Of a DNA stretch of 64,000 bases, positions 1 through 64,000 are shown piece by piece. The DNA lies in assembly GCF_033406955.1 (NCBI RefSeq), contig NZ_CP137734.1, forward strand, positions 3,286,001 through 3,350,000. Reading direction: 5' to 3'. Numbering within the stretch: position 1 is the first letter of the stretch; each line of letters begins with the position of its first letter. This DNA is from Streptomyces violaceoruber. GTDB lineage: Bacteria; Actinomycetota; Actinomycetes; Streptomycetales; Streptomycetaceae. The position numbers and the translations under genes were made by a program. The notes under the pieces are model-generated. The model made no database searches. It was given only the letters and a program-made list of their open reading frames with translations, and was not told where the DNA came from.

Positions 1-1269
1 GCCGGGGCAGGCCTCGCGCTTGAGCCAGCCGGCCAGCGGCTGGGACTCGGCGATCTCGCGGGCGATGCGGATGCCGTCGACGAGGGTGCGGCCGTCGTAG
101 TCGTCCTCGTCGGTGAAGTACCGGAAGTCCAGGGCGGGCTTCTCGGACGGGTCGGCGCTGGTGAGGTAGAGGCGGCCGCGCGACTTCGGCTTGGGGATGT
201 TCGGGGTCATGGAGACGCCGAACTCGGGGCGCTGGTAGCCGAGGCGCTCCGGATTGTCCGTGAACGGGATCTGGTAGAAGTGGAACATCAGGTCGGGGCC
301 CGCGTGTTCGGGGTCGCGGCGCACGAACAGACCGGCGTCGGAGTCCATCGCGGAGTTGTCCGGGATGGGCCCGTTCGTCTCCCAGACGATCACCGACTCG
401 GGGTGGTCGAGCAGGTTCTCGCCGACGCCGGGCAGGTCGAGCGCCACGGGTATGCCGAGGGCTTCGAGGTCTTCGCGAGGGCCGATGCCCGAGTGCAGCA
501 GCAGACGTGGGGAGTCGACGGCACCGGCACACAGCACGACCTCGCCCCGGGCCTTGACCAGGATCTCCTCGCCGTCCTTGGTGCGGACGTGGACGCCCTC
601 GGCGCGGGTGCCGTCGAGTTCGAGCCGGTACGCCCAGGTCTCCAGCATCAGGGTGAGGTTGGGGCGCTCGTCCATCACGGGGTGCAGGTAGGCCACCGAC
701 GCCGAGGAGCGCTTGTTGTTCTCGGGGTGGTAGGCGAGGTCGAAGAAGCCGACGCCCTCGGTGAAGGGCTTCTTGTTGAAGCCCTCGACCCGGGGGACCT
801 CCAGCGTCTTCTGCGCGGAGTCGACGAAGTCGCGGGCGATGGCGTTCCGGTCCTTCTCGTCGACCGGGACGATGTTGTTCTTCAGCCGGGCGAAGTACGC
901 CTCCATCTGGACCGCGCCCCAGCCCTTGGCGCCGGCCGCCTCCCACTCGTCCCAGTCGGACGGCAGCGGCTTGAAGGCGATGAGGGTGTTGTGCGAGGAG
1001 CAGCCGCCGAGGACGCGGGCGCGGCTGTGCCGGATGTGCGAATTGCCGCGTGGCTGCTCGGTGGTGGGGTAGTCGTAGTCCAGCTCGCCGCCGAGCAGGC
1101 CCATCCAGCGGCGCAGGGTCAGCACGTCGTCGCGGCCGACGTCACTGGGGCCGCCCTCGATGACGGCGACGGTGACGTCCGGGTTCTCGGTGAGGCGGGA
1201 GGCGATCACGGAGCCTGCCGTACCGCCGCCGATGACGACGTAGTCGTAGACGTGAGTGGTTTCTGGCAT
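1..1269 (-). CDS. betA: GMC-family choline dehydrogenase/oxidase, 3' end outside window
   Basis: FAD-dependent oxidation of an alcohol, probably choline to betaine aldehyde. The protein starts MPETTHVYDYVVIGGGTAGS, which holds the Rossmann GxGxxG FAD site, and later has the GMC features HSRARVLGGCSSHN (residues about 80-95) and GAVDSPRLLLHSGIGP (about 250-270). The reading frame is open to the window edge, so the last part of the substrate domain and the catalytic His/Asn region are not seen. The ATG at 1269 is chosen because GGAG lies 8 nt upstream. It follows the aldehyde dehydrogenase by 56 nt on the same strand, so the two are probably co-transcribed and make glycine betaine from choline. 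Whether it uses oxygen or another acceptor cannot be told from sequence. Confidence 0.85.
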   Translation of the reverse strand, partial: MPETTHVYDYVVIGGGTAGSVIASRLTENPDVTVAVIEGGPSDVGRDDVLTLRRWMGLLGGELDYDYPTTEQPRGNSHIRHSRARVLGGCSSHNTLIAFKPLPSDWDEWEAAGAKGWGAVQMEAYFARLKNNIVPVDEKDRNAIARDFVDSAQKTLEVPRVEGFNKKPFTEGVGFFDLAYHPENNKRSSASVAYLHPVMDERPNLTLMLETWAYRLELDGTRAEGVHVRTKDGEEILVKARGEVVLCAGAVDSPRLLLHSGIGPREDLEALGIPVALDLPGVGENLLDHPESVIVWETNGPIPDNSAMDSDAGLFVRRDPEHAGPDLMFHFYQIPFTDNPERLGYQRPEFGVSMTPNIPKPKSRGRLYLTSADPSEKPALDFRYFTDEDDYDGRTLVDGIRIAREIAESQPLAGWLKREACPG

Positions 1270-1325
1270 GGGGGTACTCCAGTGGGGCGAGCGGATGGTG
1301 CGGGGACGTACGGAGACGGGAGTGG

Positions 1326-2855
1326 TCAGCCGGAGAACCAGCGGACGGGCTTCGGCGCCAGGTTCTGGTAGACGTGCTTGCTCTCGCGGTACTCGGCGAG
1401 GCCCGCGGGGCCCAGTTCGCGGCCCACGCCGCTCTTGCCGAAGCCGCCCCACTCCGCCTGCGGCAGGTAGGGGTGGAAGTCGTTGATCCACACGGTGCCG
1501 TGCCGCAGCCGGCCCGCGACCCGGCGGGCCCGTCCCGCGTCGGCGGTCCAGACGGCACCGGCCAGACCGTACTCGGTGTCGTTGGCGAGGGCTACGGCCT
1601 CGTCCTCGGTGCGGAAGGTTTCGACGGTGAGGACCGGTCCGAAGACCTCCTCCCGTACCACCCGCATCTCACGGCGGCAGTGGTCGAGGACGGTCGGCTC
1701 GTAGAAGTAGCCGGACTCGGGCCGCTGGGGGGACGGCTCGGGGCGCTTGCCGCCGCAGCGCAGTTCGGCGCCCTCGGCGAGGGCGGAGGCGACGTAGTCC
1801 TCGGTCTTGGCGCGCTGCTGCGCGGAGACGAGCGGGCCGCACTCGACGCCCTCCTCGGTGCCGCGGCCGAGGCGGATCCGCTCCGCGCGGCGGGCGAGTT
1901 CGGCGACGAAGCGTTCGCGCACCGACTCCTCGACGATGAGGCGGCCGCCGGCGGAGCAGACCTGCCCGCTGTGCATGAAGGCGGCGTTGAGTGCCTGGTC
2001 GACGGCGGTGTCGAAGCCCTCCTCGGTCGCGCAGGCGTCGGCGAAGACCACGTTGGGGTTCTTGCCGCCGAGTTCGAGGGCGACCTTCTTTACGGTGACG
2101 GCGGCGGCCTGGGCGACCTTGACACCGCTGGTCAGGCCGCCGGTGAAGGAGACCAGGTCGACGTCGGGGTGCTCGGCGAGCCGGGCGCCGACGGTGTGTC
2201 CTGGGCCGGTGACGATGTTCGCGACGCCGGTGGGGAGGCCGGCCTCGACGAGCAGGTCGATCAGGGCGATGGTGGTCATCGGGGTGATCTCGCTGGGCTT
2301 GATCACGAAGGTGTTGCCGGCGGCGAGCGCCGGGGCGATCTTCCAACTGGCCTGAAGGAGCGGGTAGTTCCAGGGCGTGATCATCGCGCAGACGCCGACC
2401 GGCTCGTGCACGACGACGCTGTGGACCTCGGGCGAGCCCGCGTCGACGACGCGGCCGGGGGCCTCGCCCGCGACCAGGTCGGCGAAGTAGCGGAAGGCGT
2501 CGGCGACGCAGTCGATGTCGACGCGCCCCTCCTCGACGGTCTTGCCCGCGTCGCGGCTCTCCAGCAGGCCCAGCTTCTCGCGGTCGCGCACGAGGAGCCC
2601 GGCGACGCGGCGCAGCAGGGCGGCGCGCTCGGCGACCGGGGTGTGCGGCCAGTCGCCCGCGTCGAAGGCGCGGCGGGCGGCGGCCACCGCGAGGTCGGTG
2701 TCCTTCTCGTCGCCCTCCGCGACCACGGCGAACGCCACGGCGTCCGCGGGGTCGAGGATCTCGCGCGTGGCGCCGGAGGACGCCGCGAGCCACTCGCCTC
2801 CCGCGTGGATGGTCCGGTGCGCCCGCTCCGCCGGAGTGTGCGTGCTGTTCGCCAT
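1326..2855 (-). CDS. betB: Betaine aldehyde dehydrogenase
   Basis: NAD(P)-dependent aldehyde dehydrogenase, 509 aa, a normal length for the family. Visible motifs are ITPWNYPLLQASWKIAPALA (substrate/cofactor region), SFTGGLTSG (cofactor turn), VALELGGKNPN with the general-base Glu, and HSGQVCSAGGR with the catalytic Cys. The assignment to betaine aldehyde rests on the adjacent GMC choline oxidoreductase and overall resemblance; other ALDH substrates are possible. The start MANSTHTPAERAHRTIHAGG has GGAAGG about 13 nt upstream. It is the first gene of a two-gene unit reading off the minus strand. The product, glycine betaine, is a compatible solute in the cytoplasm. Confidence 0.88.
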   Translation of the reverse strand: MANSTHTPAERAHRTIHAGGEWLAASSGATREILDPADAVAFAVVAEGDEKDTDLAVAAARRAFDAGDWPHTPVAERAALLRRVAGLLVRDREKLGLLESRDAGKTVEEGRVDIDCVADAFRYFADLVAGEAPGRVVDAGSPEVHSVVVHEPVGVCAMITPWNYPLLQASWKIAPALAAGNTFVIKPSEITPMTTIALIDLLVEAGLPTGVANIVTGPGHTVGARLAEHPDVDLVSFTGGLTSGVKVAQAAAVTVKKVALELGGKNPNVVFADACATEEGFDTAVDQALNAAFMHSGQVCSAGGRLIVEESVRERFVAELARRAERIRLGRGTEEGVECGPLVSAQQRAKTEDYVASALAEGAELRCGGKRPEPSPQRPESGYFYEPTVLDHCRREMRVVREEVFGPVLTVETFRTEDEAVALANDTEYGLAGAVWTADAGRARRVAGRLRHGTVWINDFHPYLPQAEWGGFGKSGVGRELGPAGLAEYRESKHVYQNLAPKPVRWFSG

Positions 2856-3026
2856 GGTCGGTGTTGCCTTCCGTTCCCGATCGGTCCCCCTGGGTCACCC
2901 GGTGTCGCTCTCGGGGACCGTGAGCCCCTGCCCCGCGGCTCCGTTTGCATGCCGAATCGGCGGCCGAAAGTGCGGCGCATCACGAAGGAAGGCGGCAAAA
3001 GGGTCTTATGGGTGCACGGAAACGGA
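2856..3026 (-). other. Promoter-containing gap upstream of betB
   Basis: This stretch must hold the promoter of the betaine operon, read leftwards. I see no convincing -35/-10 pair and no strong dyad, and no short gene. Confidence 0.3.
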
Positions 3027-3066
3027 CACGGGCCCCGTCCCGGCCTGAACCGGAACGGGGCCCGTG
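3027..3066 (-). terminator. Terminator downstream of mdh
   Basis: Arms 3027-3041 and 3052-3066 pair over 15 bp with one mismatch around an approximately 10-nt loop, starting 18 nt after the mdh stop. No U-tract follows, as is usual in Streptomyces. Confidence 0.85.
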
Positions 3067-3083
3067 CGGGCGTCGGGGCGGAC

Positions 3084-4435
<1,352 letters not shown>

Positions 4436-5836
4436 CTACTTCGTGCAGCCCTGCGTCCCCGCCGCCAGCGTCGCGCACGCCGTGGCGTCGGCCGCGGACT
4501 TCACGGCGACCATCGGGGTGTACGCGACGGTGCTGCCGACGGTGCCGACCGTCGCCCGCTGCTCGCCCGCGCCACCGGCGCTCACCTGGACCTCGTCGCC
4601 CTGTGCGGCCTGGGTGACGCGGGCCCACGCGGCACCGCATACCTCGCTGTAGCGGACCTCGACGGCGGCGGTGCCGACCACGGCGGTCGCGCCGGTGGTC
4701 ACCAGGTCGCCGCCGCAGCCCATGGCCTCCGGGTCCTTGCCGGTGCAGGCGTCCCCGCTGCACTTCACGCCCGGCGGCAGCTTCGGTTCGCTGCTCACGG
4801 TGGGGGACGGGGAGGGCTTGGTGCCCTCGTTCTTCTTGTCGCCGCCGTCCCTCAGGAGGAAGAAGGCGCCCGCGATCACGACGAGGACACCGACGACGCC
4901 CGCGATCACGGTCGTCACCCGCTTGTTGCCGCCGCCGCCGGGGGGTGTCCGGCGGGACGCGCGGGCACCGCCGTGCGGTGGCTCGCCGTACGCGTCGGAA
5001 GGGGACTCGCCGTACGCGCCGGAACGGGGCCCGGCGTACGCGTCGGGACGGGGCCCGCCGTACGCGTCGGAACGGGGCTCGTCGTACGCGCCGGCAGGGC
5101 CGGGGCCGTGCGGCCCGGCGGGTCCGGCCGGCCCCACGGGCTCCTCGGTGCCGGGCCGGACGCCGGAGCGGGCCGTGCGGTCACCGGTCGGCGCGGGGCC
5201 CCGGTACCCGGCGAGACCCCACGAGTTGCCGTCGGTCGCTCCGCCGGGGGACGGGGCGGAGGACGCACCGGGTGCGCCGCCGTCCCGGCCCGCGCCGAGG
5301 GCCGAGTCGGGGCTGTCGGCGGCCGTCGGCTGGGCCGGCACCGTCGGCGGCAGCGTGGGCGACACACCCGCGGGCCCGGCGATCCCGGACGCGGCCGACG
5401 TGCCGCCGCCGTGGCGGCCGGTCCGGCTCCCCTTGCCGGTCCTGCCGCCGTGGCCCGACTTGGCCGCGGAGCCGCCCGACCTGGCCGCGGGCGTGCCCAG
5501 TTCACCGAGGGCCGCACGGGCCTGGGAGATCCGGATGGCCTCCATGGTCATGTCGTGGCGCATCTCCGAGCGGCTCCAGGCGCGCTCGGCCAGCTCCCAC
5601 ATGGTGGTCAGGTGGACGGGGTTGGTCTCCGTCACCTCCGCCAGCGCCACGATGGCGCCCTTCGGCGCCAGCAGCCGGCCGTTCAGATAGCGCTCCCAGG
5701 ACGTCTTGCTGTAGCCCGTGGCGTCGGCCACCGAGGCCACGCTCAGCTCGCTGCGGTCCACGAGCCGGCGCAGCTGACTGGTGAACTCCCTGATCTGCGG
5801 ATCGAGTTCCTCCGGCAAGGCCTTCCAACGAGGCAC
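4436..5836 (-). CDS. HTH (XRE-like) membrane protein with DUF2690 domain
   Basis: 466 aa from GTG 5836 (MPRWKALPEELDPQIREFTS), where the coding pattern begins; the frame stays open upstream but is low-complexity there. Residues about 10-95 form a helix-turn-helix region (VASVADATGYSKTSWERYLN). A long Pro/Gly/Ser-rich linker follows, with Ala-Tyr-Gly repeats, then one membrane helix (VTTVIAGVVGVLVVIAGAFF) and an outer C-terminal domain with paired cysteines ending in VEVRYSEVCGAAWARVTQAA, the DUF2690 type. The arrangement suggests a cytoplasmic DNA-binding head tethered to an extracytoplasmic sensor, but no ligand or target is known to me. A 24-bp repeat in the linker makes length variation between strains likely. 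Confidence 0.85.
   Translation of the reverse strand: MPRWKALPEELDPQIREFTSQLRRLVDRSELSVASVADATGYSKTSWERYLNGRLLAPKGAIVALAEVTETNPVHLTTMWELAERAWSRSEMRHDMTMEAIRISQARAALGELGTPAARSGGSAAKSGHGGRTGKGSRTGRHGGGTSAASGIAGPAGVSPTLPPTVPAQPTAADSPDSALGAGRDGGAPGASSAPSPGGATDGNSWGLAGYRGPAPTGDRTARSGVRPGTEEPVGPAGPAGPHGPGPAGAYDEPRSDAYGGPRPDAYAGPRSGAYGESPSDAYGEPPHGGARASRRTPPGGGGNKRVTTVIAGVVGVLVVIAGAFFLLRDGGDKKNEGTKPSPSPTVSSEPKLPPGVKCSGDACTGKDPEAMGCGGDLVTTGATAVVGTAAVEVRYSEVCGAAWARVTQAAQGDEVQVSAGGAGEQRATVGTVGSTVAYTPMVAVKSAADATACATLAAGTQGCTK
4982..5098. repeat. About five 24-bp tandem repeats inside the HTH/DUF2690 gene
   Basis: Units built on GCCGTACGCGTCGGAACGGG recur every 24 bp and keep frame, coding Asp-Ala-Tyr-Gly-type repeats in the cytoplasmic linker next to the membrane helix. 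Confidence 0.8.
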
Positions 5837-6173
5837 TGCTTCCCCCTCTTCCCCCGGTGACGTGCTGGTCGTTTCCCCGCTGGTCCCCGCGCGCGGCGTC
5901 CCCCCGCGCGGCACCCGTTTCTGGCTACCCACAGGGATGCGCCCGGTCAGGATCTCAGTTCCCGGGGTGGGGGCGCACAGGAGCACAGAGGCCGCGAACG
6001 TGCACCGTCGCACGCCCACCGACCCGGGGTCCAGTGTCCCACCGGCGGCCCCGTGACCGGAACGGAACCCCCGAGAAGGAGGCGCGTAGCGGAGTAGCGG
6101 AACGGTCACTTCCGTGCCACAGCGCCCTGCCAGGCGTTGAACAGGGCGTTCGAAGTGCAGGAAGGTTGTTCCC
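5837..6173. other. Noncoding gap upstream of HTH/DUF2690 gene
   Basis: Over 300 bp without a supportable gene. It should hold the promoter of the leftward HTH/DUF2690 gene. The open frames here are low-complexity extensions or shadows. I see no clear promoter hexamers. Confidence 0.4.
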
Positions 6174-6217
6174 GGCGGCGGCCCGTCCTTTCACGGGGGT
6201 GAGGACGGGCCGCCGCC
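6174..6217 (-). terminator. Terminator downstream of DUF3017 gene
   Basis: A perfect 15-bp stem (6174-6188 with 6203-6217) and a 14-nt loop lie 12 nt beyond the DUF3017 stop; it ends the folD operon. Confidence 0.92.
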
Positions 6218-6228
6218 CCGCGTCGCGG

Positions 6229-6765
6229 TCAGCTGACCGTGAAGTGCAGGGTGTCCTTGAGGAACGGGATCTCCAGCACCGGGTTCGGCTGGGCCATCAG
6301 CGCCAGCAGGGCGATGGAGAGGCCGAGGACGCCGTAGGTCGCGATGTCCGTGAAGCGCGAGCGCACGGCGAGCATGCCGACGCGGGGCATCGTCCAGCGG
6401 AGCGCGGCGCCCAGCAGCAACGCGGCGCCGACCAGGACCAGCCCCCAGCGGAACACGTCCAGCGCGGTCAGCAGCAGGCCCACGCCGACCAGCAGTGTCA
6501 CGGTGAGCACCGGCCACTGCCGGGCGGGCGCCGGGGCGTCGCCGGGCGCGGCCCGGCCGCCGCCCTCGGGCCGGGCGGTGTCACGGGTGAAGAGCGGGAA
6601 CCGGCGCGTGGTGCGCCGTGGCCGCCCCTCGGCGTCGGGCGCGCTGACGGGATCGCGGACGGTGATGCCGTCCGGCTCCCCGGAGGCCTGTGACGCCCGC
6701 GGGGCCCCGTCCTCCGGGGCCCGCGCGTCGCCCGGACGCTCGGCGTTGGTGTCCTCAGCCGGCAC
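6229..6765 (-). CDS. DUF3017 membrane protein
   Basis: 178 aa. The first ~85 residues are polar and Pro/Ala-rich, then come three hydrophobic segments: [36 protein letters not shown] and [16 protein letters not shown]. The pattern [19 protein letters not shown] fits DUF3017, a small actinobacterial membrane family of unknown function. The start overlaps the end of folD by 11 nt, so translation is likely coupled, and both share the downstream terminator. I cannot say what it does; partnership with folD may be only positional. Confidence 0.85.
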
Positions 6766-7609
6766 TGCGCTCCGCCGCCTCCACCACGTTGACGAGCAGC
6801 TGGGCCCGGGTCATGGGGCCGACGCCGCCGGGGTTCGGGGAGATCCAGGCGGCCACCTCGGCCACGCCGGGGTGCACGTCGCCCATGATCTTGCCCTCGG
6901 CGTTGCGGGAGACGCCGACGTCCAGGACGGCCGCGCCCGGCTTGACGTCCTCGGGCCGCACCAGGTGCGGGGAACCGGCCGCGGCGATCACGATGTCCGC
7001 GCGCTTCAGGTGGGCGGCCAGGTCCCGGGTGCCGGTGTGGCACTGGGTCACCGTGGCGTTCTCGCTGCGCCGGGTGAGCAGCAGCGGCATCGGGCGGCCG
7101 ATGGTGACGCCGCGGCCGACGACCACGACCTCGGCGCCCTTGATCTCGACGCCGTAGCGGCGCAGCAGGGTGAGGATGCCGTTGGGGGTGCAGGGCAGCG
7201 GTGCCGGCTCGTTCAGGACGAGGCGGCCCAGGTTCATCGGGTGCAGGCCGTCCGCGTCCTTGTCCGGGTCCATCAGTTCGAGGATGCGGTTCTCGTCGAT
7301 GCCCCTGGGCAGCGGCAGCTGGACGATGTACCCCGTACAGGCCGGGTCCTCGTTCAGCTCGCGGACGACCGCCTCGATCTCCTCCTGCGTGGCCGTGGCC
7401 GGCAGTTCGCGCTGGATGGACGCGATGCCGACCTGGGCGCAGTCGCGGTGCTTGCCGGCGACGTACTTCTGGCTGCCTGGATCGTCGCCGACCAGGACGG
7501 TGCCGAGGCCGGGCGTGACGCCCCTCTCCTTCAGCGCCGCCACGCGGGCGGTCAGTTCGGACTTGATCGCGGCTGCGGTGGCCTTGCCATCGAGAATCTG
7601 GGCGGTCAT
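6755..7609 (-). CDS. folD: Methylenetetrahydrofolate dehydrogenase/cyclohydrolase
   Basis: 284 aa bifunctional enzyme that converts 5,10-methylene-THF to 10-formyl-THF, supplying one-carbon units, including for the two formyl transfers of purine synthesis (purN and purH lie further along). Motifs are [18 protein letters not shown] with the catalytic Lys, [13 protein letters not shown], and the nucleotide-binding [13 protein letters not shown], then [10 protein letters not shown]. The start [15 protein letters not shown] at 7609 is taken because GAGGA lies about 7 nt upstream; the frame extends 19 codons further without support. Its 3' end overlaps the DUF3017 gene. Confidence 0.96.
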
Positions 7610-7689
7610 GCCCCCATCCTCGCGGATGACCGGCCCCCGGTTCCAATCAGGTCGGCATGCGGGCACCGCACGGGAACCTTCCGGACTCC

Positions 7690-7705
7690 GCGGGACACGT
7701 CCCGC
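7690..7705. promoter_or_regulatory. Small inverted repeat in folD upstream region
   Basis: GCGGGAC-AC-GTCCCGC, perfect 7-bp arms, about 80 nt before folD and 200 nt before the divergent membrane protein gene. It could be an operator for either; evidence is the symmetry alone. Confidence 0.3.
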
Positions 7706-7904
7706 CCTATCCGCTCATGATCGATGTTGTTGCGCTTGCACAACGCCTTGCGGGCGGGCTGGACAAGTAAGAGTTCGGTCAAGAACGATTGGGCAGCACA
7801 GTGCCGCGGGGCCGTACCGGGGGGACGAACCGCTCTAGAAGAATCTCCTCCGCGTCGAGCCGCGCGTCGTCCCCGCACTTGACAGCGACGGAGGAAGACC
7901 CGCC

Positions 7905-8492
7905 ATGAGTTTCGGCGATCCGAACAACCCCTACGGCCCCCCGCAGGGCGGCCAGCAGCCGAACTACGGCTACCCGCAGCAGCCCCAGGGCCAGCCCGGC
8001 TACGGGTACCCGGCGGCGCCTCCGGTGCAGCAGCCGTACGGCGGAGGCTACGGGCCGGGCCCGACGGAGATGCCGGGCATCACGCGCGCGGCGCAGATCA
8101 TGCTCGCCGTGATCGCCGCCGCCCATCTGATCGTCGCCGCGGTCTACGCCTACAACCTGTCCCAGTGGGACGAGGTGATGCTGGAAGCCGGCGTCTCCGG
8201 GGACGCCGAAGCGGAACGTTTCCTCGAGCTGGGCAAGGGCATCGTCGTCTTCTTCCTCGCGCTGGCCGCCGTCTACGCCGTACTCGGTCTCGTCCTGGTG
8301 CTGCAGTACGCCAAGGGCAGCAACGCGGTCCGGGTCTGCTCGATCGTCTACGGTTCCCTCGCGATCGTGACCGGTATCTTCACCCTGGCCATCTACGGCC
8401 TCGGCCTGCTCATCATGATCGTCTCGATCCTGCTGATCGTGTTCGCCGCCAAGCGCGCCAGCGCCGAGTGGTTCAGGCGACCCCGCTACTGA
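7905..8492 (+). CDS. Membrane protein with Pro/Gly/Gln/Tyr-rich N-terminus
   Basis: 195 aa. Residues 1-60 are a disordered-looking tail rich in Tyr, Pro, Gln and Gly (NPYGPPQGGQQPNYGYPQQP), followed by hydrophobic segments IMLAVIAAAHLIVAAVYAYN, GIVVFFLALAAVYAVLGLVL, VCSIVYGSLAIVTGIFTLA and GLGLLIMIVSILLIVFAAK, so four predicted membrane helices. GGAGGA sits 7-12 nt before the ATG. This architecture is common in Streptomyces but I know of no function. A strong hairpin follows, so it is a single-gene unit, divergent from folD. Confidence 0.88.
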   Translation: MSFGDPNNPYGPPQGGQQPNYGYPQQPQGQPGYGYPAAPPVQQPYGGGYGPGPTEMPGITRAAQIMLAVIAAAHLIVAAVYAYNLSQWDEVMLEAGVSGDAEAERFLELGKGIVVFFLALAAVYAVLGLVLVLQYAKGSNAVRVCSIVYGSLAIVTGIFTLAIYGLGLLIMIVSILLIVFAAKRASAEWFRRPRY

Positions 8493-8525
8493 CCGGCGCG
8501 GAGCGCTTTCTCGCCAATCACGCCA

Positions 8526-8565
8526 CAGGGCCGTGTCTCACCCGTACGAGGGGGGCACGGCCCTG
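8526..8565 (+). terminator. Terminator after the membrane protein gene
   Basis: A perfect 10-bp stem CAGGGCCGTG/CACGGCCCTG (8526-8535 with 8556-8565) and a 20-nt loop. It separates this gene from the FHA/kinase block. Confidence 0.8.
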
Positions 8566-8617
8566 GTGCGTCGCCCTAGTCTGGCCCGGGTAGCCGTCAG
8601 GCACGGGGAGACGCACC

Positions 8618-9370
8618 TTGTACAGCATCATCGTGGTACCTCCGCCGACCACGGAGGACGAAGGCAAAGGCACCGGCACCCAGTACCGGCTCGCGCCCGG
8701 CGAACGGCTCGTCTTCGGGCGGTCCGTGCCCGGGGGCGGGCTGCGGATCGGGCACGACGGGGTGTCCCGCAGAGCCGGTGAGATCGCGGCGCACGGCACC
8801 TTCTGGACCCTGAGCAACCTCTCCGCCCACCAGACCTACGTGGTGGAGAACCCGGAGGGCGCGGGCGAGCACATCAAGGTGGCGCCCGGCCGCCTGGACG
8901 CCCCGGTGCCGTTCGAGTTCTCGCGGATCGTGCTGCCCGCCGCCGGTGACCTGCTGCCGGTCGAGGTGTGGGCGCCCCGCCACGACTATCTGCGCGGCGA
9001 GGACGGCGCCGACGGCGAGCCGACCGCCCCGGCCTTCTCCGTCGACCGCACCAAGCGGTACTTCGCGGTGCTGGCGGCGCTGTGCGAGCCGCGGCTGCGC
9101 GGGGCGCCGCACGCTCCGCTGCCGACCATGGACCAGGTCGTCGAACGGCTCCGCCCGGCCTGGCCGGCCGCCTCCCGCACGTCGGTGCAGTGGAACATCG
9201 ACTACCTCGCCGTGAAGCTGCGGCTGAAGCCGGGCCCGGAGACCGCCGAGCCGGGCCCCCGGCTGAACGGCAAGAAGGAGTCGCTGGTCTCGCTGGCGCT
9301 CCGCTTCGACCTGGTCCGCGAGGACGACCTGGTGGTCCTCGCGGCACCGTCCGGCCAGGTCCGGCGATGA
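8618..9370 (+). CDS. FHA-like plus winged-helix-like protein, copy 1
   Basis: 250 aa from TTG 8618 (MYSIIVVPPPTTEDE); GGGGAG lies 8 nt upstream, and copy 2 starts with the same MYSIIVVPP from an ATG, which supports the choice. Residues about 20-120 resemble an FHA fold: LVFGRS, GVSRRAGEIAAHGTFWTLSN, HQTYVVENPEGAGEHIKVAP. Residues about 140-240 resemble a winged helix (RTKRYFAVLAALCEPRLRG, SVQWNIDYLAVKLRLKP, SLVSLALRFDLVREDDLVVL). FHA domains bind phosphothreonine, so it may read the phosphorylation state of its partner kinase, whose ATG overlaps its stop (ATGA). DNA binding is inferred. The downstream copy is about 70% alike by eye. Confidence 0.82.
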   Translation: MYSIIVVPPPTTEDEGKGTGTQYRLAPGERLVFGRSVPGGGLRIGHDGVSRRAGEIAAHGTFWTLSNLSAHQTYVVENPEGAGEHIKVAPGRLDAPVPFEFSRIVLPAAGDLLPVEVWAPRHDYLRGEDGADGEPTAPAFSVDRTKRYFAVLAALCEPRLRGAPHAPLPTMDQVVERLRPAWPAASRTSVQWNIDYLAVKLRLKPGPETAEPGPRLNGKKESLVSLALRFDLVREDDLVVLAAPSGQVRR

Positions 9371-11397
9371 CCGAGCCGTACGCCGTCCCGGTCCCCAGGG
9401 GGTACCGGGTGGGCGTCTGGGAGGTGCACGCCCCGATCGCGACCGGCGCCTTCGGCAGCGTGTACGCGGCACGCCGCACCGGCGGCGACGACACGAAGGC
9501 CTCACCTACGCGGCCCGGCGGAGACGACAACACGAAGGCCCCACCGACGCGGCCCGGCGGAGACGACAACACGAAGGCCCCACCGACGCGGCCCGGCGGA
9601 GACGGTACGGGGCACCGCCCCAGCCGGCCCGGCACGACCGACACGGCCGGCACCGACGACAGCCACGGGACCGGCTCCCACACCCCCAGCCGCGCACACA
9701 CCGACACGGCCCACCCGGCCGAAGGCGACACGGACAACCCGGGGCACACGAGCGGGGACGTCACGACCGGCACCGACGGCACCGGCCGCAGCCACGGGAC
9801 CGGCACCGGCACCCACGCCCCCAGCCGCACGCACACCGACACGGCCCACCCCGCCGAAGGCGACACCGACAACCCGGGGCACACGAGCGGGAACGGCACG
9901 GCCCGCCGGCCGGGGCGAGCCGGCGTGGTCGGCGCCGGTCGTGGTGGTGATGCGGGCGGGGAGGTTCCCGACACCGTCGCGCTGAAGTTCCTGCCCACCG
10001 GCACCGGCACCCCGCGGCAGCTGGCCCACCTGCGGGACCTGGTCGAGCGCGAGGTCGAGTTGCTGCGCCGGCTGCGCCGGCCCCGGCTGATCCGGATGTA
10101 CGAGACCCTCACCGTCGACGACCCCGCCCACCCCCGGCTCGACGGCGCCACCGTCCTCGTCCTGGAACGGGCCGAGGGCTCGCTGTCCGCCCTGCTCGCC
10201 GCCACGCCCCGCCCGCCGGCCGGACCCGCGCTGCTCGCGCAGGTCTGCGAGGGCCTGCACCAGCTGCACCGCGCGGGCTGGGTGCACGGCGACCTCAAAC
10301 CGGCCAACGTGCTGCTGATGGCGGACGGTTCGGCCCGGCTCGCCGACTTCAACATGGCCGCCGAGCTGGAGGGCACCCACGCCTACACGCCCGCCTTCTC
10401 CACCCCGGACTACACACCCCCCGAGCTGCTGTGGTCCGAGATCGGCGAACGGGGCCGCCGGATCCGCCCCTCCGCCGACGTGTGGGCCTTCGGCGTCCTG
10501 GCCCACCTGGTGCTCACGGGTTCCTTCCCGCTGCCCGGCGGCACCCCCACGGCCCGCCGCGACGCCGCCGTCGCTTACGCCCGGGGCGGCCACGAGCTGC
10601 GCCTGTCCCCCGAACTTCCCCCGGGGTGGCGGGAGATCGTGCGGGCCTGCCTGACCCGTACGCACGCCGACCGCATCGGCACCGACGCCCTGCTGCGCCG
10701 CGTGACGGGTACGACGGAGGGCGCGAGCGGCGGGGCGGGGTTCTCGCTGCGCACCCGCGCACGCCCCCGGCGCAGGGTCCTGGCCGCCCTGGCCGCGGGC
10801 CTGCTCGCCCTCGCCGCGCTCGGCTACGGCGTCGCCCGCTGGGCCGGTGACGGCCGGGAGCCGGCCGCGGGCCCGCGCCCCGGCGGTACCGGGAGCGTCG
10901 CCGCCGCCTCCTACGGGGCGGCCGAACTGCGCACCGACCGGGACGTGCCGCCCGCCTACCGCCTGCTGATCGTGGAGACGGCGCACGACTGCGACCGCGA
11001 GGAGGTCAGCCCGGCCCTGATCGCGGCCATGCTGAAGGTCGAGAGCGACTTCGACCCGGATCTCGCCGACCCGGCCAAGGACGAGTACGGCATCGCCCGC
11101 TGGACGCCGAGCGTGCTGCGCTGGTGGATGAACGAGGACGGCACCCCGGGCGAGACCGTGCCGCAGCCGCCGTTCCCGCCCGCCGAGTCCGTTCCGGCGA
11201 TGGGCCGTTACCTGTGCTGGATCGCGCCCCGTCTCGACGCCGGCCTGCCGGGCGACCGCAGCGTGCTGGTCGCCGTGGCCTACCGGACGTCGTACCGGAA
11301 GGTGAACGACGCGGGCGGTGTTCCCCCGAAGTACCGCGACTACGCCGACCGCGTCGCTCACCACCTCAAGGAGTACACGCCCCGGCGGGGGAAGTGA
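9367..11397 (+). CDS. Atypical Ser/Thr kinase, membrane helix, lytic-transglycosylase-like outer domain (copy 1)
   Basis: 676 aa, translationally coupled (ATGA) to the FHA-like gene. The glycine loop (ATGAFGSVY, residues 25-33) is separated from the strand-3 lysine (VALKFL, Lys207) by about 160 residues of repeats that copy 2 lacks. The catalytic loop reads HGDLKPAN (His307, Asp309) rather than HRD, and the metal motif is DFN (327-329) rather than DFG, so activity is uncertain although both Asp residues remain. After APE-like PPELL and the C-lobe comes a membrane helix (VLAALAAGLLALAALGYGV, about 471-489). The outer domain has VSPALIAAMLKVESDFDP with Glu559 at the position of the SLT catalytic Glu. 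Likely role: wall sensing or remodelling coupled to phosphorylation (inference). Confidence 0.85.
   Translation: MTEPYAVPVPRGYRVGVWEVHAPIATGAFGSVYAARRTGGDDTKASPTRPGGDDNTKAPPTRPGGDDNTKAPPTRPGGDGTGHRPSRPGTTDTAGTDDSHGTGSHTPSRAHTDTAHPAEGDTDNPGHTSGDVTTGTDGTGRSHGTGTGTHAPSRTHTDTAHPAEGDTDNPGHTSGNGTARRPGRAGVVGAGRGGDAGGEVPDTVALKFLPTGTGTPRQLAHLRDLVEREVELLRRLRRPRLIRMYETLTVDDPAHPRLDGATVLVLERAEGSLSALLAATPRPPAGPALLAQVCEGLHQLHRAGWVHGDLKPANVLLMADGSARLADFNMAAELEGTHAYTPAFSTPDYTPPELLWSEIGERGRRIRPSADVWAFGVLAHLVLTGSFPLPGGTPTARRDAAVAYARGGHELRLSPELPPGWREIVRACLTRTHADRIGTDALLRRVTGTTEGASGGAGFSLRTRARPRRRVLAALAAGLLALAALGYGVARWAGDGREPAAGPRPGGTGSVAAASYGAAELRTDRDVPPAYRLLIVETAHDCDREEVSPALIAAMLKVESDFDPDLADPAKDEYGIARWTPSVLRWWMNEDGTPGETVPQPPFPPAESVPAMGRYLCWIAPRLDAGLPGDRSVLVAVAYRTSYRKVNDAGGVPPKYRDYADRVAHHLKEYTPRRGK
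9478..9604. repeat. 39-bp tandem repeats inside kinase copy 1
   Basis: Two exact 39-bp units (9514-9552, 9553-9591) with a diverged 36-bp unit before and a partial one after, coding GGDDNTKAPPTRP. All keep frame. They lie between the glycine loop and the catalytic lysine. Confidence 0.9.
9661..9891. repeat. About 100-bp imperfect duplication inside kinase copy 1
   Basis: 9661-9756 and 9790-9891 both code a Ser-His-Gly-Thr-Gly... segment containing HTDTAHPAEGDTDNPGHTSG. The second unit is 6 bp longer and frame is kept. The insert is rich in Thr, Asp, Gly and His. Confidence 0.85.
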
Positions 11398-11495
11398 CCC
11401 TGGGAGTTCCCAGGTTCCGCGCGGCGGGCGCCGGGGGGCACGGTGTGAGCACACCGCCTCGGCGGTACGACACCGACGTTCACGGGGGAACGACC

Positions 11496-11966
11496 ATGAA
11501 CATCCTCAAGCCCGCAGCGCTCCTTCTCGCGGCCACCGCCCTGGCCGCCGGCTCCACGGCCGCGGCCACGGCCGCCGACAGCCCGGGCGGCACCCGGGTG
11601 ACCGACCTCCAGCAGACGGCCGGCCAGGTACTGGCCGACAGCCCGAAGCCCCTGCGCGTGACCGCCGACGCGGTCGAGTACGAGGGCCTCACCGTGACCG
11701 ACGCGCCCGTGACCAAGGGCGCCCAGGACCTGCCCTGCGACTACGGCCACCTCTGCATGGTCGTCAAGGGCACGAAGTTCGACTTCTACAAGTGCCAGAC
11801 CTGGAACCTCACCAACTGGACCGGCGACGGCCCGTTCATCAACAACCAGACGCGCGGCACGGTCGCCAAGTTCTTCAACAAGGACGGCAGCGTCCGCTGG
11901 ACGTCGACGGCCTACCAGGCGGGCACCGCGTCCTGGGACCCGATCTGGTCGCTGCGCCCCTGCTGA
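11496..11966 (+). CDS. Secreted peptidase-inhibitor I36-like protein
   Basis: 156 aa with a clear signal peptide (MNILKPAALLLAATALAAGS, cleavage near ATAADS). The mature part ends in a small Cys-containing domain: CDYGHLCMVVKGTKFDFYKC, then WTGDGPFINNQTRGTVAKFF and a final Cys. The pattern resembles the peptidase-inhibitor I36 (SMPI-like) family of secreted Streptomyces proteins, but inhibition of a protease is inference. It lies between the two kinase units, 98 nt after kinase copy 1, and is followed by a 20-bp hairpin. GGGGGAA lies 6 nt before the ATG. An extracellular role near the wall fits the block. Confidence 0.8.
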   Translation: MNILKPAALLLAATALAAGSTAAATAADSPGGTRVTDLQQTAGQVLADSPKPLRVTADAVEYEGLTVTDAPVTKGAQDLPCDYGHLCMVVKGTKFDFYKCQTWNLTNWTGDGPFINNQTRGTVAKFFNKDGSVRWTSTAYQAGTASWDPIWSLRPC

Positions 11967-11990
11967 TCCCCCCACCGGGTCCGCCACCGC

Positions 11991-12030
11991 GGCGGCCCCC
12001 GGTCCCTCCGCGGAGGGGCCGGGGGCCGCC
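11991..12030 (+). terminator. Terminator after the I36-like gene
   Basis: Two adjacent 20-nt arms (11991-12010 with 12011-12030) are complementary except one G-T pair; the central CCGCGG would form the loop. It isolates unit 2 from unit 1. Confidence 0.9.
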
Positions 12031-12175
12031 GTTCCGTCGTCCGCACGGACCACGGCCCGCCGACCCGCCACGGCGTCGGAATGCTTGGGCTCCCCTCACC
12101 TCTTCGCCGTAGGCTGCCCCCCGTTGGACTGGGGAAGGTTGACCCCGAGGGGAATCGGGGGAGGGGGACGACTCC

Positions 12176-12916
12176 ATGTACAGCATCATCGTCGTGCCGC
12201 CGTCGTGCGGCAGCGTCGCCGAACAGCTGAGGATCGGCACGGGCGAGCGCATCGAGTTCGGCCGGGCGGAATCCGGCGGCGGACTCACCATCGCGCACGC
12301 GGGCGTGCCGAGGCTCGCCGGGGAGATCGCGGCGCACCGGACGTTCTGGCTGCTGAGCAACCTCAGCGAGGACCAGACCTACGTGGTGGAGAACCCGGAG
12401 GGCGCGGGCGAGCACATCAAGGTCGCGCCGGGCCGGGTGGACGCGCCGGTGCCGTTCGAGCTGTCCCGGGTGACCCTGCCCGCCGCCGGGGACCTGCTCA
12501 GCTTCGACGTCTGGGCGCCGCGGCACGCCTTCCGCAGCGTCGACCGCCGGGCGCTCGACGGGACCGGCACCGTACCGGCGTTCGCCCTGGACCGCACCAA
12601 GCGGTACTTCGCGGTCCTGGCCGCCCTGTGCGAACGGCGCCTGCGCGGGGAGCCCCGGGCGCCGCTGCCCGCGGTCGAGGAGATCGTGGAGCGGCTGCGG
12701 CCGAGCTGGCCCAAGGTCAGCCGCTCCGCCGTGTACTGGAACATCGACTACCTCGCCGTGAAGCTGCGGCTGAGACCCGGTCCCGAGGCGGCCGGACCGG
12801 GGCAGCGCACGCACGGCAAGAAGGAGTCCCTGGCCTCTCTCGCCCTCCGCTTCGACCTGGTCCGCGAGGACGACCTGCTGGTGCTGGCGCCGGTGGCGAG
12901 CAGGGCGGAGCGGTGA
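12176..12916 (+). CDS. FHA-like plus winged-helix-like protein, copy 2
   Basis: 246 aa, ATG start MYSIIVVPPSCGSVAEQ. It has the same order as copy 1: an FHA-like N-half (IEFGRAESGGG, GVPRLAGEIAAHRTFWLLSN, DQTYVVENPEGAGEHIKVAP) and a winged-helix-like C-half (RTKRYFAVLAALCERRLRG, AVYWNIDYLAVKLRLRPG, SLASLALRFDLVREDDLLVL). Long identical stretches with copy 1 show a duplication. The stop overlaps the GTG of the kinase gene (GTGA), as in unit 1. It probably works with that kinase, either reading its phosphorylated state or acting as its substrate; this is inferred from pairing alone. Confidence 0.82.
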   Translation: MYSIIVVPPSCGSVAEQLRIGTGERIEFGRAESGGGLTIAHAGVPRLAGEIAAHRTFWLLSNLSEDQTYVVENPEGAGEHIKVAPGRVDAPVPFELSRVTLPAAGDLLSFDVWAPRHAFRSVDRRALDGTGTVPAFALDRTKRYFAVLAALCERRLRGEPRAPLPAVEEIVERLRPSWPKVSRSAVYWNIDYLAVKLRLRPGPEAAGPGQRTHGKKESLASLALRFDLVREDDLLVLAPVASRAER

Positions 12917-14271
12917 GCGGGCGGCCGTACGCGGTCCCGGTGCCGAAGGGCTACCGGGTCGGGCCGTGGGAGGTGCGCGAGCCGGTCGCCTCCGGCGCCT
13001 TCGCCACCGTCTACGAGGCGGTCCGCGACGCCTCCGCGGGGCGGGACCGCACCTTGGACGACGGTGAGCAGCCGAGGCGGGCGGCGCTGAAGTTCCTGCC
13101 CACCGGCACCCGCACCCCGCGCCAACTGCACCACCTGCGCGATCTGGCGGAACGCGAGGTGCAGCTGCTGCGGCGGCTGCGCTCACCCCGGCTGATCCGG
13201 ATGTACGACACGCTGACGGTCGACGACCCGGACCACCCGGAGCTGGACGGCGCGACCGTCCTGGTGCTGGAGCGGGCCGAGGGCTCCCTGGACGCGGTGC
13301 TGGCCAGGACGCCGGCCCCGGAGTCCGGGCCCGCCCTGCTCGCCCAGATCTGCGAGGGCCTGCACCAGCTGCACCGCGCGGGCTGGGTGCACGGCGACCT
13401 CAAACCGGCCAACGTGCTGCTGATGGCGGACGGCTCGGCCCGGCTCGCCGACTTCAACATGGCCGCCGAACTGGAGGGCACCCACGCCTACACACCCGCC
13501 TTCGCCACCCCGGACTACACCCCGCCCGAACTCCTGTGGCCCGAGGTCGACGAGCGCGGTACGCGCATCCGCCCGTCGGCCGACGTGTGGGCCTTCGGCG
13601 TCCTCGCGCACGTCGTCCTGACCGGTGCCTTCCCGCTGCCCGGCGGCACCTCGGAGGCACGCTCCGACGCGGCGATGCGCTACACCCGCGGCCGCGAGGA
13701 ACTGCGCCTGTCCCCCGCCCTGCCCGACACCTGGCGGGACATCCTGCGGGACTGCCTGGCCCCGACCCACGCGGAACGCACCACCGACACCGCCGCGTTA
13801 CTGCGCCGGGTGGAGGAGGCGGCGGGCGCCTCCCGCTCGGCCCGGCTGCCGAGGCTGCGGCCGCGCCGCTGGCGGCGCCCGGTCCTGGCGGCGGCGCTGG
13901 CGGGGGCCGTGGTGGGCACGGCGAGCCTCGTCTACACCACCCCGTGGGAACCGGAACCCGCCGCCGCGGCCCCGCCCACCTGCGAGAAGCCGGTGGTGTA
14001 CGCGGATACCGACGGCCGCGGCTACCAGGCGGGCCACAGCGGCACCTGGGACTTCACCATCGCGCGGGGCGACGGCGGAAGCCAGGTCAGGGAGTTGCAG
14101 TGTCTGCTCCGGTATCTGCACGGCATCACGGCGGTGGGCGAAGTCGACGGCGACTTCGGCCCGATGACCCAGGGCGCGGTCGTCACCTTCCAGGAACGCG
14201 CGGGCCTGGACGCGGACGGGATCGTGGGGCCGGCCACCTGGCGGGCGCTGCGCGACGCCGACGAGGCATGA
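12913..14271 (+). CDS. Atypical Ser/Thr kinase, membrane helix, peptidoglycan-binding outer domain (copy 2)
   Basis: 452 aa from GTG 12913 (MSGRPYAVPVPKGYRVGPWE). The glycine loop is SGAFATVYEAV and the lysine is Lys60 (AALKFLPTG), a normal short spacing, in contrast to copy 1. HGDLKPAN (His160) and DFN (180-182) replace HRD and DFG, exactly as in copy 1. A membrane helix (PVLAAALAGAVVGTASLVY) follows the kinase. The outer part has a Cys pair and a PG_binding_1 domain near the C-terminus (VRELQCLLRYLHGI, VDGDFGPMTQGAVVTFQERA, GIVGPATWRAL). So the two copies share the inner part but carry different wall-directed outer domains. Kinase activity is unproven. Confidence 0.85.
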   Translation: MSGRPYAVPVPKGYRVGPWEVREPVASGAFATVYEAVRDASAGRDRTLDDGEQPRRAALKFLPTGTRTPRQLHHLRDLAEREVQLLRRLRSPRLIRMYDTLTVDDPDHPELDGATVLVLERAEGSLDAVLARTPAPESGPALLAQICEGLHQLHRAGWVHGDLKPANVLLMADGSARLADFNMAAELEGTHAYTPAFATPDYTPPELLWPEVDERGTRIRPSADVWAFGVLAHVVLTGAFPLPGGTSEARSDAAMRYTRGREELRLSPALPDTWRDILRDCLAPTHAERTTDTAALLRRVEEAAGASRSARLPRLRPRRWRRPVLAAALAGAVVGTASLVYTTPWEPEPAAAAPPTCEKPVVYADTDGRGYQAGHSGTWDFTIARGDGGSQVRELQCLLRYLHGITAVGEVDGDFGPMTQGAVVTFQERAGLDADGIVGPATWRALRDADEA

Positions 14272-14455
14272 CGCCCGGCGCCGACGGCCGACCGCGGGCG
14301 CGGTGGTCGTAGCCCGACTGCCGCCGCTCGCCGTCGGCGCGTGGAGGGAACCCTGCATCTTTCGAGGTTCCCGGTGTCCCCCTCCTGAGCGATGGTCTGG
14401 CAGCGGGGTCGTGGCGCCCCTCTGGTCTCGGACGAATCCAACGGGGGCATCTCGT

Positions 14456-16876
14456 ATGAACGATCCCAATGTGCGGGCGGCGCAGGAATGGGTGAACGCG
14501 ACGTACGACGGCGTGGCCGAGGGCTACATCCGCTGCGCCGAGGACGGCAGCACCGGCTGGCAGACGGTGCTCAGCCTCACTCAGGGGCTCCAGCACGAGC
14601 TGGGGATCTCGCCGACGGTGCAGAACTTCGGTCCCGGCACGTTCGACGCGCTGGTGGCGCGCGGCGGCATCCGTCCCACCGAGACCGACACCAACCTGAT
14701 CCGCATCATCAACTACGCGCTGTGGTGCAAGGGGTACTACGGCGCCGCCTCGGCAGGCCGGTGGACCTCCGTGACCACCGACTCCATGAACGACCTGATC
14801 GGCGACGCGGGTCTGGCGTCGGCCGCCAACGTGTCCAACATCCCCACCAGGTTGCTGGTGCAGATCGTCAAGGCGTTGCTGCGCATGGACCAGTTCCGGC
14901 GGGTGCCCGGCGGTACCTCGGAGATCCAGGAGTTCCAGCGTCACCTGAACCTGACCTACGTGTACGGCGAGGACATCACCACCATGGACCTCAGTCCGTG
15001 CGACGGCGTCTACTCGCGCGACGTGCAGCAGGCCGTGATGAAGGCCCTCCAGTTCGAGATCGGCATCGAACGGTCGGAGATCGGCGGGTACTTCGGCTCC
15101 ACCACCAAGGCGAGGCTCAAGGAGCAGCCCACCCTCGGTACGGGCAGCGACGGCGCCCTGGTCCACCTGTTCACGGCCCTGTGCGTCTTCAACTCGCCGG
15201 TACTGGAGAACGGCTCCGCGATCCCGACGACCGTCCGCAGCACCTACACCGACGACACCGAGGAGTTCGTCCGCGCCTTCCAGAAGTTCAGCCAGCTCAC
15301 CGTGACCGGCAAGTCGGACTACGACACCTGGGCCCAGCTCCTCGTCTCCACCGGCAACGAGTACCGCGACACCACCGCGTGCGACGAGGCGGCGCCGCTC
15401 ACCTTCGCCCGCGCGCAGGCACTCGGCAACGCCGGATACCGGATCGTGGGCCGTTACCTCGACGAACACCTCGACCCGGGCGACGACGACTATCTGGGCA
15501 AGGCGCTGACCAGTACCGAGCTGAGCGACATCGTCCGCGGCGGCCTGGGCGTGTACCCGATCTTCCAGTGGAACGGTACGACGAGGGCCAACTTCACCTA
15601 CGACAAGGGATTCGAGCAGGGCGGCGTGGCCGAGGCGAGGGCACGGGAGTTCGGTTTCGGCCGTGGTACCTGCATCTACTTCGCCGTGGACTTCGACGCG
15701 ACGCAGGCGGACATCGACGCGGCCGTCCTCGACTACTTCCGGGGCGTGCGCGCGGCCCTCGGCCGGACGAACCGCTACACCTTCGGCGTCTACGGCTCCC
15801 GGAACGTGTGCCGCAACGTCTCCAACCGCGTCGGAGCCACCTGGTCCTTCGTGTCCGGCCTCTCCTGGGGGTTCTCCGGCAACCTCGGGTTCCCGCTGCC
15901 CGCGAACTGGTCGTTCAACCAGATCCGCAACGGCACCTTCAGCTACGGCAGCGGAAGTTTCGGCGAGGCCTGGGAGATCGACCGGAACGTGTGGCGCCGC
16001 GGCTCCGATCCCGGCACGACCGTGCTCAATCCCGCCCGGTCGCCCGCACAGGACTTCATCGACCTCGTCCAGCGCCTCTTCACGGCCGCCCTGGAGTACG
16101 ACGCCGGGGCGGACCCCGCCCGACTCGTCTGCCAGTTCTTCCGGCAGGAGCAGTACAACGGCCCCGACTGGCGGCTGTCCCTCGGGGCGGTCGACCCGGG
16201 ATGGACGGCGGCACTGGCGGAGCAGGGACTGACGCTTGCCGGCCGGAGGAACCTCACCGATCCGGTGACCGGGACGTCCGTCGGTACGGAGCACCTCATG
16301 GCGACGCTGGAGATGTGCCTCGAGTACTCCTCGACGACCGATCTCGTGTCGCTGGGGGACGGCGGCGGCTGGGCCGGTGACCTCGTGACGTTCTACGGGG
16401 ACTGGCGCGAGAACAAGGACCGGTTCCCGAACCCCATGCTCTTCGCCCGGGACTACCTCGGCAAGCGTGACGCCGCGTCCCACTTCTCCAACGATCAGTG
16501 GATCCAGGACGCCGACGGGTTCAACATCATGCGGCTCATGCGGACGGAGTCGCTCGGTCTCCCCGATGCCGTCGCCCGCTACTACGGCACCGACAGCCCG
16601 GGCGCCGGCGACCGGGTCTGCCAGCGCCGGTACACGCTCTTCCACGCCGACCGTTTCGACGGCAGCAGTTCGACGACGCAGACCCTCGCCAGGAATCTGC
16701 TCCTGGGGAGGAACTCCGACATCGCGGTGATCGCGGGAACGTGGTTCCTGATCAGCCGTGTCAGTCTCGATGCGGAGGACCGTCCGGAGAACATCGACCC
16801 GGCCCAGCTCACCAACTTCGTGCTCGCGTACGCCTGGGAACTCCAGGAACGCGTCGAGGCCGAGGAAGGCAAGTGA
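14456..16876 (+). CDS. Large protein with PG-binding-like and DUF1906 glycoside-hydrolase-like domains
   Basis: 806 aa, start MNDPNVRAAQEWVNATYDGV at ATG 14456. There is no obvious signal peptide or membrane helix. Residues 1-110 and about 160-300 contain PG-binding-like helices (WQTVLSLTQGLQHELGI, GVYSRDVQQAVMKALQFEIG, EEFVRAFQKFSQLTVTGKSD). About 315-515 match the DUF1906/GH25-like barrel (GYRIVGRYLDEHL, GVYPIFQWNG, GTCIYFAVDFDATQADIDAA, FGVYGSRNVC, AWEIDRNVW). The last ~280 residues are an extra region (HLMATLEMCLEYS, GGGWAGDLVTFYGDW, DADGFNIMRLMR) I do not recognise. It probably cleaves or binds glycan; export without a signal is unexplained. The next gene starts 1 nt after its stop. Confidence 0.78.
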   Translation: MNDPNVRAAQEWVNATYDGVAEGYIRCAEDGSTGWQTVLSLTQGLQHELGISPTVQNFGPGTFDALVARGGIRPTETDTNLIRIINYALWCKGYYGAASAGRWTSVTTDSMNDLIGDAGLASAANVSNIPTRLLVQIVKALLRMDQFRRVPGGTSEIQEFQRHLNLTYVYGEDITTMDLSPCDGVYSRDVQQAVMKALQFEIGIERSEIGGYFGSTTKARLKEQPTLGTGSDGALVHLFTALCVFNSPVLENGSAIPTTVRSTYTDDTEEFVRAFQKFSQLTVTGKSDYDTWAQLLVSTGNEYRDTTACDEAAPLTFARAQALGNAGYRIVGRYLDEHLDPGDDDYLGKALTSTELSDIVRGGLGVYPIFQWNGTTRANFTYDKGFEQGGVAEARAREFGFGRGTCIYFAVDFDATQADIDAAVLDYFRGVRAALGRTNRYTFGVYGSRNVCRNVSNRVGATWSFVSGLSWGFSGNLGFPLPANWSFNQIRNGTFSYGSGSFGEAWEIDRNVWRRGSDPGTTVLNPARSPAQDFIDLVQRLFTAALEYDAGADPARLVCQFFRQEQYNGPDWRLSLGAVDPGWTAALAEQGLTLAGRRNLTDPVTGTSVGTEHLMATLEMCLEYSSTTDLVSLGDGGGWAGDLVTFYGDWRENKDRFPNPMLFARDYLGKRDAASHFSNDQWIQDADGFNIMRLMRTESLGLPDAVARYYGTDSPGAGDRVCQRRYTLFHADRFDGSSSTTQTLARNLLLGRNSDIAVIAGTWFLISRVSLDAEDRPENIDPAQLTNFVLAYAWELQERVEAEEGK

Positions 16877-16877
16877 C

Positions 16878-17522
16878 ATGACACCGACCCGACGATCCGT
16901 ACTGCTGTCCGTCGGCGCCGTGGGAGCGGCCACCGCGCTCGGTGGCGTCCTCACCGGCCCCGCGGCCGCGGCCGACGGCACCTGGGACTCCCCACGCAGC
17001 GCCAACGGCTGGGCCATGGACCCCGACGCCGTCGGATCATTCCGCGTCGAGGGATCCCCCGCGACCGTACGCCTGCACCGTGCCGCGGCCCCGGTCCTGC
17101 TGCACGTCGCCCGGCGCTGGCACTACGAGGTCATACCGTTGCGCGGTTCCCGGCACGTCCTGGGGCACCGTACGGACCGAGCCGTAGGGGCCGCGTACGA
17201 GTCGAACTACCTCTCCGGCAGCGCGATCGCCCTGCTCGGGGCGGGCGACGGCCTCTGGCCGCACCAGGAGGCGGTCGTCCGCGACATCCTCGCCGACTGC
17301 GGCGGCGTGGTGCGCTGGGGTACGGACCTCTCCCCCGCCGACGCGTGCCACTTCCAGATCGACGTCGGTCCGGACGCGAAGGCTCTCAGGCGGCTCACGG
17401 AGATCTTCCACGCCCGTTCCGTGCACCACGACGGCCCGCGCCCCGGCGCGGTGGAGGACCCGGCGACACCGGAACGCCGCGCCGGGGCACGCCGCCGGGC
17501 CAAGGCCCAGGCCAGGAACTGA
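16878..17522 (+). CDS. Tat-exported M15-like protein with degenerate zinc-binding signature
   Basis: 214 aa. The N-terminus MTPTRRSVLLSVGAVGAATA is a twin-arginine-type signal ending near AAAADG. The body has VLLHVARRWHYEVIPLR, GHRTDRAVGAAYESNYLSGS, LWPHQEAVVRDILADCGGVV and ADACHFQIDV, the layout of VanY/M15-type D-Ala-D-Ala peptidases. In the signature SxHxxGxAxD, position 111 is Tyr instead of His and 118 is Ala instead of Asp; only the distal His158 remains. Two of three zinc ligands are therefore missing and catalysis is unlikely. AGGAAGG inside the previous gene's end serves as ribosome-binding site. A peptidoglycan-binding segment follows in another frame. Confidence 0.78.
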   Translation: MTPTRRSVLLSVGAVGAATALGGVLTGPAAAADGTWDSPRSANGWAMDPDAVGSFRVEGSPATVRLHRAAAPVLLHVARRWHYEVIPLRGSRHVLGHRTDRAVGAAYESNYLSGSAIALLGAGDGLWPHQEAVVRDILADCGGVVRWGTDLSPADACHFQIDVGPDAKALRRLTEIFHARSVHHDGPRPGAVEDPATPERRAGARRRAKAQARN

Positions 17523-17875
17523 CGACGCCCACGCCGCCGACCGACCACCCGTTTCTCGTGGCCGAGGGCCTGCTGAGCCTCTCCGACATCGACGGCCGGT
17601 TCGGTCCGGACGCCGCCTCCGCCACCAGGAAGTGGCAGTCGCGCTACGGTCCGACGGCCGACGGGTGGGTGGGCGACGCCACCTGGAGCAAGGCGGACGA
17701 CCGCATGTACGGGGACGGCCTCGAATGGGCGGAAGCAGCCATCCGCAACGGACGCGAGGGCAGCGTCGGCTTCATCCGCGGCAACAGCGACGACCCCGGT
17801 GACTCCGCGGACGGCGGTGCCTACGAGCAAGCGGACGCTCCAGGTGACCGGCTCCTGGTGACCGGCTCCAGGTGA
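17519..17875 (+). pseudogene. Out-of-frame peptidoglycan-binding segment, possible frameshifted tail of the M15-like gene
   Basis: From about 17519 a frame different from the M15-like gene codes LTTPTPPTDHPFLVAEGLLS followed by IDGRFGPDAASATRKWQSRY and DGWVGDATWSKAD, a PG_binding_1 domain, and ends at 17875. There is no good start: GTG 17558 lacks a Shine-Dalgarno sequence, and the CTG at 17519 overlaps the upstream stop. The TTPTPPTDHP stretch looks like an interdomain linker, so a single-base shift near 17519 would give an M15-PG-binding fusion of ordinary design. It may instead be a separate small gene of 105 aa. A terminator follows, common to both possibilities. Confidence 0.5.
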
Positions 17876-17887
17876 CGGTGCGACCGG

Positions 17888-17926
17888 CCCCGAGGCCGTG
17901 GGCGGCGTGCGCCCACGGCCTCGGGG
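17888..17926. terminator. Bidirectional terminator between envelope block and purH
   Basis: A perfect 16-bp stem (17888-17903 with 17911-17926) and a 7-nt loop between convergent genes. Confidence 0.93.
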
Positions 17927-17938
17927 GCTGCGTCCGGC

Positions 17939-19510
17939 TCAGTGGAAGAAGTGCCGCGTCCCCGTGAAGTACATCGTGACGCCGGCCTTCTTCGCCGCCT
18001 CGACGACCAGCTCGTCGCGGACCGAGCCGCCGGGCTGGACCACGGCCTTCACACCGGCCCCGGTGAGGATCTCCAGGCCGTCCGGGAAGGGGAAGAAGGC
18101 GTCGGAGGCCGCGTAGGCGCCCTGCGCCCGCTCGGCGCCGGCGCGCTCCACCGCGAGCTTCGCGGAGTCGACGCGGTTGACCTGGCCCATGCCGACGCCG
18201 ACGGAGGCGCCGTCCTTGGCGAGGAGGATGGCGTTGGACTTGACGGCCCGGCAGGCCCTCCAGGCGAAGGCCAGCTCGGCCAGCTCCGCCTCGGACAGCG
18301 CCTCGCCGGTCGCGAGGGTCCAGGTGGCGGGGTCGTCGCCCTCGGCCTGGAGGCGGTCGGTGACCTGGAGGAGGGCACCGCCGTCGATCGGCTTGACCTC
18401 GACCGGGGCGGCGGGGGCAGCCGGGGCGCGCAGGACGCGGATGTTCTTCTTCTTGGTGAGGGCTTCGAGCGCGCCGTCCTCGTAGTCCGGCGCGACGATG
18501 ACCTCGGTGAAGATCCCGGCGACCCGCTCGGCCATCTCCTTGGAGACCGGGCGGTTGACCGCGATCACACCGCCGTACGCGGAGACCGGGTCGCAGTCGT
18601 GCGCCTTGCGGTGCGCCTCGGCGACGTCCGCGCCGATCGCGATGCCGCACGGGTTGGCGTGCTTGATGATCGCGACGCAGGGCTCGGCGTGGTCGTACGC
18701 GGCACGGCGGGCGGCGTCCGTGTCCGTGTAGTTGTTGTACGACATCTCCTTGCCGTGCAGCTGCTCGGCCTGTGCGAGGCCACCCCCCTCGGGGGAGGTG
18801 TAGAGCGCGGCCGGCTGGTGCGGGTTCTCGCCGTAGCGCAGGGTGTGGGCGCGCTCGTAGGTGGCGCCGAGGAAGTCCGGGAAGCCGGACTCGTCGACCG
18901 GGGCGTACTCGGCGGCGAACCAGGAGGCGACGGCCACGTCGTAGGCGGCGGTGTGCTGGAAGGCCTCGGCGGCCAGGCGCTTGCGGGCGGCCAGGTCGAA
19001 GCCGCCGCCCTCGACCGCCAAGAGCACGTCGGCGTACCGGGCGGGGCTGGTGACGACCGCGACGGAGGGGTGGTTCTTGGCGGCGGCGCGCACCATGGAG
19101 GGGCCGCCGATGTCGATCTGCTCGACGCACTCGTCCGGGGTGGCGCCCGAGGCGACGGTCTCGCGGAACGGGTAGAGGTTCACCACGACCAGGTCGAACG
19201 GGGCCACGCCCAGCTCGTCGAGCTGCTGCCGGTGGCTCTCCAGGCGCAGGTCGGCGAGGATGCCCGCGTGGACCTTGGGGTGCAGGGTCTTGACGCGGCC
19301 GTCCAGGCACTCGGGGAACCCGGTCAGCTCCTCGACCTTGGTGACGGGGACGCCGGCCGCGGCGATCCGCCCGGCGGTGGACCCGGTGGAGACGAGTTCG
19401 ACGCCGGCCTCGTGCAGCCCGCGGGCGAGGTCCTCGAGCCCGGTCTTGTCGTAGACGCTGACGAGTGCGCGACGGATGGCCCGCTTGTTGCTTCCGGCGG
19501 TGGCGGTCAC
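17939..19510 (-). CDS. purH: Bifunctional AICAR transformylase/IMP cyclohydrolase
   Basis: 523 aa, last two steps of IMP synthesis. The N-terminal MGS-like cyclohydrolase domain (residues 10-150) has [34 protein letters not shown] and HPKVHAGIL. The transformylase part has [28 protein letters not shown] and the catalytic [11 protein letters not shown] motif, and ends [17 protein letters not shown]. Length is normal. Its start overlaps the purN stop by 4 nt (ATGA), so the pair is translationally coupled, with purN first. A strong terminator follows. It needs 10-formyl-THF, made by the folD product encoded upstream in the window. Confidence 0.97.
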
Positions 19511-20154
19511 TGGATAACTACCTTTCGTCCCTCAATGCGATAGCCGTTGCGGGCGAGCCGCCCCACGACATCGACGAGCAGCCTTCGCTCGACTTCCTTG
19601 ATGCGCTCGTGCAGAGCGACACCTTCGTCTTCGTAGTCCTCGTCCCGGACCTCCACCACGCCCTGCGCGATGATCGGCCCGGTGTCGACGCCGTCGTCGA
19701 CGAAGTGGACGGTGCAGCCGGTGACCCTGGCGCCGTACGCGAGCGCGTCCCGTACGCCGTGGGCCCCCGGAAAGCTGGGGAGGAGGGCGGGGTGGGTGTT
19801 GACGAACCGCCCGCCGAACCGCGCGAGGAACTCCTTCCCCACGATCTTCATGAACCCGGCCGAGACGACGAGGTCCGGCTCGTGGGCGGCGACGGACTCG
19901 GCGAGTGCCGCGTCCCACTCCTCGCGGGTCCCGTAGTCCTTGACCCTGCGGACGAAGGTCGTCACCCCGGCCCGCTCGGCGCGGGCGAGCCCCTCGATGC
20001 CGTCGCGGTCGGCGCCGACCGCGACGATCTCGGCACCGTAGGCCTCGGCCCCGGTGGTGGCGATCTCGTCGAGGAGCGCCTGGAGGTTGGTGCCGGATCC
20101 GGAGACCAGCACGACGAGGCGCTTGGCTCGCCGGTCCACGGGCTTGGCGGCCAC
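19507..20154 (-). CDS. purN: Phosphoribosylglycinamide formyltransferase
   Basis: 215 aa, transfers a formyl group from 10-formyl-THF to GAR, the third step of purine synthesis. Motifs are [18 protein letters not shown] (phosphate loop), [20 protein letters not shown], the catalytic [15 protein letters not shown] with Asn-His, and [15 protein letters not shown] with the catalytic Asp. Length and motifs are ordinary. It is the first gene of the purN-purH operon. A 17-bp imperfect dyad with GTAC cores lies 32-48 nt before the start and could control it. Confidence 0.96.
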
Positions 20155-20185
20155 GGTGGGGGCCTTTCTCGGGAAAGCGATCTGT

Positions 20186-20202
20186 TTGTACGGTCGTACG
20201 AA
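20186..20202. promoter_or_regulatory. Imperfect dyad upstream of purN
   Basis: TTGTACGGTCGTACGAA, a 17-bp imperfect palindrome 32-48 nt before the purN start. The half TCGTACGAA recurs before the HTH/sigma-like gene (23127-23135). Operator function is inference. Confidence 0.4.
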
Positions 20203-20445
20203 TGCTTCGTGCCCCGGGATACGGGGAAGTCTACGAAGCGGCCGACCGTCAGCAACGATACCGGCACACCGGACGGCCCCCTCGGGACGGGGGCGTGGCC
20301 GGAAGGTAGCGTCTGCGTGGAGCCGGAGCGGGAACGCGGCCTGTGCGTCGGGCGTTCACCAGACGTACCGACCCGCTAGCCCGTTCCACCAGCTCGCCCG
20401 TTCCACCAGCCGCCCGTTCATCGTCGCCAAGGGGAAGACGCTCAG

Positions 20446-21246
20446 TTGATGCCGGACCGCAGCCTGCGACTGCTCACGCTCCCCCAGCAGTCGGCGCAGC
20501 CAGGGGGGCGCAGCACCGTGTTGCTGCGGGAGCGCCCCTCGTCACCGCCCGACACGCCCTCGGACCGGAGGAACGGCGCCGGGCAGGACGGCTCCTCCGA
20601 CCAGGACAACCCCTTCGCACCGCCCCCCGAGGGCACGCCGGACAGCCCCTGGCAGCCGCGGCACCCGTCGGGCGACGGCGACTCCCAGGGCGCTTCGGGT
20701 TCCCAGGGCGAGGGCGGCCGTTCCCCGTGGGGCGGTCGGTGGAGCGACCGGCAGCCCGGCCGGTCCCCCGGCGGCTTCGGCGAGCGGCCCAGCGGCAGCG
20801 GCGGCCCCGAGGGGTCGGGCGGCGGCCAGGGCCCGCGCTGGGACCCGACGGACCCCGCCCAGCGGCGTGCCCGCTACGCCCTGCTGAGCGGCATGTGGGC
20901 GCTGTTCTTCGCCCTCTTCACCTGGCCGTACGTGGCCCTGCTGCTCGGCGCCCTGGCCCTGTACTGGGGCATCAGCGCGCTGCGCGCCAAGCCGCGGTCC
21001 GCCGCCGACCCGGACACTCCCGCCCCGCCCGCCGAGCAGACCGGCCGCCCGCAGCGCACCGCCGCGATCAGCGGCCTGGTCACGTCGTCCCTGGCCATCC
21101 TCCTGGTCGCCGCGTCCTTCGGCGCCCAGCTGATCTACAGCGACTACTACACCTGCCGCGAGGACGCCCTGACCAACGCGGCGGAACAGTCCTGCGAGCG
21201 CCACCTGCCGGAGCAGCTCCGCCCGCTGCTGGGCTCGGAGGACTGA
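20446..21246 (+). CDS. Membrane protein with disordered N-terminus
   Basis: About 266 aa; starts TTG 20446 or ATG 20449, with AAGGGGAAG 8-11 nt upstream, so the choice is open. The first 150 residues are Gly/Ser/Pro/Arg-rich. Hydrophobic segments follow: [20 protein letters not shown] continuing to [14 protein letters not shown], and [20 protein letters not shown], so two or three membrane helices, then a short outer tail with two Cys ([20 protein letters not shown]). I do not recognise the family. It is divergent from purN, and is followed by the common Streptomyces hairpin element. Confidence 0.82.
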
Positions 21247-21267
21247 CCGGTCCGGATCACTGTGAGC

Positions 21268-21331
21268 CCGTCCGGCGCTTGAGGGCGAGGCCGTTCAGGG
21301 CCGAAAGCGGGGTCTGGGGGCGCAGCCCCCA
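21268..21331 (+). terminator. Dispersed Streptomyces terminator-like element
   Basis: The run CCGTCCGGCGCTTGAGGGCG, then GTCTGGGGGCGCAGCCCCCA, has the form of an intergenic element I remember as frequent in Streptomyces genomes. It contains the hairpin TGGGGGC-GCA-GCCCCCA at 21315-21331. It lies between convergent genes and may serve both. Confidence 0.7.
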
Positions 21332-21384
21332 TGGCCGGGACGGGAAGGGGCGGCGGGGGCGAAAGGGGTCTGTCGGCGCCGACG

Positions 21385-23049
21385 TCACTGCCCACCGCGA
21401 GGCGACGACTGCCCAGGACCGTCGGCCGGCAGCAGGTCATACGCACCCCCACCCTCGCCGTCGTACAACCCGAAGGGCACCGCGTCCACGTCCTCGTCCA
21501 CCCCCGCCCCGGCCCCGGCCTCCGCATCCTTCGTCGCCCCCCGCCTCCACCACCGCCCCACGGACGGCGCCGGAACCCGCACCCACCGCCGCCGGCGCCC
21601 CCCTCCGTCGGCCGCCTCCTCGGCCCCGGACGCCTCCACCACCGCCTGCCGCGCGGCAGCGCTCCGCCCCCGCCACGCCCGCGCCGCCACGGCCACCGGC
21701 ACCGCCACCACCCCGGTCCACGCCAGCGTCGCGCCCCCGGCCTGCCACCAGACCGGTCCGAACCGGGCGAGCGCGGCGCTGCCCAGCGGCCCGCCGGCGA
21801 ACGCGGCCAGCAGGGCGACGAGGACCGCGCACAGGACGGCGGCCACGACGGCGGCGGCGGCGGTCCGCCGCCACGACCACACCCCGGCGGCCGGGCCCGC
21901 TCCCCGCTCCTTCGGCTCTCTCGCCGTGGCCGCCCGCGCCGTGAACCACCCCACCACCGCCCCCGCCAGCAACGGCACCGCCCCGGCCGCCCAGTGCAGC
22001 GGCGTTCCGGGCCCCGCGTCCGGCACCGCCGCCAGCAGCGGGAACGGCGGCAGCAGCGGCGCGGGAGCGGAGGCGGTGGGGGCCACGACATGCCCCGCCC
22101 CGAGTACGAAGCCGGGGCCGAGGGCGTACGCCGCCGCCCACACCGCCGCGTTCGGGACCAGGGTCAGACAGAGCAGCAGTACGGCGAGCCTCCCCGACCA
22201 GCCCTCGGTCAGCCGCAGGAACGCCTCACCCGCGGCGTGCGAGTGCCACACCAGCGACACCGCGAGCAGCAGCGCGCCGCCCCCGACGAGCACCGCCGCA
22301 CCGGCGCCCGCGGCGCGCGTCGCGGCGCCCAGGCGCGCGTCCGGCTCCACCATCAGCTCCCGCAGTTTCCGGGGCAGCACGCGCAGCGCCCGCCCCACGG
22401 GCCCGCCCGGCCGGCCGAACGCCGTCCACACCCCGGCGCCCGCGGCTCCCATGGCGACCAGCGGCAGGCACACCGCCGCCCACCACGCCGAGGGCCGCAG
22501 CGCGCCGCCCTGCGCGTACAGGACGACGGGCGCGGCGACGGCGAGGTAGCCGAGCACGACCCCCGTCCAGGCCACGCGCGCGGAGACGGGCGGCGGCCCG
22601 GTGTCGGGGGCGCTCGCCATCCACGCCGGGCGCGCCCCGGGCCCCGCCTTCGGAGCCGCCCCGACCGCCACGCCCACGCCGTCCCCGGGGTCGGTGGCGT
22701 CCCGGGCGGCGCGGTGCAGCAGCCACACCGGCAGGAGGAGGAACAGCAACGGGGTGACGCCGACGGGCGCGGGGGTGCCGGAGAGCGTGTCGGCGCGCAC
22801 CAGTTCGGCCCCGTGCGCCAGCACCCACAGCGCCGCGGCGACGTGGAGGGCGCCGCCGGGCCCGCTGTCGGGGTACGGCGAACTGATCCAGAGCAGCGTC
22901 ACGAGCGCGGCGCACGCCGCCAGCCCCAGCACGGCGGCGACCACACCGCCCAGGAGGCCGGCGGCCAGCCCGGGCGACCGGTCCCGCCACCGGGTGCGCA
23001 GCAGGGAGAGCGGGGCTGGACGAGCGGTGGTCTGGATCACGCCCGCCAT
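21385..23049 (-). CDS. DUF6350-type multi-pass membrane protein
   Basis: About 554 aa from ATG 23049 ([20 protein letters not shown]); a TTG at 23088 would add 13 residues, and neither has a well-spaced ribosome-binding site. There are many hydrophobic segments, for example [92 protein letters not shown], so roughly ten membrane helices. The C-terminal 80 residues are charged and probably cytoplasmic. The layout matches the actinobacterial DUF6350 family, whose function I do not know. It is divergent from the HTH/sigma-like gene across an AT-rich promoter gap. Confidence 0.8.
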
Positions 23050-23145
23050 GCTCCCAACGACACGCGCTTTCCGGGCGTAACGAGCCAAGCTCCGTTGTGT
23101 CGCTCAATATATGTTTATGTACTTTTTCGTACGAAGGGGTGTCCT
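23050..23145. promoter_or_regulatory. AT-rich divergent promoter region
   Basis: 23102-23135 is strikingly AT-rich for this genome (CAATATATGTTTATGTAC) and contains the perfect palindrome TTCGTACGAA at 23126-23135. It should serve the HTH/sigma-like gene and perhaps the divergent DUF6350 gene. Autoregulation by the HTH protein is a guess. Confidence 0.5.
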
Positions 23146-24270
23146 GTGACGCGCGGCCCCGCAACTCCCCTCCCCCCTCCCAAGGAACGCCGACGTCTGC
23201 GTGAGTCCGCCGCACTGACACAGCCTCAGCTTGCGACGCAGGTGGGCGTCGCCCCGGGGACGGTCCGTGCGTGGGAGAGCGGCCGCACGACTCCGCGAGG
23301 CCGGAAACGGGAGGCGTACGCGAAGTTGCTGAAGACGCTGGCCGAGGAAGAGGCGGCACAGGCGCAGGCACAGGCACCGGAGCAGGAGCCGAAACCTGAG
23401 GCGGAGCCTCAGCCCCAGCCGGAGCTGGAGCCGCAACCTCAGCCGCAGCCCGTTGCGGCGCCCGGGCCCACGGCGCTGACCCCCGCTCAGGCCTTCGACG
23501 CGCTGTACGCCTTCGGCGCCCCCGCCCTCGTACGGCAGACGTTCCTGCTGACCGGCAGGCGCGAGCAGGCGCGCGAGTCGGTGGAGCGGGCCTTCCAGGC
23601 GGCCTGGGAGCGATGGCCCGAGGTGGCCCGCGACCGGAACCCGGTGGGCTGGGTGCGGGCGACGGCGTACGAGTACGCGCTGTCGCCCTGGCAGCGGTTC
23701 CGGCCGCGGCACCGGCACCCGGAGCCGCCGCCCGCCGACCCCGGCGACCGCACGCTGCTCAACACCCTGCTCAGGCTTCCGGCGAGGCACCGGCGCACGC
23801 TCGTGCTGTACGACGGTGTGGGCCTGGACCTGCCCGAGACGGCGGCGGAGACGGAGGCGAGCACCCCCGCGGCGGCGAACCGGCTGCTGCACGCCCGCGA
23901 GGCCGTCGCCGCCCGGCTGCCCGCGCTGGCCGACCCGCAGGTGCTGCACCGGCGGCTGGCCGAGCTGGCGTCGAACGAGCGGCTGCGGGCGGCCGAGCCG
24001 CCGGCCGTACGCAGGGGCGGCGAGCGCCGGGCGCGGTTGCGGACCCGGGCCGCGATCGCGTTCACGGTCGCCCTCATCGGGACCACGGCCCTGACCGTGC
24101 GCACGGCGCCCACCCACTACGAGCCGCCCGTGTCACCCGGGCAGGCGGTGCGCGGTGTGCCGCACCGGGTGGCACCGGGCGCGCTGTCGGACGAGGAGCT
24201 GGAGCTGCGGCAGAAGCTGCGGGACCAGGTGCAGGACGGCCCGGAACGGCTGCTGCCGAGGCCCGAGTGA
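23146..24270 (+). CDS. HTH (XRE) and sigma-factor-like fusion regulator
   Basis: 374 aa from GTG 23146 (MTRGPATPLPPPKERRRLRE), with GAAGGGG about 6 nt upstream. Residues about 12-65 are an XRE helix-turn-helix (ALTQPQLATQVGVAPGTVRA, WESGRTTPRGRKREAYAKLL). A Gln/Pro/Glu repeat linker (EPQPQPELEPQPQPQP) follows. Residues about 130-270 look like an ECF-type sigma core, with helix ALVRQTFLLTGRREQARESV, then WVRATAYEYALSPWQRFRP and a region-4-like LPARHRRTLVLYDGVGLDLP. A single membrane helix (TRAAIAFTVALIGTTALTV) precedes a short outer tail. It looks like a membrane-tethered transcription regulator; whether it binds RNA polymerase is untested. A convergent hairpin separates it from sucD. Confidence 0.78.
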   Translation: MTRGPATPLPPPKERRRLRESAALTQPQLATQVGVAPGTVRAWESGRTTPRGRKREAYAKLLKTLAEEEAAQAQAQAPEQEPKPEAEPQPQPELEPQPQPQPVAAPGPTALTPAQAFDALYAFGAPALVRQTFLLTGRREQARESVERAFQAAWERWPEVARDRNPVGWVRATAYEYALSPWQRFRPRHRHPEPPPADPGDRTLLNTLLRLPARHRRTLVLYDGVGLDLPETAAETEASTPAAANRLLHAREAVAARLPALADPQVLHRRLAELASNERLRAAEPPAVRRGGERRARLRTRAAIAFTVALIGTTALTVRTAPTHYEPPVSPGQAVRGVPHRVAPGALSDEELELRQKLRDQVQDGPERLLPRPE

Positions 24271-24303
24271 GGAGGTCTGCCCGCCGGGCCGGCGCCCGGA
24301 ACG

Positions 24304-24345
24304 CCGAGTGGCCCGACCCCTGGGAACAGAGGACGGGCCACTCGG
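24304..24345. terminator. Bidirectional terminator between HTH/sigma-like gene and sucD
   Basis: A perfect 12-bp stem CCGAGTGGCCCG/CGGGCCACTCGG (24304-24315 with 24334-24345) with an 18-nt loop between convergent genes. Confidence 0.88.
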
Positions 24346-24382
24346 TGTGCGACAGGCGCCGGGCCTTCGGTGCGCGGCGGTG

Positions 24383-25267
24383 TCAGCCGGCCAGGATGGC
24401 GCGGGCGAGCTTCGCCGTCTCGGTCGGCGTCTTGCCGACCTTGACGCCGGCGGCCTCCAGGGCCTCCTTCTTCGCCTGGGCGGTGCCGGACGAACCGGAG
24501 ACGATGGCGCCGGCGTGGCCCATGGTCTTGCCCTCGGGCGCGGTGAAGCCCGCGACGTAGCCGACGACCGGCTTCGTCACGTTCTTCGAGATGTACTCGG
24601 CCGCACGCTCCTCGGCGTCGCCGCCGATCTCGCCGATCATGACGATCAGGTCGGTCTCGGGGTCGGCCTCGAACGCGGCGAGCGCGTCGATGTGCGTGGT
24701 GCCGATGATCGGGTCGCCACCGATGCCGACGGCGGTCGAGAAGCCGATGTCACGCAGCTCGTACATCATCTGGTACGTCAGCGTGCCGGACTTCGAGACC
24801 AGGCCGATGCGGCCCGGCTTGGTGATGTCGCCCGGGATGATGCCGACGTTGGACTGGCCCGGCGTGATGATGCCGGGGCAGTTCGGGCCGATGATCCGGG
24901 TCTTGTTGCCCTTCTTGCCGGCGTACGACCAGAAGGCGGCCGAGTCGTGCACGGCGATGCCCTCGGTGATGACGACGGCCAGCGGGATCTCGGCGTCGAT
25001 GGCCTCGACGACGGCGTCCTTGGTGAACTTCTCCGGCACGAAGATGACGGAGACGTTGGCGCCGGTCTTCTCGATGGCCTCCTTGACGGTGCCGAAGACC
25101 GGTACCTCGTTGCCGTCGAAGTCCACGGAGGTGCCCGCCTTGCGCGGGTTCACGCCGCCCACGACCTCGGTGCCGTCACCCAGCATGAGCTTGGTGTGCT
25201 TCATGCCGGTGGCACCGGTCATGCCCTGGACGATGACCTTGCTGTCCTTGTTGAGCCAGATAGCCAT
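24383..25267 (-). CDS. sucD: Succinyl-CoA synthetase alpha subunit
   Basis: 294 aa, with SucC interconverts succinyl-CoA and succinate while making ATP or GTP. It has the CoA-binding Rossmann part ([20 protein letters not shown]), [41 protein letters not shown], and the phospho-histidine loop [20 protein letters not shown]. Length is normal. It lies 28 nt after sucC on the same strand and ends before a strong terminator, so it is the second gene of the sucCD operon. Confidence 0.97.
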
Positions 25268-25295
25268 GGTGTGTTGGTGTCCTCGTCCTGAGTGC

Positions 25296-26480
25296 TTACT
25301 TGGCGGCGGCGTGAGCCAGCTCGGCGGCCTTGTCGGCCGCGCCGTCCATGGTGTCGACGCGCTGGACCAGCGGGTGGTTGGCGTCGGTGAGGATCTTGCG
25401 GCCCAGCTCGGCGTTGTTGCCGTCGAGACGGACGACGAGCGGCTTCTCGACCTTCTCGCCGCGGTCCTCCAGGAGCTTCAGCGCCTGGACGATGCCGTTG
25501 GCGACCTCGTCGCAGGCGGTGATGCCGCCGAAGACGTTGACGAACACGGAGCGGACGTCCGGGTCGCCGAGGATGATCTCCAGGCCGTTCGCCATGACCT
25601 GGGCGGAGGCGCCGCCACCGATGTCCAGGAAGTTGGCGGGCTTGACGTTGCCGTGCGCCTCACCGGCGTACGCGACGACGTCCAGGGTGCTCATGACGAG
25701 ACCGGCGCCGTTGCCGATGATGCCGACCTCGCCGTCGAGCTTGACGTAGTTGAGGTTCTTCTCCTTGGCGGCGGCCTCGAGCGGGTTGGCCGCGGCCTTG
25801 TCGTGGAGGGCCTCGAAGTCGGGGTGACGGAACTCGGCGTTGTCGTCCAGCGACACCTTGCCGTCGAGGGCGATGACGTCCCCGGAGACGACCTTGGCCA
25901 GCGGGTTGACCTCGACCAGGAGGGCGTCCTCCTTGATGAAGGTGTCCCACAGCTTGACCAGGATGTCGGCGACCTTGTCGGCGACCTCGGCCGGGAACTT
26001 CGCGGCCTCGACGATCTCGCGCGCCTTCTCGGGCGTCACACCGTCGATCGCGTCGATCGGGGTCTTGGCGACGGCCTCCGGACGGGTGGCCGCCACCTCC
26101 TCGATCTCCACGCCGCCCTCGACGGAGGCGATGGAGAGGAAGGTGCGGTTGGCACGGTCGAGGAGGAAGGAGACGTAGTACTCCTCGACGATCTCGGGGG
26201 CCGTCTCGGCGATCATCACCTTGTGGACCGTGTGGCCCTTGATGTCCATCCCGAGGATGTCCGTCGCGCGGGCGACGGCCTCGTCCGCCGAGGCGGCCAG
26301 CTTCACGCCACCGGCCTTGCCGCGGCCACCGACCTTCACCTGGGCCTTGACGACGGACTTGCCGCCCAGACGCTCGGTGATCTCGCGCGCCGCCTCAGGC
26401 GTGTCGATGACTTCACCGGCCAGCACCGGTACATCGTGCTTGGCGAAGAGGTCCCTCGCCTGGTACTCGAACAGGTCCAC
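25296..26480 (-). CDS. sucC: Succinyl-CoA synthetase beta subunit
   Basis: 394 aa ATP-grasp protein. Visible features are [20 protein letters not shown], the nucleotide site [40 protein letters not shown], and in the C-terminal domain [51 protein letters not shown] and the nucleotide loop [16 protein letters not shown]. It is the first gene of sucCD. A promoter candidate lies about 135 nt upstream. Confidence 0.97.
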
Positions 26481-26614
26481 GCGCTTCCGTCCCTATCAGT
26501 GATCTCGCGGTTCGTTGGATGCGTGGGCGTGCCGCGAAGGGCAACGTGACGTCCGCTGTGAGTCACAAGGGGGGCGCACACGGTGTCCGAGCGCGCGGCA
26601 TGTCCGTCTCGCAG

Positions 26615-26643
26615 GTTATCGCCGCTTCCCGGGGGTCTCTAAA
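26615..26643 (-). promoter_or_regulatory. Candidate sucCD promoter
   Basis: On the minus strand TTTAGA (26643-26638), a 17-nt spacer and GATAAC (26620-26615) fit a vegetative promoter. Transcription would start near 26608, leaving a leader of about 128 nt. Confidence 0.5.
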
Positions 26644-26748
26644 TCGTGGGTCACACCTGAGCGGTGATGCCTGTCACATGATGCCGCGCTCACTGGCACG
26701 CGGTGCCGTGCGTGAGGTGGACACGGGGCGCTCCGCAGATCGGGTGAA

Positions 26749-26784
26749 GGGCCTCACCGGGCTGGGGTTGACCCGGTGAGGCCC
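26749..26784. terminator. Strong hairpin in the sucC-upstream gap (1)
   Basis: A perfect 13-bp stem GGGCCTCACCGGG (26749-26761) with 26772-26784 and a 10-nt loop. It could end leftward transcription coming from 28196 before it reaches the sucC promoter. Confidence 0.65.
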
Positions 26785-26826
26785 GTGGGCTCCCGGCGGG
26801 CCGCACGGATGCGGTCCGCCGGGGTG

Positions 26827-26868
26827 CGGTCCGGCTGGTCCCCACCCCAATGGGGACCAGCCGGACCG
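26827..26868. terminator. Strong hairpin in the sucC-upstream gap (2)
   Basis: A perfect 18-bp stem (26827-26844 with 26851-26868) and a 6-nt loop, 42 nt from the first hairpin. Two such hairpins in tandem insulate sucCD. Confidence 0.75.
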
Positions 26869-27269
26869 GACCGCGGGGTTTCGGCCGGACGGAGGCCGAC
26901 GGCTTTCGGCCGTCCGGGGCCTGCCGCCCCGCGGGGTCTGTACCCGCCGCGCGACGGGGCCACGAGGTGCCGGTGCCGGGCCCCGGACACGGAGCGGCCC
27001 GCCTCGGCGCCGTCCCGCGGGAGCCGACCCGCGGGAGCCGTCCCGGGTGCGTTCGGAACGCGGGGCCCGGAACGCGGGGTCCGGGGCGGGGGGCCGGGGC
27101 GGGTGTCCGGATCGGGATGTCCGGACGGCGAGCGGCACCTGTCGCCCGGTGGGGCGGATGCGACGGGGTGGGCGACCGCAGGCGACTCGTGCGTCCGCCG
27201 GGGGAGTCCGACGGTTCGGCCGGAGTGCGGCGGGGGCGCGGCGGATGCGCGACGGAGGAAGCGGCCGCT

Positions 27270-28196
27270 CTAGGCGGGAGAGACGGGAACGTCCCGGTGC
27301 GGCTCCCGGACCCCGGCCGCGTCGGTCCGCTCCGGGGCGCCGGGCACCAGCCGGAACGTGATCCGGTGCGGCGAGGTGACCGCGCGGGTGTCACCGTGCC
27401 GCGACGTTCCCTGGTCGGCGCCGGACGCGGTACCGAGCGCGCCGTCGGGGTCGCCGGTGGGCGCGGGGCGGGCGGGGGCGTACTCGGTGTACGCGGTCCC
27501 GGCCGGGTGCGTGCGTGCGCGCGCGGTGAGCGCCGCTCCGGCGCCGGGTTCCGGCCCGTAGCCGACGACGCGTACCGGGCTTGCGGCTCCGTCGACGGCT
27601 CGGGAGTCGGTGGTGTCGGACGAGGCCTCGCCTCCGGAGGCGCCCGCCACCGGCGGGGCGGGCTCGGCCCGCGGCTCCGGCACTGCCGACGCCGCCGACG
27701 ACGACGAACCACCGGAACCATCGGTCAGGTCCGGGACATCGGTGAGGCCTGGCACGCCGTCGCTCGGAGCTGACGGGCCCGACGGGTCCGTCAGGTCGGA
27801 CAGGCCCGTCAGGTCGGGGAGCACCCGCAACGGCGGCACCTCAGTCCGCAGGTCCGCCTCGGCGCCCTCGACCCCCTCGGTCACCGTCCGCACCGCGGCA
27901 CCGACCGGTCGCGCCACCCGGTCCCGCACGGCCCGGACGACTTTCTCGGAGACGGGGCGCAGGTCCGGAAGCACCGCGCCGGGGCGTTCGTCCGTGCGCG
28001 CGGGGATGTCGAGCACTTGGCCGACCGTCTCCTTGGAACTCTCCGTCGCTCCGTCGGCCGCCTGTGCCCGCCCTCCGCAGAGCAGGCCGAGCAGGAACAG
28101 CCCGCCCGCCAGCAGTGCCACGTGCAGCGCACGCCGCCCGGCCGCCGTGCGCAGGACGCGCAGAGCGGCTCCGGGCAGGACTGCTGACCAGATCAA
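27270..28196 (-). CDS. Secreted or anchored hypothetical protein
   Basis: 308 aa, TTG start 28196 (MIWSAVLPGAALRVLRTAAG). A signal-like segment HVALLAGGLFLLGLLCGGRA ends at AQAADG. The rest is low-complexity with regularly spaced Asp-Leu-Thr units (PDLTGLSDLTDPSGP, GLTDVPDLTDGSGG) and no cysteine pair or known domain. A GGGAGG ribosome-binding site lies 12 nt before the TTG but can pair with downstream CTCCC, placing it in a small hairpin. No function can be given. It reads leftwards, 170 nt beyond the VWA gene, and may be the last gene of that group or independent. Confidence 0.65.
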   Translation of the reverse strand: MIWSAVLPGAALRVLRTAAGRRALHVALLAGGLFLLGLLCGGRAQAADGATESSKETVGQVLDIPARTDERPGAVLPDLRPVSEKVVRAVRDRVARPVGAAVRTVTEGVEGAEADLRTEVPPLRVLPDLTGLSDLTDPSGPSAPSDGVPGLTDVPDLTDGSGGSSSSAASAVPEPRAEPAPPVAGASGGEASSDTTDSRAVDGAASPVRVVGYGPEPGAGAALTARARTHPAGTAYTEYAPARPAPTGDPDGALGTASGADQGTSRHGDTRAVTSPHRITFRLVPGAPERTDAAGVREPHRDVPVSPA

Positions 28197-28366
28197 GAGG
28201 GGGAGCTACCTCCCGTGCGGCAGAACGGGCCGCGCGTCGAGCAAGGTCTCGACACGCCGCGCGATACTCGCACGGGAATCCGGAGGTCGCGCAAGCCCGA
28301 CCCACTGGACGGCCCGTCATATCCGTTTTGTACGCGGGAATCGGGTCACCTCGGATCGACAAATCG

Positions 28367-29683
28367 TCACCCGGCATCCGGTATCGGCAGGGGCCGCCCC
28401 TCGATCGCCGCCGCCATCACCTCCGGGAAGAGATCGGGCGTGCAGGCGAAGGCCGGTGCGCCGAGCGCCGCGAGGGCTGCCGCGTGCTCCCGGTCGTACG
28501 CGGGCGTGCCCTCGTCGGACAGGGCCAGCAGGGTCACGAACCGCACCCCCGCGGCCTGCATCGCCGCGACCCGCTTGAGCATCTCCTCACGTATGCCGCC
28601 CTCGTACAGATCGCTGATCAGCACGACCACCGTGTCCGCGGGCCGGGTGATCCGCGACTGGCAGTACGCCAGCGCGCGGTTGATGTCCGTACCGCCGCCG
28701 AGTCGCGTGCCGAAGAGCACGTCGACCGGGTCGTCGAGCTGGTCGGTGAGGTCGGCGACCGCCGTGTCGAAGACGACGAGCCGGGTGCCGATCGAGCGCA
28801 TGGACGCCAGCACCGCGCCGAACACGGAGGCGTACACGAGGGAAGCCGCCATCGACCCGGACTGGTCGACGCACAGGACGATCTCCTTCCTGACCGAACG
28901 GGACGCCCGCCCGTAGCCGACGAGCCGCTCCGGCACGACCGTGCGGTACTCCGGCAGGTAGTGCTTGAGGTTGGCCCCGATCGTGCGGTTCCAGTCGATG
29001 TCGTGGGGGCGGGGCCGGGCGGTGCGGGCACTGCGGTCCAGGGCGCCGGACAGGGTGGCGCGGGTACGGGTGACGAGGCGCTTCTCCAGGTCCTCGACGA
29101 CCTTGCGCACGACGGCCCGTGCCGTCTCCCTCGTCGTGTCCGGCATCGCCTCGTTCAGGGACAGCAGGGTGCCGACGAGGTGTACGTCGGCCTCCACGGC
29201 CTGGAGCATCTCCGGCTCCAGCAGGAGCGTGGCGAGCCCGAGCCGGTCGATCGCGTCCCGCTGCATCACCTGGACCACGGGAGACGGGAAATAGGTCCGG
29301 ATGTCCCCCAGCCAGCGCGCCACCGCCGGTGCCGAGGCCCCGAGCCCCGCCGCACGGTCCCGGCCCGCCCGGGGGGCGCCCCCTCTTCCGTACAGCGCGG
29401 TGAGTGCCCCGTCCATCGCGGCGTCCCGTCCACAGAGCACGTGGCCGGTGCCGTCGGCCGGGTCACCGCCGAGGACGAGGCGCCAGCGCCGCAGCCGCTC
29501 CCGTGCCGCCTCGGCGTCCACCGGCTCGCTCACCGTCCCGCGTCCGGTCACGGGCCCCTCCATGGGCCCCGTCATGGGCCCCGTCATGGGCCCCGTCATG
29601 GGCCCCGTCATGGGCCCCGGCGTGCGGACGGTCTTGTCTCCGGTCATGTCTCCGGTCTTGTCTGCCGTCTTGCGTCCGGTCAT
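28367..29683 (-). CDS. VWA-domain protein with (MTGP)n N-terminus
   Basis: 438 aa. Residues 1-45 are low-complexity repeats (MTGP). About 55-240 are helical (LARWRLVLGGDP-like start, LLLEPEMLQAVEADVHLVGT). The VWA fold starts at KEIVLCVDQSGSM; Asp273-x-Ser-Gly-Ser277 is an intact MIDAS, followed by TRLVVFDTAVADLTDQLDD, GGTDINRALAYCQSRI and TVVVLISDLYEGG. It overlaps the DUF5682 gene by 4 nt (ATGA), and a MoxR ATPase lies upstream. VWA-MoxR pairs are generally chaperone- or metal-insertion-like machines; the substrate is unknown. The real start may be internal, for example at an ATG within the repeats. Confidence 0.87.
   Translation of the reverse strand: MTGRKTADKTGDMTGDKTVRTPGPMTGPMTGPMTGPMTGPMEGPVTGRGTVSEPVDAEAARERLRRWRLVLGGDPADGTGHVLCGRDAAMDGALTALYGRGGAPRAGRDRAAGLGASAPAVARWLGDIRTYFPSPVVQVMQRDAIDRLGLATLLLEPEMLQAVEADVHLVGTLLSLNEAMPDTTRETARAVVRKVVEDLEKRLVTRTRATLSGALDRSARTARPRPHDIDWNRTIGANLKHYLPEYRTVVPERLVGYGRASRSVRKEIVLCVDQSGSMAASLVYASVFGAVLASMRSIGTRLVVFDTAVADLTDQLDDPVDVLFGTRLGGGTDINRALAYCQSRITRPADTVVVLISDLYEGGIREEMLKRVAAMQAAGVRFVTLLALSDEGTPAYDREHAAALAALGAPAFACTPDLFPEVMAAAIEGRPLPIPDAG
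29561..29620. repeat. Five 12-bp tandem repeats at the VWA gene start
   Basis: CATGGGCCCCGT is repeated five times (last copy ends in G), coding Met-Thr-Gly-Pro units in frame on the minus strand. Imperfect related units continue to 29683. Confidence 0.95.
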
Positions 29684-32127
29684 GTGTTCGCCCCCGCCAG
29701 GTCGCGGCCGTCCGGCGCCGGGTGCCGGCCCAGCAGCAGCCGGACCACCGGCAGTACCGCGTCGGCCCGCACGGGGTCGAGGCCCGCCGCGAAGCCCGGT
29801 ACGCCGGAACCGGCCGTCGTCACACTCCCCCGCGCCTCCGGTCCCCGTCTGACCAGCTCGCCGAGGCCGCGGCGCACTCCCGGCTCGTAGGCGGAGAAGG
29901 TACGGCGCAGCAGAGGCAGTACGTGCGTGAACGCGTCCGCGGGCACGCCGGTCAGCCAGGCGTCGACCAGGGCCAGCAGCCGCTCGTCGTGCAGGAGGAG
30001 CATGCCGCCGCCCGAGCCGCCGCCGACGAAGCCCTCGATCCAGGCCGCCGCGTCCGCCGGTGGCGTCGCCGGGGACAGCACCAGGCCCATGAGCCGCGCC
30101 GCCTCGTCCGGTGCCAGCTCGCCGTCGTCCAGCAGGAGCCGTACGGCCCGCCCGCGGACGACGCCGGGCACCGTGTCCCGCGCGGAAAGGGTGTGCAGCA
30201 CGGCTCGCCAGCGTGAGTGCAGGTCGCCGCGGCCCGGCGCGGGGGCGTCACCGAGCAGGCCCACGGCCGTGTGCACGGCGTCCACGTGCCGGCGCATCTC
30301 CTCGGCCGCGTCGGCGTCCAGTGCGGCGCAGGCCGCGGGCAGGCCGACGAAGACGCGCTCGGCGAGCCCCTCGGCGACCTCCGCCAGGGCGCGGGTGTCC
30401 GTGCCGCGCACGTCGCCGTAGCGCAAGGAGCGGACGAGGGCGGGCAGGGCCTGGGCGAGGTGGCCGACGTCCGTGTCGAGCGCGGCCCGGTCGGCGAGTA
30501 TCCGCATCACCGGCGCGAGCGCGTCCGGCAGTTCGGCCAGCAGGCAGCGTTCGGCGAGCGCGGTGACCTCGGCGAGGCCCCGTGCGGTGACGGCGTCCGC
30601 CTGGGCCCTGGCGGTCGCGGCGGACAGCACGGTCGTGCCCCACACCCCGGCCTCGGCCACCCGCACCGACAGCTCCGGCTCCCACCGCAGCCGCCAGGCC
30701 TCCCGGAACGTGCCCGTGCTGCGCGACGCGACCGCCTCGCCCCAGCCGACACCGAGCAGCCGCAGCCGGTGCAGCAGTCTGCTGCGCCCGGCGTCGGTCT
30801 CCTTGCGCAGGTCCAGCTCCAGCTCCCGCTTCGGTGCCTCGGGCCGCAGCCGCAGCCGCCGCTGGGCCCGGGTGAGGTCCCGCTGCAACGGCACCGCCGG
30901 CGCCCCCGCGGGCACCTCCCCCAGCACGTCCCCGACGACCAGTCGGTCGTGCACCAGCGCCAGTGGCACGTCCGAGCCGTCGCACATCACCGCCCGCACC
31001 GCGTCCGTCGCCTCGGTCAGCCCGGGCAGCGGGCGTCCGCGGATCACCGCGAGCGTTTCGGCCAGCCGCGTCGCCTCGATGACGTGGGCCGGGGAGACGA
31101 TCCTGTCCTCCGCCCGCAGCAGACCGGCCACCTTGGTCAGCCAGCGCTCGACGGGCCGGTCGACCGCGGCGAACAGGTGCCCGTACCAACCGGGTGACTC
31201 GATCCCCGCTCCGTACCCACCCGCCCGGGACAGCCTGCGATGGGTCCAGGGCACCCAGGTCATGTCCACCTTGGTCCTGGGCAGCCCCTTCAGCAGGGCC
31301 CGGTCGGCGGCGACGGTGGCCCTGCGGCGCAGCGCGGGCACGTGCCACGCCCCGCAGACCACGGCCACACCTTCGGCGAACTCCCGTCGCGCCGACCGGA
31401 CCTGGAGCCGCATGTGGGCCTCCCGCACGAGGTCCCGTACGTCACCGTCACCCCCCTCGCGGTCCTCCCCGCCCTCCGCCTCGCCGTCCTCCTCCGTCTC
31501 CCGCAGCGCCGTCATGGCCTCCTCCAGCGCCGTGAACGGTGCGAGCGCGTCCCCCGCTCCCCGGCCCCGGTGCTCGATCACGTCCTCCCACCAGCGCTCG
31601 GGGTCGTCGTGCCCGGCGGCCGCGGCGAGGGCGGCGAGGGGATCGCGGCGGACATCGGCGGGCGCGGTACCGGACCGGCCGGGCGGAGCCTGGTCGTCCC
31701 CGCGGCCGTCCGCATCGACGTCCCCGTGGCCGTCCGCCGCCCGCCACGCCAGCGTGTGCGCGGCCGGGAGGTCGATGAAGCGGGCCGGGACGTCGTGCTC
31801 CAGGGCCCAGCGGACGGCCACCCACTCCGGGGAGAACTCGGCCAGCGGCCAGAACGCCGAGCGGCCCGGTTCGTCCACGGCGTGGGCGAGGAGCGCGACC
31901 GGCGGCCGCATGTCCTCGTCGGCGGCCAGTGGGATCAGGGCGTCGGCCTCCGGCGGTCCCTCGATCAGCACGACTCCCGGCCGGGTCGCCTCCAGCGCCG
32001 CCCGCACCGCCCGGGCCGACCCCGGCCCGTGGTGGCGTACCCCGAGCAGCAGCGGCCGGCCGCCGGGCTCACCGGCGCCGCCCTGCCCACCCGGCCCGCC
32101 GCCCCCGGCCCGGTCAGTGCCCGTCAC
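29680..32127 (-). CDS. DUF5682 family protein
   Basis: 815 aa, starts MTGTDRAGGGGPGG. The conserved part begins PLLLGVRHHGPGSARAVRAA, then VVLIEGPPEADALIPL, AVAVVCGAWHVPALR-like GVAVVCGAWHVPAL, and WVPWTHRRLSRAGGYGAGIE, all hallmarks I associate with DUF5682. No catalytic motif is obvious, but conserved His-His and GAWHVPA residues suggest an enzyme or TraB-like fold (TraB/ChaN-like proteins share the gxRHHGP-type opening; inference). It overlaps the VWA gene and follows the MoxR ATPase by 102 nt, so the three form one operon. It is the largest member and may be the effector or scaffold. Confidence 0.85.
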   Translation of the reverse strand: MTGTDRAGGGGPGGQGGAGEPGGRPLLLGVRHHGPGSARAVRAALEATRPGVVLIEGPPEADALIPLAADEDMRPPVALLAHAVDEPGRSAFWPLAEFSPEWVAVRWALEHDVPARFIDLPAAHTLAWRAADGHGDVDADGRGDDQAPPGRSGTAPADVRRDPLAALAAAAGHDDPERWWEDVIEHRGRGAGDALAPFTALEEAMTALRETEEDGEAEGGEDREGGDGDVRDLVREAHMRLQVRSARREFAEGVAVVCGAWHVPALRRRATVAADRALLKGLPRTKVDMTWVPWTHRRLSRAGGYGAGIESPGWYGHLFAAVDRPVERWLTKVAGLLRAEDRIVSPAHVIEATRLAETLAVIRGRPLPGLTEATDAVRAVMCDGSDVPLALVHDRLVVGDVLGEVPAGAPAVPLQRDLTRAQRRLRLRPEAPKRELELDLRKETDAGRSRLLHRLRLLGVGWGEAVASRSTGTFREAWRLRWEPELSVRVAEAGVWGTTVLSAATARAQADAVTARGLAEVTALAERCLLAELPDALAPVMRILADRAALDTDVGHLAQALPALVRSLRYGDVRGTDTRALAEVAEGLAERVFVGLPAACAALDADAAEEMRRHVDAVHTAVGLLGDAPAPGRGDLHSRWRAVLHTLSARDTVPGVVRGRAVRLLLDDGELAPDEAARLMGLVLSPATPPADAAAWIEGFVGGGSGGGMLLLHDERLLALVDAWLTGVPADAFTHVLPLLRRTFSAYEPGVRRGLGELVRRGPEARGSVTTAGSGVPGFAAGLDPVRADAVLPVVRLLLGRHPAPDGRDLAGANT

Positions 32128-32229
32128 ACCGTCCCCCTCGCCTGCGGCTCCAGCTCGAGTCCCCGTCGTCCCCCGCGGTGCGGGCCACCGCCGCGTCCGC
32201 CCGGCCTCGCGTCCGCATCCCCGTGCCGT

Positions 32230-33351
32230 TCACGCGGTCACCTCCCGGCAGGCCCGGTAGAAGTCCTGCCAGCCCTCGCGCTCGCGCACGACCGTCTCGA
32301 GGTACTCCTGCCAGACGACGCGGTCGGTGCCGGGATCGCGGACGACCGCGCCGAGGACCCCGGCGGCGAGGTCGCCGGCCCGCAGCACCCCGTCGCCGAA
32401 GTGGGCGCACAGCGCGAGACCTCCGGTGACGACGGAGATGGCCTCGGCCGTGGACAGCGGGCCGCTGGGCGACTTGACCTTCGTACGGCCGTCGCTCGTC
32501 AGCCCGTCGCGCAGCTCGCGGAAGACGGTGACCACGCGTCGGATCTCGTCGGTGCCGTCGGGCGCCGACGGCAGGTCGAGGGAGCGGCCGATCTGGTCGA
32601 CGCGGCGCGTGACGATGTCGACCTCGGCCTCGGCGCTCTCCGGCAGCGGCAGCACGACGGTGTTGAAGCGGCGGCGCAGTGCGCTGGACAGGTCGTTGAC
32701 CCCGCGGTCGCGGTCGTTGGCGGTGGCGATCAGGTTGAAGCCGCGCACCGCCTGTACCTCCTCGCCGAGTTCCGGTATCGGCAGGGTCTTCTCCGACAGG
32801 AGCGTGATCAGGGAGTCCTGCACGTCGGCCGGGATGCGGGTCAGCTCCTCGACCCGGACGGTCGCGCCCTCCGCCATGGCCCGCATGACCGGGCTGGGCA
32901 CGAGGGCGTCCCGGCCGGGGCCGTGGGCGAGGAGCCGCGCGTAGTTCCAGCCGTAGCGGATCGCTTCCTCCGGGGTGCCGGCCGTGCCCTGCACCAGCAG
33001 CGTCGAGTCGCCGCTGACGGCCGCGGCGAGGTGCTCGGACACCCAGGTCTTCGCGGTGCCGGGCACGCCGAGCAGGAGCAGGGCCCGGTCGGTGGCGAGC
33101 GTGGTGACGGCGACCTCGACGACGCGGCGCGGGCCCACGTACTTCGGGGTGATCACCGTGCCGTCGGGCAGGGTGCCGCCGAGCAGATAGGTGGCGACGG
33201 CCCACGGCGACAGCTTCCAGCGGGCCGGACGCGGACGGTCGTCCTGCCCGGCCAGCGAGGCCAGTTCGGCCGCGAACGCGTGCTCCGCGTGCGGCCGCAA
33301 CACCTGTCGCGGCACTTCGGCGCCGGGCGTCCGTTCAACGAATGCAGGCAT
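32230..33351 (-). CDS. MoxR-type AAA ATPase
   Basis: 373 aa. Walker A GVPGTAKT is at residues 95-102. The Walker B position reads VRVEELTRIP, with Glu-Glu in place of the usual Asp-Glu, followed by VQDSLITLLSEKTLPIPELG, sensor 1 FNLIATANDRDRGVNDLSSA and the arginine region LRRRFNTVVLPLP. It is a cytosolic ring ATPase expected to act on or through the VWA protein two genes on. It is the first gene of a leftward operon with DUF5682 and VWA, and faces the SWIM-family-like/DUF5691 pair across an 83-130-bp gap holding a large dyad. The substrate is not known. Confidence 0.9.
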   Translation of the reverse strand: MPAFVERTPGAEVPRQVLRPHAEHAFAAELASLAGQDDRPRPARWKLSPWAVATYLLGGTLPDGTVITPKYVGPRRVVEVAVTTLATDRALLLLGVPGTAKTWVSEHLAAAVSGDSTLLVQGTAGTPEEAIRYGWNYARLLAHGPGRDALVPSPVMRAMAEGATVRVEELTRIPADVQDSLITLLSEKTLPIPELGEEVQAVRGFNLIATANDRDRGVNDLSSALRRRFNTVVLPLPESAEAEVDIVTRRVDQIGRSLDLPSAPDGTDEIRRVVTVFRELRDGLTSDGRTKVKSPSGPLSTAEAISVVTGGLALCAHFGDGVLRAGDLAAGVLGAVVRDPGTDRVVWQEYLETVVREREGWQDFYRACREVTA

Positions 33352-33406
33352 GGCCGATTCCCCCTCCAGCTAGGCCGGTCCGATCTGTCCTCCACGGTGC
33401 ACCACG

Positions 33407-33462
33407 CCACTGACAATCGCTCTGACCTGCGGAAATGATCTCGCACAGGTCATTGTCAGTGG
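33407..33462. promoter_or_regulatory. Large interrupted dyad between the two arms of the MoxR/DUF5691 cluster
   Basis: CCACTGACAA (33407-33416) pairs with 33453-33462, and TGACCTG (33423-33429) with CAGGTCA (33446-33452), leaving a 6-nt bulge on the left arm and a 16-nt loop. It lies 56 nt before the MoxR start and 21 nt before the ATG at 33483. It could be an operator for both arms. Confidence 0.55.
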
Positions 33463-33482
33463 GGGGACCTACCTTCGATGGC

Positions 33483-34574
33483 ATGGCTCGGCACGGGGTG
33501 CGCCGGGGTGGGGAGCCGGGACGAGGGGGCGATGTGGGGACAGCAGTGCGAGGGCCGGGCGGGGAGGGCGGGCGCGGGTGCGCGGAGGAGGGGACCGCGG
33601 GTCCGTCCGCCCCCGCGGCCGCGTCCGATCCCGAGGCGGCGCGGCGCCGGGCGGAGCGGCGGGCCGAGCGGGTCACCGCGGGCGCGACGGAGCTGGAGCA
33701 GCGGCTCGCGGACCTCCTGCGCACCGGCCTGGCCGGCGCCGAACAGGCGGGGTACGGGCTGTGGGAGGAGACGGCGGCCCGCATGGTCGACGCGCAGGCG
33801 CCGGGGCTGGCCTCGCGCGTGCGGGAGCTGGCCGCCATACCGTCGTCGGGTCCGGGCTGGCCGGTGCGGCTGCTCGAGGAGTGCGCTCTGCTCCATCTGC
33901 TCGACCGGGGCTGGCTGGGCCGCGAGCGGCTGCCGGACGGCCTGGCGGCGACGGTCCGTTCCCGCGTGGGTCTGCCCACGTCCGCGGACGGCCCTCCGGT
34001 GCGGGACCACTGGCTGGTCCTCTCCCAGTACGACACCGCGGACGCCCGGCTGACGACCCGTCGCGTCTGGCTGTACGGCGCGGAGTCGGACCGCACGGCG
34101 CTGCTCCTCTCCTACGGCGCCGCGGGCCGGGCACCCGAGCTGACGCTGCCGGTGGGGGCGGAGCTGGACGCCGAGATCTCCGCGTATCCGGGTCCGGGGC
34201 GACAACGGGCGGCCCTCGGCCGCCGGTTCGCACCGCCCGAGCCGGCACGGACACGCCCGCCCGGGGTGACGACGTCGCAGGCGGCCGTCCGGTACAGCGC
34301 GGCCCTCCGCGACGACCCGTGGCTGGACTCGGTGCCGGTGGCCCTGGAGCGGGTGGTCCCCGTGCCGGACGGCGACGGCTGGCAACTGGCGGACGCCGAC
34401 GGGGACACGGCGCTGCCGCTCGCCTGGGCCGGCGGGAACCATCCGGGGCTGTGGCGGCTGGTCGCGCTGGCGGGCGGTGCGCCCGTCACGGTCTTCGGCG
34501 AGTGCGGCCACCGGGGCTTCACGCCGCTGACGGCCTGGCCGGCCGGGCCGGGCCCCGCGGTGCCGCTGTGCTGA
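33483..34574 (+). CDS. SWIM-family-like protein lacking a visible SWIM motif
   Basis: 363 aa from ATG 33483; an ATG at 33435 is also in frame but lies inside the dyad. The first ~55 residues are Gly/Arg low-complexity. From DPEAARRRAERRAERVTAGA on, the protein looks conserved: TELEQRLADLLRTGLAGAEQ, AGYGLWEETAARMVDAQAPG, LASRVRELAAIPSSGPGWPV, DHWLVLSQYDTADARLTTRR. From memory this is the C-terminal region of Streptomyces SWIM zinc-finger proteins that sit beside DUF5691, but the expected CxC...CxH motif is absent. It may be an N-terminally truncated member. The DUF5691 gene follows by 35 nt. Confidence 0.7.
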   Translation: MARHGVRRGGEPGRGGDVGTAVRGPGGEGGRGCAEEGTAGPSAPAAASDPEAARRRAERRAERVTAGATELEQRLADLLRTGLAGAEQAGYGLWEETAARMVDAQAPGLASRVRELAAIPSSGPGWPVRLLEECALLHLLDRGWLGRERLPDGLAATVRSRVGLPTSADGPPVRDHWLVLSQYDTADARLTTRRVWLYGAESDRTALLLSYGAAGRAPELTLPVGAELDAEISAYPGPGRQRAALGRRFAPPEPARTRPPGVTTSQAAVRYSAALRDDPWLDSVPVALERVVPVPDGDGWQLADADGDTALPLAWAGGNHPGLWRLVALAGGAPVTVFGECGHRGFTPLTAWPAGPGPAVPLC

Positions 34575-34609
34575 CCCGTCCCAGGTGTTTCGAATCGGAG
34601 GCGAACGAC

Positions 34610-36424
34610 ATGACCAGGACGCCCGCCCCCACGGACCCGTCCGCACCGGCGCCGGCCACCGTGCCGGGGCCGGCAGCCGAGCCCGGGTTCTCCCCGCCGG
34701 CCGGCGCGCCGACGCACCCCACCGCCCCCGGGTCGGACACCGGTCCCCCGATCGACGCCGAACCCGGCGCCACCGCCCGGGCAGCCGCCGCCACCGGACC
34801 CCATCCCGAAATCGGGCCGGGTACCGGTCCCGGTCCCGGTGTGTGGGAGGGGCTGGTCACCTCGGCGCTGCTGGGTACGGACCGGCGTCCGCCACCGGGC
34901 GGCGAGCGCGGGCCCGGTGCCGCCGCCGCGTTGCTGGACGCGGCGGCCGCGGAGACCGTCCGCCGCCGCGCCGGGCTGCGGCCGGCCCGCGCGGCCCGGC
35001 GCCCCGAGCCCGCGCCCGAGGACCCCCGCCCGCCGCTGCCGCCCGCCGCCGCCCGCCGGCTCACGGCGCTGCTCGCCGACCGCCCCGGCGCGGCGGGCGG
35101 TGGCCGCAGAGGCAGCGCACCCGATCTGATGGAGCTGCTGCCCCAGTGGCTGGCGACGGCGAACGCCCGCGGTTTCGCGGCACCGCCCCAGGCGCTTCCG
35201 GCGCTGCTGGACGCGGCCCGGGGCCGTACGGACCTGCGGCCCGCGGCGCTGACGTTCGCGGGGCCCCGAGCCCTGTGGCTGGCCCGGCTGAATCCGGACT
35301 GGCGGTTCGCCCTGCGCGCGACGCCCGGCGGAGGGACGGCACTCCCGGGCTCCGACGCCACGGAGCGGGTGCGCGGGCTCTGGCACGAGGGCCTGTTCGC
35401 CGAACGGGTCACCCTCCTGGCGTCCCTGCGCGCCCGCGACCCGGCCGGCGCCCGCGAGCTGCTGGCGTCGACCTGGGCGACCGAGCGGGCCGAGGACCGG
35501 CTGATGTTCCTCGACTCGCTGCGGACGGGGCTGGAGGCGGCGGACGAGCCGTTCCTGGAGCAGGCGCTGGCCGACCGCAGCCGCAACGTACGGGCCACGG
35601 CGGCGGAGTTGCTGTCCGCCCTGCCGCACTCGGCGCTGGCCGCGCGGATGGCGGCGCGGGCCGCGACGTGCGTGTCCCTCGACCGCACCCTCGCCCCGCC
35701 GGCGATCGCCGTCGAGGCGCCGCACGAGTGCGACGCGGGCATGGAGCGGGACGGCGTGGTGGCCAAGCCGCCGGCCGGGCGGGGTGAACGCTCGTGGTGG
35801 TTCGGCCAGTTGGTGGAGGCGGCCCCGCTGTCCACCTGGCCGACCCGGCTGGCGGGACGCACGGCCGAGGAGATCGTCGCCCTGCCGGTGTCCGACGGCT
35901 GGCGGAACGAACTGCACGCGGCCTGGTGCCGCGCGGCCGTACGACAGCGCGACGGCGGGTGGGCGAGGGCGCTGCTCGGCGCTCCCACGGCACCGGAGGC
36001 GGGCGGTCCGGGCGCGGTCTCCCTGGCCGAGCGGGCCAAACTGCTCGGCACGCTGGGCGCCGTTGAGCGGGCCGAGTGGGTCGCCGGGTTCATCGCGACG
36101 CACGGGCTGTCCGAGGCGTTCCAGCTGCTCGGCATGTGCGGGGTGCCGTGGGCGACGCCGCTGGGCCGTGCGGTGGTCGACGCGCTCAACATCGCCCGGG
36201 ACGCCGGGAGCTACCCGTGGAGCTTCAGCGGCGTCATGGGCCTGGCCGAACGCTGCCTCGATCCCTCGGAGGCGGGCCGGCTCGACGGCCTGCTGGCGAT
36301 ACCGGACGAACCGGAGGACGCGTCACCGGGGGCCGGCGGGTACTGGGCGGAGGCGTTCCAGCGGCTCGTCACCACGTTGCGCCTGCGCGCGGCGATGGCC
36401 GCGGAGCTCGGCGCCGGGTCGTGA
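34610..36424 (+). CDS. DUF5691 family protein
   Basis: 604 aa, start MTRTPAPTDPSAPAPATVPG with GGAGG 8 nt before the ATG. Residues 1-80 are Pro/Ala-rich. The rest is helical and repeat-like: WEGLVTSALLGTDRRPP, LMELLPQWLATANARGFAAP, NPDWRFALRATPGG, RVRGLWHEGLFAERVTLLAS, DRLMFLDSLRTGLEAADEPF, RSRNVRATAAELLSALPHSA (a HEAT-like motif), ERSWWFGQLVEAAPLSTWPT. The match to DUF5691 is from recollection of the family and its standard neighbours (SWIM, MoxR, DUF5682, VWA). The HEAT-like pattern suggests a scaffold. It ends before a GC hairpin. Confidence 0.85.
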   Translation: MTRTPAPTDPSAPAPATVPGPAAEPGFSPPAGAPTHPTAPGSDTGPPIDAEPGATARAAAATGPHPEIGPGTGPGPGVWEGLVTSALLGTDRRPPPGGERGPGAAAALLDAAAAETVRRRAGLRPARAARRPEPAPEDPRPPLPPAAARRLTALLADRPGAAGGGRRGSAPDLMELLPQWLATANARGFAAPPQALPALLDAARGRTDLRPAALTFAGPRALWLARLNPDWRFALRATPGGGTALPGSDATERVRGLWHEGLFAERVTLLASLRARDPAGARELLASTWATERAEDRLMFLDSLRTGLEAADEPFLEQALADRSRNVRATAAELLSALPHSALAARMAARAATCVSLDRTLAPPAIAVEAPHECDAGMERDGVVAKPPAGRGERSWWFGQLVEAAPLSTWPTRLAGRTAEEIVALPVSDGWRNELHAAWCRAAVRQRDGGWARALLGAPTAPEAGGPGAVSLAERAKLLGTLGAVERAEWVAGFIATHGLSEAFQLLGMCGVPWATPLGRAVVDALNIARDAGSYPWSFSGVMGLAERCLDPSEAGRLDGLLAIPDEPEDASPGAGGYWAEAFQRLVTTLRLRAAMAAELGAGS

Positions 36425-36484
36425 GCCATCGCCCTGCGACCCACCACCCGTGAGCCACCGCCCTCCGGCCCACCACCCCGTGAC

Positions 36485-36506
36485 CCGCCGCCCGCACAGG
36501 CGGCGG
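36485..36506. terminator. Terminator between DUF5691 and icmB
   Basis: CCGCCGCC-CGCACA-GGCGGCGG, a perfect 8-bp GC stem between convergent genes. Confidence 0.7.
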
Positions 36507-36521
36507 TCCGAGGGGGGAGGC

Positions 36522-36938
<417 letters not shown>

Positions 36939-37331
36939 CACTGCCTCCATGAAGCGACTACATCCATCCGTACCGACAAGTACCGCACACTTCACGTCCT
37001 CGCGGCGCGGATCCCCGCACCACAGCGTCCGGGGGAAGTGAACGAACGTTATCGCCAGCATCCCGCAACCGGCAGTTTCACGGTGGATACAGAGGGGGAA
37101 ATCACACGGTGGGACACGTTCGCCGGGCACCGCTCCAGGGCGCGGCGGCAACACGCGCACGGGGAGCCGTGAGCCACTCAGACCTCATCAGACCCACCGG
37201 TCTCTGATACGGCATGCCGCATCACGGGTAGGCATAAACCTCGCAAACAGCACCAGTCACTGGTGTCACGGCGCTCCACGAGGGCACACGGGGGACAGAG
37301 GCGTCCCTGCGTGCCGACAGGAGGTCGGCCC
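36939..37331. other. Gap between icmB and lipase genes
   Basis: A 393-bp divergent promoter region without a gene. It holds two dyads near the lipase: GATACGGCATGCCGCATC (37206-37223, one mismatched pair) and CACCAGTCACTGGTG (37251-37265). No clear promoter hexamers were recognised. Confidence 0.5.
37251..37265. promoter_or_regulatory. 15-bp perfect dyad upstream of the lipase gene
   Basis: CACCAGT-C-ACTGGTG, 67-81 nt before the lipase ATG; a possible operator. Confidence 0.45.
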
Positions 37332-38327
37332 ATGAAGGTCACCACGGCAGCACTGCCCCTTCTCCCGCTCTTCCAGCGTCTCCTGCCCGGGCTCCCGGGA
37401 CTCCCCGGTCTGCAACGGCTCCCCAGCGTTCCAGGGCTCTCCGCGGTCCCAGGACTGCCGGAGCTGGCAAGCCTCCCGGGCCGGCTGACCGGCCTCTCCC
37501 TGACCCTGCTCAAGGCCAGCGCCCTGGAGGCCGCGATCCTCGCCGGGCACCTCCTCCTCTACCCCTCGGGCATCATCCAGGAGCGCCACCCGGCCCAGAC
37601 CCTGCGCCCACAGGGCGCCCAGGACCCCCTGCCGTCACCTCCGCCCCCGAGGCTCCCGGCCCCGGCCAGCCCCCCGGTCGTCCTGCTGCACGGCTTCATC
37701 GACAACCGCTCGGTCTTCCTGCTGCTGCGCCGCAGCCTGGCCCAGCACGGCAGGCACGAGATCGAGTCGCTGAACTACTCCCCCCTGACCTGCGACATCC
37801 GTACCGCGGCCGAGCTGCTCGGACGGCACATAGAGGAGATCTGCGAGCGGACGGGCAGCGAGCGCGTCGACGTGGTCGGGCACAGCCTGGGCGGGCTGAT
37901 CGCGCGCTACTACGTGCAGCGCCTCGGCGGAGACCTCCGCGTGCGCACGCTGGTGACGCTCGGTACCCCGCACACCGGCACCAAGGTGGTCCCGCTGGCG
38001 AACGCGCACCCGATCGTGCGCCAGATGCGCCCCGGATCGGCCGTGATCGAGGAGCTGACCCGCCCGGCGCCCGGCTGCCGCACCCGGTTCGTCAGCTTCT
38101 GGAGCGATCTGGACCGCGTGATGGACCCGCTGGAGACGGCCTGCCTCGACCACCCCGACCTGAGCGTGCAGAACGTACGGGTGAGCGGCATCGGCCACCT
38201 CGCCCTGCCCGTGCACCCCGCCGTGGCCACCGGGATTCGGCAGGCACTCGACACCGCCGGACCGGAGACAGCCGGGCAAACGGACGCGGAACCGGGCAAA
38301 CGATCCGGCGGGCTGACCGTCGCCTGA
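37332..38327 (+). CDS. Alpha/beta-hydrolase (lipase/triacylglycerol-lipase-like)
   Basis: 331 aa from ATG 37332, with AGGAGG 7 nt upstream. The N-terminal 75 residues are hydrophobic with Leu-Pro-Gly repeats (LFQRLLPGLPGLPGLQRLP, LTGLSLTLLKASALEAAILA), probably membrane-associated rather than a classical signal. The catalytic domain has the oxyanion-hole motif VVLLHGFIDNRSVF, the nucleophile elbow VDVVGHSLGGLIARYYV (Ser185), TLGTPHTGTKVVPLA, and a C-terminal GIGHLALPVHP with the catalytic His. The acid is probably in DRVMDPLETACLDHPD. It likely hydrolyses lipid or ester at the envelope; the substrate is unknown. It is transcribed alone. Confidence 0.88.
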   Translation: MKVTTAALPLLPLFQRLLPGLPGLPGLQRLPSVPGLSAVPGLPELASLPGRLTGLSLTLLKASALEAAILAGHLLLYPSGIIQERHPAQTLRPQGAQDPLPSPPPPRLPAPASPPVVLLHGFIDNRSVFLLLRRSLAQHGRHEIESLNYSPLTCDIRTAAELLGRHIEEICERTGSERVDVVGHSLGGLIARYYVQRLGGDLRVRTLVTLGTPHTGTKVVPLANAHPIVRQMRPGSAVIEELTRPAPGCRTRFVSFWSDLDRVMDPLETACLDHPDLSVQNVRVSGIGHLALPVHPAVATGIRQALDTAGPETAGQTDAEPGKRSGGLTVA

Positions 38328-38445
38328 GAACGAAGCAACCCGTTCGGACTCGAACAATTCTCGAACACAAAGCCAAACCCGTGCCCGCCGTCCCCCAAAA
38401 CACGGCCGATTGCCCGTTTCCTTCGCTCGCGAAACCTGACGAAGA

Positions 38446-38475
38446 TTGTCGTGCCCGTATACCGCCGGGTACAGT
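38446..38475 (+). promoter_or_regulatory. Candidate promoter of the M23 peptidase gene
   Basis: TTGTCG (38446-38451), an 18-nt spacer and TACAGT (38470-38475), 48 nt before the GTG start; a fair match to a vegetative promoter. Confidence 0.55.
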
Positions 38476-38523
38476 CGCCGCACTGCTCTGGCAGCCCCTG
38501 TTGTCGAGGCGAAAGAGAAGTTG

Positions 38524-40218
38524 GTGAACGACCGTCACCCGTCGGGGACAAGGACCGCCCCGGCTTCGGCTTCCGACGCCGCTTCGGCGCCCTACGCGTC
38601 GTACGGCACAGGGGAAGCCCAGTACGGCAACCTCACCACGTACGGCGGTGGCCACGCCTCCGCCGGTTTCGCCACCGGCGGTGCCGACAGCTCGGCCTTC
38701 GACGCGGACCCCCTCTTCGGCAGCATGCCGGGCCACTACGCGGGGAGCCCCGAGGCGACGGGTTCGTACGACACCACCCAGTGGTCCACCGGCGGCGAGC
38801 AGTCCCCGCACTACGACGCGTACGCGGCCCAGCACCACGCCGCCTACGACACCGGCGCCTACGACACGACGACGTGGACGGCCGGTTACCAGCAGCCCGG
38901 CTCCGTGTCGCCGCAGGCCACGGGCGCCGAGGGGACCGGGCAGTGGGACACCGGCGCCTGGGCCGGTGCGGACCACTGCGCCGCTCCGGCCGACGCGACC
39001 CAGCAGTGGGACTGGGGCACGCAGACCTGCGAAACGGGCACCTTCGACACCGGCGCCTTCGAGCCGGGTACGACCGACACCGGCGCCTTCGACACCCGCG
39101 CGTTCGACACCGGCGCTTTCCCGGCCGGCGCCTTCGAGACCAGCGCCTTCACGACCGGCACCTTCCACACCGGCGCGTTCGAGGGTGGTCCGGTGGACAC
39201 CGGCGCCTACGACGCCACGCAGTGGAACCCGGCCGGCGCCACCGGCACGGCCGAGGATCCGGACCGACCGGCCGGGCACCCCGTACCGGACGATGTCGCC
39301 CCGGACGCCGCGCCGTTGGCCGAGGGCACCGAACCCTCCCCGTACGGGGAGGAGTTGGCCGCCACGGGTGAACTCCCCGCCGTGACCGCTCTGCTGGACG
39401 ACCAGGAAGAGGCCGCGCCGGCCGCGCGGATCCCGGTCGCCCGCGCCGGCTCCCGCGCCGGGGCGCGCTCCCGTCGCCGCCAGCCCGCCAAGCGCTCCGC
39501 GTTGCTGACCATCGCCGTGCCGTCGGCCTGCGTGATGAGCGTCGCCGGTATCGCGGCCGCCTCCGTCGGCAGCCTGACCGGCGACGAGGGCACGGAGACC
39601 GCGGCGTCCGCACCGGACCCGGGCAACGCCGAGGCGGCGCCGGTGAAACCGTCCGCCGCCAACAACAAGCTGGACACCCAGCTCACCAGCCTGGCCGCCG
39701 GGGCCGACGACTTCGCCGACCGGGCCAGCCGGACGCAGGAGCGCATCGACCTCAAGGCCGAGCAGGACGCCGAGAAGAAGCGGGCGGCGCAGGAAGCGGC
39801 CCGCAAGGAACGACTGCGCCCCAAGTTCGCGCTCCCGGTGAAGCAGCATGGCCTCAGCGCGTACTACGGTCAGGCCGGCATCAACTGGATGTCCTCGCAC
39901 ACCGGTATCGACTTCCCCGTGCTCCAGGGAACGACGGTGATGGCGGCGACCGACGGTACCGTGCGGACGCAGTTCAACAGCGCGTACGGCAACATGATGA
40001 TCGTGACCGCGAAGGACGGCACGGAGACGTGGTACTGCCACCTCTCCAGCTACCAGGTTCCCTCCGGCACCACCGTGAAGGCGGGCGACGCGATCGCGTA
40101 CTCCGGCGACTCGGGCAACTCCACCGGCCCGCACCTGCACTTCGAGGTGCGCCCTGCGGGCGGCTCGTCGATCGACCCGCTCCCGTGGCTGCGCAGCCAC
40201 GGTCTCAACCCGACGTGA
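38524..40218 (+). CDS. Membrane-anchored M23 (LytM) endopeptidase with repeat-rich N-terminus
   Basis: 564 aa from GTG 38524. About 300 N-terminal residues are low-complexity, rich in Tyr, Thr, Gly and Asp, with a run of pentapeptide-like units (TGAFDTRAFDTGAF). A membrane helix follows (LLTIAVPSACVMSVAGIAAA, about residues 327-350), then a coiled-coil-like stretch (KAEQDAEKKRAAQEAARKER) and the M23 domain with His459-xxx-Asp463 (SSHTGIDF) and HLHFE (His537, His539), so all zinc ligands are present. The orientation implies a cytoplasmic repeat tail of unknown role and an outer peptidoglycan endopeptidase. It is convergent with pcrA across a hairpin. Confidence 0.9.
   Translation: MNDRHPSGTRTAPASASDAASAPYASYGTGEAQYGNLTTYGGGHASAGFATGGADSSAFDADPLFGSMPGHYAGSPEATGSYDTTQWSTGGEQSPHYDAYAAQHHAAYDTGAYDTTTWTAGYQQPGSVSPQATGAEGTGQWDTGAWAGADHCAAPADATQQWDWGTQTCETGTFDTGAFEPGTTDTGAFDTRAFDTGAFPAGAFETSAFTTGTFHTGAFEGGPVDTGAYDATQWNPAGATGTAEDPDRPAGHPVPDDVAPDAAPLAEGTEPSPYGEELAATGELPAVTALLDDQEEAAPAARIPVARAGSRAGARSRRRQPAKRSALLTIAVPSACVMSVAGIAAASVGSLTGDEGTETAASAPDPGNAEAAPVKPSAANNKLDTQLTSLAAGADDFADRASRTQERIDLKAEQDAEKKRAAQEAARKERLRPKFALPVKQHGLSAYYGQAGINWMSSHTGIDFPVLQGTTVMAATDGTVRTQFNSAYGNMMIVTAKDGTETWYCHLSSYQVPSGTTVKAGDAIAYSGDSGNSTGPHLHFEVRPAGGSSIDPLPWLRSHGLNPT
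39043..39213. repeat. Degenerate 15-bp repeats in the M23 gene
   Basis: Units like TTCGACACCGGCGCC recur every 15 bp in frame, coding (Phe-Asp-Thr-Gly-Ala)n with variation. Confidence 0.85.
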
Positions 40219-40260
40219 CGCCGTAACGTCTCAGCAGATCGCCGGGTCCGTCCCCGGACC

Positions 40261-40284
40261 GGTCCCGGACGACCGTCCGGGACC
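40261..40284. terminator. Bidirectional terminator between M23 gene and pcrA
   Basis: GGTCCCGGACG pairs with CGTCCGGGACC (40261-40271 with 40274-40284); convergent genes end on either side. Confidence 0.8.
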
Positions 40285-40307
40285 GCGCCGCGCCCGTCGA
40301 ACCGTCC

Positions 40308-42803
40308 TCAGAGCTTCTCCACCGGCGCGTACCGCAGCAGCAGCCGCTTCGGCTTGGTGTCCCCGAAGTCGATCGTCGCCTCCGCGTTCGAACCGGTGCC
40401 CTTGACGCCGACCACCGTGCCGAGCCCGAACTGGTCGTGCGTGACGCGGTCGCCGACCGCCAGCGAGACCGTGGGCTGCTCGGCGCCGGCCGACCTGCCC
40501 GTGGCGAAGCCGGACGCACCCGACGCCGAGGACCGGGACCGCGACCGGGACGACGACAGCGAGGCGGCCACGCCCGAGACCGGAGCGGAAGGCGCGGGAC
40601 CGTTCGCCCCGGTCCGCTTCCATTCCAGGTGCGGGGCCGGGATCTCCTCCAGGAACCGCGAGGGCGGGTTGTACGACGGCTGGCCCCAGGCGCTGCGCAG
40701 CGTCGACCGGGTCAGGTAGAGCCGCTCGCGGGCGCGCGTGATGCCGACGTAGGCGAGCCGCCGCTCCTCCTCCAGCTCCTTGGCCTGGCCGAGGGCGCGC
40801 ATGTGCGGGAAGACGCCGTCCTCCATGCCGGTGAGGAAGACGACCGGGAACTCCAGGCCCTTGGCGGTGTGCAGGGTCATCAGGGTGACGACGCCGTCGC
40901 CGTCCTCCTCGTCCGGGATCTGGTCGGAGTCGGCGACGAGCGCGACCTTCTCCAGGAAGTCGGCCAGCGTCCCGGCCTCCTCGCCCTCGGCCCGCTCCTG
41001 CTCGAACTCCAGGGCGACGGCCGCGAGTTCCTGGAGGTTCTCGATGCGGGTCTCGTCCTGGGGATCGGTGGAGGCCTGCAACTCGGCGAGGTAGCCGGTG
41101 CGTTCGAGGATGGCCTCCAGGACGGTCGCCGGTCCGGCGCCGGACTCGACGATCGTGCGCAGGTCCTCCATGAGCGTGTTGAACCGCTTGACGGCGTTCG
41201 CGGAGCGCGCGGCCATGCCGTACGCCTCGTCGACGCGCCTGAGCGCCTGCGGGAAGCTGATCTTCTCGCGCTGGGAGAGGGCGTCGATCATCGCCTCCGC
41301 GCGGTCGCCGATGCCGCGCTTGGGGACGTTGAGGATGCGGCGCAGCGGCACCGAGTCCTCCGGGTTGGCCAGCACCCGCAGGTAGGCCAGGACGTCCCGG
41401 ACCTCCTTGCGCTCGTAGAAGCGGACGCCGCCGACGACCTTGTAGGGCAGGCCGGTGCGGATGAAGACCTCTTCGAAGACACGGGACTGGGCGTTGGTCC
41501 GGTAGAAGACGGCGACGTCGCCGGCCTTGGCCTCGCCCGCGTCGGTGAGGCGGTCTATCTCGTCGGCGACGAACTGCGCCTCGTCGTGCTCGGTGTCGGC
41601 GACGTACCCGGTGATCTGCGCGCCGCTGCCCTGGTTGGTCCACAGGTTCTTGGGGCGGCGGGACTCGTTGCGCTCGATGACCGCGTTGGCGGCGCTGAGG
41701 ATGGTCTGGGTGGAGCGGTAGTTCTGCTCCAGCAGGATCGTCGTCGCGTCCGGGTAGTCCTCCTCGAACTGGAGGATGTTGCGGATGGTGGCGCCGCGGA
41801 AGGCGTAGATCGACTGGTCGGCGTCGCCCACCACGCACAGCTCGGCGGGCGGCACCTCGGCCTCCGGCGGCACGTCGACGGGGTGCTCCGAGGGCACGCC
41901 GACCAGCTCGCGCACCAGGGCGTACTGGGCGTGGTTGGTGTCCTGGTACTCGTCGACCAGGACGTGCCGGAAGCGGCGGCGGTAGTGCTCGGCGACGTCC
42001 GGGAAGGCGCGCAGCAGGTTGACCGTCGTCATGATCAGGTCGTCGAAGTCGAGGGCGTTGGCCTCGCGCAGCCGCGACTGGTACATGGCGTAGGCCTGGG
42101 CGAGGGTCTTCTCGAAACCGTCGGCGGCCTGGGCGGCGAAGTCCTCCTCGTCGATCAGCTCGTTCTTCAGGTTGCTGATCTTCGCGCTGAAGGACTTGGG
42201 CGGGAAGCGCTTGGGGTCCAGGTCCAGGTCGCGGCAGACCAGCGCCATGAGCCGCTTGGAGTCGGCGGCGTCGTAGATCGAGAACGACGAGGTGAAGCCG
42301 AGCTTCTTCGACTCGCGGCGCAGGATGCGCACACACGCGCTGTGGAAGGTCATCACCCACATCGCGTTGGCGCGCGGGCCGACGAGCTGCTCGACGCGCT
42401 CCTTCATCTCGCCCGCGGCCTTGTTGGTGAAGGTGATCGCGAGGATCTGGCCCGGGTGGACGTTCCGCTCGGCCAGCAGGTGGGCGATGCGGTGGGTGAG
42501 GACGCGGGTCTTGCCGGAGCCGGCGCCGGCCACGATGAGCAGCGGGGAGCCGGAGTGGACGACGGCGGCCCGCTGGTTCTCGTTCAGCCCCTCCAGGAGC
42601 GCGGCGGCGTCCAGGGCGGGCCGCGGGGCGCCGTCCCGGTAGTGGGTGTCCCGCTGCGGGGGCGCGTCGAACTTCCCGCCGAACAGATCGTGCGGAACCG
42701 GCTCCGGTCCGTGATCGTCCTCGGGCGGCGGCGGGGGTTCCTCCTCGTGACCCCGGGGGGTCTGGAGGCTCGCCAGGAAGCTGTCGTCAAAGAGGTTGCT
42801 CAT
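40308..42803 (-). CDS. pcrA: ATP-dependent DNA helicase UvrD/PcrA
   Basis: 831 aa superfamily-1A helicase for excision and mismatch-type repair and replication restart. Motifs in order are the Q region LNENQRAAVVHSGSPLLIVA, Walker A AGAGSGKTRVLTHR, Ia TFTNKAAGEMKERV, DEYQDTNHAQYALV (motif II), VVGDADQSIYAFRGA (III), LLEQNYRSTQTIL (IV), VTLMTLHTAKGLEFPVVFLT (V) and VGITRARERLYL (VI). The first ~65 residues are an acidic/proline extension, and the C-terminus has the GDRVTHDQFGLGTVVGVKGT Tudor-like module seen in PcrA. It is transcribed alone. Confidence 0.97.
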   Translation of the reverse strand: MSNLFDDSFLASLQTPRGHEEEPPPPPEDDHGPEPVPHDLFGGKFDAPPQRDTHYRDGAPRPALDAAALLEGLNENQRAAVVHSGSPLLIVAGAGSGKTRVLTHRIAHLLAERNVHPGQILAITFTNKAAGEMKERVEQLVGPRANAMWVMTFHSACVRILRRESKKLGFTSSFSIYDAADSKRLMALVCRDLDLDPKRFPPKSFSAKISNLKNELIDEEDFAAQAADGFEKTLAQAYAMYQSRLREANALDFDDLIMTTVNLLRAFPDVAEHYRRRFRHVLVDEYQDTNHAQYALVRELVGVPSEHPVDVPPEAEVPPAELCVVGDADQSIYAFRGATIRNILQFEEDYPDATTILLEQNYRSTQTILSAANAVIERNESRRPKNLWTNQGSGAQITGYVADTEHDEAQFVADEIDRLTDAGEAKAGDVAVFYRTNAQSRVFEEVFIRTGLPYKVVGGVRFYERKEVRDVLAYLRVLANPEDSVPLRRILNVPKRGIGDRAEAMIDALSQREKISFPQALRRVDEAYGMAARSANAVKRFNTLMEDLRTIVESGAGPATVLEAILERTGYLAELQASTDPQDETRIENLQELAAVALEFEQERAEGEEAGTLADFLEKVALVADSDQIPDEEDGDGVVTLMTLHTAKGLEFPVVFLTGMEDGVFPHMRALGQAKELEEERRLAYVGITRARERLYLTRSTLRSAWGQPSYNPPSRFLEEIPAPHLEWKRTGANGPAPSAPVSGVAASLSSSRSRSRSSASGASGFATGRSAGAEQPTVSLAVGDRVTHDQFGLGTVVGVKGTGSNAEATIDFGDTKPKRLLLRYAPVEKL

Positions 42804-42982
42804 CGCTCTCCGAGTCTAGGGCGCCCCACCGACAACCCGGTGCCACCCCGGAAAATGCCCACCATCCCCGGCGTGGACACGCCCTGCGACCAGCGGAACC
42901 ACGAAGAGTGACGCCCGCGACCACCCCGGAGGCACCCGAACGAAAGGTCACGAAAATGTATCGGGCATATCACCCACCAACC

Positions 42983-43012
42983 TTCACAGCGGCCACACGA
43001 GTTGGCTACGGT
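42983..43012 (+). promoter_or_regulatory. Candidate promoter of the riboswitch-controlled NlpC/P60 gene
   Basis: TTCACA (42983-42988), an 18-nt spacer and TACGGT (43007-43012); transcription would start near 43019, about 70 nt before the riboswitch. Confidence 0.5.
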
Positions 43013-43089
43013 GCGGGGCAGGCCGCTCGACCCCCTCCGGCGAACCTCGCCGGGCCGCGCGGCCTCCGCCGAGTCCGGCCTGCCCGCAC

Positions 43090-43228
43090 GGCACCGGAGC
43101 CGGGGACCCAACCGAGAACTTTGGGGTGAATCGGCCTCACCGCCCTCGACGCGAGGACGGTCCGCCGTAGGGCAAACCTTCCGCGCCACACCGCCCGAAC
43201 CCGACAGCTAACCCGGTAGGCGGAGCAC
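43090..43228 (+). ncRNA. ydaO-type cyclic-di-AMP riboswitch
   Basis: The conserved blocks of the ydaO/yuaA class appear in order: GCCGGGGACCCA (43099-43110), TTTGGGGTGAATCGGC (43120-43135), GTAGGGCAAACC (about 43167-43178), CCGAACCCGACAGCTAACCC and GGTAGGCGG (43194-43222). It ends about 20 nt before the start codon of the NlpC/P60 hydrolase. In Streptomyces this class is known to govern cell-wall hydrolase genes. The bound ligand is expected to lower expression. The start region just beyond can fold over its own ribosome-binding site. Confidence 0.93.
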
Positions 43229-43231
43229 TGG

Positions 43232-43247
43232 AAGGAGTCGCCTCCTT
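43232..43247 (+). promoter_or_regulatory. Hairpin covering the Shine-Dalgarno of the NlpC/P60 gene
   Basis: AAGGAG-TCGC-CTCCTT, a perfect 6-bp stem. Its left arm is the ribosome-binding site and its right arm reaches into the TTG start codon (43246). It could give the riboswitch a translational output. Confidence 0.6.
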
Positions 43248-44442
43248 GGCGTCGCACCGCAAGTCGCGTCCCACCGGTCCCCGCGTCGCGGGCATCCGGA
43301 CCCCGGCCCTCGCCACCGCGGCCCTCACCTCCGTCGCCCTGCTGTCCCAGACGGCGAACGCCACGCCGTCGGACGACCGGCCGACCCTGGAGGAGGTCGA
43401 GAAGAAGGTCGACGACCTGTACCGCCAGGCCGGGTCGGCGACCGAGAAGTACAACGCGGCCAAGGAGAAGACCACCAAGCAGCGCAAGAAGGTCGACACC
43501 CTCCTCGACGACGTCGCCCAGCGCACCCAGAAGCTCAACGACGCGCGCGAGGAGCTGGGTTCCTTCGCCTCCGCCCAGTACCGCACGGGCGCCTCGGTCC
43601 CGGAGACCGCGACGCTGCTGCTCGCGGACTCGCCGCAGGACTACTTCGACCAGAACCAGCTGATGAACCGGCTCACCGGCCGGCAGAAGACCGCCGTCGA
43701 CGACTACGTCACCCAGCAGTCCGAGACGATGAAGAAGCGCCGGGAGGCCACCGAGAGCCTCGAAACGCTCACCGACTCGCAGACCGACCTGAAGACGGCC
43801 AAGTCGACCGTCCAGAAGAAGCTCGCCACCGCGCGGGAGCTGCTTTCGGAACTGACCGCCGAGGAGAAGGCCCGGCTCGCGGCGATCGAGAGGAAGAAGC
43901 AGGAGGAGGCCGAGCGCAAGGCCGCCGAGCTGGCGAAGCAGCAGGCGGCGCAGGAGGACGCGGAGCGCAAGCGGCGGGAGGAGGCCGCACAGCAGCAGGA
44001 GAGCGGCTCCGGATCCTCGGGGACCTCCGGCGGCACCGGTTCGTCGGACTCCTCGGGCTCGTCGACGCCGGGCACCTCGACCGGCACCAAGGCCGAGAAG
44101 GCGATCGCCTTCGCCCGCGCCCAGATCGGCAAGCCGTACGTCTGGGGCGCCACGGGCCCCGGCTCCTACGACTGCTCGGGCCTCACCCAGGCCGCCTGGA
44201 AGGCCGCCGGCGTGACGCTGCCGCGCGTCACCTACGACCAGGTCAACGCCGGGACGACCGTCTCCGTCTCCCAGGCGCAACCCGGTGACCTGGTCTTCTT
44301 CTACGACGACATCAGCCACGTCGGCCTGTACATCGGCGACGGCATGATGATCCACGCCCCGAAGCCGGGCGCGTACGTCCGCGAGGAGTCGATCTTCTAC
44401 GACGGCGAGTCCTCGATCTACAGCGTGGTGCGCCCGGCCTGA
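43246..44442 (+). CDS. Secreted NlpC/P60 peptidoglycan endopeptidase, riboswitch-controlled
   Basis: 398 aa from TTG 43246 (MASHRKSRPTGPRVAGIRTP), with GAAGGAG 8 nt upstream. The N-terminal signal is TPALATAALTSVALLSQTAN (cleavage near ATPSD). Two long coiled-coil stretches follow (residues about 45-130 and 150-255, for example EEKARLAAIERKKQEEAERK). A Ser/Gly linker leads to the NlpC/P60 domain: YVWGATGPGSYDCSGLTQAA with Cys310, DISHVGLYIGDGMMIHAP with His358 and His370. The layout is RipA-like, cutting wall stem peptides, with the coiled coil probably restraining activity. The next gene follows by 26 nt. Confidence 0.94.
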   Translation: MASHRKSRPTGPRVAGIRTPALATAALTSVALLSQTANATPSDDRPTLEEVEKKVDDLYRQAGSATEKYNAAKEKTTKQRKKVDTLLDDVAQRTQKLNDAREELGSFASAQYRTGASVPETATLLLADSPQDYFDQNQLMNRLTGRQKTAVDDYVTQQSETMKKRREATESLETLTDSQTDLKTAKSTVQKKLATARELLSELTAEEKARLAAIERKKQEEAERKAAELAKQQAAQEDAERKRREEAAQQQESGSGSSGTSGGTGSSDSSGSSTPGTSTGTKAEKAIAFARAQIGKPYVWGATGPGSYDCSGLTQAAWKAAGVTLPRVTYDQVNAGTTVSVSQAQPGDLVFFYDDISHVGLYIGDGMMIHAPKPGAYVREESIFYDGESSIYSVVRPA

Positions 44443-44468
44443 TCGGCGAGGTACTTAGCATCGGGCGC

Positions 44469-45485
44469 ATGTCATCGGCCACCCATCCCTCCGCGCTGCG
44501 CACCTGGTGGGCGCAGCGTCCACCGGCGGCCGGGGCCGCGGTGATGGCGACCGGCATCGTGTCGGTCGCCCTCCATCTGACGGGCCGCGAGGTCCTGTCG
44601 CGGATCACCCTCGCCCTGGCCTGCGCCGCCTGGCTGATACTGGCGGCGAACTTCGTCTACCTGCTGCTGGCCGACCACGCCCAGTGGGTGAAGCGGGCGG
44701 GGACGCCGGGGGCACTCACCGCCGTCGCCGCGACGACCGTGCTCGGCACGCGGTTCTCGCTGCTCGGCTGGACGCTCCTGGCGGCGGTGCTGCTGGCGCT
44801 TGCGTCCCTGCTGTGGCCGTGGCTGCTGTTCCTGGTGGTGCAGCACTGGGGGCGGAGGATGCCCGGGGCGGTGTTCCTGGGCTGCGTGGCCACGGAGGGG
44901 CTCACCGTGCTCGCCGCCACGCTGGCCGCGGCCACCTCGACGCCGTGGCTGGCGCACGTGGCGCTGGTGCCGTTCTGGCTGGGGATCGTGCTCTACCTGA
45001 TCGCGCTGTTCCGCTTCGACCTGCGGCAGGTGGCCCGGGGTTCCGGGGACCACTGGGTGGCGGGCGGCGCGCTCGCCATCTCCGCGCTCGCCGGTGCCAA
45101 GCTGCTCGCGGCGGCCGGGACCGGCATGTACCTGTGGAACGCCGACGACCAGGCCGTCCTGCACGACGTGACCGTCTTGCTGCTCACGCTCGACCTCGCC
45201 TGGTACGCCGTGCTCCTGGCCGCCGAGATCGCCTGGCCCCGCCTGCGCTACGACGTGCGCCGCTGGTCGACCGTCTTCCCGCTCGGCATGACGGCGGCGG
45301 CGACCCTGTCGGTGGCCGCCGTCCTCGACGTCCCGTGGCTGGACGCGCCCGGCCGGGCGCTGCTGTGGATCGCGGTGGCCGGGTGGCTGGCGGTCGCGAC
45401 GGGAGCGGTCCTCCGGGCCCGCTCCGGGCTGCGGTCCGCGGACGCGGACCCGGGACCGGCCGTCAGGTCCACAGCACCGCGATGA
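44469..45485 (+). CDS. TDT-family (tellurite-resistance/dicarboxylate) transporter-like protein
   Basis: 338 aa, nearly all membrane helices (about ten), such as AAGAAVMATGIVSVALHLTG, TLALACAAWLILAANFVYLL, LLGWTLLAAVLLALASLLWP, WLAHVALVPFWLGIVLYLIA, VTVLLLTLDLAWYAVLLAAE and STVFPLGMTAAATLSVAAVL. The opening AVMATGIVSVAL and the FPLGMTA motif suit the TDT/SLAC1 group of anion or dicarboxylate transporters. The substrate is not known. It lies 26 nt after the NlpC/P60 gene, so it may share the riboswitch transcript, and its end overlaps the convergent gene by 23 bp. Confidence 0.82.
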   Translation: MSSATHPSALRTWWAQRPPAAGAAVMATGIVSVALHLTGREVLSRITLALACAAWLILAANFVYLLLADHAQWVKRAGTPGALTAVAATTVLGTRFSLLGWTLLAAVLLALASLLWPWLLFLVVQHWGRRMPGAVFLGCVATEGLTVLAATLAAATSTPWLAHVALVPFWLGIVLYLIALFRFDLRQVARGSGDHWVAGGALAISALAGAKLLAAAGTGMYLWNADDQAVLHDVTVLLLTLDLAWYAVLLAAEIAWPRLRYDVRRWSTVFPLGMTAAATLSVAAVLDVPWLDAPGRALLWIAVAGWLAVATGAVLRARSGLRSADADPGPAVRSTAPR

Positions 45486-45816
45486 AGATGTTGGCCAGGG
45501 TCAGCGCGCCCACCAGGCCGAACAGCGGCTTCTCCACCTTCTCCTCGTCGCGCTTCACGTAGACCAGGCCGAGGATCACGATCAGTACGGCGAGCTTCAC
45601 GCCGATCTTGACGTTGTCGACGGAGTAGTCCTGGGCCTGGTTGAGACCGACCAGGACGGCACCGGTGACCAGCATCGTCAGCGCGCCGTGCAGCATCGCG
45701 GGGGTGAACCGGGCCGCGCCCTGGCCCATCGCCTTCATCTGGGTCAGGAAGCCCCCGAGGAGCGAGGCGATACCGATGATGTGCAGGCCGACGAAGAGGT
45801 GGATGAGTACGTCCAT
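45463..45816 (-). CDS. Small four-helix membrane protein
   Basis: 117 aa from ATG 45816 (MDVLIHLFVGLHIIGIASLL). Hydrophobic segments are LIHLFVGLHIIGIASLLGGF, MLHGALTMLVTGAVLVGLNQ, IGVKLAVLIVILGLVYVKRD and LFGLVGALTLANIFIAVLWT. It is conserved-looking but I do not know the family's function. A longer upstream reading frame is low-complexity and lacks support. It converges with, and overlaps, the TDT gene by 23 bp, so the two transcripts would be antisense at their ends. No separate terminator is visible. Confidence 0.82.
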   Translation of the reverse strand: MDVLIHLFVGLHIIGIASLLGGFLTQMKAMGQGAARFTPAMLHGALTMLVTGAVLVGLNQAQDYSVDNVKIGVKLAVLIVILGLVYVKRDEEKVEKPLFGLVGALTLANIFIAVLWT

Positions 45817-46124
45817 GAGGCCGGAGCCTAATGAGGGACCCGACACGCCCGGACACCGGCCCGCCCCGGCGCTCCCATAACAGCTCACGTCCCCCACCCG
45901 CCCCCGGTCCGGCATATCGGTCATCACCCTGCGTGAAGACGCCGGGCCTCGGAGGGCGTACCGATCAGATGCGGTCGCCGCCCGATCCGCTGCCGCCACT
46001 TCCGCGCATCCCGTCACCGGACCGTTACCGACGCGCCTAGCGTCCTGGCCCAGGCAGCCGGAACGGACCGGAGCCGACCCGGCGCCGGCCGGAGTCGAGT
46101 CGTACGGAAGGACGTGGATCGCAG
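45817..46124. other. Gap between the small membrane protein and second NlpC/P60 genes
   Basis: A 308-bp divergent promoter region. I looked for ydaO-class conserved blocks here and found none. No gene, and no strong dyad seen. Confidence 0.4.
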
Positions 46125-47168
46125 GTGGGAACGCACCGCAGGCCGCGACAGCGCGCGAAGGGCGGCGGCAGAGCCCGTACGGCGGCCACGATCACCCTCG
46201 CGGGGGCGGCCACCGCGACGGGCCTGGGCGGGACGACCGTGCACGCCGATCCGCAGCCGACGGCAGCGCAGGTCAGGGCCAAGGTGGACAAGCTCTACCA
46301 GGAGGCCGAGGTGGCCACGGAGAAGTACAACGGCGCGAAGGAGAAGGCGGACGCCGCCGAACGGCGCCTGGAGGACCTGCGCGATGAGGCCGCCCGCAAG
46401 GAGGACCGGCTGAACTCGGCGCGGGAGGCGCTGGGTTCGGTCGCGGCCGCGCAGTACCGCAGCGGCGGCCTCGACCCGGCCCTGCAACTGGCGCTCTCCT
46501 CCGACCCGGACCGGTACCTCGACGGCGCCGCGTTCGCCGAGCGCGCGGGCAGCCGGCGGCAAGCCGAGGTGGGCCGCGTACGCAAGGAACTCCGCGACAT
46601 CGAGCAACTGCGCGGCGCCGCCCGCGTCGAGGCGGCCTCGCTGAGGTCGCGCCGGGCCGAGCTGAAACGTCACCGCGAGACCGTCATCGGCAAGCTGGAG
46701 AAGGCCCGCCGCCTGCTGTCCCGGCTGACCACCGAGGAACGCGCCGACGTCGGCGACCGGGCCTCTCGCTCGGCGCCGGGCCCCCGGGAGGGCCTGACCC
46801 CCTCGTCCCCGGCCCCCGACTCCCGCGCGGCAGCGGCCGTCGCCTACGCCTACCAGAAGCTCGGCAGCCCCTACGTGTGGGGCGCGACCGGTCCGAACGC
46901 CTTCGACTGCTCGGGCCTCACCCAGGCCGCCTACCGCGCCGCCGGGGTTTCCCTCCCCCGCACGACCTACGCCCAGATCGACGCGGGCCGCCGCGTCTCA
47001 CGCTCCGAACTCCTCCCGGGCGACCTGGTCTTCTTCTACTCGGGCATCAGCCACGTCGGCATCTACGTCGGCAACGGCCGGATGATCCACGCCCCGAACC
47101 CGTCGGCACCGGTCCGCGTCGCCCCGGTCGACGAGATGCCGTTCGCGGGGGCGACGCGGGTGGCGTGA
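46125..47168 (+). CDS. Secreted NlpC/P60 peptidoglycan endopeptidase 2
   Basis: 347 aa from GTG 46125 (MGTHRRPRQRAKGGGRARTA); the only purine-rich site, GGAAGGA, lies about 12 nt upstream, so the start is moderately sure. A signal-like segment (TITLAGAATATGLGGTTVHA) precedes a coiled coil (residues about 45-215: VDKLYQEAEVATEKYNGAKE, KRHRETVIGKLEKARRLLSR). The catalytic domain has YVWGATGPNAFDCSGLTQAA with Cys262 and ISHVGIYVGNGRMIHAPNP with His310 and a second His. It is a shorter paralogue of the enzyme at 43246 with strongly similar blocks (YQEAEVATEKYNGAKEKAD versus YRQAGSATEKYNAAKEKTT). No riboswitch is visible upstream. Confidence 0.92.
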   Translation: MGTHRRPRQRAKGGGRARTAATITLAGAATATGLGGTTVHADPQPTAAQVRAKVDKLYQEAEVATEKYNGAKEKADAAERRLEDLRDEAARKEDRLNSAREALGSVAAAQYRSGGLDPALQLALSSDPDRYLDGAAFAERAGSRRQAEVGRVRKELRDIEQLRGAARVEAASLRSRRAELKRHRETVIGKLEKARRLLSRLTTEERADVGDRASRSAPGPREGLTPSSPAPDSRAAAAVAYAYQKLGSPYVWGATGPNAFDCSGLTQAAYRAAGVSLPRTTYAQIDAGRRVSRSELLPGDLVFFYSGISHVGIYVGNGRMIHAPNPSAPVRVAPVDEMPFAGATRVA

Positions 47169-47269
47169 CGCCCCGAACCACGGTGCCCGGAGTCGCGGCA
47201 AGGGCTTCATCTGCCACCCGCGGATGCTCGCCGACCCGCCCGAAGGGCGTCCATCGCATTTTCTCCCGG

Positions 47270-48025
47270 TCACACCAGCCGTCGTGCCGTCGCCCAGCGG
47301 GTCAGCTCGTGCCGGTTGGACAGCTGGAGCTTGCGCAGGACCGCGGAGACGTGGGACTCGACGGTCTTGACCGAGATGTAGAGCTGCTTGGCGATCTCCT
47401 TGTACGCGTAGCCGCGGGCGATCAGGCGCAGCACCTCGCGCTCGCGCTGGGTGAGGCGGTCGAGGTCCTCGTCGACCGGCGGGGCGTCGGTGGAGGCGAA
47501 GGCGTCGAGGACGAAGCCGGCCAGGCGCGGGGAGAAGACGGCGTCGCCCTCCTGGACCCGGAAGACCGAGTCGACCAGGTCGGTGCCGGTGATGGTCTTC
47601 GTGACGTAGCCCCGGGCGCCGCCGCGGATGACCCCGATCACGTCCTCCGCCGCGTCCGAGACGGAGAGGGCGAGGAAGCGGACGGGCCGCTCGGCGTCGC
47701 TCATCAGGGGCGCGCAGCGGCGCAGTACCTCGACTCCGCCGCCGCCGGGGAGGTGGACGTCGAGGAGCACGACCTCGGGGCGGGTCGCGGTGATGACGGT
47801 GACGGCCTGGTCGACGTCGGCGGCCTCGCCGACGACCTCGACCCCGGTCTCGGCGGTCTGGCCGATCTCGGCCTGGACGCCGGTGCGGAACATGCGGTGG
47901 TCGTCGACGAGCACCACGCGTACGCGGCGCTCCCCCGCGCCGTCACCGGCCGGCTGCGCGGGCCGGGCCGCCTCGCCCGCCCCCGCCGTTCCCGCCGTTC
48001 CGTTCGCCTCGGTCGGGTCGCTCAT
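47270..48025 (-). CDS. LuxR/NarL-type response regulator
   Basis: 251 aa from ATG 48025, overlapping the kinase stop (ATGA). Residues about 34-150 are the receiver: VRVVLVDDHRMFRTGVQ, the phospho-acceptor in EVVLLDVHLPGGGGVEVL (Asp89), and FLALSVSDAAEDVIGVIRGG with a Lys in YVTKTITG. The C-terminal HTH is LTQREREVLRLIARGYAYKE and VKTVESHVSAVLRKLQLSNR. A much longer open frame upstream is an antisense artefact over the kinase gene. It is controlled by the adjacent PspC-fused kinase; targets may include the divergent PspC gene. Confidence 0.95.
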   Translation of the reverse strand: MSDPTEANGTAGTAGAGEAARPAQPAGDGAGERRVRVVLVDDHRMFRTGVQAEIGQTAETGVEVVGEAADVDQAVTVITATRPEVVLLDVHLPGGGGVEVLRRCAPLMSDAERPVRFLALSVSDAAEDVIGVIRGGARGYVTKTITGTDLVDSVFRVQEGDAVFSPRLAGFVLDAFASTDAPPVDEDLDRLTQREREVLRLIARGYAYKEIAKQLYISVKTVESHVSAVLRKLQLSNRHELTRWATARRLV

Positions 48026-49329
48026 GACGTCTTCTCCGCCCTCTCCATTTCCAGTTCGACCTCCGTGCCGCCGTCCGGCACCGCGCGCAGCCGCGCCGTG
48101 CCGCCGTTGCGCTCCATGCGGCCGATGATCGATTCTCTGACGCCCATGCGGTCGGCGGGTATCGAGTCGAAGTCGAAGCCGGGACCGCGGTCCCGGACGG
48201 ACACGAAGACCGTCCTGCCCTCGACTTCGGCGTAGACCTGTACGGCGCCGCCCTCGCCACCGTACTTGGCCGCGTTCACCATCGCTTCGCGCGCGGCCTG
48301 CATCTGTGCGCTGATCCGCTCGTCGAGCGGGCAGTCGCCGACGACGACCACCTCGAGGGGAACGCCGTGCTTGTCCTCGACCTCCGCGGCGTTGCGCTTC
48401 ACGGCCTCGGCGAGGGTGGTGGGCTCGTCGTCCTCGTCCTTGCCGTTGCCCTCGGGTTTGTACAGCCAGGAGCGCAGGTCCCGCTCCTGGGCCCGGGCCA
48501 GGCGGCGCACCTCGCCCGCGTTCTCCGCGTTGCGCTGGATCAGGGTCAGGGTGTGCAGCACCGAGTCGTGGACGTGGGCGGCGACCTCGGCGCGCTCCTG
48601 CGCGCGGATGCGCATCAGCCGCTCCTCGGAGAGGTCCTGCGTCATCCGCACCAGGTAGGGACCGGCGAGGAGGGTGATGCCGACGAGGACGGCCAGGGCC
48701 GCCTGGAGGACCGAGCCGAGGTGGGCGGCGGATCCCTGGAGGACGAAGATGCCGGTGACACCGGCCGTCACCAGCAGGACGCCCCCCACCGAGCGCAGCA
48801 GGGTGACCGTGCGGCGATGGCGTCCGACCTCGGCCCAGCGGGCTCGGCGCGCGTTGTCCGCCTGGCGCCAGACGAGGGCGACGCCGGCGCCGACGAGCAC
48901 GGTCGGCCAGAGGTAGGCCTTGGCGCCGCCGCCCAGGTCGACGTTGCCCACGAAGACCAGGGCGACGACGACCATGAGGAGCAGGGCGACTATCTGGCCC
49001 TTGTCCGGTTTGCGCGTGACGAGTCGGCGGCGGCCGTCGGGGCCGGTCTCGGAGGTGACGAGGGACGGCGGCTTCTGTGCCTCCACTCCCCCGACGCCCA
49101 GCGGCACGAAGAACCAGAAGGCGGCGTACAGCAGCGCGCCGAGGCCGTCGGCCATGAACAGGCCGACGAAGGCGAACCGGACCCAGACGACGGGCAGCCC
49201 GAGATGCCCGGCGAGCCCCCGCGCCACCCCACCGAGCCAGCGTCCGTCGCTGCTGCGGTAGAGCTTGCGCGGCGGCCGCGGTTCGACGACGGGTGCTGCT
49301 GCGGCTTCCGGCATGACACCGATATTCAC
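48022..49329 (-). CDS. PspC-fused histidine kinase
   Basis: 435 aa from GTG 49329, or 430 from ATG 49314; neither has a ribosome-binding site, so a leaderless start is possible. Residues 20-80 are a PspC domain (YRSSDGRWLGGVARGLAGHL, FVGLFMADGLGALLYAAFWF). Four further hydrophobic segments lie between 112 and 225. The HisKA_3 dimerisation region is AHVHDSVLHTLTLIQRNAEN (His254) and the ATPase part is AMVNAAKYGGEGGAVQVYAE and VRDRGPGFDFDSIPADRMGV. PspC-kinases of this type act in envelope stress. It overlaps its regulator gene. Confidence 0.93.
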   Translation of the reverse strand: MNIGVMPEAAAAPVVEPRPPRKLYRSSDGRWLGGVARGLAGHLGLPVVWVRFAFVGLFMADGLGALLYAAFWFFVPLGVGGVEAQKPPSLVTSETGPDGRRRLVTRKPDKGQIVALLLMVVVALVFVGNVDLGGGAKAYLWPTVLVGAGVALVWRQADNARRARWAEVGRHRRTVTLLRSVGGVLLVTAGVTGIFVLQGSAAHLGSVLQAALAVLVGITLLAGPYLVRMTQDLSEERLMRIRAQERAEVAAHVHDSVLHTLTLIQRNAENAGEVRRLARAQERDLRSWLYKPEGNGKDEDDEPTTLAEAVKRNAAEVEDKHGVPLEVVVVGDCPLDERISAQMQAAREAMVNAAKYGGEGGAVQVYAEVEGRTVFVSVRDRGPGFDFDSIPADRMGVRESIIGRMERNGGTARLRAVPDGGTEVELEMERAEKTS

Positions 49330-49349
49330 ACGGGTGCGGGAGCCGGGGC

Positions 49350-49462
49350 ATCAGGGTCGTTCCCCCACTCGCCCCTGATCTTCGGACCGCGGAAGGCGGT
49401 GCGGGGCTCGAACGCTCCCCGGGCACGGAGTCAGGGCCGATATCAGGGTCCGACCAGGGTCG
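49350..49462. promoter_or_regulatory. Cluster of TCAGGG half-sites between PspC-kinase and PspC genes
   Basis: ATCAGGGTCG (49350-49359), its inverted form CCCTGAT (49373-49379), GTCAGGGCCG (49430-49439), ATCAGGGTCC (49442-49451) and CCAGGGTCG (49454-49462). Repeated half-sites in a divergent promoter suggest binding by the adjacent response regulator. Confidence 0.5.
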
Positions 49463-49504
49463 AACCGGCTGCCGTCACGGCGCCGCGGCCGTCACCATGG
49501 ACTC

Positions 49505-50926
49505 ATGACCGATCACGAGCACGCCGCGACGGGTCCGGGACCCGGCTCCGGCCCGCGCCCCCCGCAGGGCGCCGGGCCGCAGGATGCCGCGCCCGCCGCG
49601 GATGCCGGTGCGGCCGGCCCGGGCGCCGCCGGCGGCACGGATGCCGCCGGGCCGACGCACCGGTTCTGGCGCGACCGGCGGCACAAGTCGCTGGCCGGAG
49701 TGTGCGCCGGCCTCGGAGGGCAGTGCGACATGGACCCGGTGATCTTCCGGATCACGCTCGCGGTCCTCTCCGCGACCGGCGGCATCGGCCTGATCTTCTA
49801 CGGCTTCGCCTGGCTCTTCGTCCCCTACGAGGACGAGGAGGAGAACGAGGTGCGCAAGCTGCTGACCGGCCGGGTGGACGGCCACGCGCTGGCGGCGGTG
49901 CTCTTCGCCCTGGTCGGCTGCGGGGTCTTCCTCACCATGCTGCGCAACGGCGGGGTGCTGACCTTCGCCGTCGTCCTCTCCCTGCTCCTCGCGGGAGCCG
50001 GGTACTGGTCGCGGCACCGCAGGGCCCCCGAACCGGACCCGCTGTCGGCGCAGGCCGTCGCGGACGCCCCGCCGGAGGCCAAGGCACCGCCGATCATGTA
50101 CACCTGGCCCTCCTGGTGGCGCGACCCCATCGTCAAGGACGGCACCCACGACGGCGGGACGGGCTACATGTGGGGCCCGCCGGACTCCGCGGAGCGCGAC
50201 ATCGCGGCGGCCGTCAACATCGGCCGCGGCATCCCGGGCCGCCGCGACCGCGCCACCGCGGGCGACCGGCACTCCTGGTCCGCGCAGACCCGCGGCCCCC
50301 GCGGCATCGGCGGCTGGGTGTTCCTCCTGGCCCTGCTCGCCGGTTTCCTCGGGGCCCGGCTGACCTGGGACGACCACCCGCTCGGCACGAGCCTGCAGAC
50401 CGGCCTGGCGTGCGCGCTGGCGGTCTTCGGCCTCGGTATCGCGGTCAGTTCCTTCCTCGGGCGCACGGGAGCCGGTTCGATCTTCCTGGCCGTCATCACG
50501 GCGGGCCTGCTGGCCGGGTCGGCCGCCGTCCCGGAGAACGTGGGCACCGACTGGGTGCGGACCACCTGGAAGCCCGTGGTGGCGGCCGACGTCCGCGACC
50601 AGTACGACCTCGGCACGGGCAGCGGCACCCTCGACCTGTCCCGCCTCGACCTGGCCGAGGGGCAGACGGTGACCACCCGGGCCGACGTGGGCATGGGCCG
50701 AATACGGGTCGTCGTGCCGCCGGACGTGACCGTGCGGCTGTACGTCGAGGTGGGGGTGGGCGACATCCAGCTGCCCGGCGACAACGAGAAGGACGTGGAC
50801 GTGGCACCGGGCAAGCACAAGGAGATCACCTTGCCCCCCGCCGAGGGCGGCAAGAGCTCCGGCACGCTCGACCTCGACCTCCAGGTCGGCGTCGGCCAGG
50901 CGGAGGTGTCCCGTGCTGCGTCATAG
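49505..50926 (+). CDS. PspC-domain membrane protein with LiaF/DUF4097-like C-terminus
   Basis: 473 aa, start MTDHEHAATGPGPGSGPRPP. Residues about 50-115 form a PspC domain (RFWRDRRHKSLAGVCAGLGG, ITLAVLSATGGIGLIFYGFA, WLFVPYEDEEE). Helices follow: LAAVLFALVGCGVFLTML, TFAVVLSLLLAGAGYW, WVFLLALLAGFLGA, LACALAVFGLGIAVSSF and IFLAVITAGLLAGSAAV. The C-terminal ~130 residues are beta-rich (SGTLDLSRLDLAEGQTVTTR, VGMGRIRVVVPPDVTVRLYV), like LiaF or adhesin-type DUF4097 repeats. It probably senses envelope stress or restrains the facing two-component system. The next small gene overlaps by 14 nt. Confidence 0.9.
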   Translation: MTDHEHAATGPGPGSGPRPPQGAGPQDAAPAADAGAAGPGAAGGTDAAGPTHRFWRDRRHKSLAGVCAGLGGQCDMDPVIFRITLAVLSATGGIGLIFYGFAWLFVPYEDEEENEVRKLLTGRVDGHALAAVLFALVGCGVFLTMLRNGGVLTFAVVLSLLLAGAGYWSRHRRAPEPDPLSAQAVADAPPEAKAPPIMYTWPSWWRDPIVKDGTHDGGTGYMWGPPDSAERDIAAAVNIGRGIPGRRDRATAGDRHSWSAQTRGPRGIGGWVFLLALLAGFLGARLTWDDHPLGTSLQTGLACALAVFGLGIAVSSFLGRTGAGSIFLAVITAGLLAGSAAVPENVGTDWVRTTWKPVVAADVRDQYDLGTGSGTLDLSRLDLAEGQTVTTRADVGMGRIRVVVPPDVTVRLYVEVGVGDIQLPGDNEKDVDVAPGKHKEITLPPAEGGKSSGTLDLDLQVGVGQAEVSRAAS

Positions 50927-51140
50927 GTTCCAGCCCGGACGTCTGGTGGCCGGTGTCTTCCTGATGCTGGCCGGCGTCATCTACGCGGGCGACGCGGGCG
51001 GTCTCTGGGAGACGCCGTGGTTCGTGGTGGTCCCCGTCGTCAACGGCGGGCTCTGCCTGGCGGGCGTGGTCGGGATGGTGGCCCGGTCCGCGCACCGGCG
51101 CCGCGCGGAGCTCCACACGGCGCCGCCGGACGGAACCTAG
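50913..51140 (+). CDS. Small two-helix membrane protein
   Basis: 75 aa from GTG 50913 (MLRHRFQPGRLVAGVFLMLA), with GGAGG inside the preceding gene 5-6 nt upstream. Two membrane segments: LVAGVFLMLAGVIYAGDAGG and FVVVPVVNGGLCLAGVVGMV, then a basic tail. It is translationally coupled to the PspC/LiaF-like gene and probably works with it. Its stop codon lies in the first of three 27-bp repeats. Confidence 0.85.
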   Translation: MLRHRFQPGRLVAGVFLMLAGVIYAGDAGGLWETPWFVVVPVVNGGLCLAGVVGMVARSAHRRRAELHTAPPDGT

Positions 51141-51201
51141 CGGTACCCGCCGCCGGACGGAACCTAGCGGTACCCGCCGCCGGACGGGACCTAGCGGTAC
51201 C
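51121..51201. repeat. Three 27-bp tandem repeats spanning two convergent stop codons
   Basis: Units 51121-51147, 51148-51174 and 51175-51201 are identical but for one base in the third. Each carries CCTAG, a stop on both strands. The first gives the plus-strand gene its TAG (51138-51140) and the third gives the minus-strand gene its TAG (51193-51191). Confidence 0.95.
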
Positions 51202-51718
51202 CGCCCGTCCGCCGCCTGCGCCGGGAGCGCAGCAGGGCGTCCAGGGACAGCAGCGGGGCGCCCGCGAGGACGAGGGGGAGCCAGGCCATCAGATAGGCGA
51301 GGTCGTTGCCGTAGTAGTAGGGGTCGGAGGCCCAGCTGACGGTCAGCCACAGGCTGAGCGAGATCAGGGCACCGCCCAGCGCCGCCAGGCGCGTGAGCAG
51401 CCCGAGCAGGGTGCCGATGCCGACGGCCAGCTCGCCCAGCGCGATGGCGTACCCGAAACCGGGCGGGTTCTTCAGCGCGAGGTCGACCAGGGCGGGGACG
51501 GCCGAGGAGTCCCGCACGGTACGCATCATGTCGCCGACGGAACCGGCGCCGGAGTCCTTCATGAAGGCGCTGTCGGTCAGCTTGTCCAGACCGGCGTAGA
51601 CGAAGGTGACGCCGAGGAAGATCCGCAGGGGCAGAAGGGCGTACCGGGCGGCGTGGTCCCGCCAGTCGCCCCCGCTCCCGGGTGAGATGTGCACATCCGT
51701 CCGCATACCGTGCGTCAT
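51191..51718 (-). CDS. DoxX-family membrane protein
   Basis: 175 aa from ATG 51718 (MTHGMRTDVHISPGSGGDWR), with GAGGCGG about 10 nt upstream; the frame's earlier codons lack support. Four hydrophobic segments: YALLPLRIFLGVTFVYAGLD, YAIALGELAVGIGTLLGLL, LAALGGALISLSLWLTVSWA and AYLMAWLPLVLAGAPLLSLD. The DoxX hallmark RIFLGVTFVYAGLDKL and the Gly-Glu-Leu-Ala motif are present. DoxX proteins are linked to quinone/thiol redox or terminal oxidase-like complexes; the role here is unknown. It converges on the PspC unit across the 27-bp repeats. Confidence 0.9.
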   Translation of the reverse strand: MTHGMRTDVHISPGSGGDWRDHAARYALLPLRIFLGVTFVYAGLDKLTDSAFMKDSGAGSVGDMMRTVRDSSAVPALVDLALKNPPGFGYAIALGELAVGIGTLLGLLTRLAALGGALISLSLWLTVSWASDPYYYGNDLAYLMAWLPLVLAGAPLLSLDALLRSRRRRRTGGYR

Positions 51719-51857
51719 CACTGCCAGCCGCCTCTCGCCGCGCGTGCCCAGACCCCCCACCAGACCATACGTACGGCACGGCGGTCCGGCTCAACCCTCG
51801 GCGCCCGGATTCCCGGCACCGGTCTCGACAGGCCGGCGACCGGAGGCGGGTGGGGTG

Positions 51858-53153
51858 TCAGTCCGTCACGTCGATCGCGTACCGGTTGGTCTCCACGCCC
51901 GCGCCCGTGACGACCTGGACGTCCACCCGGCCCGGTTCCACGTCCGCCGGGACGGGGACCGTCAGCAGGTCGTCCGTGGGGTTGCTGAAGCCGCCCGTCA
52001 CCGGCACCAGGGGGACGTGGACGTTCACCGCGCCGATGCGGACGACCATGCGGGACAGCCGGTCCGCCCGCTGGGCACCCGGCGGCACGAAGCCCGCCCC
52101 GCGGATCTCGATGTCGTCGCCCGTGCGGATCGGCGCGTCCAGGTCACCGGCCTCGCGCGCCCGGACCACGGAGAGGATCACCGGCCGGCCGCCCTCGGCG
52201 TACTTCCCGGCCACGTAGGTCGCCGCCGACACCAGCACCACCACCGCGAGCCCCCAGGGCAGGTCCGGCAGTTGCTCCGGGCGCCGGGCCAGCCGCACCG
52301 CCGCAAAGACCAGGGCCACTGTGCTGATCACGACGTACTGGATGTCGGCGAAGGTCCCGCGGCCCGCGTCGTCCGTCAGCAGGTCGGAGGCGCGCGGCCG
52401 GTCGGCGCGTACCTTCTGCAGCCGCTGTCCCAGCACCCTGAGGCCGACCACCCGCCGTACCAGGACCGCGATCCCGCAGACCACCGCGAGCACGGTCACC
52501 GCGCCGGTGCCGCGGCCGAGTTCGAGACCGGAGATCAGCGCGTCCCGCCGGCCGTGCCCCGAGGCGACGGCCAGTTGCCCGGCGAGCACCAGCACGGCGT
52601 AGGCGACGAAGAGGACCCAGGCGGCCGCCACGGCACGGGAGGTGGACAGGCGGTTGTCCTCGCCGATGACCGGGGCCAGCGCGCCGCCCCGGGCCCGGTG
52701 GAACCAGGACGCCGCCGTCAGCGCGCCGGCCACCACCAGCGCCGCCGCGAGTCCGGCGGTGCGCGCGGCGGACCAGCCGGTGCCGACCGCGGTGAGCGAC
52801 TGCCCGAGCAGCAGCAGGACGACAGCGGCCCACACGACGGCCGCCGTACGGCGGCCCAGCGCCGCGAGCCACGCGTCGCCCTCGGCACGGCCGCGTTCGG
52901 CGACGGCCTCCGCGGACTGGGTCAGCTCCTCCGAGACCCACTGGCGGGAGGCGGAGGCCGAGTGGGCCACCGCGGCGGGCAGCCCCTGACCGGCCGCGAA
53001 CTCGTCCCGCCGCAGCAGGAAGGCGGCGACCGCCCGGCGGTGTCCCTCGCGGGCGCCGTGCGGGCAGTCCCCGCAGGTGCAGCCACCGCCGTGCGCCGCC
53101 TCGTACGCGTCCCTGTCCGAGCCGCTTCCGCGTCTCGCCTCCTGCACCGCCAC
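51858..53153 (-). CDS. Multi-pass membrane protein with Cys-rich N-terminus and Ig-like C-terminus
   Basis: 431 aa, start MAVQEARRGSGSDRDAYEAA. Near residues 23-31 is a compact CTCGDCPHG cluster that could bind a metal or FeS centre. Hydrophobic segments follow (AAVVWAAVVLLLLGQSLTAV, AGLAAALVVAGALTAASW, AAAWVLFVAYAVLVLAGQLA, AVTVLAVVCGIAVLVRRVVG, GLAVVVLVSAATYVAGKYA), so about six helices. The last ~100 residues form a beta-rich domain (DDIEIRGAGFVPPGAQRADR, VPVPADVEPGRVDVQVVTGA) resembling IPT/Ig-type folds. I do not recognise the family. It stands alone, 139 nt from the DoxX gene. Confidence 0.8.
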   Translation of the reverse strand: MAVQEARRGSGSDRDAYEAAHGGGCTCGDCPHGAREGHRRAVAAFLLRRDEFAAGQGLPAAVAHSASASRQWVSEELTQSAEAVAERGRAEGDAWLAALGRRTAAVVWAAVVLLLLGQSLTAVGTGWSAARTAGLAAALVVAGALTAASWFHRARGGALAPVIGEDNRLSTSRAVAAAWVLFVAYAVLVLAGQLAVASGHGRRDALISGLELGRGTGAVTVLAVVCGIAVLVRRVVGLRVLGQRLQKVRADRPRASDLLTDDAGRGTFADIQYVVISTVALVFAAVRLARRPEQLPDLPWGLAVVVLVSAATYVAGKYAEGGRPVILSVVRAREAGDLDAPIRTGDDIEIRGAGFVPPGAQRADRLSRMVVRIGAVNVHVPLVPVTGGFSNPTDDLLTVPVPADVEPGRVDVQVVTGAGVETNRYAIDVTD

Positions 53154-53315
53154 GCCCGACGCCCGCCTTCCCGCACCCGCTAAGTCCCTTGGAACGACAG
53201 CGAATTGTGCCGTATCCCGCCTCGCGCCCGCGCGCTGCCCCGCTCAACGTCTGCTCAGCGCGGGTGATGCCCGGATCGCCGTGTTGACGGCCGCCCCGGG
53301 CCGCCTCGGACGCGG

Positions 53316-54119
53316 TCAGTCGAACAGGTCCGGTTCGCGTCGGGTGACCTCCTGCCACAGGGGCTGGTAGTTGATCCACGCCACCAGGTCGCCGCCGAGC
53401 TGTTCCCGGGTCGCCACGGCCTGCCGGTGGCCGATCGGCACCGGCCGCCCCGCCGCCTTCGCCAGCAGCTGCACCTGGCAGGACCGCTCCAGCGACAGGA
53501 ACCACCAGGCCGCCGCGTCCACGGAGTCGCCGACCGTCAGCAGCCCGTGGTTGCGCAGCACGAGCGCCTTGCCGGAGCCGAGCACCCCCGCGATGCGCCG
53601 CCCCTCCTCGGCGTCGACGGCGACGCCCGAGTAGGAGTCGTACAGGGCGTGGTCCTCGTAGAAGGCGCAGCTCTCCTGCGTGATCGGTTCGAGGGGCTCA
53701 CCGAGGGCCGACAGCGCGCGCCCGTGCACCGAGTGGCAGTGGGCGACCGCGACCACGTCCGGACGGGCGGCGTGGACCTGGGAGTGCACCGTGAAGGCGG
53801 CCTGGTTGACGTGGTGGCCGCCCTCCACCACCTGTCCCTCGGAGTTGACCAGCACCAGATCGCTCACCGTGATGTGCGCGAAGGGCACGCCGAAGGGGTT
53901 GACCCAGAAGCAGTCGGTGTACTGGGGGTCGCGGACCGTGATGTGACCGGAGACCCCGTCCTCGAACCCCTGGCGCCCGAAGAGGCGCAGCGCGCCCGCG
54001 AGCCGCTCCTTGCGGTGCCGGCGTTCGTCCTCGACCGAGTCGTGCCTGGGCGGCATCGCGAACCGCAGCCGGTCGGTGGGCAGCGGCGGGGGCTCGGCGG
54101 CCCCGGGCGTCCCGTGCAT
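53316..54119 (-). CDS. Class II aldolase/adducin-type protein
   Basis: 267 aa. The metal site is visible: VVAVAHCHSVHGRALSALGE (His-x-His) and LVLRNHGLLTVGDSVDAAAW with the third His, plus RLFGRQGFEDGVSGHITVRD and FWVNPFGVPFAHITVSDLVL. It has the right length for a zinc-dependent class II aldolase such as a fuculose-phosphate aldolase relative; a sugar substrate cannot be named. The first ~22 residues are Pro-rich and MPPRHDSVEDE could be the true start. It is transcribed alone, divergent from the PNPOx-like gene. Confidence 0.87.
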   Translation of the reverse strand: MHGTPGAAEPPPLPTDRLRFAMPPRHDSVEDERRHRKERLAGALRLFGRQGFEDGVSGHITVRDPQYTDCFWVNPFGVPFAHITVSDLVLVNSEGQVVEGGHHVNQAAFTVHSQVHAARPDVVAVAHCHSVHGRALSALGEPLEPITQESCAFYEDHALYDSYSGVAVDAEEGRRIAGVLGSGKALVLRNHGLLTVGDSVDAAAWWFLSLERSCQVQLLAKAAGRPVPIGHRQAVATREQLGGDLVAWINYQPLWQEVTRREPDLFD

Positions 54120-54246
54120 GTGTTCTCTGTCCTTCGGCGCCGGATGTGCCCTACGTGCCGGAAGTTACCGGCGGTGCGGCCGGGAGGACAGGGTCGGGGG
54201 CCAATACGCGACAGAGGATGTCGGTTTTGGCGTTCACACTCGGCGT

Positions 54247-54732
54247 ATGACTTCAGGCTCCCCTGTGAACTGGGCCGGTTTCGCCGCCGCCGAACCGGGC
54301 CTGGCCGGCACCGTCGAGGCACGCTTCGGCGCGTACCCGCACCACGTGCTCGCCACCCTCCGCAAGGACGGTTCGCCCCGCACCGCCGGACTGGAGGTGC
54401 GGTTCCTCACCGGCGAGCTGTGGCTCGGCATGATGCCGGACTCGCTGAAGGCGCTCGACCTGCGCCGCGATCCGCGCTTCGCCCTCCAGGCGAACCCGGG
54501 GGACGGCACCGGCATGGGCGGCGGGGACGTGCGGATCGCCGGCCGGGCGGTCGAGGTCGAGGACCCGCGGACCAAGGCCGGATACGTGCGAGAGGTGGAA
54601 CCGCCGGAGCCGTTCCACCTCTTCCGCACCGAGCTGACGGAGGTCGTGCGCACCCGCGTCGAGGACGACAAGTACCTCGTCGTCGAGATCTGGCAGCCCG
54701 GCAGGCCCCTGCGCACCGTCAGACGCGCCTGA
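54247..54732 (+). CDS. Pyridoxamine-5'-phosphate-oxidase-like flavin-binding protein
   Basis: 161 aa from ATG 54247. The split-barrel pattern is visible: EARFGAYPHHVLATLRKDGS, PRTAGLEVRFLTGELWLGMM, KALDLRRDPRFALQANPG, GDVRIAGRAVEVED and a C-terminal FHLFRTELTEVVRTRVEDDK. Such proteins bind FMN or F420 and are usually uncharacterised reductases in actinobacteria. There is no ribosome-binding site, and CACACT (54235-54240) would place the transcription start at or next to the ATG, so the mRNA is probably leaderless. Its end lies 3 nt from the convergent guaA stop. Confidence 0.85.
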   Translation: MTSGSPVNWAGFAAAEPGLAGTVEARFGAYPHHVLATLRKDGSPRTAGLEVRFLTGELWLGMMPDSLKALDLRRDPRFALQANPGDGTGMGGGDVRIAGRAVEVEDPRTKAGYVREVEPPEPFHLFRTELTEVVRTRVEDDKYLVVEIWQPGRPLRTVRRA

Positions 54733-54735
54733 GGG

Positions 54736-56316
54736 TCACTCCCACTCGATCGTGCCCGGGGGTTTCGAGGTCACGTCGAGGACGACGCGGTTGACGTCCG
54801 TGACCTCGTTGGTGATCCGGGTCGAGATCTTGGAGAGCACCTCGTACGGCAGCCGGGACCAGTCGGCCGTCATGGCGTCCTCGGACGAGACCGGCCGCAG
54901 GACGATCGGGTGGCCGTAGGTGCGGCCGTCGCCCTGGACGCCGACGGAGCGGACGTCCGCGAGCAGCACCACCGGGCACTGCCAGATGTCGCGGTCGAGG
55001 CCGGCCGCGGTCAGCTCCTCGCGGGCGATGGCGTCGGCCTCGCGCAGCAGGTCGAGCCGCTCCTTGGTGACCTCGCCGACGATCCGGATGCCGAGGCCCG
55101 GGCCCGGGAACGGCTGGCGCTGGACGATCTCGTCCGGCAGGCCCAGCTCCTGGCCGACCATCCGGACCTCGTCCTTGAACAGCTGGCGCAGCGGCTCGAC
55201 CAGCTCGAACTCGATGTCGTCCGGGAGCCCGCCCACGTTGTGGTGGGACTTGATGTTGGCGGTGCCGGTGCCGCCGCCGGACTCGACGACGTCCGGGTAG
55301 AGCGTGCCCTGCACCAGGAAGGCGACCTCCGGGCCGTCCTCCCGCATGATCTCCAGCTGGGCCTGCTCGAAGACCCGGATGAACTCGCGGCCGATGATCT
55401 TCCGCTTCTGCTCGGGGTCGGACACCCCGGCCAGCGCGCCCAGGAACCGCTCACTGGCGTCCACGACCTTCAGCTGCACGCCGGTCGCGGCGACGAAGTC
55501 CTTCTCGACCTGCTCGGTCTCGCCCTTGCGCATCAGGCCGTGGTCGACGTAGACGCAGGTCAGCTGGGAGCCGATGGCCTTCTGGACGAGCGCGGCGGCC
55601 ACCGCGGAGTCCACGCCGCCGGACAGCCCGCAGATGGCGCGCCTGTCGCCGACCTGCGCGCGGATGGCCGCGACCTGCTCCTCGATGACGTTGCCCGTGG
55701 TCCAGTCGGGGCTCAGGCCCGCGCCCCGGTACAGGAAGTGCTCCAGCACCTGCTGGCCGTGCGTGGAGTGCATGACCTCGGGGTGGTACTGGACGCCGTA
55801 GAGCTTCTTCTCGTCGTTCTCGAAGGCGGCGACCGGGACGACGTCCGTGGAGCCGGTGACGGTGAAGCCCTCGGGGGCGGCGGAGCAGGCGTCGCCGTGC
55901 GACATCCACACCGACTGCTCGGCCGGGGTGCCCTCGAAGAGGGTGGAGGACGGCTTGGAGACGGCCAGTTCGGTGCGGCCGTACTCGCGGGCGCCGGAGT
56001 TGTCGACGGTGCCGCCGAGGGTCTGCGCCATCAGCTGGAAGCCGTAGCACATGCCGAAGACGGGGACGCCGGCCTCGAACAGGGAGCGGTCGAGGGTGGG
56101 GGCGCCCGCCTCGTACACCGACGAGGGGCCGCCGGAGAGGATGATGGCCGCCGGGTTCTTGGCGAGGATCTCCTCGACCGGCATGGAGCTCGGCACGATC
56201 TCGCTGTAGACCCGCGCCTCGCGGACACGACGGGCGATGAGCTGGGCGTACTGCGCGCCGAAGTCGACGACCAGGACGGTGTCGGGGGCGGCGGCAGCGG
56301 GAGTCGCTGATGACAC
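54736..56316 (-). CDS. guaA: GMP synthase (glutamine-hydrolysing)
   Basis: 526 aa, converts XMP to GMP with glutamine as nitrogen donor. The class I amidotransferase domain (residues about 12-205) has [33 protein letters not shown] with the nucleophilic Cys, and [14 protein letters not shown] with the His/Glu pair. The synthetase part has the PP-loop [75 protein letters not shown], and ends [10 protein letters not shown]. Length is normal. Confidence 0.97.
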
Positions 56317-56464
56317 GGGGTGCCTTCCGGCGGGTCGGGCGGGGGGCTTGTGCTCCCGATTCTACCGAGCGGGGAAGGTGGCCCGGCCCCGCAGTCGGCC
56401 TCGGCCGTCGACCCTGCCGGCGCCCCTCCCCGGTCCTGCCCCGAGTCTCACCATGCGAACCGGC

Positions 56465-56493
56465 TTGGACACCGACCGTCGCGGGGGCATACT
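56465..56493 (+). promoter_or_regulatory. Promoter of the chorismate mutase leader
   Basis: TTGGAC (56465-56470), exactly 17 nt, CATACT (56488-56493). The start point predicted 6-7 nt on falls on the A of the leader-peptide ATG (56500), so the transcript should be leaderless. Confidence 0.75.
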
Positions 56494-56499
56494 GGGCGC

Positions 56500-56571
56500 A
56501 TGCTCAAGCACCAGGCGTTCCTGTTTACCTATGGCAACCGGCCCACCGGCTGCCATGGTCGTGCTGCTTGA
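56500..56571 (+). CDS. Phe/Tyr-containing leader peptide of the chorismate mutase attenuator
   Basis: A 23-aa open frame, MLKHQAFLFTYGNRPTGCHG then RAA and TGA. Residues 7-11 are Phe-Leu-Phe-Thr-Tyr, coded TTC CTG TTT ACC TAT. A stalled ribosome there would sit just before the GGCAACCGG/CCGGCTGCC hairpin (about 56533-56554). The stop region TGCTTGAGCA (56565-56574) is an exact complement of the first codons (56501-56510). It precedes a terminator and the gene for an enzyme leading to Phe and Tyr, which is the classical arrangement for ribosome-mediated attenuation. No ribosome-binding site is present, consistent with a leaderless start. Confidence 0.72.
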   Translation: MLKHQAFLFTYGNRPTGCHGRAA

Positions 56572-56590
56572 GCAACTGACAAGCGACTTC

Positions 56591-56627
56591 CCAGGCGCCC
56601 CGGGCCGACAAGGTCCGGGGCGCCTGG
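56591..56627 (+). terminator. Attenuator terminator before chorismate mutase gene
   Basis: A perfect 13-bp stem CCAGGCGCCCCGG with 56615-56627, an 11-nt loop, then CGTTTGC. It lies between the leader peptide and the chorismate mutase gene, 57 nt before the latter. Confidence 0.82.
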
Positions 56628-56684
56628 CGTTTGCGGACCGTGCCGGTCCGGGGTGCCGCCACCCTTCGGCGAGGAGCCACCGAC

Positions 56685-56972
56685 ATGACCGTCACCGCAG
56701 CAGACAAGACCGGCGCCCGCACCCCCGAGGCCGCCGACGTGATCACCGGCGCCCGGGAGCGGATCGACGCCCTGGACGACCGGATCATCGGGCTGATCCA
56801 GGAACGGATGGCCGTCTCCGCGGTCATCCAGGATGCGCGGATCACCTCCGGCGGCCGCCGCGTGAACCTCTCCCGCGAGATGGAGGTGCTGGACCACTAC
56901 CGGGAGGCGCTGGGCAAGCCGGGCACGGCGCTGGCGATGACGATGCTGGAGCTGTGCCGCGGGCAGGTGTGA
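56685..56972 (+). CDS. Chorismate mutase (AroQ class)
   Basis: 95 aa from ATG 56685 (MTVTAADKTGARTPEAADVI), with GAGGAG 8 nt upstream. The all-helical AroQ pattern is seen in ARERIDALDDRIIGLIQERM, AVSAVIQDARITSGGRRVNL, SREMEVLDHYREALGKPGTA and MTMLELCRGQV, with the expected Arg, Lys/Arg and Glu/Gln positions. It rearranges chorismate to prephenate, the branch point to Phe and Tyr. It is transcribed alone from an attenuated promoter; that regulation supports a biosynthetic rather than secreted role, as does the lack of a signal peptide. Confidence 0.92.
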   Translation: MTVTAADKTGARTPEAADVITGARERIDALDDRIIGLIQERMAVSAVIQDARITSGGRRVNLSREMEVLDHYREALGKPGTALAMTMLELCRGQV

Positions 56973-57328
56973 GAGCCGCGGCGCGGCCGGGGGGTCGCAT
57001 CTGAGTTCGGACTCCTTCTCACCCGTACGGCGCGTGACCGGCACGCGAGCGGCTTCGTTGGTCCCGGTGTCCGCGTCAGCCAGGGGCGGGCCCGAAAGAA
57101 CCACGCGTGGCTCGCTGGAGCGATGAGGCGTACGGATCGTGCCGTGCGTCGTGGGACCTCGCTCCAGGAAGTGACCGGACGGCAGGGGACAGCAGCCCGG
57201 TCACCCATGAGAACGGCCGGCTCCGGGGACGCCCGGGGCCGGCCGACGGAACGGGTAGTGACGCAGGACACATAAGGATTCTGTGAATACGGAGACAACC
57301 CTTCACAGGTTCCAGTGATCAAACGGGC
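56973..57328. other. Gap between chorismate mutase and LAXTG-protein genes
   Basis: A 356-bp gap with a GC hairpin (57215-57244, listed) and a dyad CTGTGAA...TTCACAG (57281-57308) before the next gene. AAGGAT (57275-57280) could be part of a -10. No gene is recognised. Confidence 0.4.
57215..57244 (+). terminator. GC hairpin downstream of chorismate mutase gene
   Basis: GGCCGGCTCCGGG (57215-57227) pairs with 57232-57244 with one G-T pair and a 4-nt loop; probably ends chorismate mutase transcription. Confidence 0.65.
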
Positions 57329-58345
57329 ATGAAGCTTCGTCGCGCCCTGGCCGCAGCCGCCGCCACGGCAGTGATCTGCCCCGTCGCCCTGCTCGCGGCC
57401 CCGGCCGCCTCCGCGAGCGGCGGTCCGTCGCCGTCCCCGTCCGCCTCCTCGGACAGCGCACCGTCCCAGGGCGGGTCGACGAGCGTGACCTCGCCCGCCC
57501 CGAGCGACTCGACGAGCCCGTCCTCGAGTTCCTCCGCCTCCCCGACCTCCCCGCTCTCCCCGAGCACGACGGGCGAGGGCACCCCCGCCCCCGACGACAC
57601 GCAGGCGACCACGTCCGCCCCCGCGAACCCCTCGCCGAGCACCTCCCGGCCGGAGGAGACCGCGAGCCCGGCGCCCGAGCCGTCCGTGTGCGAGGACACC
57701 AAGGTCGACGTCGGCATCGAGGGCCTGCCCGGCGAGATCGCGGCGGGCAGCGGCTGGCACGAGTTCTCGCTGAACGTGGCGAACGACTCCGGCTCCACGC
57801 TGCAGAACCTCGAGTACCTGGCCGGCGCCTCCGCCGACCGCGACGGCGAGAAGCTGTTCGAGAGCAAGAAGGTCGGTCTCCAGGCCTGGAACCCCGAGGA
57901 CAGGACCTGGGAGGACCTCGACGAGCTCGGCTACGCGGTGGGCTACATCGGGTACACCGACGAGCTGGCGCCCGACTACGAGGTCGCCGTCCCCATGCGG
58001 ATCAACGTGCGGGTCGACGCACCCGTCGGCGCCGGATTCACGCTCGGCGCGACGATCTACGGCGACGCGGACGGCGAGTGCACCGGCTTCGGCGACGTCG
58101 CCTACAGGTTCAGGATCGTGGCCCCCGGCACGGACACGGACGGCACCCGGCCGCAGGAGGGCGGCAAGGCGCCCGTGACCGTCCGGAAGCCGGCCGCCGG
58201 CACCCCGGAGGTCACCGGGAGCCTCGCCGCGACCGGCTCCAGCTCGGCGCTGCCGGTGATCGGCCTCGTCGGCGGGCTCGCCGTGGTGGTCGGCGGCGGT
58301 GCGGTGTTCGTGGTCCGGCGGCGCAGGGCCGGCTCGGACACGTGA
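57329..58345 (+). CDS. LAXTG sortase-anchored surface protein
   Basis: 338 aa. Signal peptide MKLRRALAAAAATAVICPVA with cleavage near ASASGG, then about 85 residues of Ser/Thr/Pro linker. A beta-type domain with a Cys pair follows (CEDTKVDVGIEGLPGEIAAG, GWHEFSLNVANDSGSTLQNL, YGDADGECTGFGDVAYRF). The C-terminus is a full sorting signal: LAATG (299-303), a hydrophobic stretch (LPVIGLVGGLAVVVGGGAVF) and RRRRAGSDT. LAXTG is the motif of class-E sortases in Streptomyces, so it should be joined to the peptidoglycan. The function of the outer domain is unknown. A hairpin follows. Confidence 0.9.
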   Translation: MKLRRALAAAAATAVICPVALLAAPAASASGGPSPSPSASSDSAPSQGGSTSVTSPAPSDSTSPSSSSSASPTSPLSPSTTGEGTPAPDDTQATTSAPANPSPSTSRPEETASPAPEPSVCEDTKVDVGIEGLPGEIAAGSGWHEFSLNVANDSGSTLQNLEYLAGASADRDGEKLFESKKVGLQAWNPEDRTWEDLDELGYAVGYIGYTDELAPDYEVAVPMRINVRVDAPVGAGFTLGATIYGDADGECTGFGDVAYRFRIVAPGTDTDGTRPQEGGKAPVTVRKPAAGTPEVTGSLAATGSSSALPVIGLVGGLAVVVGGGAVFVVRRRRAGSDT

Positions 58346-58383
58346 CGCTCACGCTCGCCGGAGCGGCGTGACACAGGCTGGGT

Positions 58384-58421
58384 GAGGGGGACCCGCGCTC
58401 GGAGGGGGGTGCGGGTCCTCT
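58384..58421. terminator. Terminator between LAXTG-protein and GMC oxidoreductase genes
   Basis: GAGGGGGACCCGC (58384-58396) pairs imperfectly with GCGGGTCCTC (58411-58420) around a 14-nt loop; convergent genes flank it. Confidence 0.6.
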
Positions 58422-58463
58422 TCGCCTTCTCGTGCCCGGGGAGCGGCTGCTCCGTTGTGGCCG

Positions 58464-60272
58464 CTACTTCTTCGGCGGCACCGTCGGCATCTCCACGAAC
58501 GGCAGGCGCAGCGCGCCGAAGGCCCGCTCCGGGACGGCCGGCGACCGGGGCGCGACGGCGGCCACCCGCTCGTACCCGGCGCCCTGCGCGGGGCGCGGGT
58601 CGCTCTCGCCCTTGTTGGGCCAGTACGACATCGCCCGCTCGGCCTGCGCCGTGATGGTCAGGGACGGATTGACGCCGAGGTTGGCCGAGACGGCGGCGCC
58701 GTCGACGACCGAGATGCCGGGGTGGCCGTAGAGGCGGTGGTAGGGGTCTATGACGCCGGTCTCCCGGGAGGCGCCTATCGGGCAGCCGCCGAGGAAGTGG
58801 GCGGTGAGCGGGGTGCCCATCAGCTCGCCGACGTTGGAGCCGGCGAAGCCGTTGATCTCGGCGGCGAGTGCGGAGGCACCGTCGGTGGCGGCCTTGATCT
58901 GCTTGGGGTTGGGCGACCCGTGGCCCTGGCGCGCGGTGAGCAGGCCCTTGCCGACGCCGGCCGGTTTGAGGTGCGTGGTCAGGGAGTTGTCCAGGGACTG
59001 CATGACCAGGCCGATGATGGTCCGCTCCGACCACTTGCGGTTGGAGAGCGAACGCAGGACCAGCAGCGGGTGCTTGGCCGCGTGGCCGAGGAAGCCCAGG
59101 ACGCGCGAGGCGCCCGAGGCGGTCTGCCCGGCGTAGGGGACCTGGAGGATGGACAGGCCGCCCATCGAGTTGGAGCCCTTGCCGTAACGGACCGGCTCGA
59201 TGTGGGTGTTGGCGTCCGGGTGGATGGAGGACGTGATGGCGACGCCGCGCGTGAAGTCGGCCCGGGGCTCCCCGGTGGCGCCGCGGTAGCGCCGGTCGTC
59301 GGTCTGGGCGCCGACCAGTGCCTCGGAGTTGGTGCGGGTCAGCTCGCCGAGCACGTCCGACAGGTGGGGGAGCTGGCCGCCCGCCTTCATGCGGTGCAGC
59401 AGGGTCTGGGTGCCGTAGGTGCCGGCGGCCAGGACGACGCGGCGGGCGGTGAAGGTGCGGCCCGCCTGCTGTTTCCCGCGCTTCCCGCGCTTCTTGCGGT
59501 CGGTGGGGAGCGTGGCGACCGCGAAGCCGCCGCGCGAGTCGTCCGTGACGGAGACGGCCGTGGTCATCGGGTGGACGACGGCTCCGGCCTTCTCGGCGAG
59601 GTAGAGGTAGTTCTCGTTGAGGGTGTTCTTCGCACCGTGCCGGCAGCCGGTCATGCACTCGCCGCACTCGTTGCAGGCCTTGCGGTCGGGGCCCGCGCCG
59701 CCGAAGTACGGATCGGGCACCTGCTCGCCCGGCCCGGCCTTCGCCGTGCCGTCGGCGTCCTCGCCGTCGCCGAAGAAGACGCCGACCGGGGCCATGTGGA
59801 AGGTGTCGCCGCAGCCCATTCGCTCGGCGGCGGCCTTCAGGTGCACGTCGGAGGGGGTCATCGTCGGGTTGAGCCGGACCCCGAGCATGCGCCGGGCCTG
59901 GTCGTAGTACGGCGTGAGTTCCTCGTGCCAGTCGGTGATGCCGCGCCACTGGGGGTCGTCGAAGAAGGGCTTCGGCGGCACGTACAGGGTGTTGGCGTAG
60001 TTGAGCGAGCCGCCGCCGACCCCGGCGCCTGCCAGGACCATGACATTCCCGAGCAGGTGGATGCGCTGGATGCCGAACATGCCGAGCTTCGGCGCCCAGA
60101 GGTAGTTCTTCAGGTCCCAGGAGTTCTTGGGCAGCGACTCCCGGGTGAAACGGCGGCCGGCCTCCAGGACGCCGACGCGGTAGCCCTTCTCGGTGAGGCG
60201 GAGGGCGGAGACGGAGCCGCCGAAGCCGGATCCCACGACGAGGACGTCGTAGTCGTATGCATCCTGGGGCAC
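58464..60272 (-). CDS. GMC oxidoreductase with Cys-rich ferredoxin-like motif
   Basis: 602 aa from GTG 60272 (MPQDAYDYDVLVVGSGFGGS), with AGGAG 6 nt upstream; a longer frame lacks support. FAD binding is by GSGFGGSVSALRLTEKG, and MVLAGAGVGGGSLNYANTL is the typical GMC second motif. Around residue 220 is CNECGECMTGCRHGAKN, four spaced cysteines as in 2Fe/4Fe ferredoxin-like segments. The C-terminal GMC domain has HFLGGCPIGASRETGVIDPY and GISVVDGAAVSANLGVNPSL. It resembles the cholesterol-oxidase-like subgroup; the substrate is unknown. It follows the aldehyde dehydrogenase by 100 nt, so an alcohol-to-acid pair is possible. Confidence 0.88.
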   Translation of the reverse strand: MPQDAYDYDVLVVGSGFGGSVSALRLTEKGYRVGVLEAGRRFTRESLPKNSWDLKNYLWAPKLGMFGIQRIHLLGNVMVLAGAGVGGGSLNYANTLYVPPKPFFDDPQWRGITDWHEELTPYYDQARRMLGVRLNPTMTPSDVHLKAAAERMGCGDTFHMAPVGVFFGDGEDADGTAKAGPGEQVPDPYFGGAGPDRKACNECGECMTGCRHGAKNTLNENYLYLAEKAGAVVHPMTTAVSVTDDSRGGFAVATLPTDRKKRGKRGKQQAGRTFTARRVVLAAGTYGTQTLLHRMKAGGQLPHLSDVLGELTRTNSEALVGAQTDDRRYRGATGEPRADFTRGVAITSSIHPDANTHIEPVRYGKGSNSMGGLSILQVPYAGQTASGASRVLGFLGHAAKHPLLVLRSLSNRKWSERTIIGLVMQSLDNSLTTHLKPAGVGKGLLTARQGHGSPNPKQIKAATDGASALAAEINGFAGSNVGELMGTPLTAHFLGGCPIGASRETGVIDPYHRLYGHPGISVVDGAAVSANLGVNPSLTITAQAERAMSYWPNKGESDPRPAQGAGYERVAAVAPRSPAVPERAFGALRLPFVEMPTVPPKK

Positions 60273-60296
60273 GGGGTCTCCTCTTTGAGTGTCGCG

Positions 60297-60366
60297 TGCG
60301 GGTAGTTGGTGGCTGGTCGCGCCCAGGCGGCGGAGCCGCATATCGATACGGCCCCGCGCGCCCCTG
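60297..60366. repeat. Dispersed Streptomyces intergenic repeat
   Basis: GGCTGGTCGCGCCCAGGCGG, AGCCGCATATCGATACGGCC and CCGCGCGCCCCTGCG resemble an element I remember from many Streptomyces intergenic regions. Its function is unclear; it lies between two leftward genes. Confidence 0.55.
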
Positions 60367-60372
60367 CGTCGG

Positions 60373-61986
60373 CTACCGGAACCGGAGACTCTTCATGAGC
60401 CGGAGACTGCGGCTCATGAACGCCGCGTACTTCTCGTCGTCCATGCCGAGCGAGGGCGCCATCGGCAGCAGGCGCTGGTGGGCGACGGTCTGGGCCTCGG
60501 TGTACTTGAGGATGCCCTCGGAGCCGTGCCGGCGGCCGAGGCCGGAGTCCTTCATGCCGCCCATCGGGGACTGCACGCTGCCGTAGGCGGGCGCGTACCC
60601 CTCGTTGATGTTGACGGTGCCGGTGCGCAGCCGGGCGGCGACGTCGCGGCCGCGCCGGGCGTCCTTCGTCCAGACCGAGGAGTTCAGGCCGTACGGCGTG
60701 GAGTTGGCGTGCTCGACGGCCTCGTCCTCGGTCGTGAAGCGGTAGACGGAGACGACCGGGCCGAAGGTCTCCTCGGCGCACACCGTCATGGGGGCCACGA
60801 CACCGTCGAGGATGGTCGGCTCGTAGAAGTACGGGCCTATGTCCGGGCGGGCGACACCGCCGGCGACGAGCTTCGCGCCCCGCTCCACGGCGTCCGCCAC
60901 GTGCGCCGTCACGGTCGCCAGCTGCCGCTCCCCCACCAGCGAGCCCATGTCGGCGCCGTAGGAGAGGGAGGTGCCGAGCCGCATGGCCCTGGTGCGGGCG
61001 GCGAAGCGCTCCAGGAAGGCGTCGGCGACGGACGCGTGGACGTAGAGCCGCTCGATGGAGATGCACAGCTGGCCGGCCGAGGAGAAGCAGGCGCGGACGG
61101 CGCCCGCCGCGGCCTTCTCGATGTCGGCGTCCTCCAGGACCAGCATGGCGTTCTTGCCGCCGAGTTCCAGGGAGACGCCGACCAGGCGGGCGGCGGCCCC
61201 CTGGGCGACCTCGCGGCCGGTGCGGGTGGAACCGGTGAAGGAGACGTAGTCGGCGTGCCTGACGACCTCGGGGCCGACGACCGGGCCGTCGCCGAGCACG
61301 ACCTGGAAGACCTCGGCGGGCAGCCCGGCCTCGATGAGCAGGTCACGGGCCCACAGGGCGGTCAGGCAGGTCTCGGTGTCGGGCTTCATCACGACGGCGT
61401 TGCCCGCGACGAAGGCGGGGAGCGCGTCGCCGACGGACAGCTCCAGCGGGTAGTTCCAGGGGGCGATCTGGCCGACGACGCCGCGCGGGTGGCGCAGCTC
61501 GGTGACCTTGGTGAGGGTCGGTACGGCGCCGGTGTGCCGCTTGGGGCGCAGGTACGCCGGGGCCTTGCGGCCGTAGTGCCGGGCGGCGACGGCGACGGCC
61601 TGGACCTCCTCGTGGGCGTGCAGGCGGGCCTTGCCGGTCTCCAGCTGGATGAGGTCGAGGACCTCGGCCTGCCGCTCCAGGACCAGGTCGTGGAAGCGCA
61701 GCAGGACCGCGGCCCGCTGCCGCACCGGCACCTGCGCCCACACGGCCTGGGCGGCGCGGGCCCGCTCGAAGGCTCCGGCCACGTCCTCGGGCGTCGACTC
61801 GGGCAGGTCGGCCAGCTTCTCGCCGGTGAACGGGGTGTGGTTGGCGGTGCGGCCGGACCCGGCCACGCCCTTGGTGAGCTGGGCGACCAGCTCGGGCGTG
61901 ACCACGTCGGCAGCGGTGCGGGCGCCCTCCGGGGTGGGGGCGAGGGGGTTCGTGCCGGTGAGTTCCGGGGCCTGCGCGTCCGTCAT
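60373..61986 (-). CDS. Succinate-semialdehyde dehydrogenase-type aldehyde dehydrogenase
   Basis: 537 aa. Motifs include GVVGQIAPWNYPLELSVGDA, VVMKPDTETCLTALWARDLL, YVSFTGSTRTGREVAQGAAA, VSLELGGKNAMLVLEDADIE with the general base, and CFSSAGQLCISIERLYVHAS with the catalytic Cys. The closest type by eye is NADP-dependent succinate-semialdehyde dehydrogenase (GabD2-like); other aldehydes are possible. It is followed by the GMC oxidoreductase. Two tandem GGTGATTCAC units 49-68 nt upstream suggest a dedicated regulator. Confidence 0.88.
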   Translation of the reverse strand: MTDAQAPELTGTNPLAPTPEGARTAADVVTPELVAQLTKGVAGSGRTANHTPFTGEKLADLPESTPEDVAGAFERARAAQAVWAQVPVRQRAAVLLRFHDLVLERQAEVLDLIQLETGKARLHAHEEVQAVAVAARHYGRKAPAYLRPKRHTGAVPTLTKVTELRHPRGVVGQIAPWNYPLELSVGDALPAFVAGNAVVMKPDTETCLTALWARDLLIEAGLPAEVFQVVLGDGPVVGPEVVRHADYVSFTGSTRTGREVAQGAAARLVGVSLELGGKNAMLVLEDADIEKAAAGAVRACFSSAGQLCISIERLYVHASVADAFLERFAARTRAMRLGTSLSYGADMGSLVGERQLATVTAHVADAVERGAKLVAGGVARPDIGPYFYEPTILDGVVAPMTVCAEETFGPVVSVYRFTTEDEAVEHANSTPYGLNSSVWTKDARRGRDVAARLRTGTVNINEGYAPAYGSVQSPMGGMKDSGLGRRHGSEGILKYTEAQTVAHQRLLPMAPSLGMDDEKYAAFMSRSLRLMKSLRFR

Positions 61987-62034
61987 GAGCCGCAGGGTAT
62001 GACGCCGGGCGTGCTTTGTGTACCCGTCGGTAAC

Positions 62035-62054
62035 GGTGATTCACGGTGATTCAC
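62035..62054. promoter_or_regulatory. Two tandem GGTGATTCAC units before the aldehyde dehydrogenase gene
   Basis: Exact 10-bp direct repeats, each containing the 9-bp near-palindrome GTGATTCAC. They lie 49-68 nt upstream of the ATG, where an operator would be expected. Confidence 0.5.
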
Positions 62055-62126
62055 CGAGTGCTCACACACCGCCAGTGATCGCTGGCAACAAACCCGCTGA
62101 TCAGGGCGTTGTGCGAGCGGGAGCGC

Positions 62127-63878
62127 TCAGGTGCCGTCGATGTCCAGATTGGCGACGGCCGTACTGGCCACCTCACGCCCCCGTGCGGTGAAGTCGCCCT
62201 TGCCCGGGTAGCTGACGGTGAGCTTGTACATGTCGCCCGCGGACGTGCGGTAGTAGAAGATCCGCAGTTCGCGCGGGCGGGGGTTCTGGCTGTCGGTGGT
62301 GGTGTAGACGACCGTGTTCTCGGCGGACTTGCCACCCCGGTACTCGGTCTCCCTGGGGGCGGTCTTCGGGTTCTCGGGCATGGCGAGGTCGTACGCCCCG
62401 CTCTCCTTGTACTTCCCGTCGTCGTCGTACATCTCGGCCGCGGCGGACCCGGCGATGTTGCCCAGGGTGTCCTCCCGCTTCTTGTCCAGGGTCAGACCGA
62501 TCCAGACGGCGCCGCTCTCGTCGGTGTAGGTGACCCAGTGCTGGCCGGCCTCCTCGGGAACGGTGCGCTTGTAGTTCTCGGGCACCGCCAGGGTCGCGGC
62601 GAGCTGCTTCTCGTGCGGGGTCTTCCAGCCGTCGGGCAGCGGCCCCGCGAAGGGGTCCGCGAGCACCAGGTACGAGGCCACCGCCGCCGCGACGACCACC
62701 GAACCGAGGGCGATCCACGCGTTGCGGCCCAGCCGGACGCTCCAGCGGGACGCGGGCGCCGCGCCCGGCCCCTCGGGCCCGTCGAGCCGAACCACCTGCG
62801 TGGGCTGCGGCGCGGGCTGCGGCGCGGGCGGGTTCACCGCGGCGTCCAGCAGGGCGCGGACCCGGGCGGCGTCCGGGCGGCGCGCGGGGTCCTTGTCCAG
62901 CAGGCCCGTGATCACCTCGGCCAGCGGGCCCTGCGCGGAGGCGGGCGGCGCGGGCGTGGCGTTGAGCACCGACTGGAGCGTGGCCGGGGTGTTGCTGCGG
63001 CGGAACGGCGAGACGCCCTCCGTCGCGGCGTACAGCACCACGCCAAGGGACCACAGGTCGCTCGCCGGGCCGGGGCGCTGGCCCAGCACCCGCTCCGGGG
63101 CGATGTACTCGGGCGAGCCGACGAAGCCGCCGGTGTCGGTCAGGCTGGTCTCGCCCTCGATCTGGGCGATGCCGAAGTCGGTGAGGACGACCCGGTCGTG
63201 CCGGCCGAGCAGGACGTTGTCCGGCTTCACGTCCCGGTGCAGGACACCGGCGGCGTGCGCGGCCTCCAGCGCGCCGAGCACCTCGAGGCCGATCCGGGCG
63301 GCCTCGCGGGCGCTCAGGGTGCCCTCCTGGAGGGCGTCGCCGAGCGAGCGTCCGCGCACGAGTTCCATCACGATCCACGGCTGGTCGTCCACGACCGCCA
63401 CGTCGTGCACGTCGACCACCGCGGGGTGGTCGAGCCGGGCGGCGGCGCGCGCCTCGCGGCGCATCCGCTCGAAGGCGTTGGCACGTTCGCGTCCGGGAAG
63501 GTGGTCGGGGACGCGGGGCTCCTTGACGGCGACCTCGCGGTCGACGGTCTCGTCCTTGGCCCGCCAGACGGTGCCCATGCCGCCGTGCCCGAGCTTCGCG
63601 ATCAGCCGGTAGCGGCCGGCGATCAGCCGCCCGGCACCCGGGTCCGGGACCGCGGCCGCAGGAGTGGACGACGGAGTCGCCGGAGGAGCCGCCGGAGGTG
63701 CCGCCGCAGGAGTGGACGGCGGGGTCTGCGACCGCGGCGGCACGACCTGGGTCGGTGTCGCGTACGGATTGCCGGGATGCGGCACCGCGGCCGGCCGGTT
63801 CGGCGGTTGCAGGTCAAAACTCGTCGGCTCGTCCGCCCCACTGCGGGGCCCCCCGTTGCTGCTCATGCGTCCATCCAT
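62127..63878 (-). CDS. Canonical PASTA-less Ser/Thr protein kinase with outer domain
   Basis: 583 aa from ATG 63878, or 579 from ATG 63866; the choice is open. After a Pro-rich head, the kinase domain begins LIAGRYRLIAKLGHGGMGTV, with VAVKEPR, HRDVKPDNVLL, LTDFGIAQIEG and GFVGSPEYIAPERVLGQRPG, so all catalytic motifs are intact, unlike the two kinases at 9367 and 12913. One membrane helix (NAWIALGSVVVAAAVASYLV, about residue 355) precedes an outer domain of about 200 residues (WKTPHEKQLAATLAVPENYK, AVWIGLTLDKKREDTLGNIA, YYRTSAGDMYKLTVSYPGKG) with no PASTA repeats. It is a transmembrane Hanks-type kinase; its signal is unknown. Confidence 0.93.
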   Translation of the reverse strand: MDGRMSSNGGPRSGADEPTSFDLQPPNRPAAVPHPGNPYATPTQVVPPRSQTPPSTPAAAPPAAPPATPSSTPAAAVPDPGAGRLIAGRYRLIAKLGHGGMGTVWRAKDETVDREVAVKEPRVPDHLPGRERANAFERMRREARAAARLDHPAVVDVHDVAVVDDQPWIVMELVRGRSLGDALQEGTLSAREAARIGLEVLGALEAAHAAGVLHRDVKPDNVLLGRHDRVVLTDFGIAQIEGETSLTDTGGFVGSPEYIAPERVLGQRPGPASDLWSLGVVLYAATEGVSPFRRSNTPATLQSVLNATPAPPASAQGPLAEVITGLLDKDPARRPDAARVRALLDAAVNPPAPQPAPQPTQVVRLDGPEGPGAAPASRWSVRLGRNAWIALGSVVVAAAVASYLVLADPFAGPLPDGWKTPHEKQLAATLAVPENYKRTVPEEAGQHWVTYTDESGAVWIGLTLDKKREDTLGNIAGSAAAEMYDDDGKYKESGAYDLAMPENPKTAPRETEYRGGKSAENTVVYTTTDSQNPRPRELRIFYYRTSAGDMYKLTVSYPGKGDFTARGREVASTAVANLDIDGT

Positions 63879-64000
63879 ATCGCGCCGGACGCGCCCCTTT
63901 CCAGCGCGGTTGCCCGGTGGTCACAGACCCGTGACGCACGATGCCGCTTATCTCCCGTTTAGGTGCTGTTGCCGGAACCGGACGCGGCCGGAGGCCCGGG
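63879..64000. other. Upstream region of the Ser/Thr kinase gene at the window edge
   Basis: It should hold the kinase promoter read leftwards; no clear hexamers, no other gene start. Confidence 0.3.

Follow-up and report, generated by a model that had tools for sequence, protein, structure and literature searches.

A conserved candidate Phe/Tyr leader-peptide attenuator, predicted to be leaderless, upstream of chorismate mutase in Streptomyces

Introduction

Chorismate mutase commits chorismate to phenylalanine and tyrosine rather than to tryptophan and other products. A leader-dependent control of this activity has been described for the pheL-pheA pair of E. coli, where the Phe codons of the leader act by transcription attenuation, albeit in a distant phylum and on a bifunctional chorismate mutase-prephenate dehydratase (PMC11802643). 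The nearest precedent, likened here by its published description, is the aroR leader preceding the aroF operon of Corynebacterium glutamicum, an actinobacterial leader that encodes a Phe-Tyr-Phe peptide, acts via ribosome stalling and serves an aromatic operon. Unlike the locus reported here, it controls DAHP synthase, and it is described as responding to Phe but not to Tyr (Neshat et al. 2014, as presented in PMC11802643).

Within the genus Streptomyces, the attenuators described for S. lividans TK24 (trpL1, trpL2, leuL1, leuL2, ilvL, thrL, alaL and metL) likewise encode short leader peptides, seven of the eight being described as leaderless, and several include hairpins and uridine-rich stretches. 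None of them is for Phe/Tyr or located at chorismate mutase, and the word "chorismate" is absent from the main text of that paper (PMC8079986). Classical attenuators combining a leader peptide, an antiterminator and a GC-rich terminator were found at trp, trpS and leuS in a survey of Actinobacteria which, in contrast, describes no conserved RNA structures upstream of Phe/Tyr operons (Seliverstov et al. 2005, PMC1262725). In mycobacteria, leaderless polycysteine uORFs that precede operonic genes likewise sense an amino acid, but it is cysteine, the genes are different and the process is called translation attenuation (Canestrari et al. 2020, as described in PMC13236596). A study of 3'-ends in S. 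clavuligerus reported 96 novel premature transcription units; "chorismate" is absent from its main text, and its tables may contain the chorismate mutase leader (PMC8269248). The main text of a start-site paper on S. coelicolor contains neither "attenuat" nor "chorismate" (PMC4895711).

The portions of the literature covered here hold no report of a Phe/Tyr leader at an actinobacterial chorismate mutase, which is not proof of absence, and a comparison with Rfam 15 (riboswitch, T-box, Phe leader and other families) gave no family at gathering score at the leader analysed below; hence we consider the element new and its kind of mechanism already known. An earlier sequence-only reading of this DNA, which first proposed the attenuator, knew of no leaderless Phe/Tyr case at chorismate mutase in Streptomyces. 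No such case was found in the literature covered, but leaderless leader peptides as such were already established in this genus (PMC8079986). What appears to be new, judging from sequence comparison, is a broadly conserved Phe/Tyr leader at chorismate mutase; leaderless Streptomyces attenuators and the Corynebacterium Phe-Tyr-Phe leader are its known counterparts.

Results and Discussion

Promoter, leader frame and downstream gene

The window, i.e. the whole stretch of DNA that was analysed, comprises 64,000 nucleotides of Streptomyces violaceoruber (assembly GCF_033406955.1, contig NZ_CP137734.1, positions 3,286,001 to 3,350,000), in a genome that is a single contig of 8.63 Mb. The relevant features, in window coordinates, are:

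54736–56316, reverse strand: GMP synthase gene, divergent, upstream of the leader
56465–56470, forward strand: −35 element TTGGAC, read directly
56488–56493, forward strand: −10 element CATACT, present in 122 of 143 relatives
56500–56571, forward strand: leader-peptide ORF, predicted leaderless, 23 codons plus TGA (sequence and relatives)
56518–56532, forward strand: control codons TTC (Phe7), CTG, TTT (Phe9), ACC and TAT (Tyr11) (codon conservation)
56685–56972, forward strand: chorismate mutase gene, 95 codons plus stop (PF01817, NF005894, PDB 2qbv)

Matches to PF01817, NF005894 (125.1 bits, above its cut-off of 73) and PDB 2qbv (E 3.2e-12) agree with the original assignment of the last gene as chorismate mutase. 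By these matches, its product is a short intracellular chorismate mutase like Rv0948c, a type known as AroQ-delta.

Direct reading confirmed the promoter originally proposed, with a 17-bp spacer between TTGGAC and CATACT and six bases from CATACT to the leader ATG at 56500. A consensus scan of 56000–57200 returned one promoter-like site (0.1 expected), which shares the −10 CATACT, but has TGGACA at 16 bp as its −35. Among the 143 same-genus leaders (see below), a −35 with at least four of six consensus bases at 16–18 bp is found in only 86; the −10 and the leader start codon are 6 or 7 nt apart in 141, and the start codon is ATG in 133 and GTG in 10. The position of the promoter thus predicts a transcript whose first base is the A of the ATG at 56500 or a neighbour of it, and it is this position that points to a leaderless transcript. 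Translation of the E. coli pheL leader uses a normal ribosome-binding site. In S. lividans, the −10 and the start site are on average 6.3 nt apart (PMC8079986).

Conservation of the leader and its control codons in Streptomyces

A chorismate mutase match was obtained in 148 of 150 same-genus genomes (all except G103 and G114), and 147 best-match loci were taken for leader counts, leaving out a weak match in G139. The automatic search recognized the leader in 143 of the 147; in two more (L018, L112) it was recognized by eye, and the other two (L028, L146) have only 161 and 31 nt of DNA at its place.

The ORF at 56500–56571 translates as MLKHQAFLFTYGNRPTGCHGRAA followed by the stop, which bears out the 23-residue peptide with Phe-Leu-Phe-Thr-Tyr of the original proposal; the pattern TTYNTNTTTACCTATGGC has a single occurrence in the whole genome. 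Attenuators of this class are expected to carry a short ORF enriched in codons for the end products of their pathway, and such an ORF is present in the 143 leaders and in other families as well. The Phe position preceding Thr-Tyr is TTT in 141 of the 143, and the Tyr codon is TAT in all but one, which has TAC. At the earlier Phe position, TTC occurs in 126 and TAC in 4; the L140 leader has lost its Phe codons. In 24 ORFs of the window, Phe is encoded by TTT at 4 of 293 positions and Tyr by TAT at 3 of 241 (about 1%). The use of the rare UUU and UAU probably sharpens the response, and their near-exclusive choice in these leaders offers a clean natural case for relating codon rarity to attenuator sensitivity.

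The tail of the peptide behaves differently. In six of the 143 leaders (L032, L076, L093, L101, L126, L127) a frame change after TYG removes the GCHGRAA tail, and the RNA arm is kept in the five of these that were inspected, which suggests that the tail is kept as RNA and the front as codons.

Structure of the leader RNA

The fold of 56499–56684 has an energy of −106.2 kcal/mol (z = −6.2), equalled by none of 200 shuffles. Its elements, and the alternative pairing AT, are:

56501–56510 with 56565–56574, forward strand: P0, 10 pairs (fold; 80.2% of cells paired in 94 leaders)
56531–56556, forward strand: P1 hairpin, arms 56531–56541 and 56546–56556, holding most of the Tyr codon (94.0% of cells paired)
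56565–56585, forward strand: AT, antiterminator core, 56565–56570 with 56580–56585 (covariation, arm swap, constrained folds)
56591–56627, forward strand: T, terminator-like hairpin, arms 56591–56606 and 56612–56627 (97.5% of cells paired)
56630–56632, forward strand: TTT after the terminator-like hairpin, read directly

P1 corresponds to the small hairpin that had been noticed after the leader codons. The second and third bases of TAT pair in it, so the conservation of TAT may be partly structural; no partner was seen for TTT. The terminator-like hairpin lies where a 13-bp terminator had been called, and it is conserved, but its stem has 16 pairs (one of them G-U); the gene starts ∼58 nt further downstream, and the hairpin is off the ribosome-binding site. 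A small extra hairpin (CGGACCG/CGGTCCG, 56634–56650) is seen between it and chorismate mutase. The parts of the architecture originally listed are in place; the antiterminator had been missed. Its 5' arm, made of the same bases as the 3' arm of P0, overlaps the leader stop codon and ends with the UG of that codon; its partner lies immediately upstream of the terminator.

Covariation across Streptomyces, one of the checks originally suggested, was assessed on 94 non-redundant leaders, drawn from the 122 of the 143 that passed a length filter and aligned with plain MAFFT. P1, AT (96.9% of cells paired) and T are together paired in 96.2% of cells and contain nine double-changed pairs compared to 2.9 in shuffles, a value that none of 500 shuffles reached, with the reservation that related sequences can inflate such tests. 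Four of the six AT pairs show double changes. P0 has 17 double-changed cells versus 5.3 in shuffles, and its number of pairs with double changes is not above that in shuffles (4 versus 3.4). The exact 10-bp match between the start and the end of the ORF, which the sequence-only reading had singled out, is indeed present; as the conserved heart of the leader it was rejected, given the 80.2% of cells paired and columns 5/81 being paired in 46 of 93. P0 is best read as a structure formed without a ribosome, which recurs more loosely than the exact match.

An alignment (A2) considered for AT pair counts in distant members was rejected because the AT 3' arm is misaligned in it, and it was replaced by an arm-swap test. 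A stop and a terminator were obtained in 193 of 204 loci; after setting aside 7 with TAG or TAA, the remaining 186 rows contained 98 distinct arm/segment pairs, all with TGA. The five-base AT arm has an exact downstream complement in 50 of the 98 distinct leaders as compared with 5.9% after swapping (61 of 98 versus 23.5% with G-U allowed). The prevailing arm GCUUG has its matching partner in 36 of 53 distinct leaders, and arms that replace it are accompanied by correspondingly changed partners: GUCUG in 8/9, GCCUG in 3/5, and GUGUG, GUUUG and GCAUG in 1/1 each. The exact complement is missing in the other 48 (37 with G-U allowed), and several arm classes have no partner (GCGTG 0/8, TCGTG 0/5, CACTG 0/8, AGCTG and TGCTG 0/2 each, TACTG, AACTG and GACTG 0/1 each); inspection by eye shows that in some of the partnerless classes GUCGC pairs with GCGAC close by, and that in others the stop is displaced.

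The 18 bases that follow GGGGCG at the terminator (139 of 143 loci) contain 31% T; the corresponding figures are 13% for the window and 17% for upstream DNA. The U-run itself is short (TTT here), and a rule requiring at least 5 T in 8 found no terminator in the 56000–57200 scan. Elsewhere in the window, at 43057–43239 on the forward strand, a c-di-AMP riboswitch (RF00379) scores 59.6 bits (gathering 38).

Both the Phe/Tyr codons and the terminator, on whose conservation in relatives the sequence-only reading had staked its proposal, are conserved, and the proposal stands in this respect; this conservation supports its fit to a ribosome-mediated attenuation by Phe/Tyr supply.

Folding with a ribosome in place

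For the constrained folds, a ribosome was taken to cover 13 nt, counted from the start of the codon in its A site. If it occupies Phe7, Phe9 or Tyr11 before the terminator 3' arm has been made, AT forms with a mean probability of 0.82–0.85, and pairing between the 3' arm of P1 and the 5' arm of the terminator prolongs it. When no ribosome is present, the probabilities are 0.96 for P0, 0.99 for P1 and 0 for AT; a ribosome with the stop codon in its A site covers the 5' arm of AT. The same tendency is seen across the 94 leaders, where the terminator 5' arm is paired upstream (P > 0.5) in 94/94 with the ribosome at Tyr, 94/94 at the second Phe and 49/94 without a ribosome. Since the AT core and the terminator do not overlap, their exclusion rests on the extended pairing. 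Moreover, the completed terminator has a probability of 1.00 in every ribosome state at equilibrium, and therefore read-through must be decided kinetically, during transcription, as it is in known attenuators.

Proposed mechanism and alternative explanations

The sequence features, their conservation and the covariation of P1, AT and T lead us to propose, with a probability of about 0.83, that a leaderless mRNA carries a ribosome-mediated transcription attenuator by which the expression of chorismate mutase is tied to how well Phe- and Tyr-tRNA are charged. The transcript would begin with the leader ATG or right beside it, and the ribosome would start at its 5' end. With ample Phe and Tyr, the ribosome would reach the UGA and cover the AT 5' arm, allowing the terminator hairpin to form and RNA polymerase to stop before the gene. 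With Phe or Tyr scarce, it would stall within UUC-CUG-UUU-ACC-UAU, blocking P0 and P1, and the RNA set free would form AT, extended by the P1 3' arm and the terminator 5' arm, resulting in read-through. In the absence of a ribosome, P0 and P1 would hide the AT arm, making termination the default. A caution comes from the S. coelicolor ilvB leader, where altering the candidate regulatory codons was without effect (cited in PMC1262725).

The short U-run and the negative strict terminator scan may also be taken to mean that the leader senses Phe/Tyr without an intrinsic terminator, with stalling altering the access of Rho, transcription-translation coupling or the translation of chorismate mutase; actinobacterial leaders without obvious terminators are in fact known (PMC1262725). 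We consider this version unlikely, as the GC-rich hairpin with its T-enriched 3' flank is conserved at a place off the ribosome-binding site, and the compensatory AT stem is just what a terminator/antiterminator pair needs. Far less probable is that translation is not the sensor and that the RNA or the peptide itself acts, be it as a riboswitch, a protein-binding element or a trans-acting small RNA or peptide. Such a role would account for nearly invariant nucleotide stretches (e.g. the TTTA.CTATGGC core), which are more than an attenuator needs, but it is at odds with the lack of any Rfam family at gathering score on the leader, with the persistence of the spacing from start codon to −10, of the frame and of the Phe/Tyr content where nucleotides change, and with the loss of the peptide tail in the frame-changed leaders.

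An ORF, a stop and a terminator alone would also give an arrangement of this kind, and regulation is what we infer here, so the locus might be viewed as a conserved non-regulatory leaderless small gene followed by an ordinary terminator. We give this least credence: the AT stem shows covariation and shares bases with the stop codon, the Phe/Tyr positions retain rare codons, and the downstream gene belongs to aromatic synthesis in both leader types (see below). The attenuator coupled to Phe/Tyr supply, if true, would be a conserved switch explaining the control of the Phe/Tyr branch in many actinomycetes, which are rich producers of aromatic-derived antibiotics, and it would offer a handle for their engineering.

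Leaders outside Streptomyces

The RNA model R1 gave matches at E ≤ 0.01 in 104 of 121 genomes of the family, and among the R1 matches listed, 14 of 17 genera have one below 1e-12. Weak class-wide R1 matches were rejected as homologues, many of those above about 1e-6 covering the terminator only (model positions ∼92–126); one candidate (L204) was dismissed as a tRNA-like sequence. We took 20 family loci covering 16 other Streptomycetaceae genera. Chorismate mutase is present in 19 of them, and a script read the leader in 17 of the 19; of the two remaining, L193 shows a leader by eye and L202 is ambiguous. Distant leaders keep Phe/Tyr in other letters, such as RFFFYG (L205), SAFFFYG (L216), RFFYGYR (L220) and SYFYYG (L183).

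Of 246 genomes searched across the class, 79 gave a chorismate mutase match, and 57 of these lie outside the genus. Of these 57 loci, 48 (families f4, f12, f14, f18, f21, f31, f35 and f37) were examined, one being too short (n = 47). A short ORF with Phe-Tyr or Tyr-Tyr within 350 nt upstream was found in 35 of the 47, as compared with 0/47 on the opposite strand and 2.0% in 50 mononucleotide shuffles of each, although, being related, loci from the same family do not count as independent. By family, the counts are 15/17 (f18), 11/19 (f4), 3/4 (f14), 2/2 (f31), 1/2 (f37) and 1/1 each for f12, f21 and f35. Among the 12 loci with no leader by this measure, one (L373) has its leader beyond the 350-nt limit, four (L389, L391, L408, L418) have visible aromatic codons that fall short of the pattern, and seven (L379, L382, L384, L385, L404, L406, L407) show no clear leader by eye.

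Leaders of the type RFFYGYR..VPV were observed in f4 (L377, L378, L380, L381, L399–L403, L405, L409). This family is probably mycobacterial because in L377 and L378 a gene for a UvrD/PcrA-type helicase lies beside chorismate mutase, as is the case for Rv0948c and Rv0949. The occurrence of Phe/Tyr leaders before chorismate mutase in other families makes an old shared mechanism testable.

A related leader upstream of DAHP synthase

A pattern common to both leader types was found at no fewer than 120 loci. Among the matches listed, 93 precede chorismate mutase, 20 precede DAHP synthase and 7 precede neither; of the latter, five have a leader of the chorismate mutase type but are truncated by the end of the locus within 225 nt, and two (L279, L335) look unrelated. 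Also among the matches listed, 66 of 80 records have the chorismate mutase leader type (65 Streptomyces, one Microtetraspora). The DAHP synthase leaders are of a Phe-Trp-Arg-Phe-Tyr type and read like MQRNFWRFYGYRPDTPVACKALR. Labels for 13 of the 20 loci include seven Nocardiopsis, two Streptomonospora, one Marinitenerispora, one Glycomyces and one actinomycete MAG. These 20 leaders belong to one lineage and thus count as one event.

Trp is found in all 20 DAHP synthase leaders among the matches listed, next to Phe, which fits an enzyme serving all three aromatic amino acids. It occurs in 11 of the 143 same-genus chorismate mutase leaders, five of them having it in or next to the Phe/Tyr cluster; in other Streptomycetaceae genera, Trp is often in the P1 loop, after the cluster. 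In the S. violaceoruber genome itself, inspection by eye of the DNA upstream of two genes for type II DAHP synthase (L346, L347) and one for prephenate dehydratase (L348) showed no aromatic leader.

Taken together, these distributions tip the balance slightly towards the view that an old aromatic attenuator has spread through the Actinomycetes onto committed steps, its codons matching the output of the gene: Phe/Tyr before chorismate mutase (in Streptomycetaceae, several other families and probably mycobacteria), Phe/Trp/Tyr before DAHP synthase (in Nocardiopsis and relatives). The ultra-rare UUU and UAU would have been kept in Streptomyces as sensitive stall points.

Two minor observations concern the DAHP synthase loci. 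The 20 loci of Nocardiopsis-type genomes in which a Phe/Trp/Tyr leader such as MQRNFWRFYGYRP... stands before DAHP synthase are L226, L228, L231, L234, L239, L240, L246, L267, L271, L284, L297, L301, L305 and 7 more. At L206, the same leader precedes an enzyme that combines PF00793 with a ferredoxin-like domain (first 198 residues checked).
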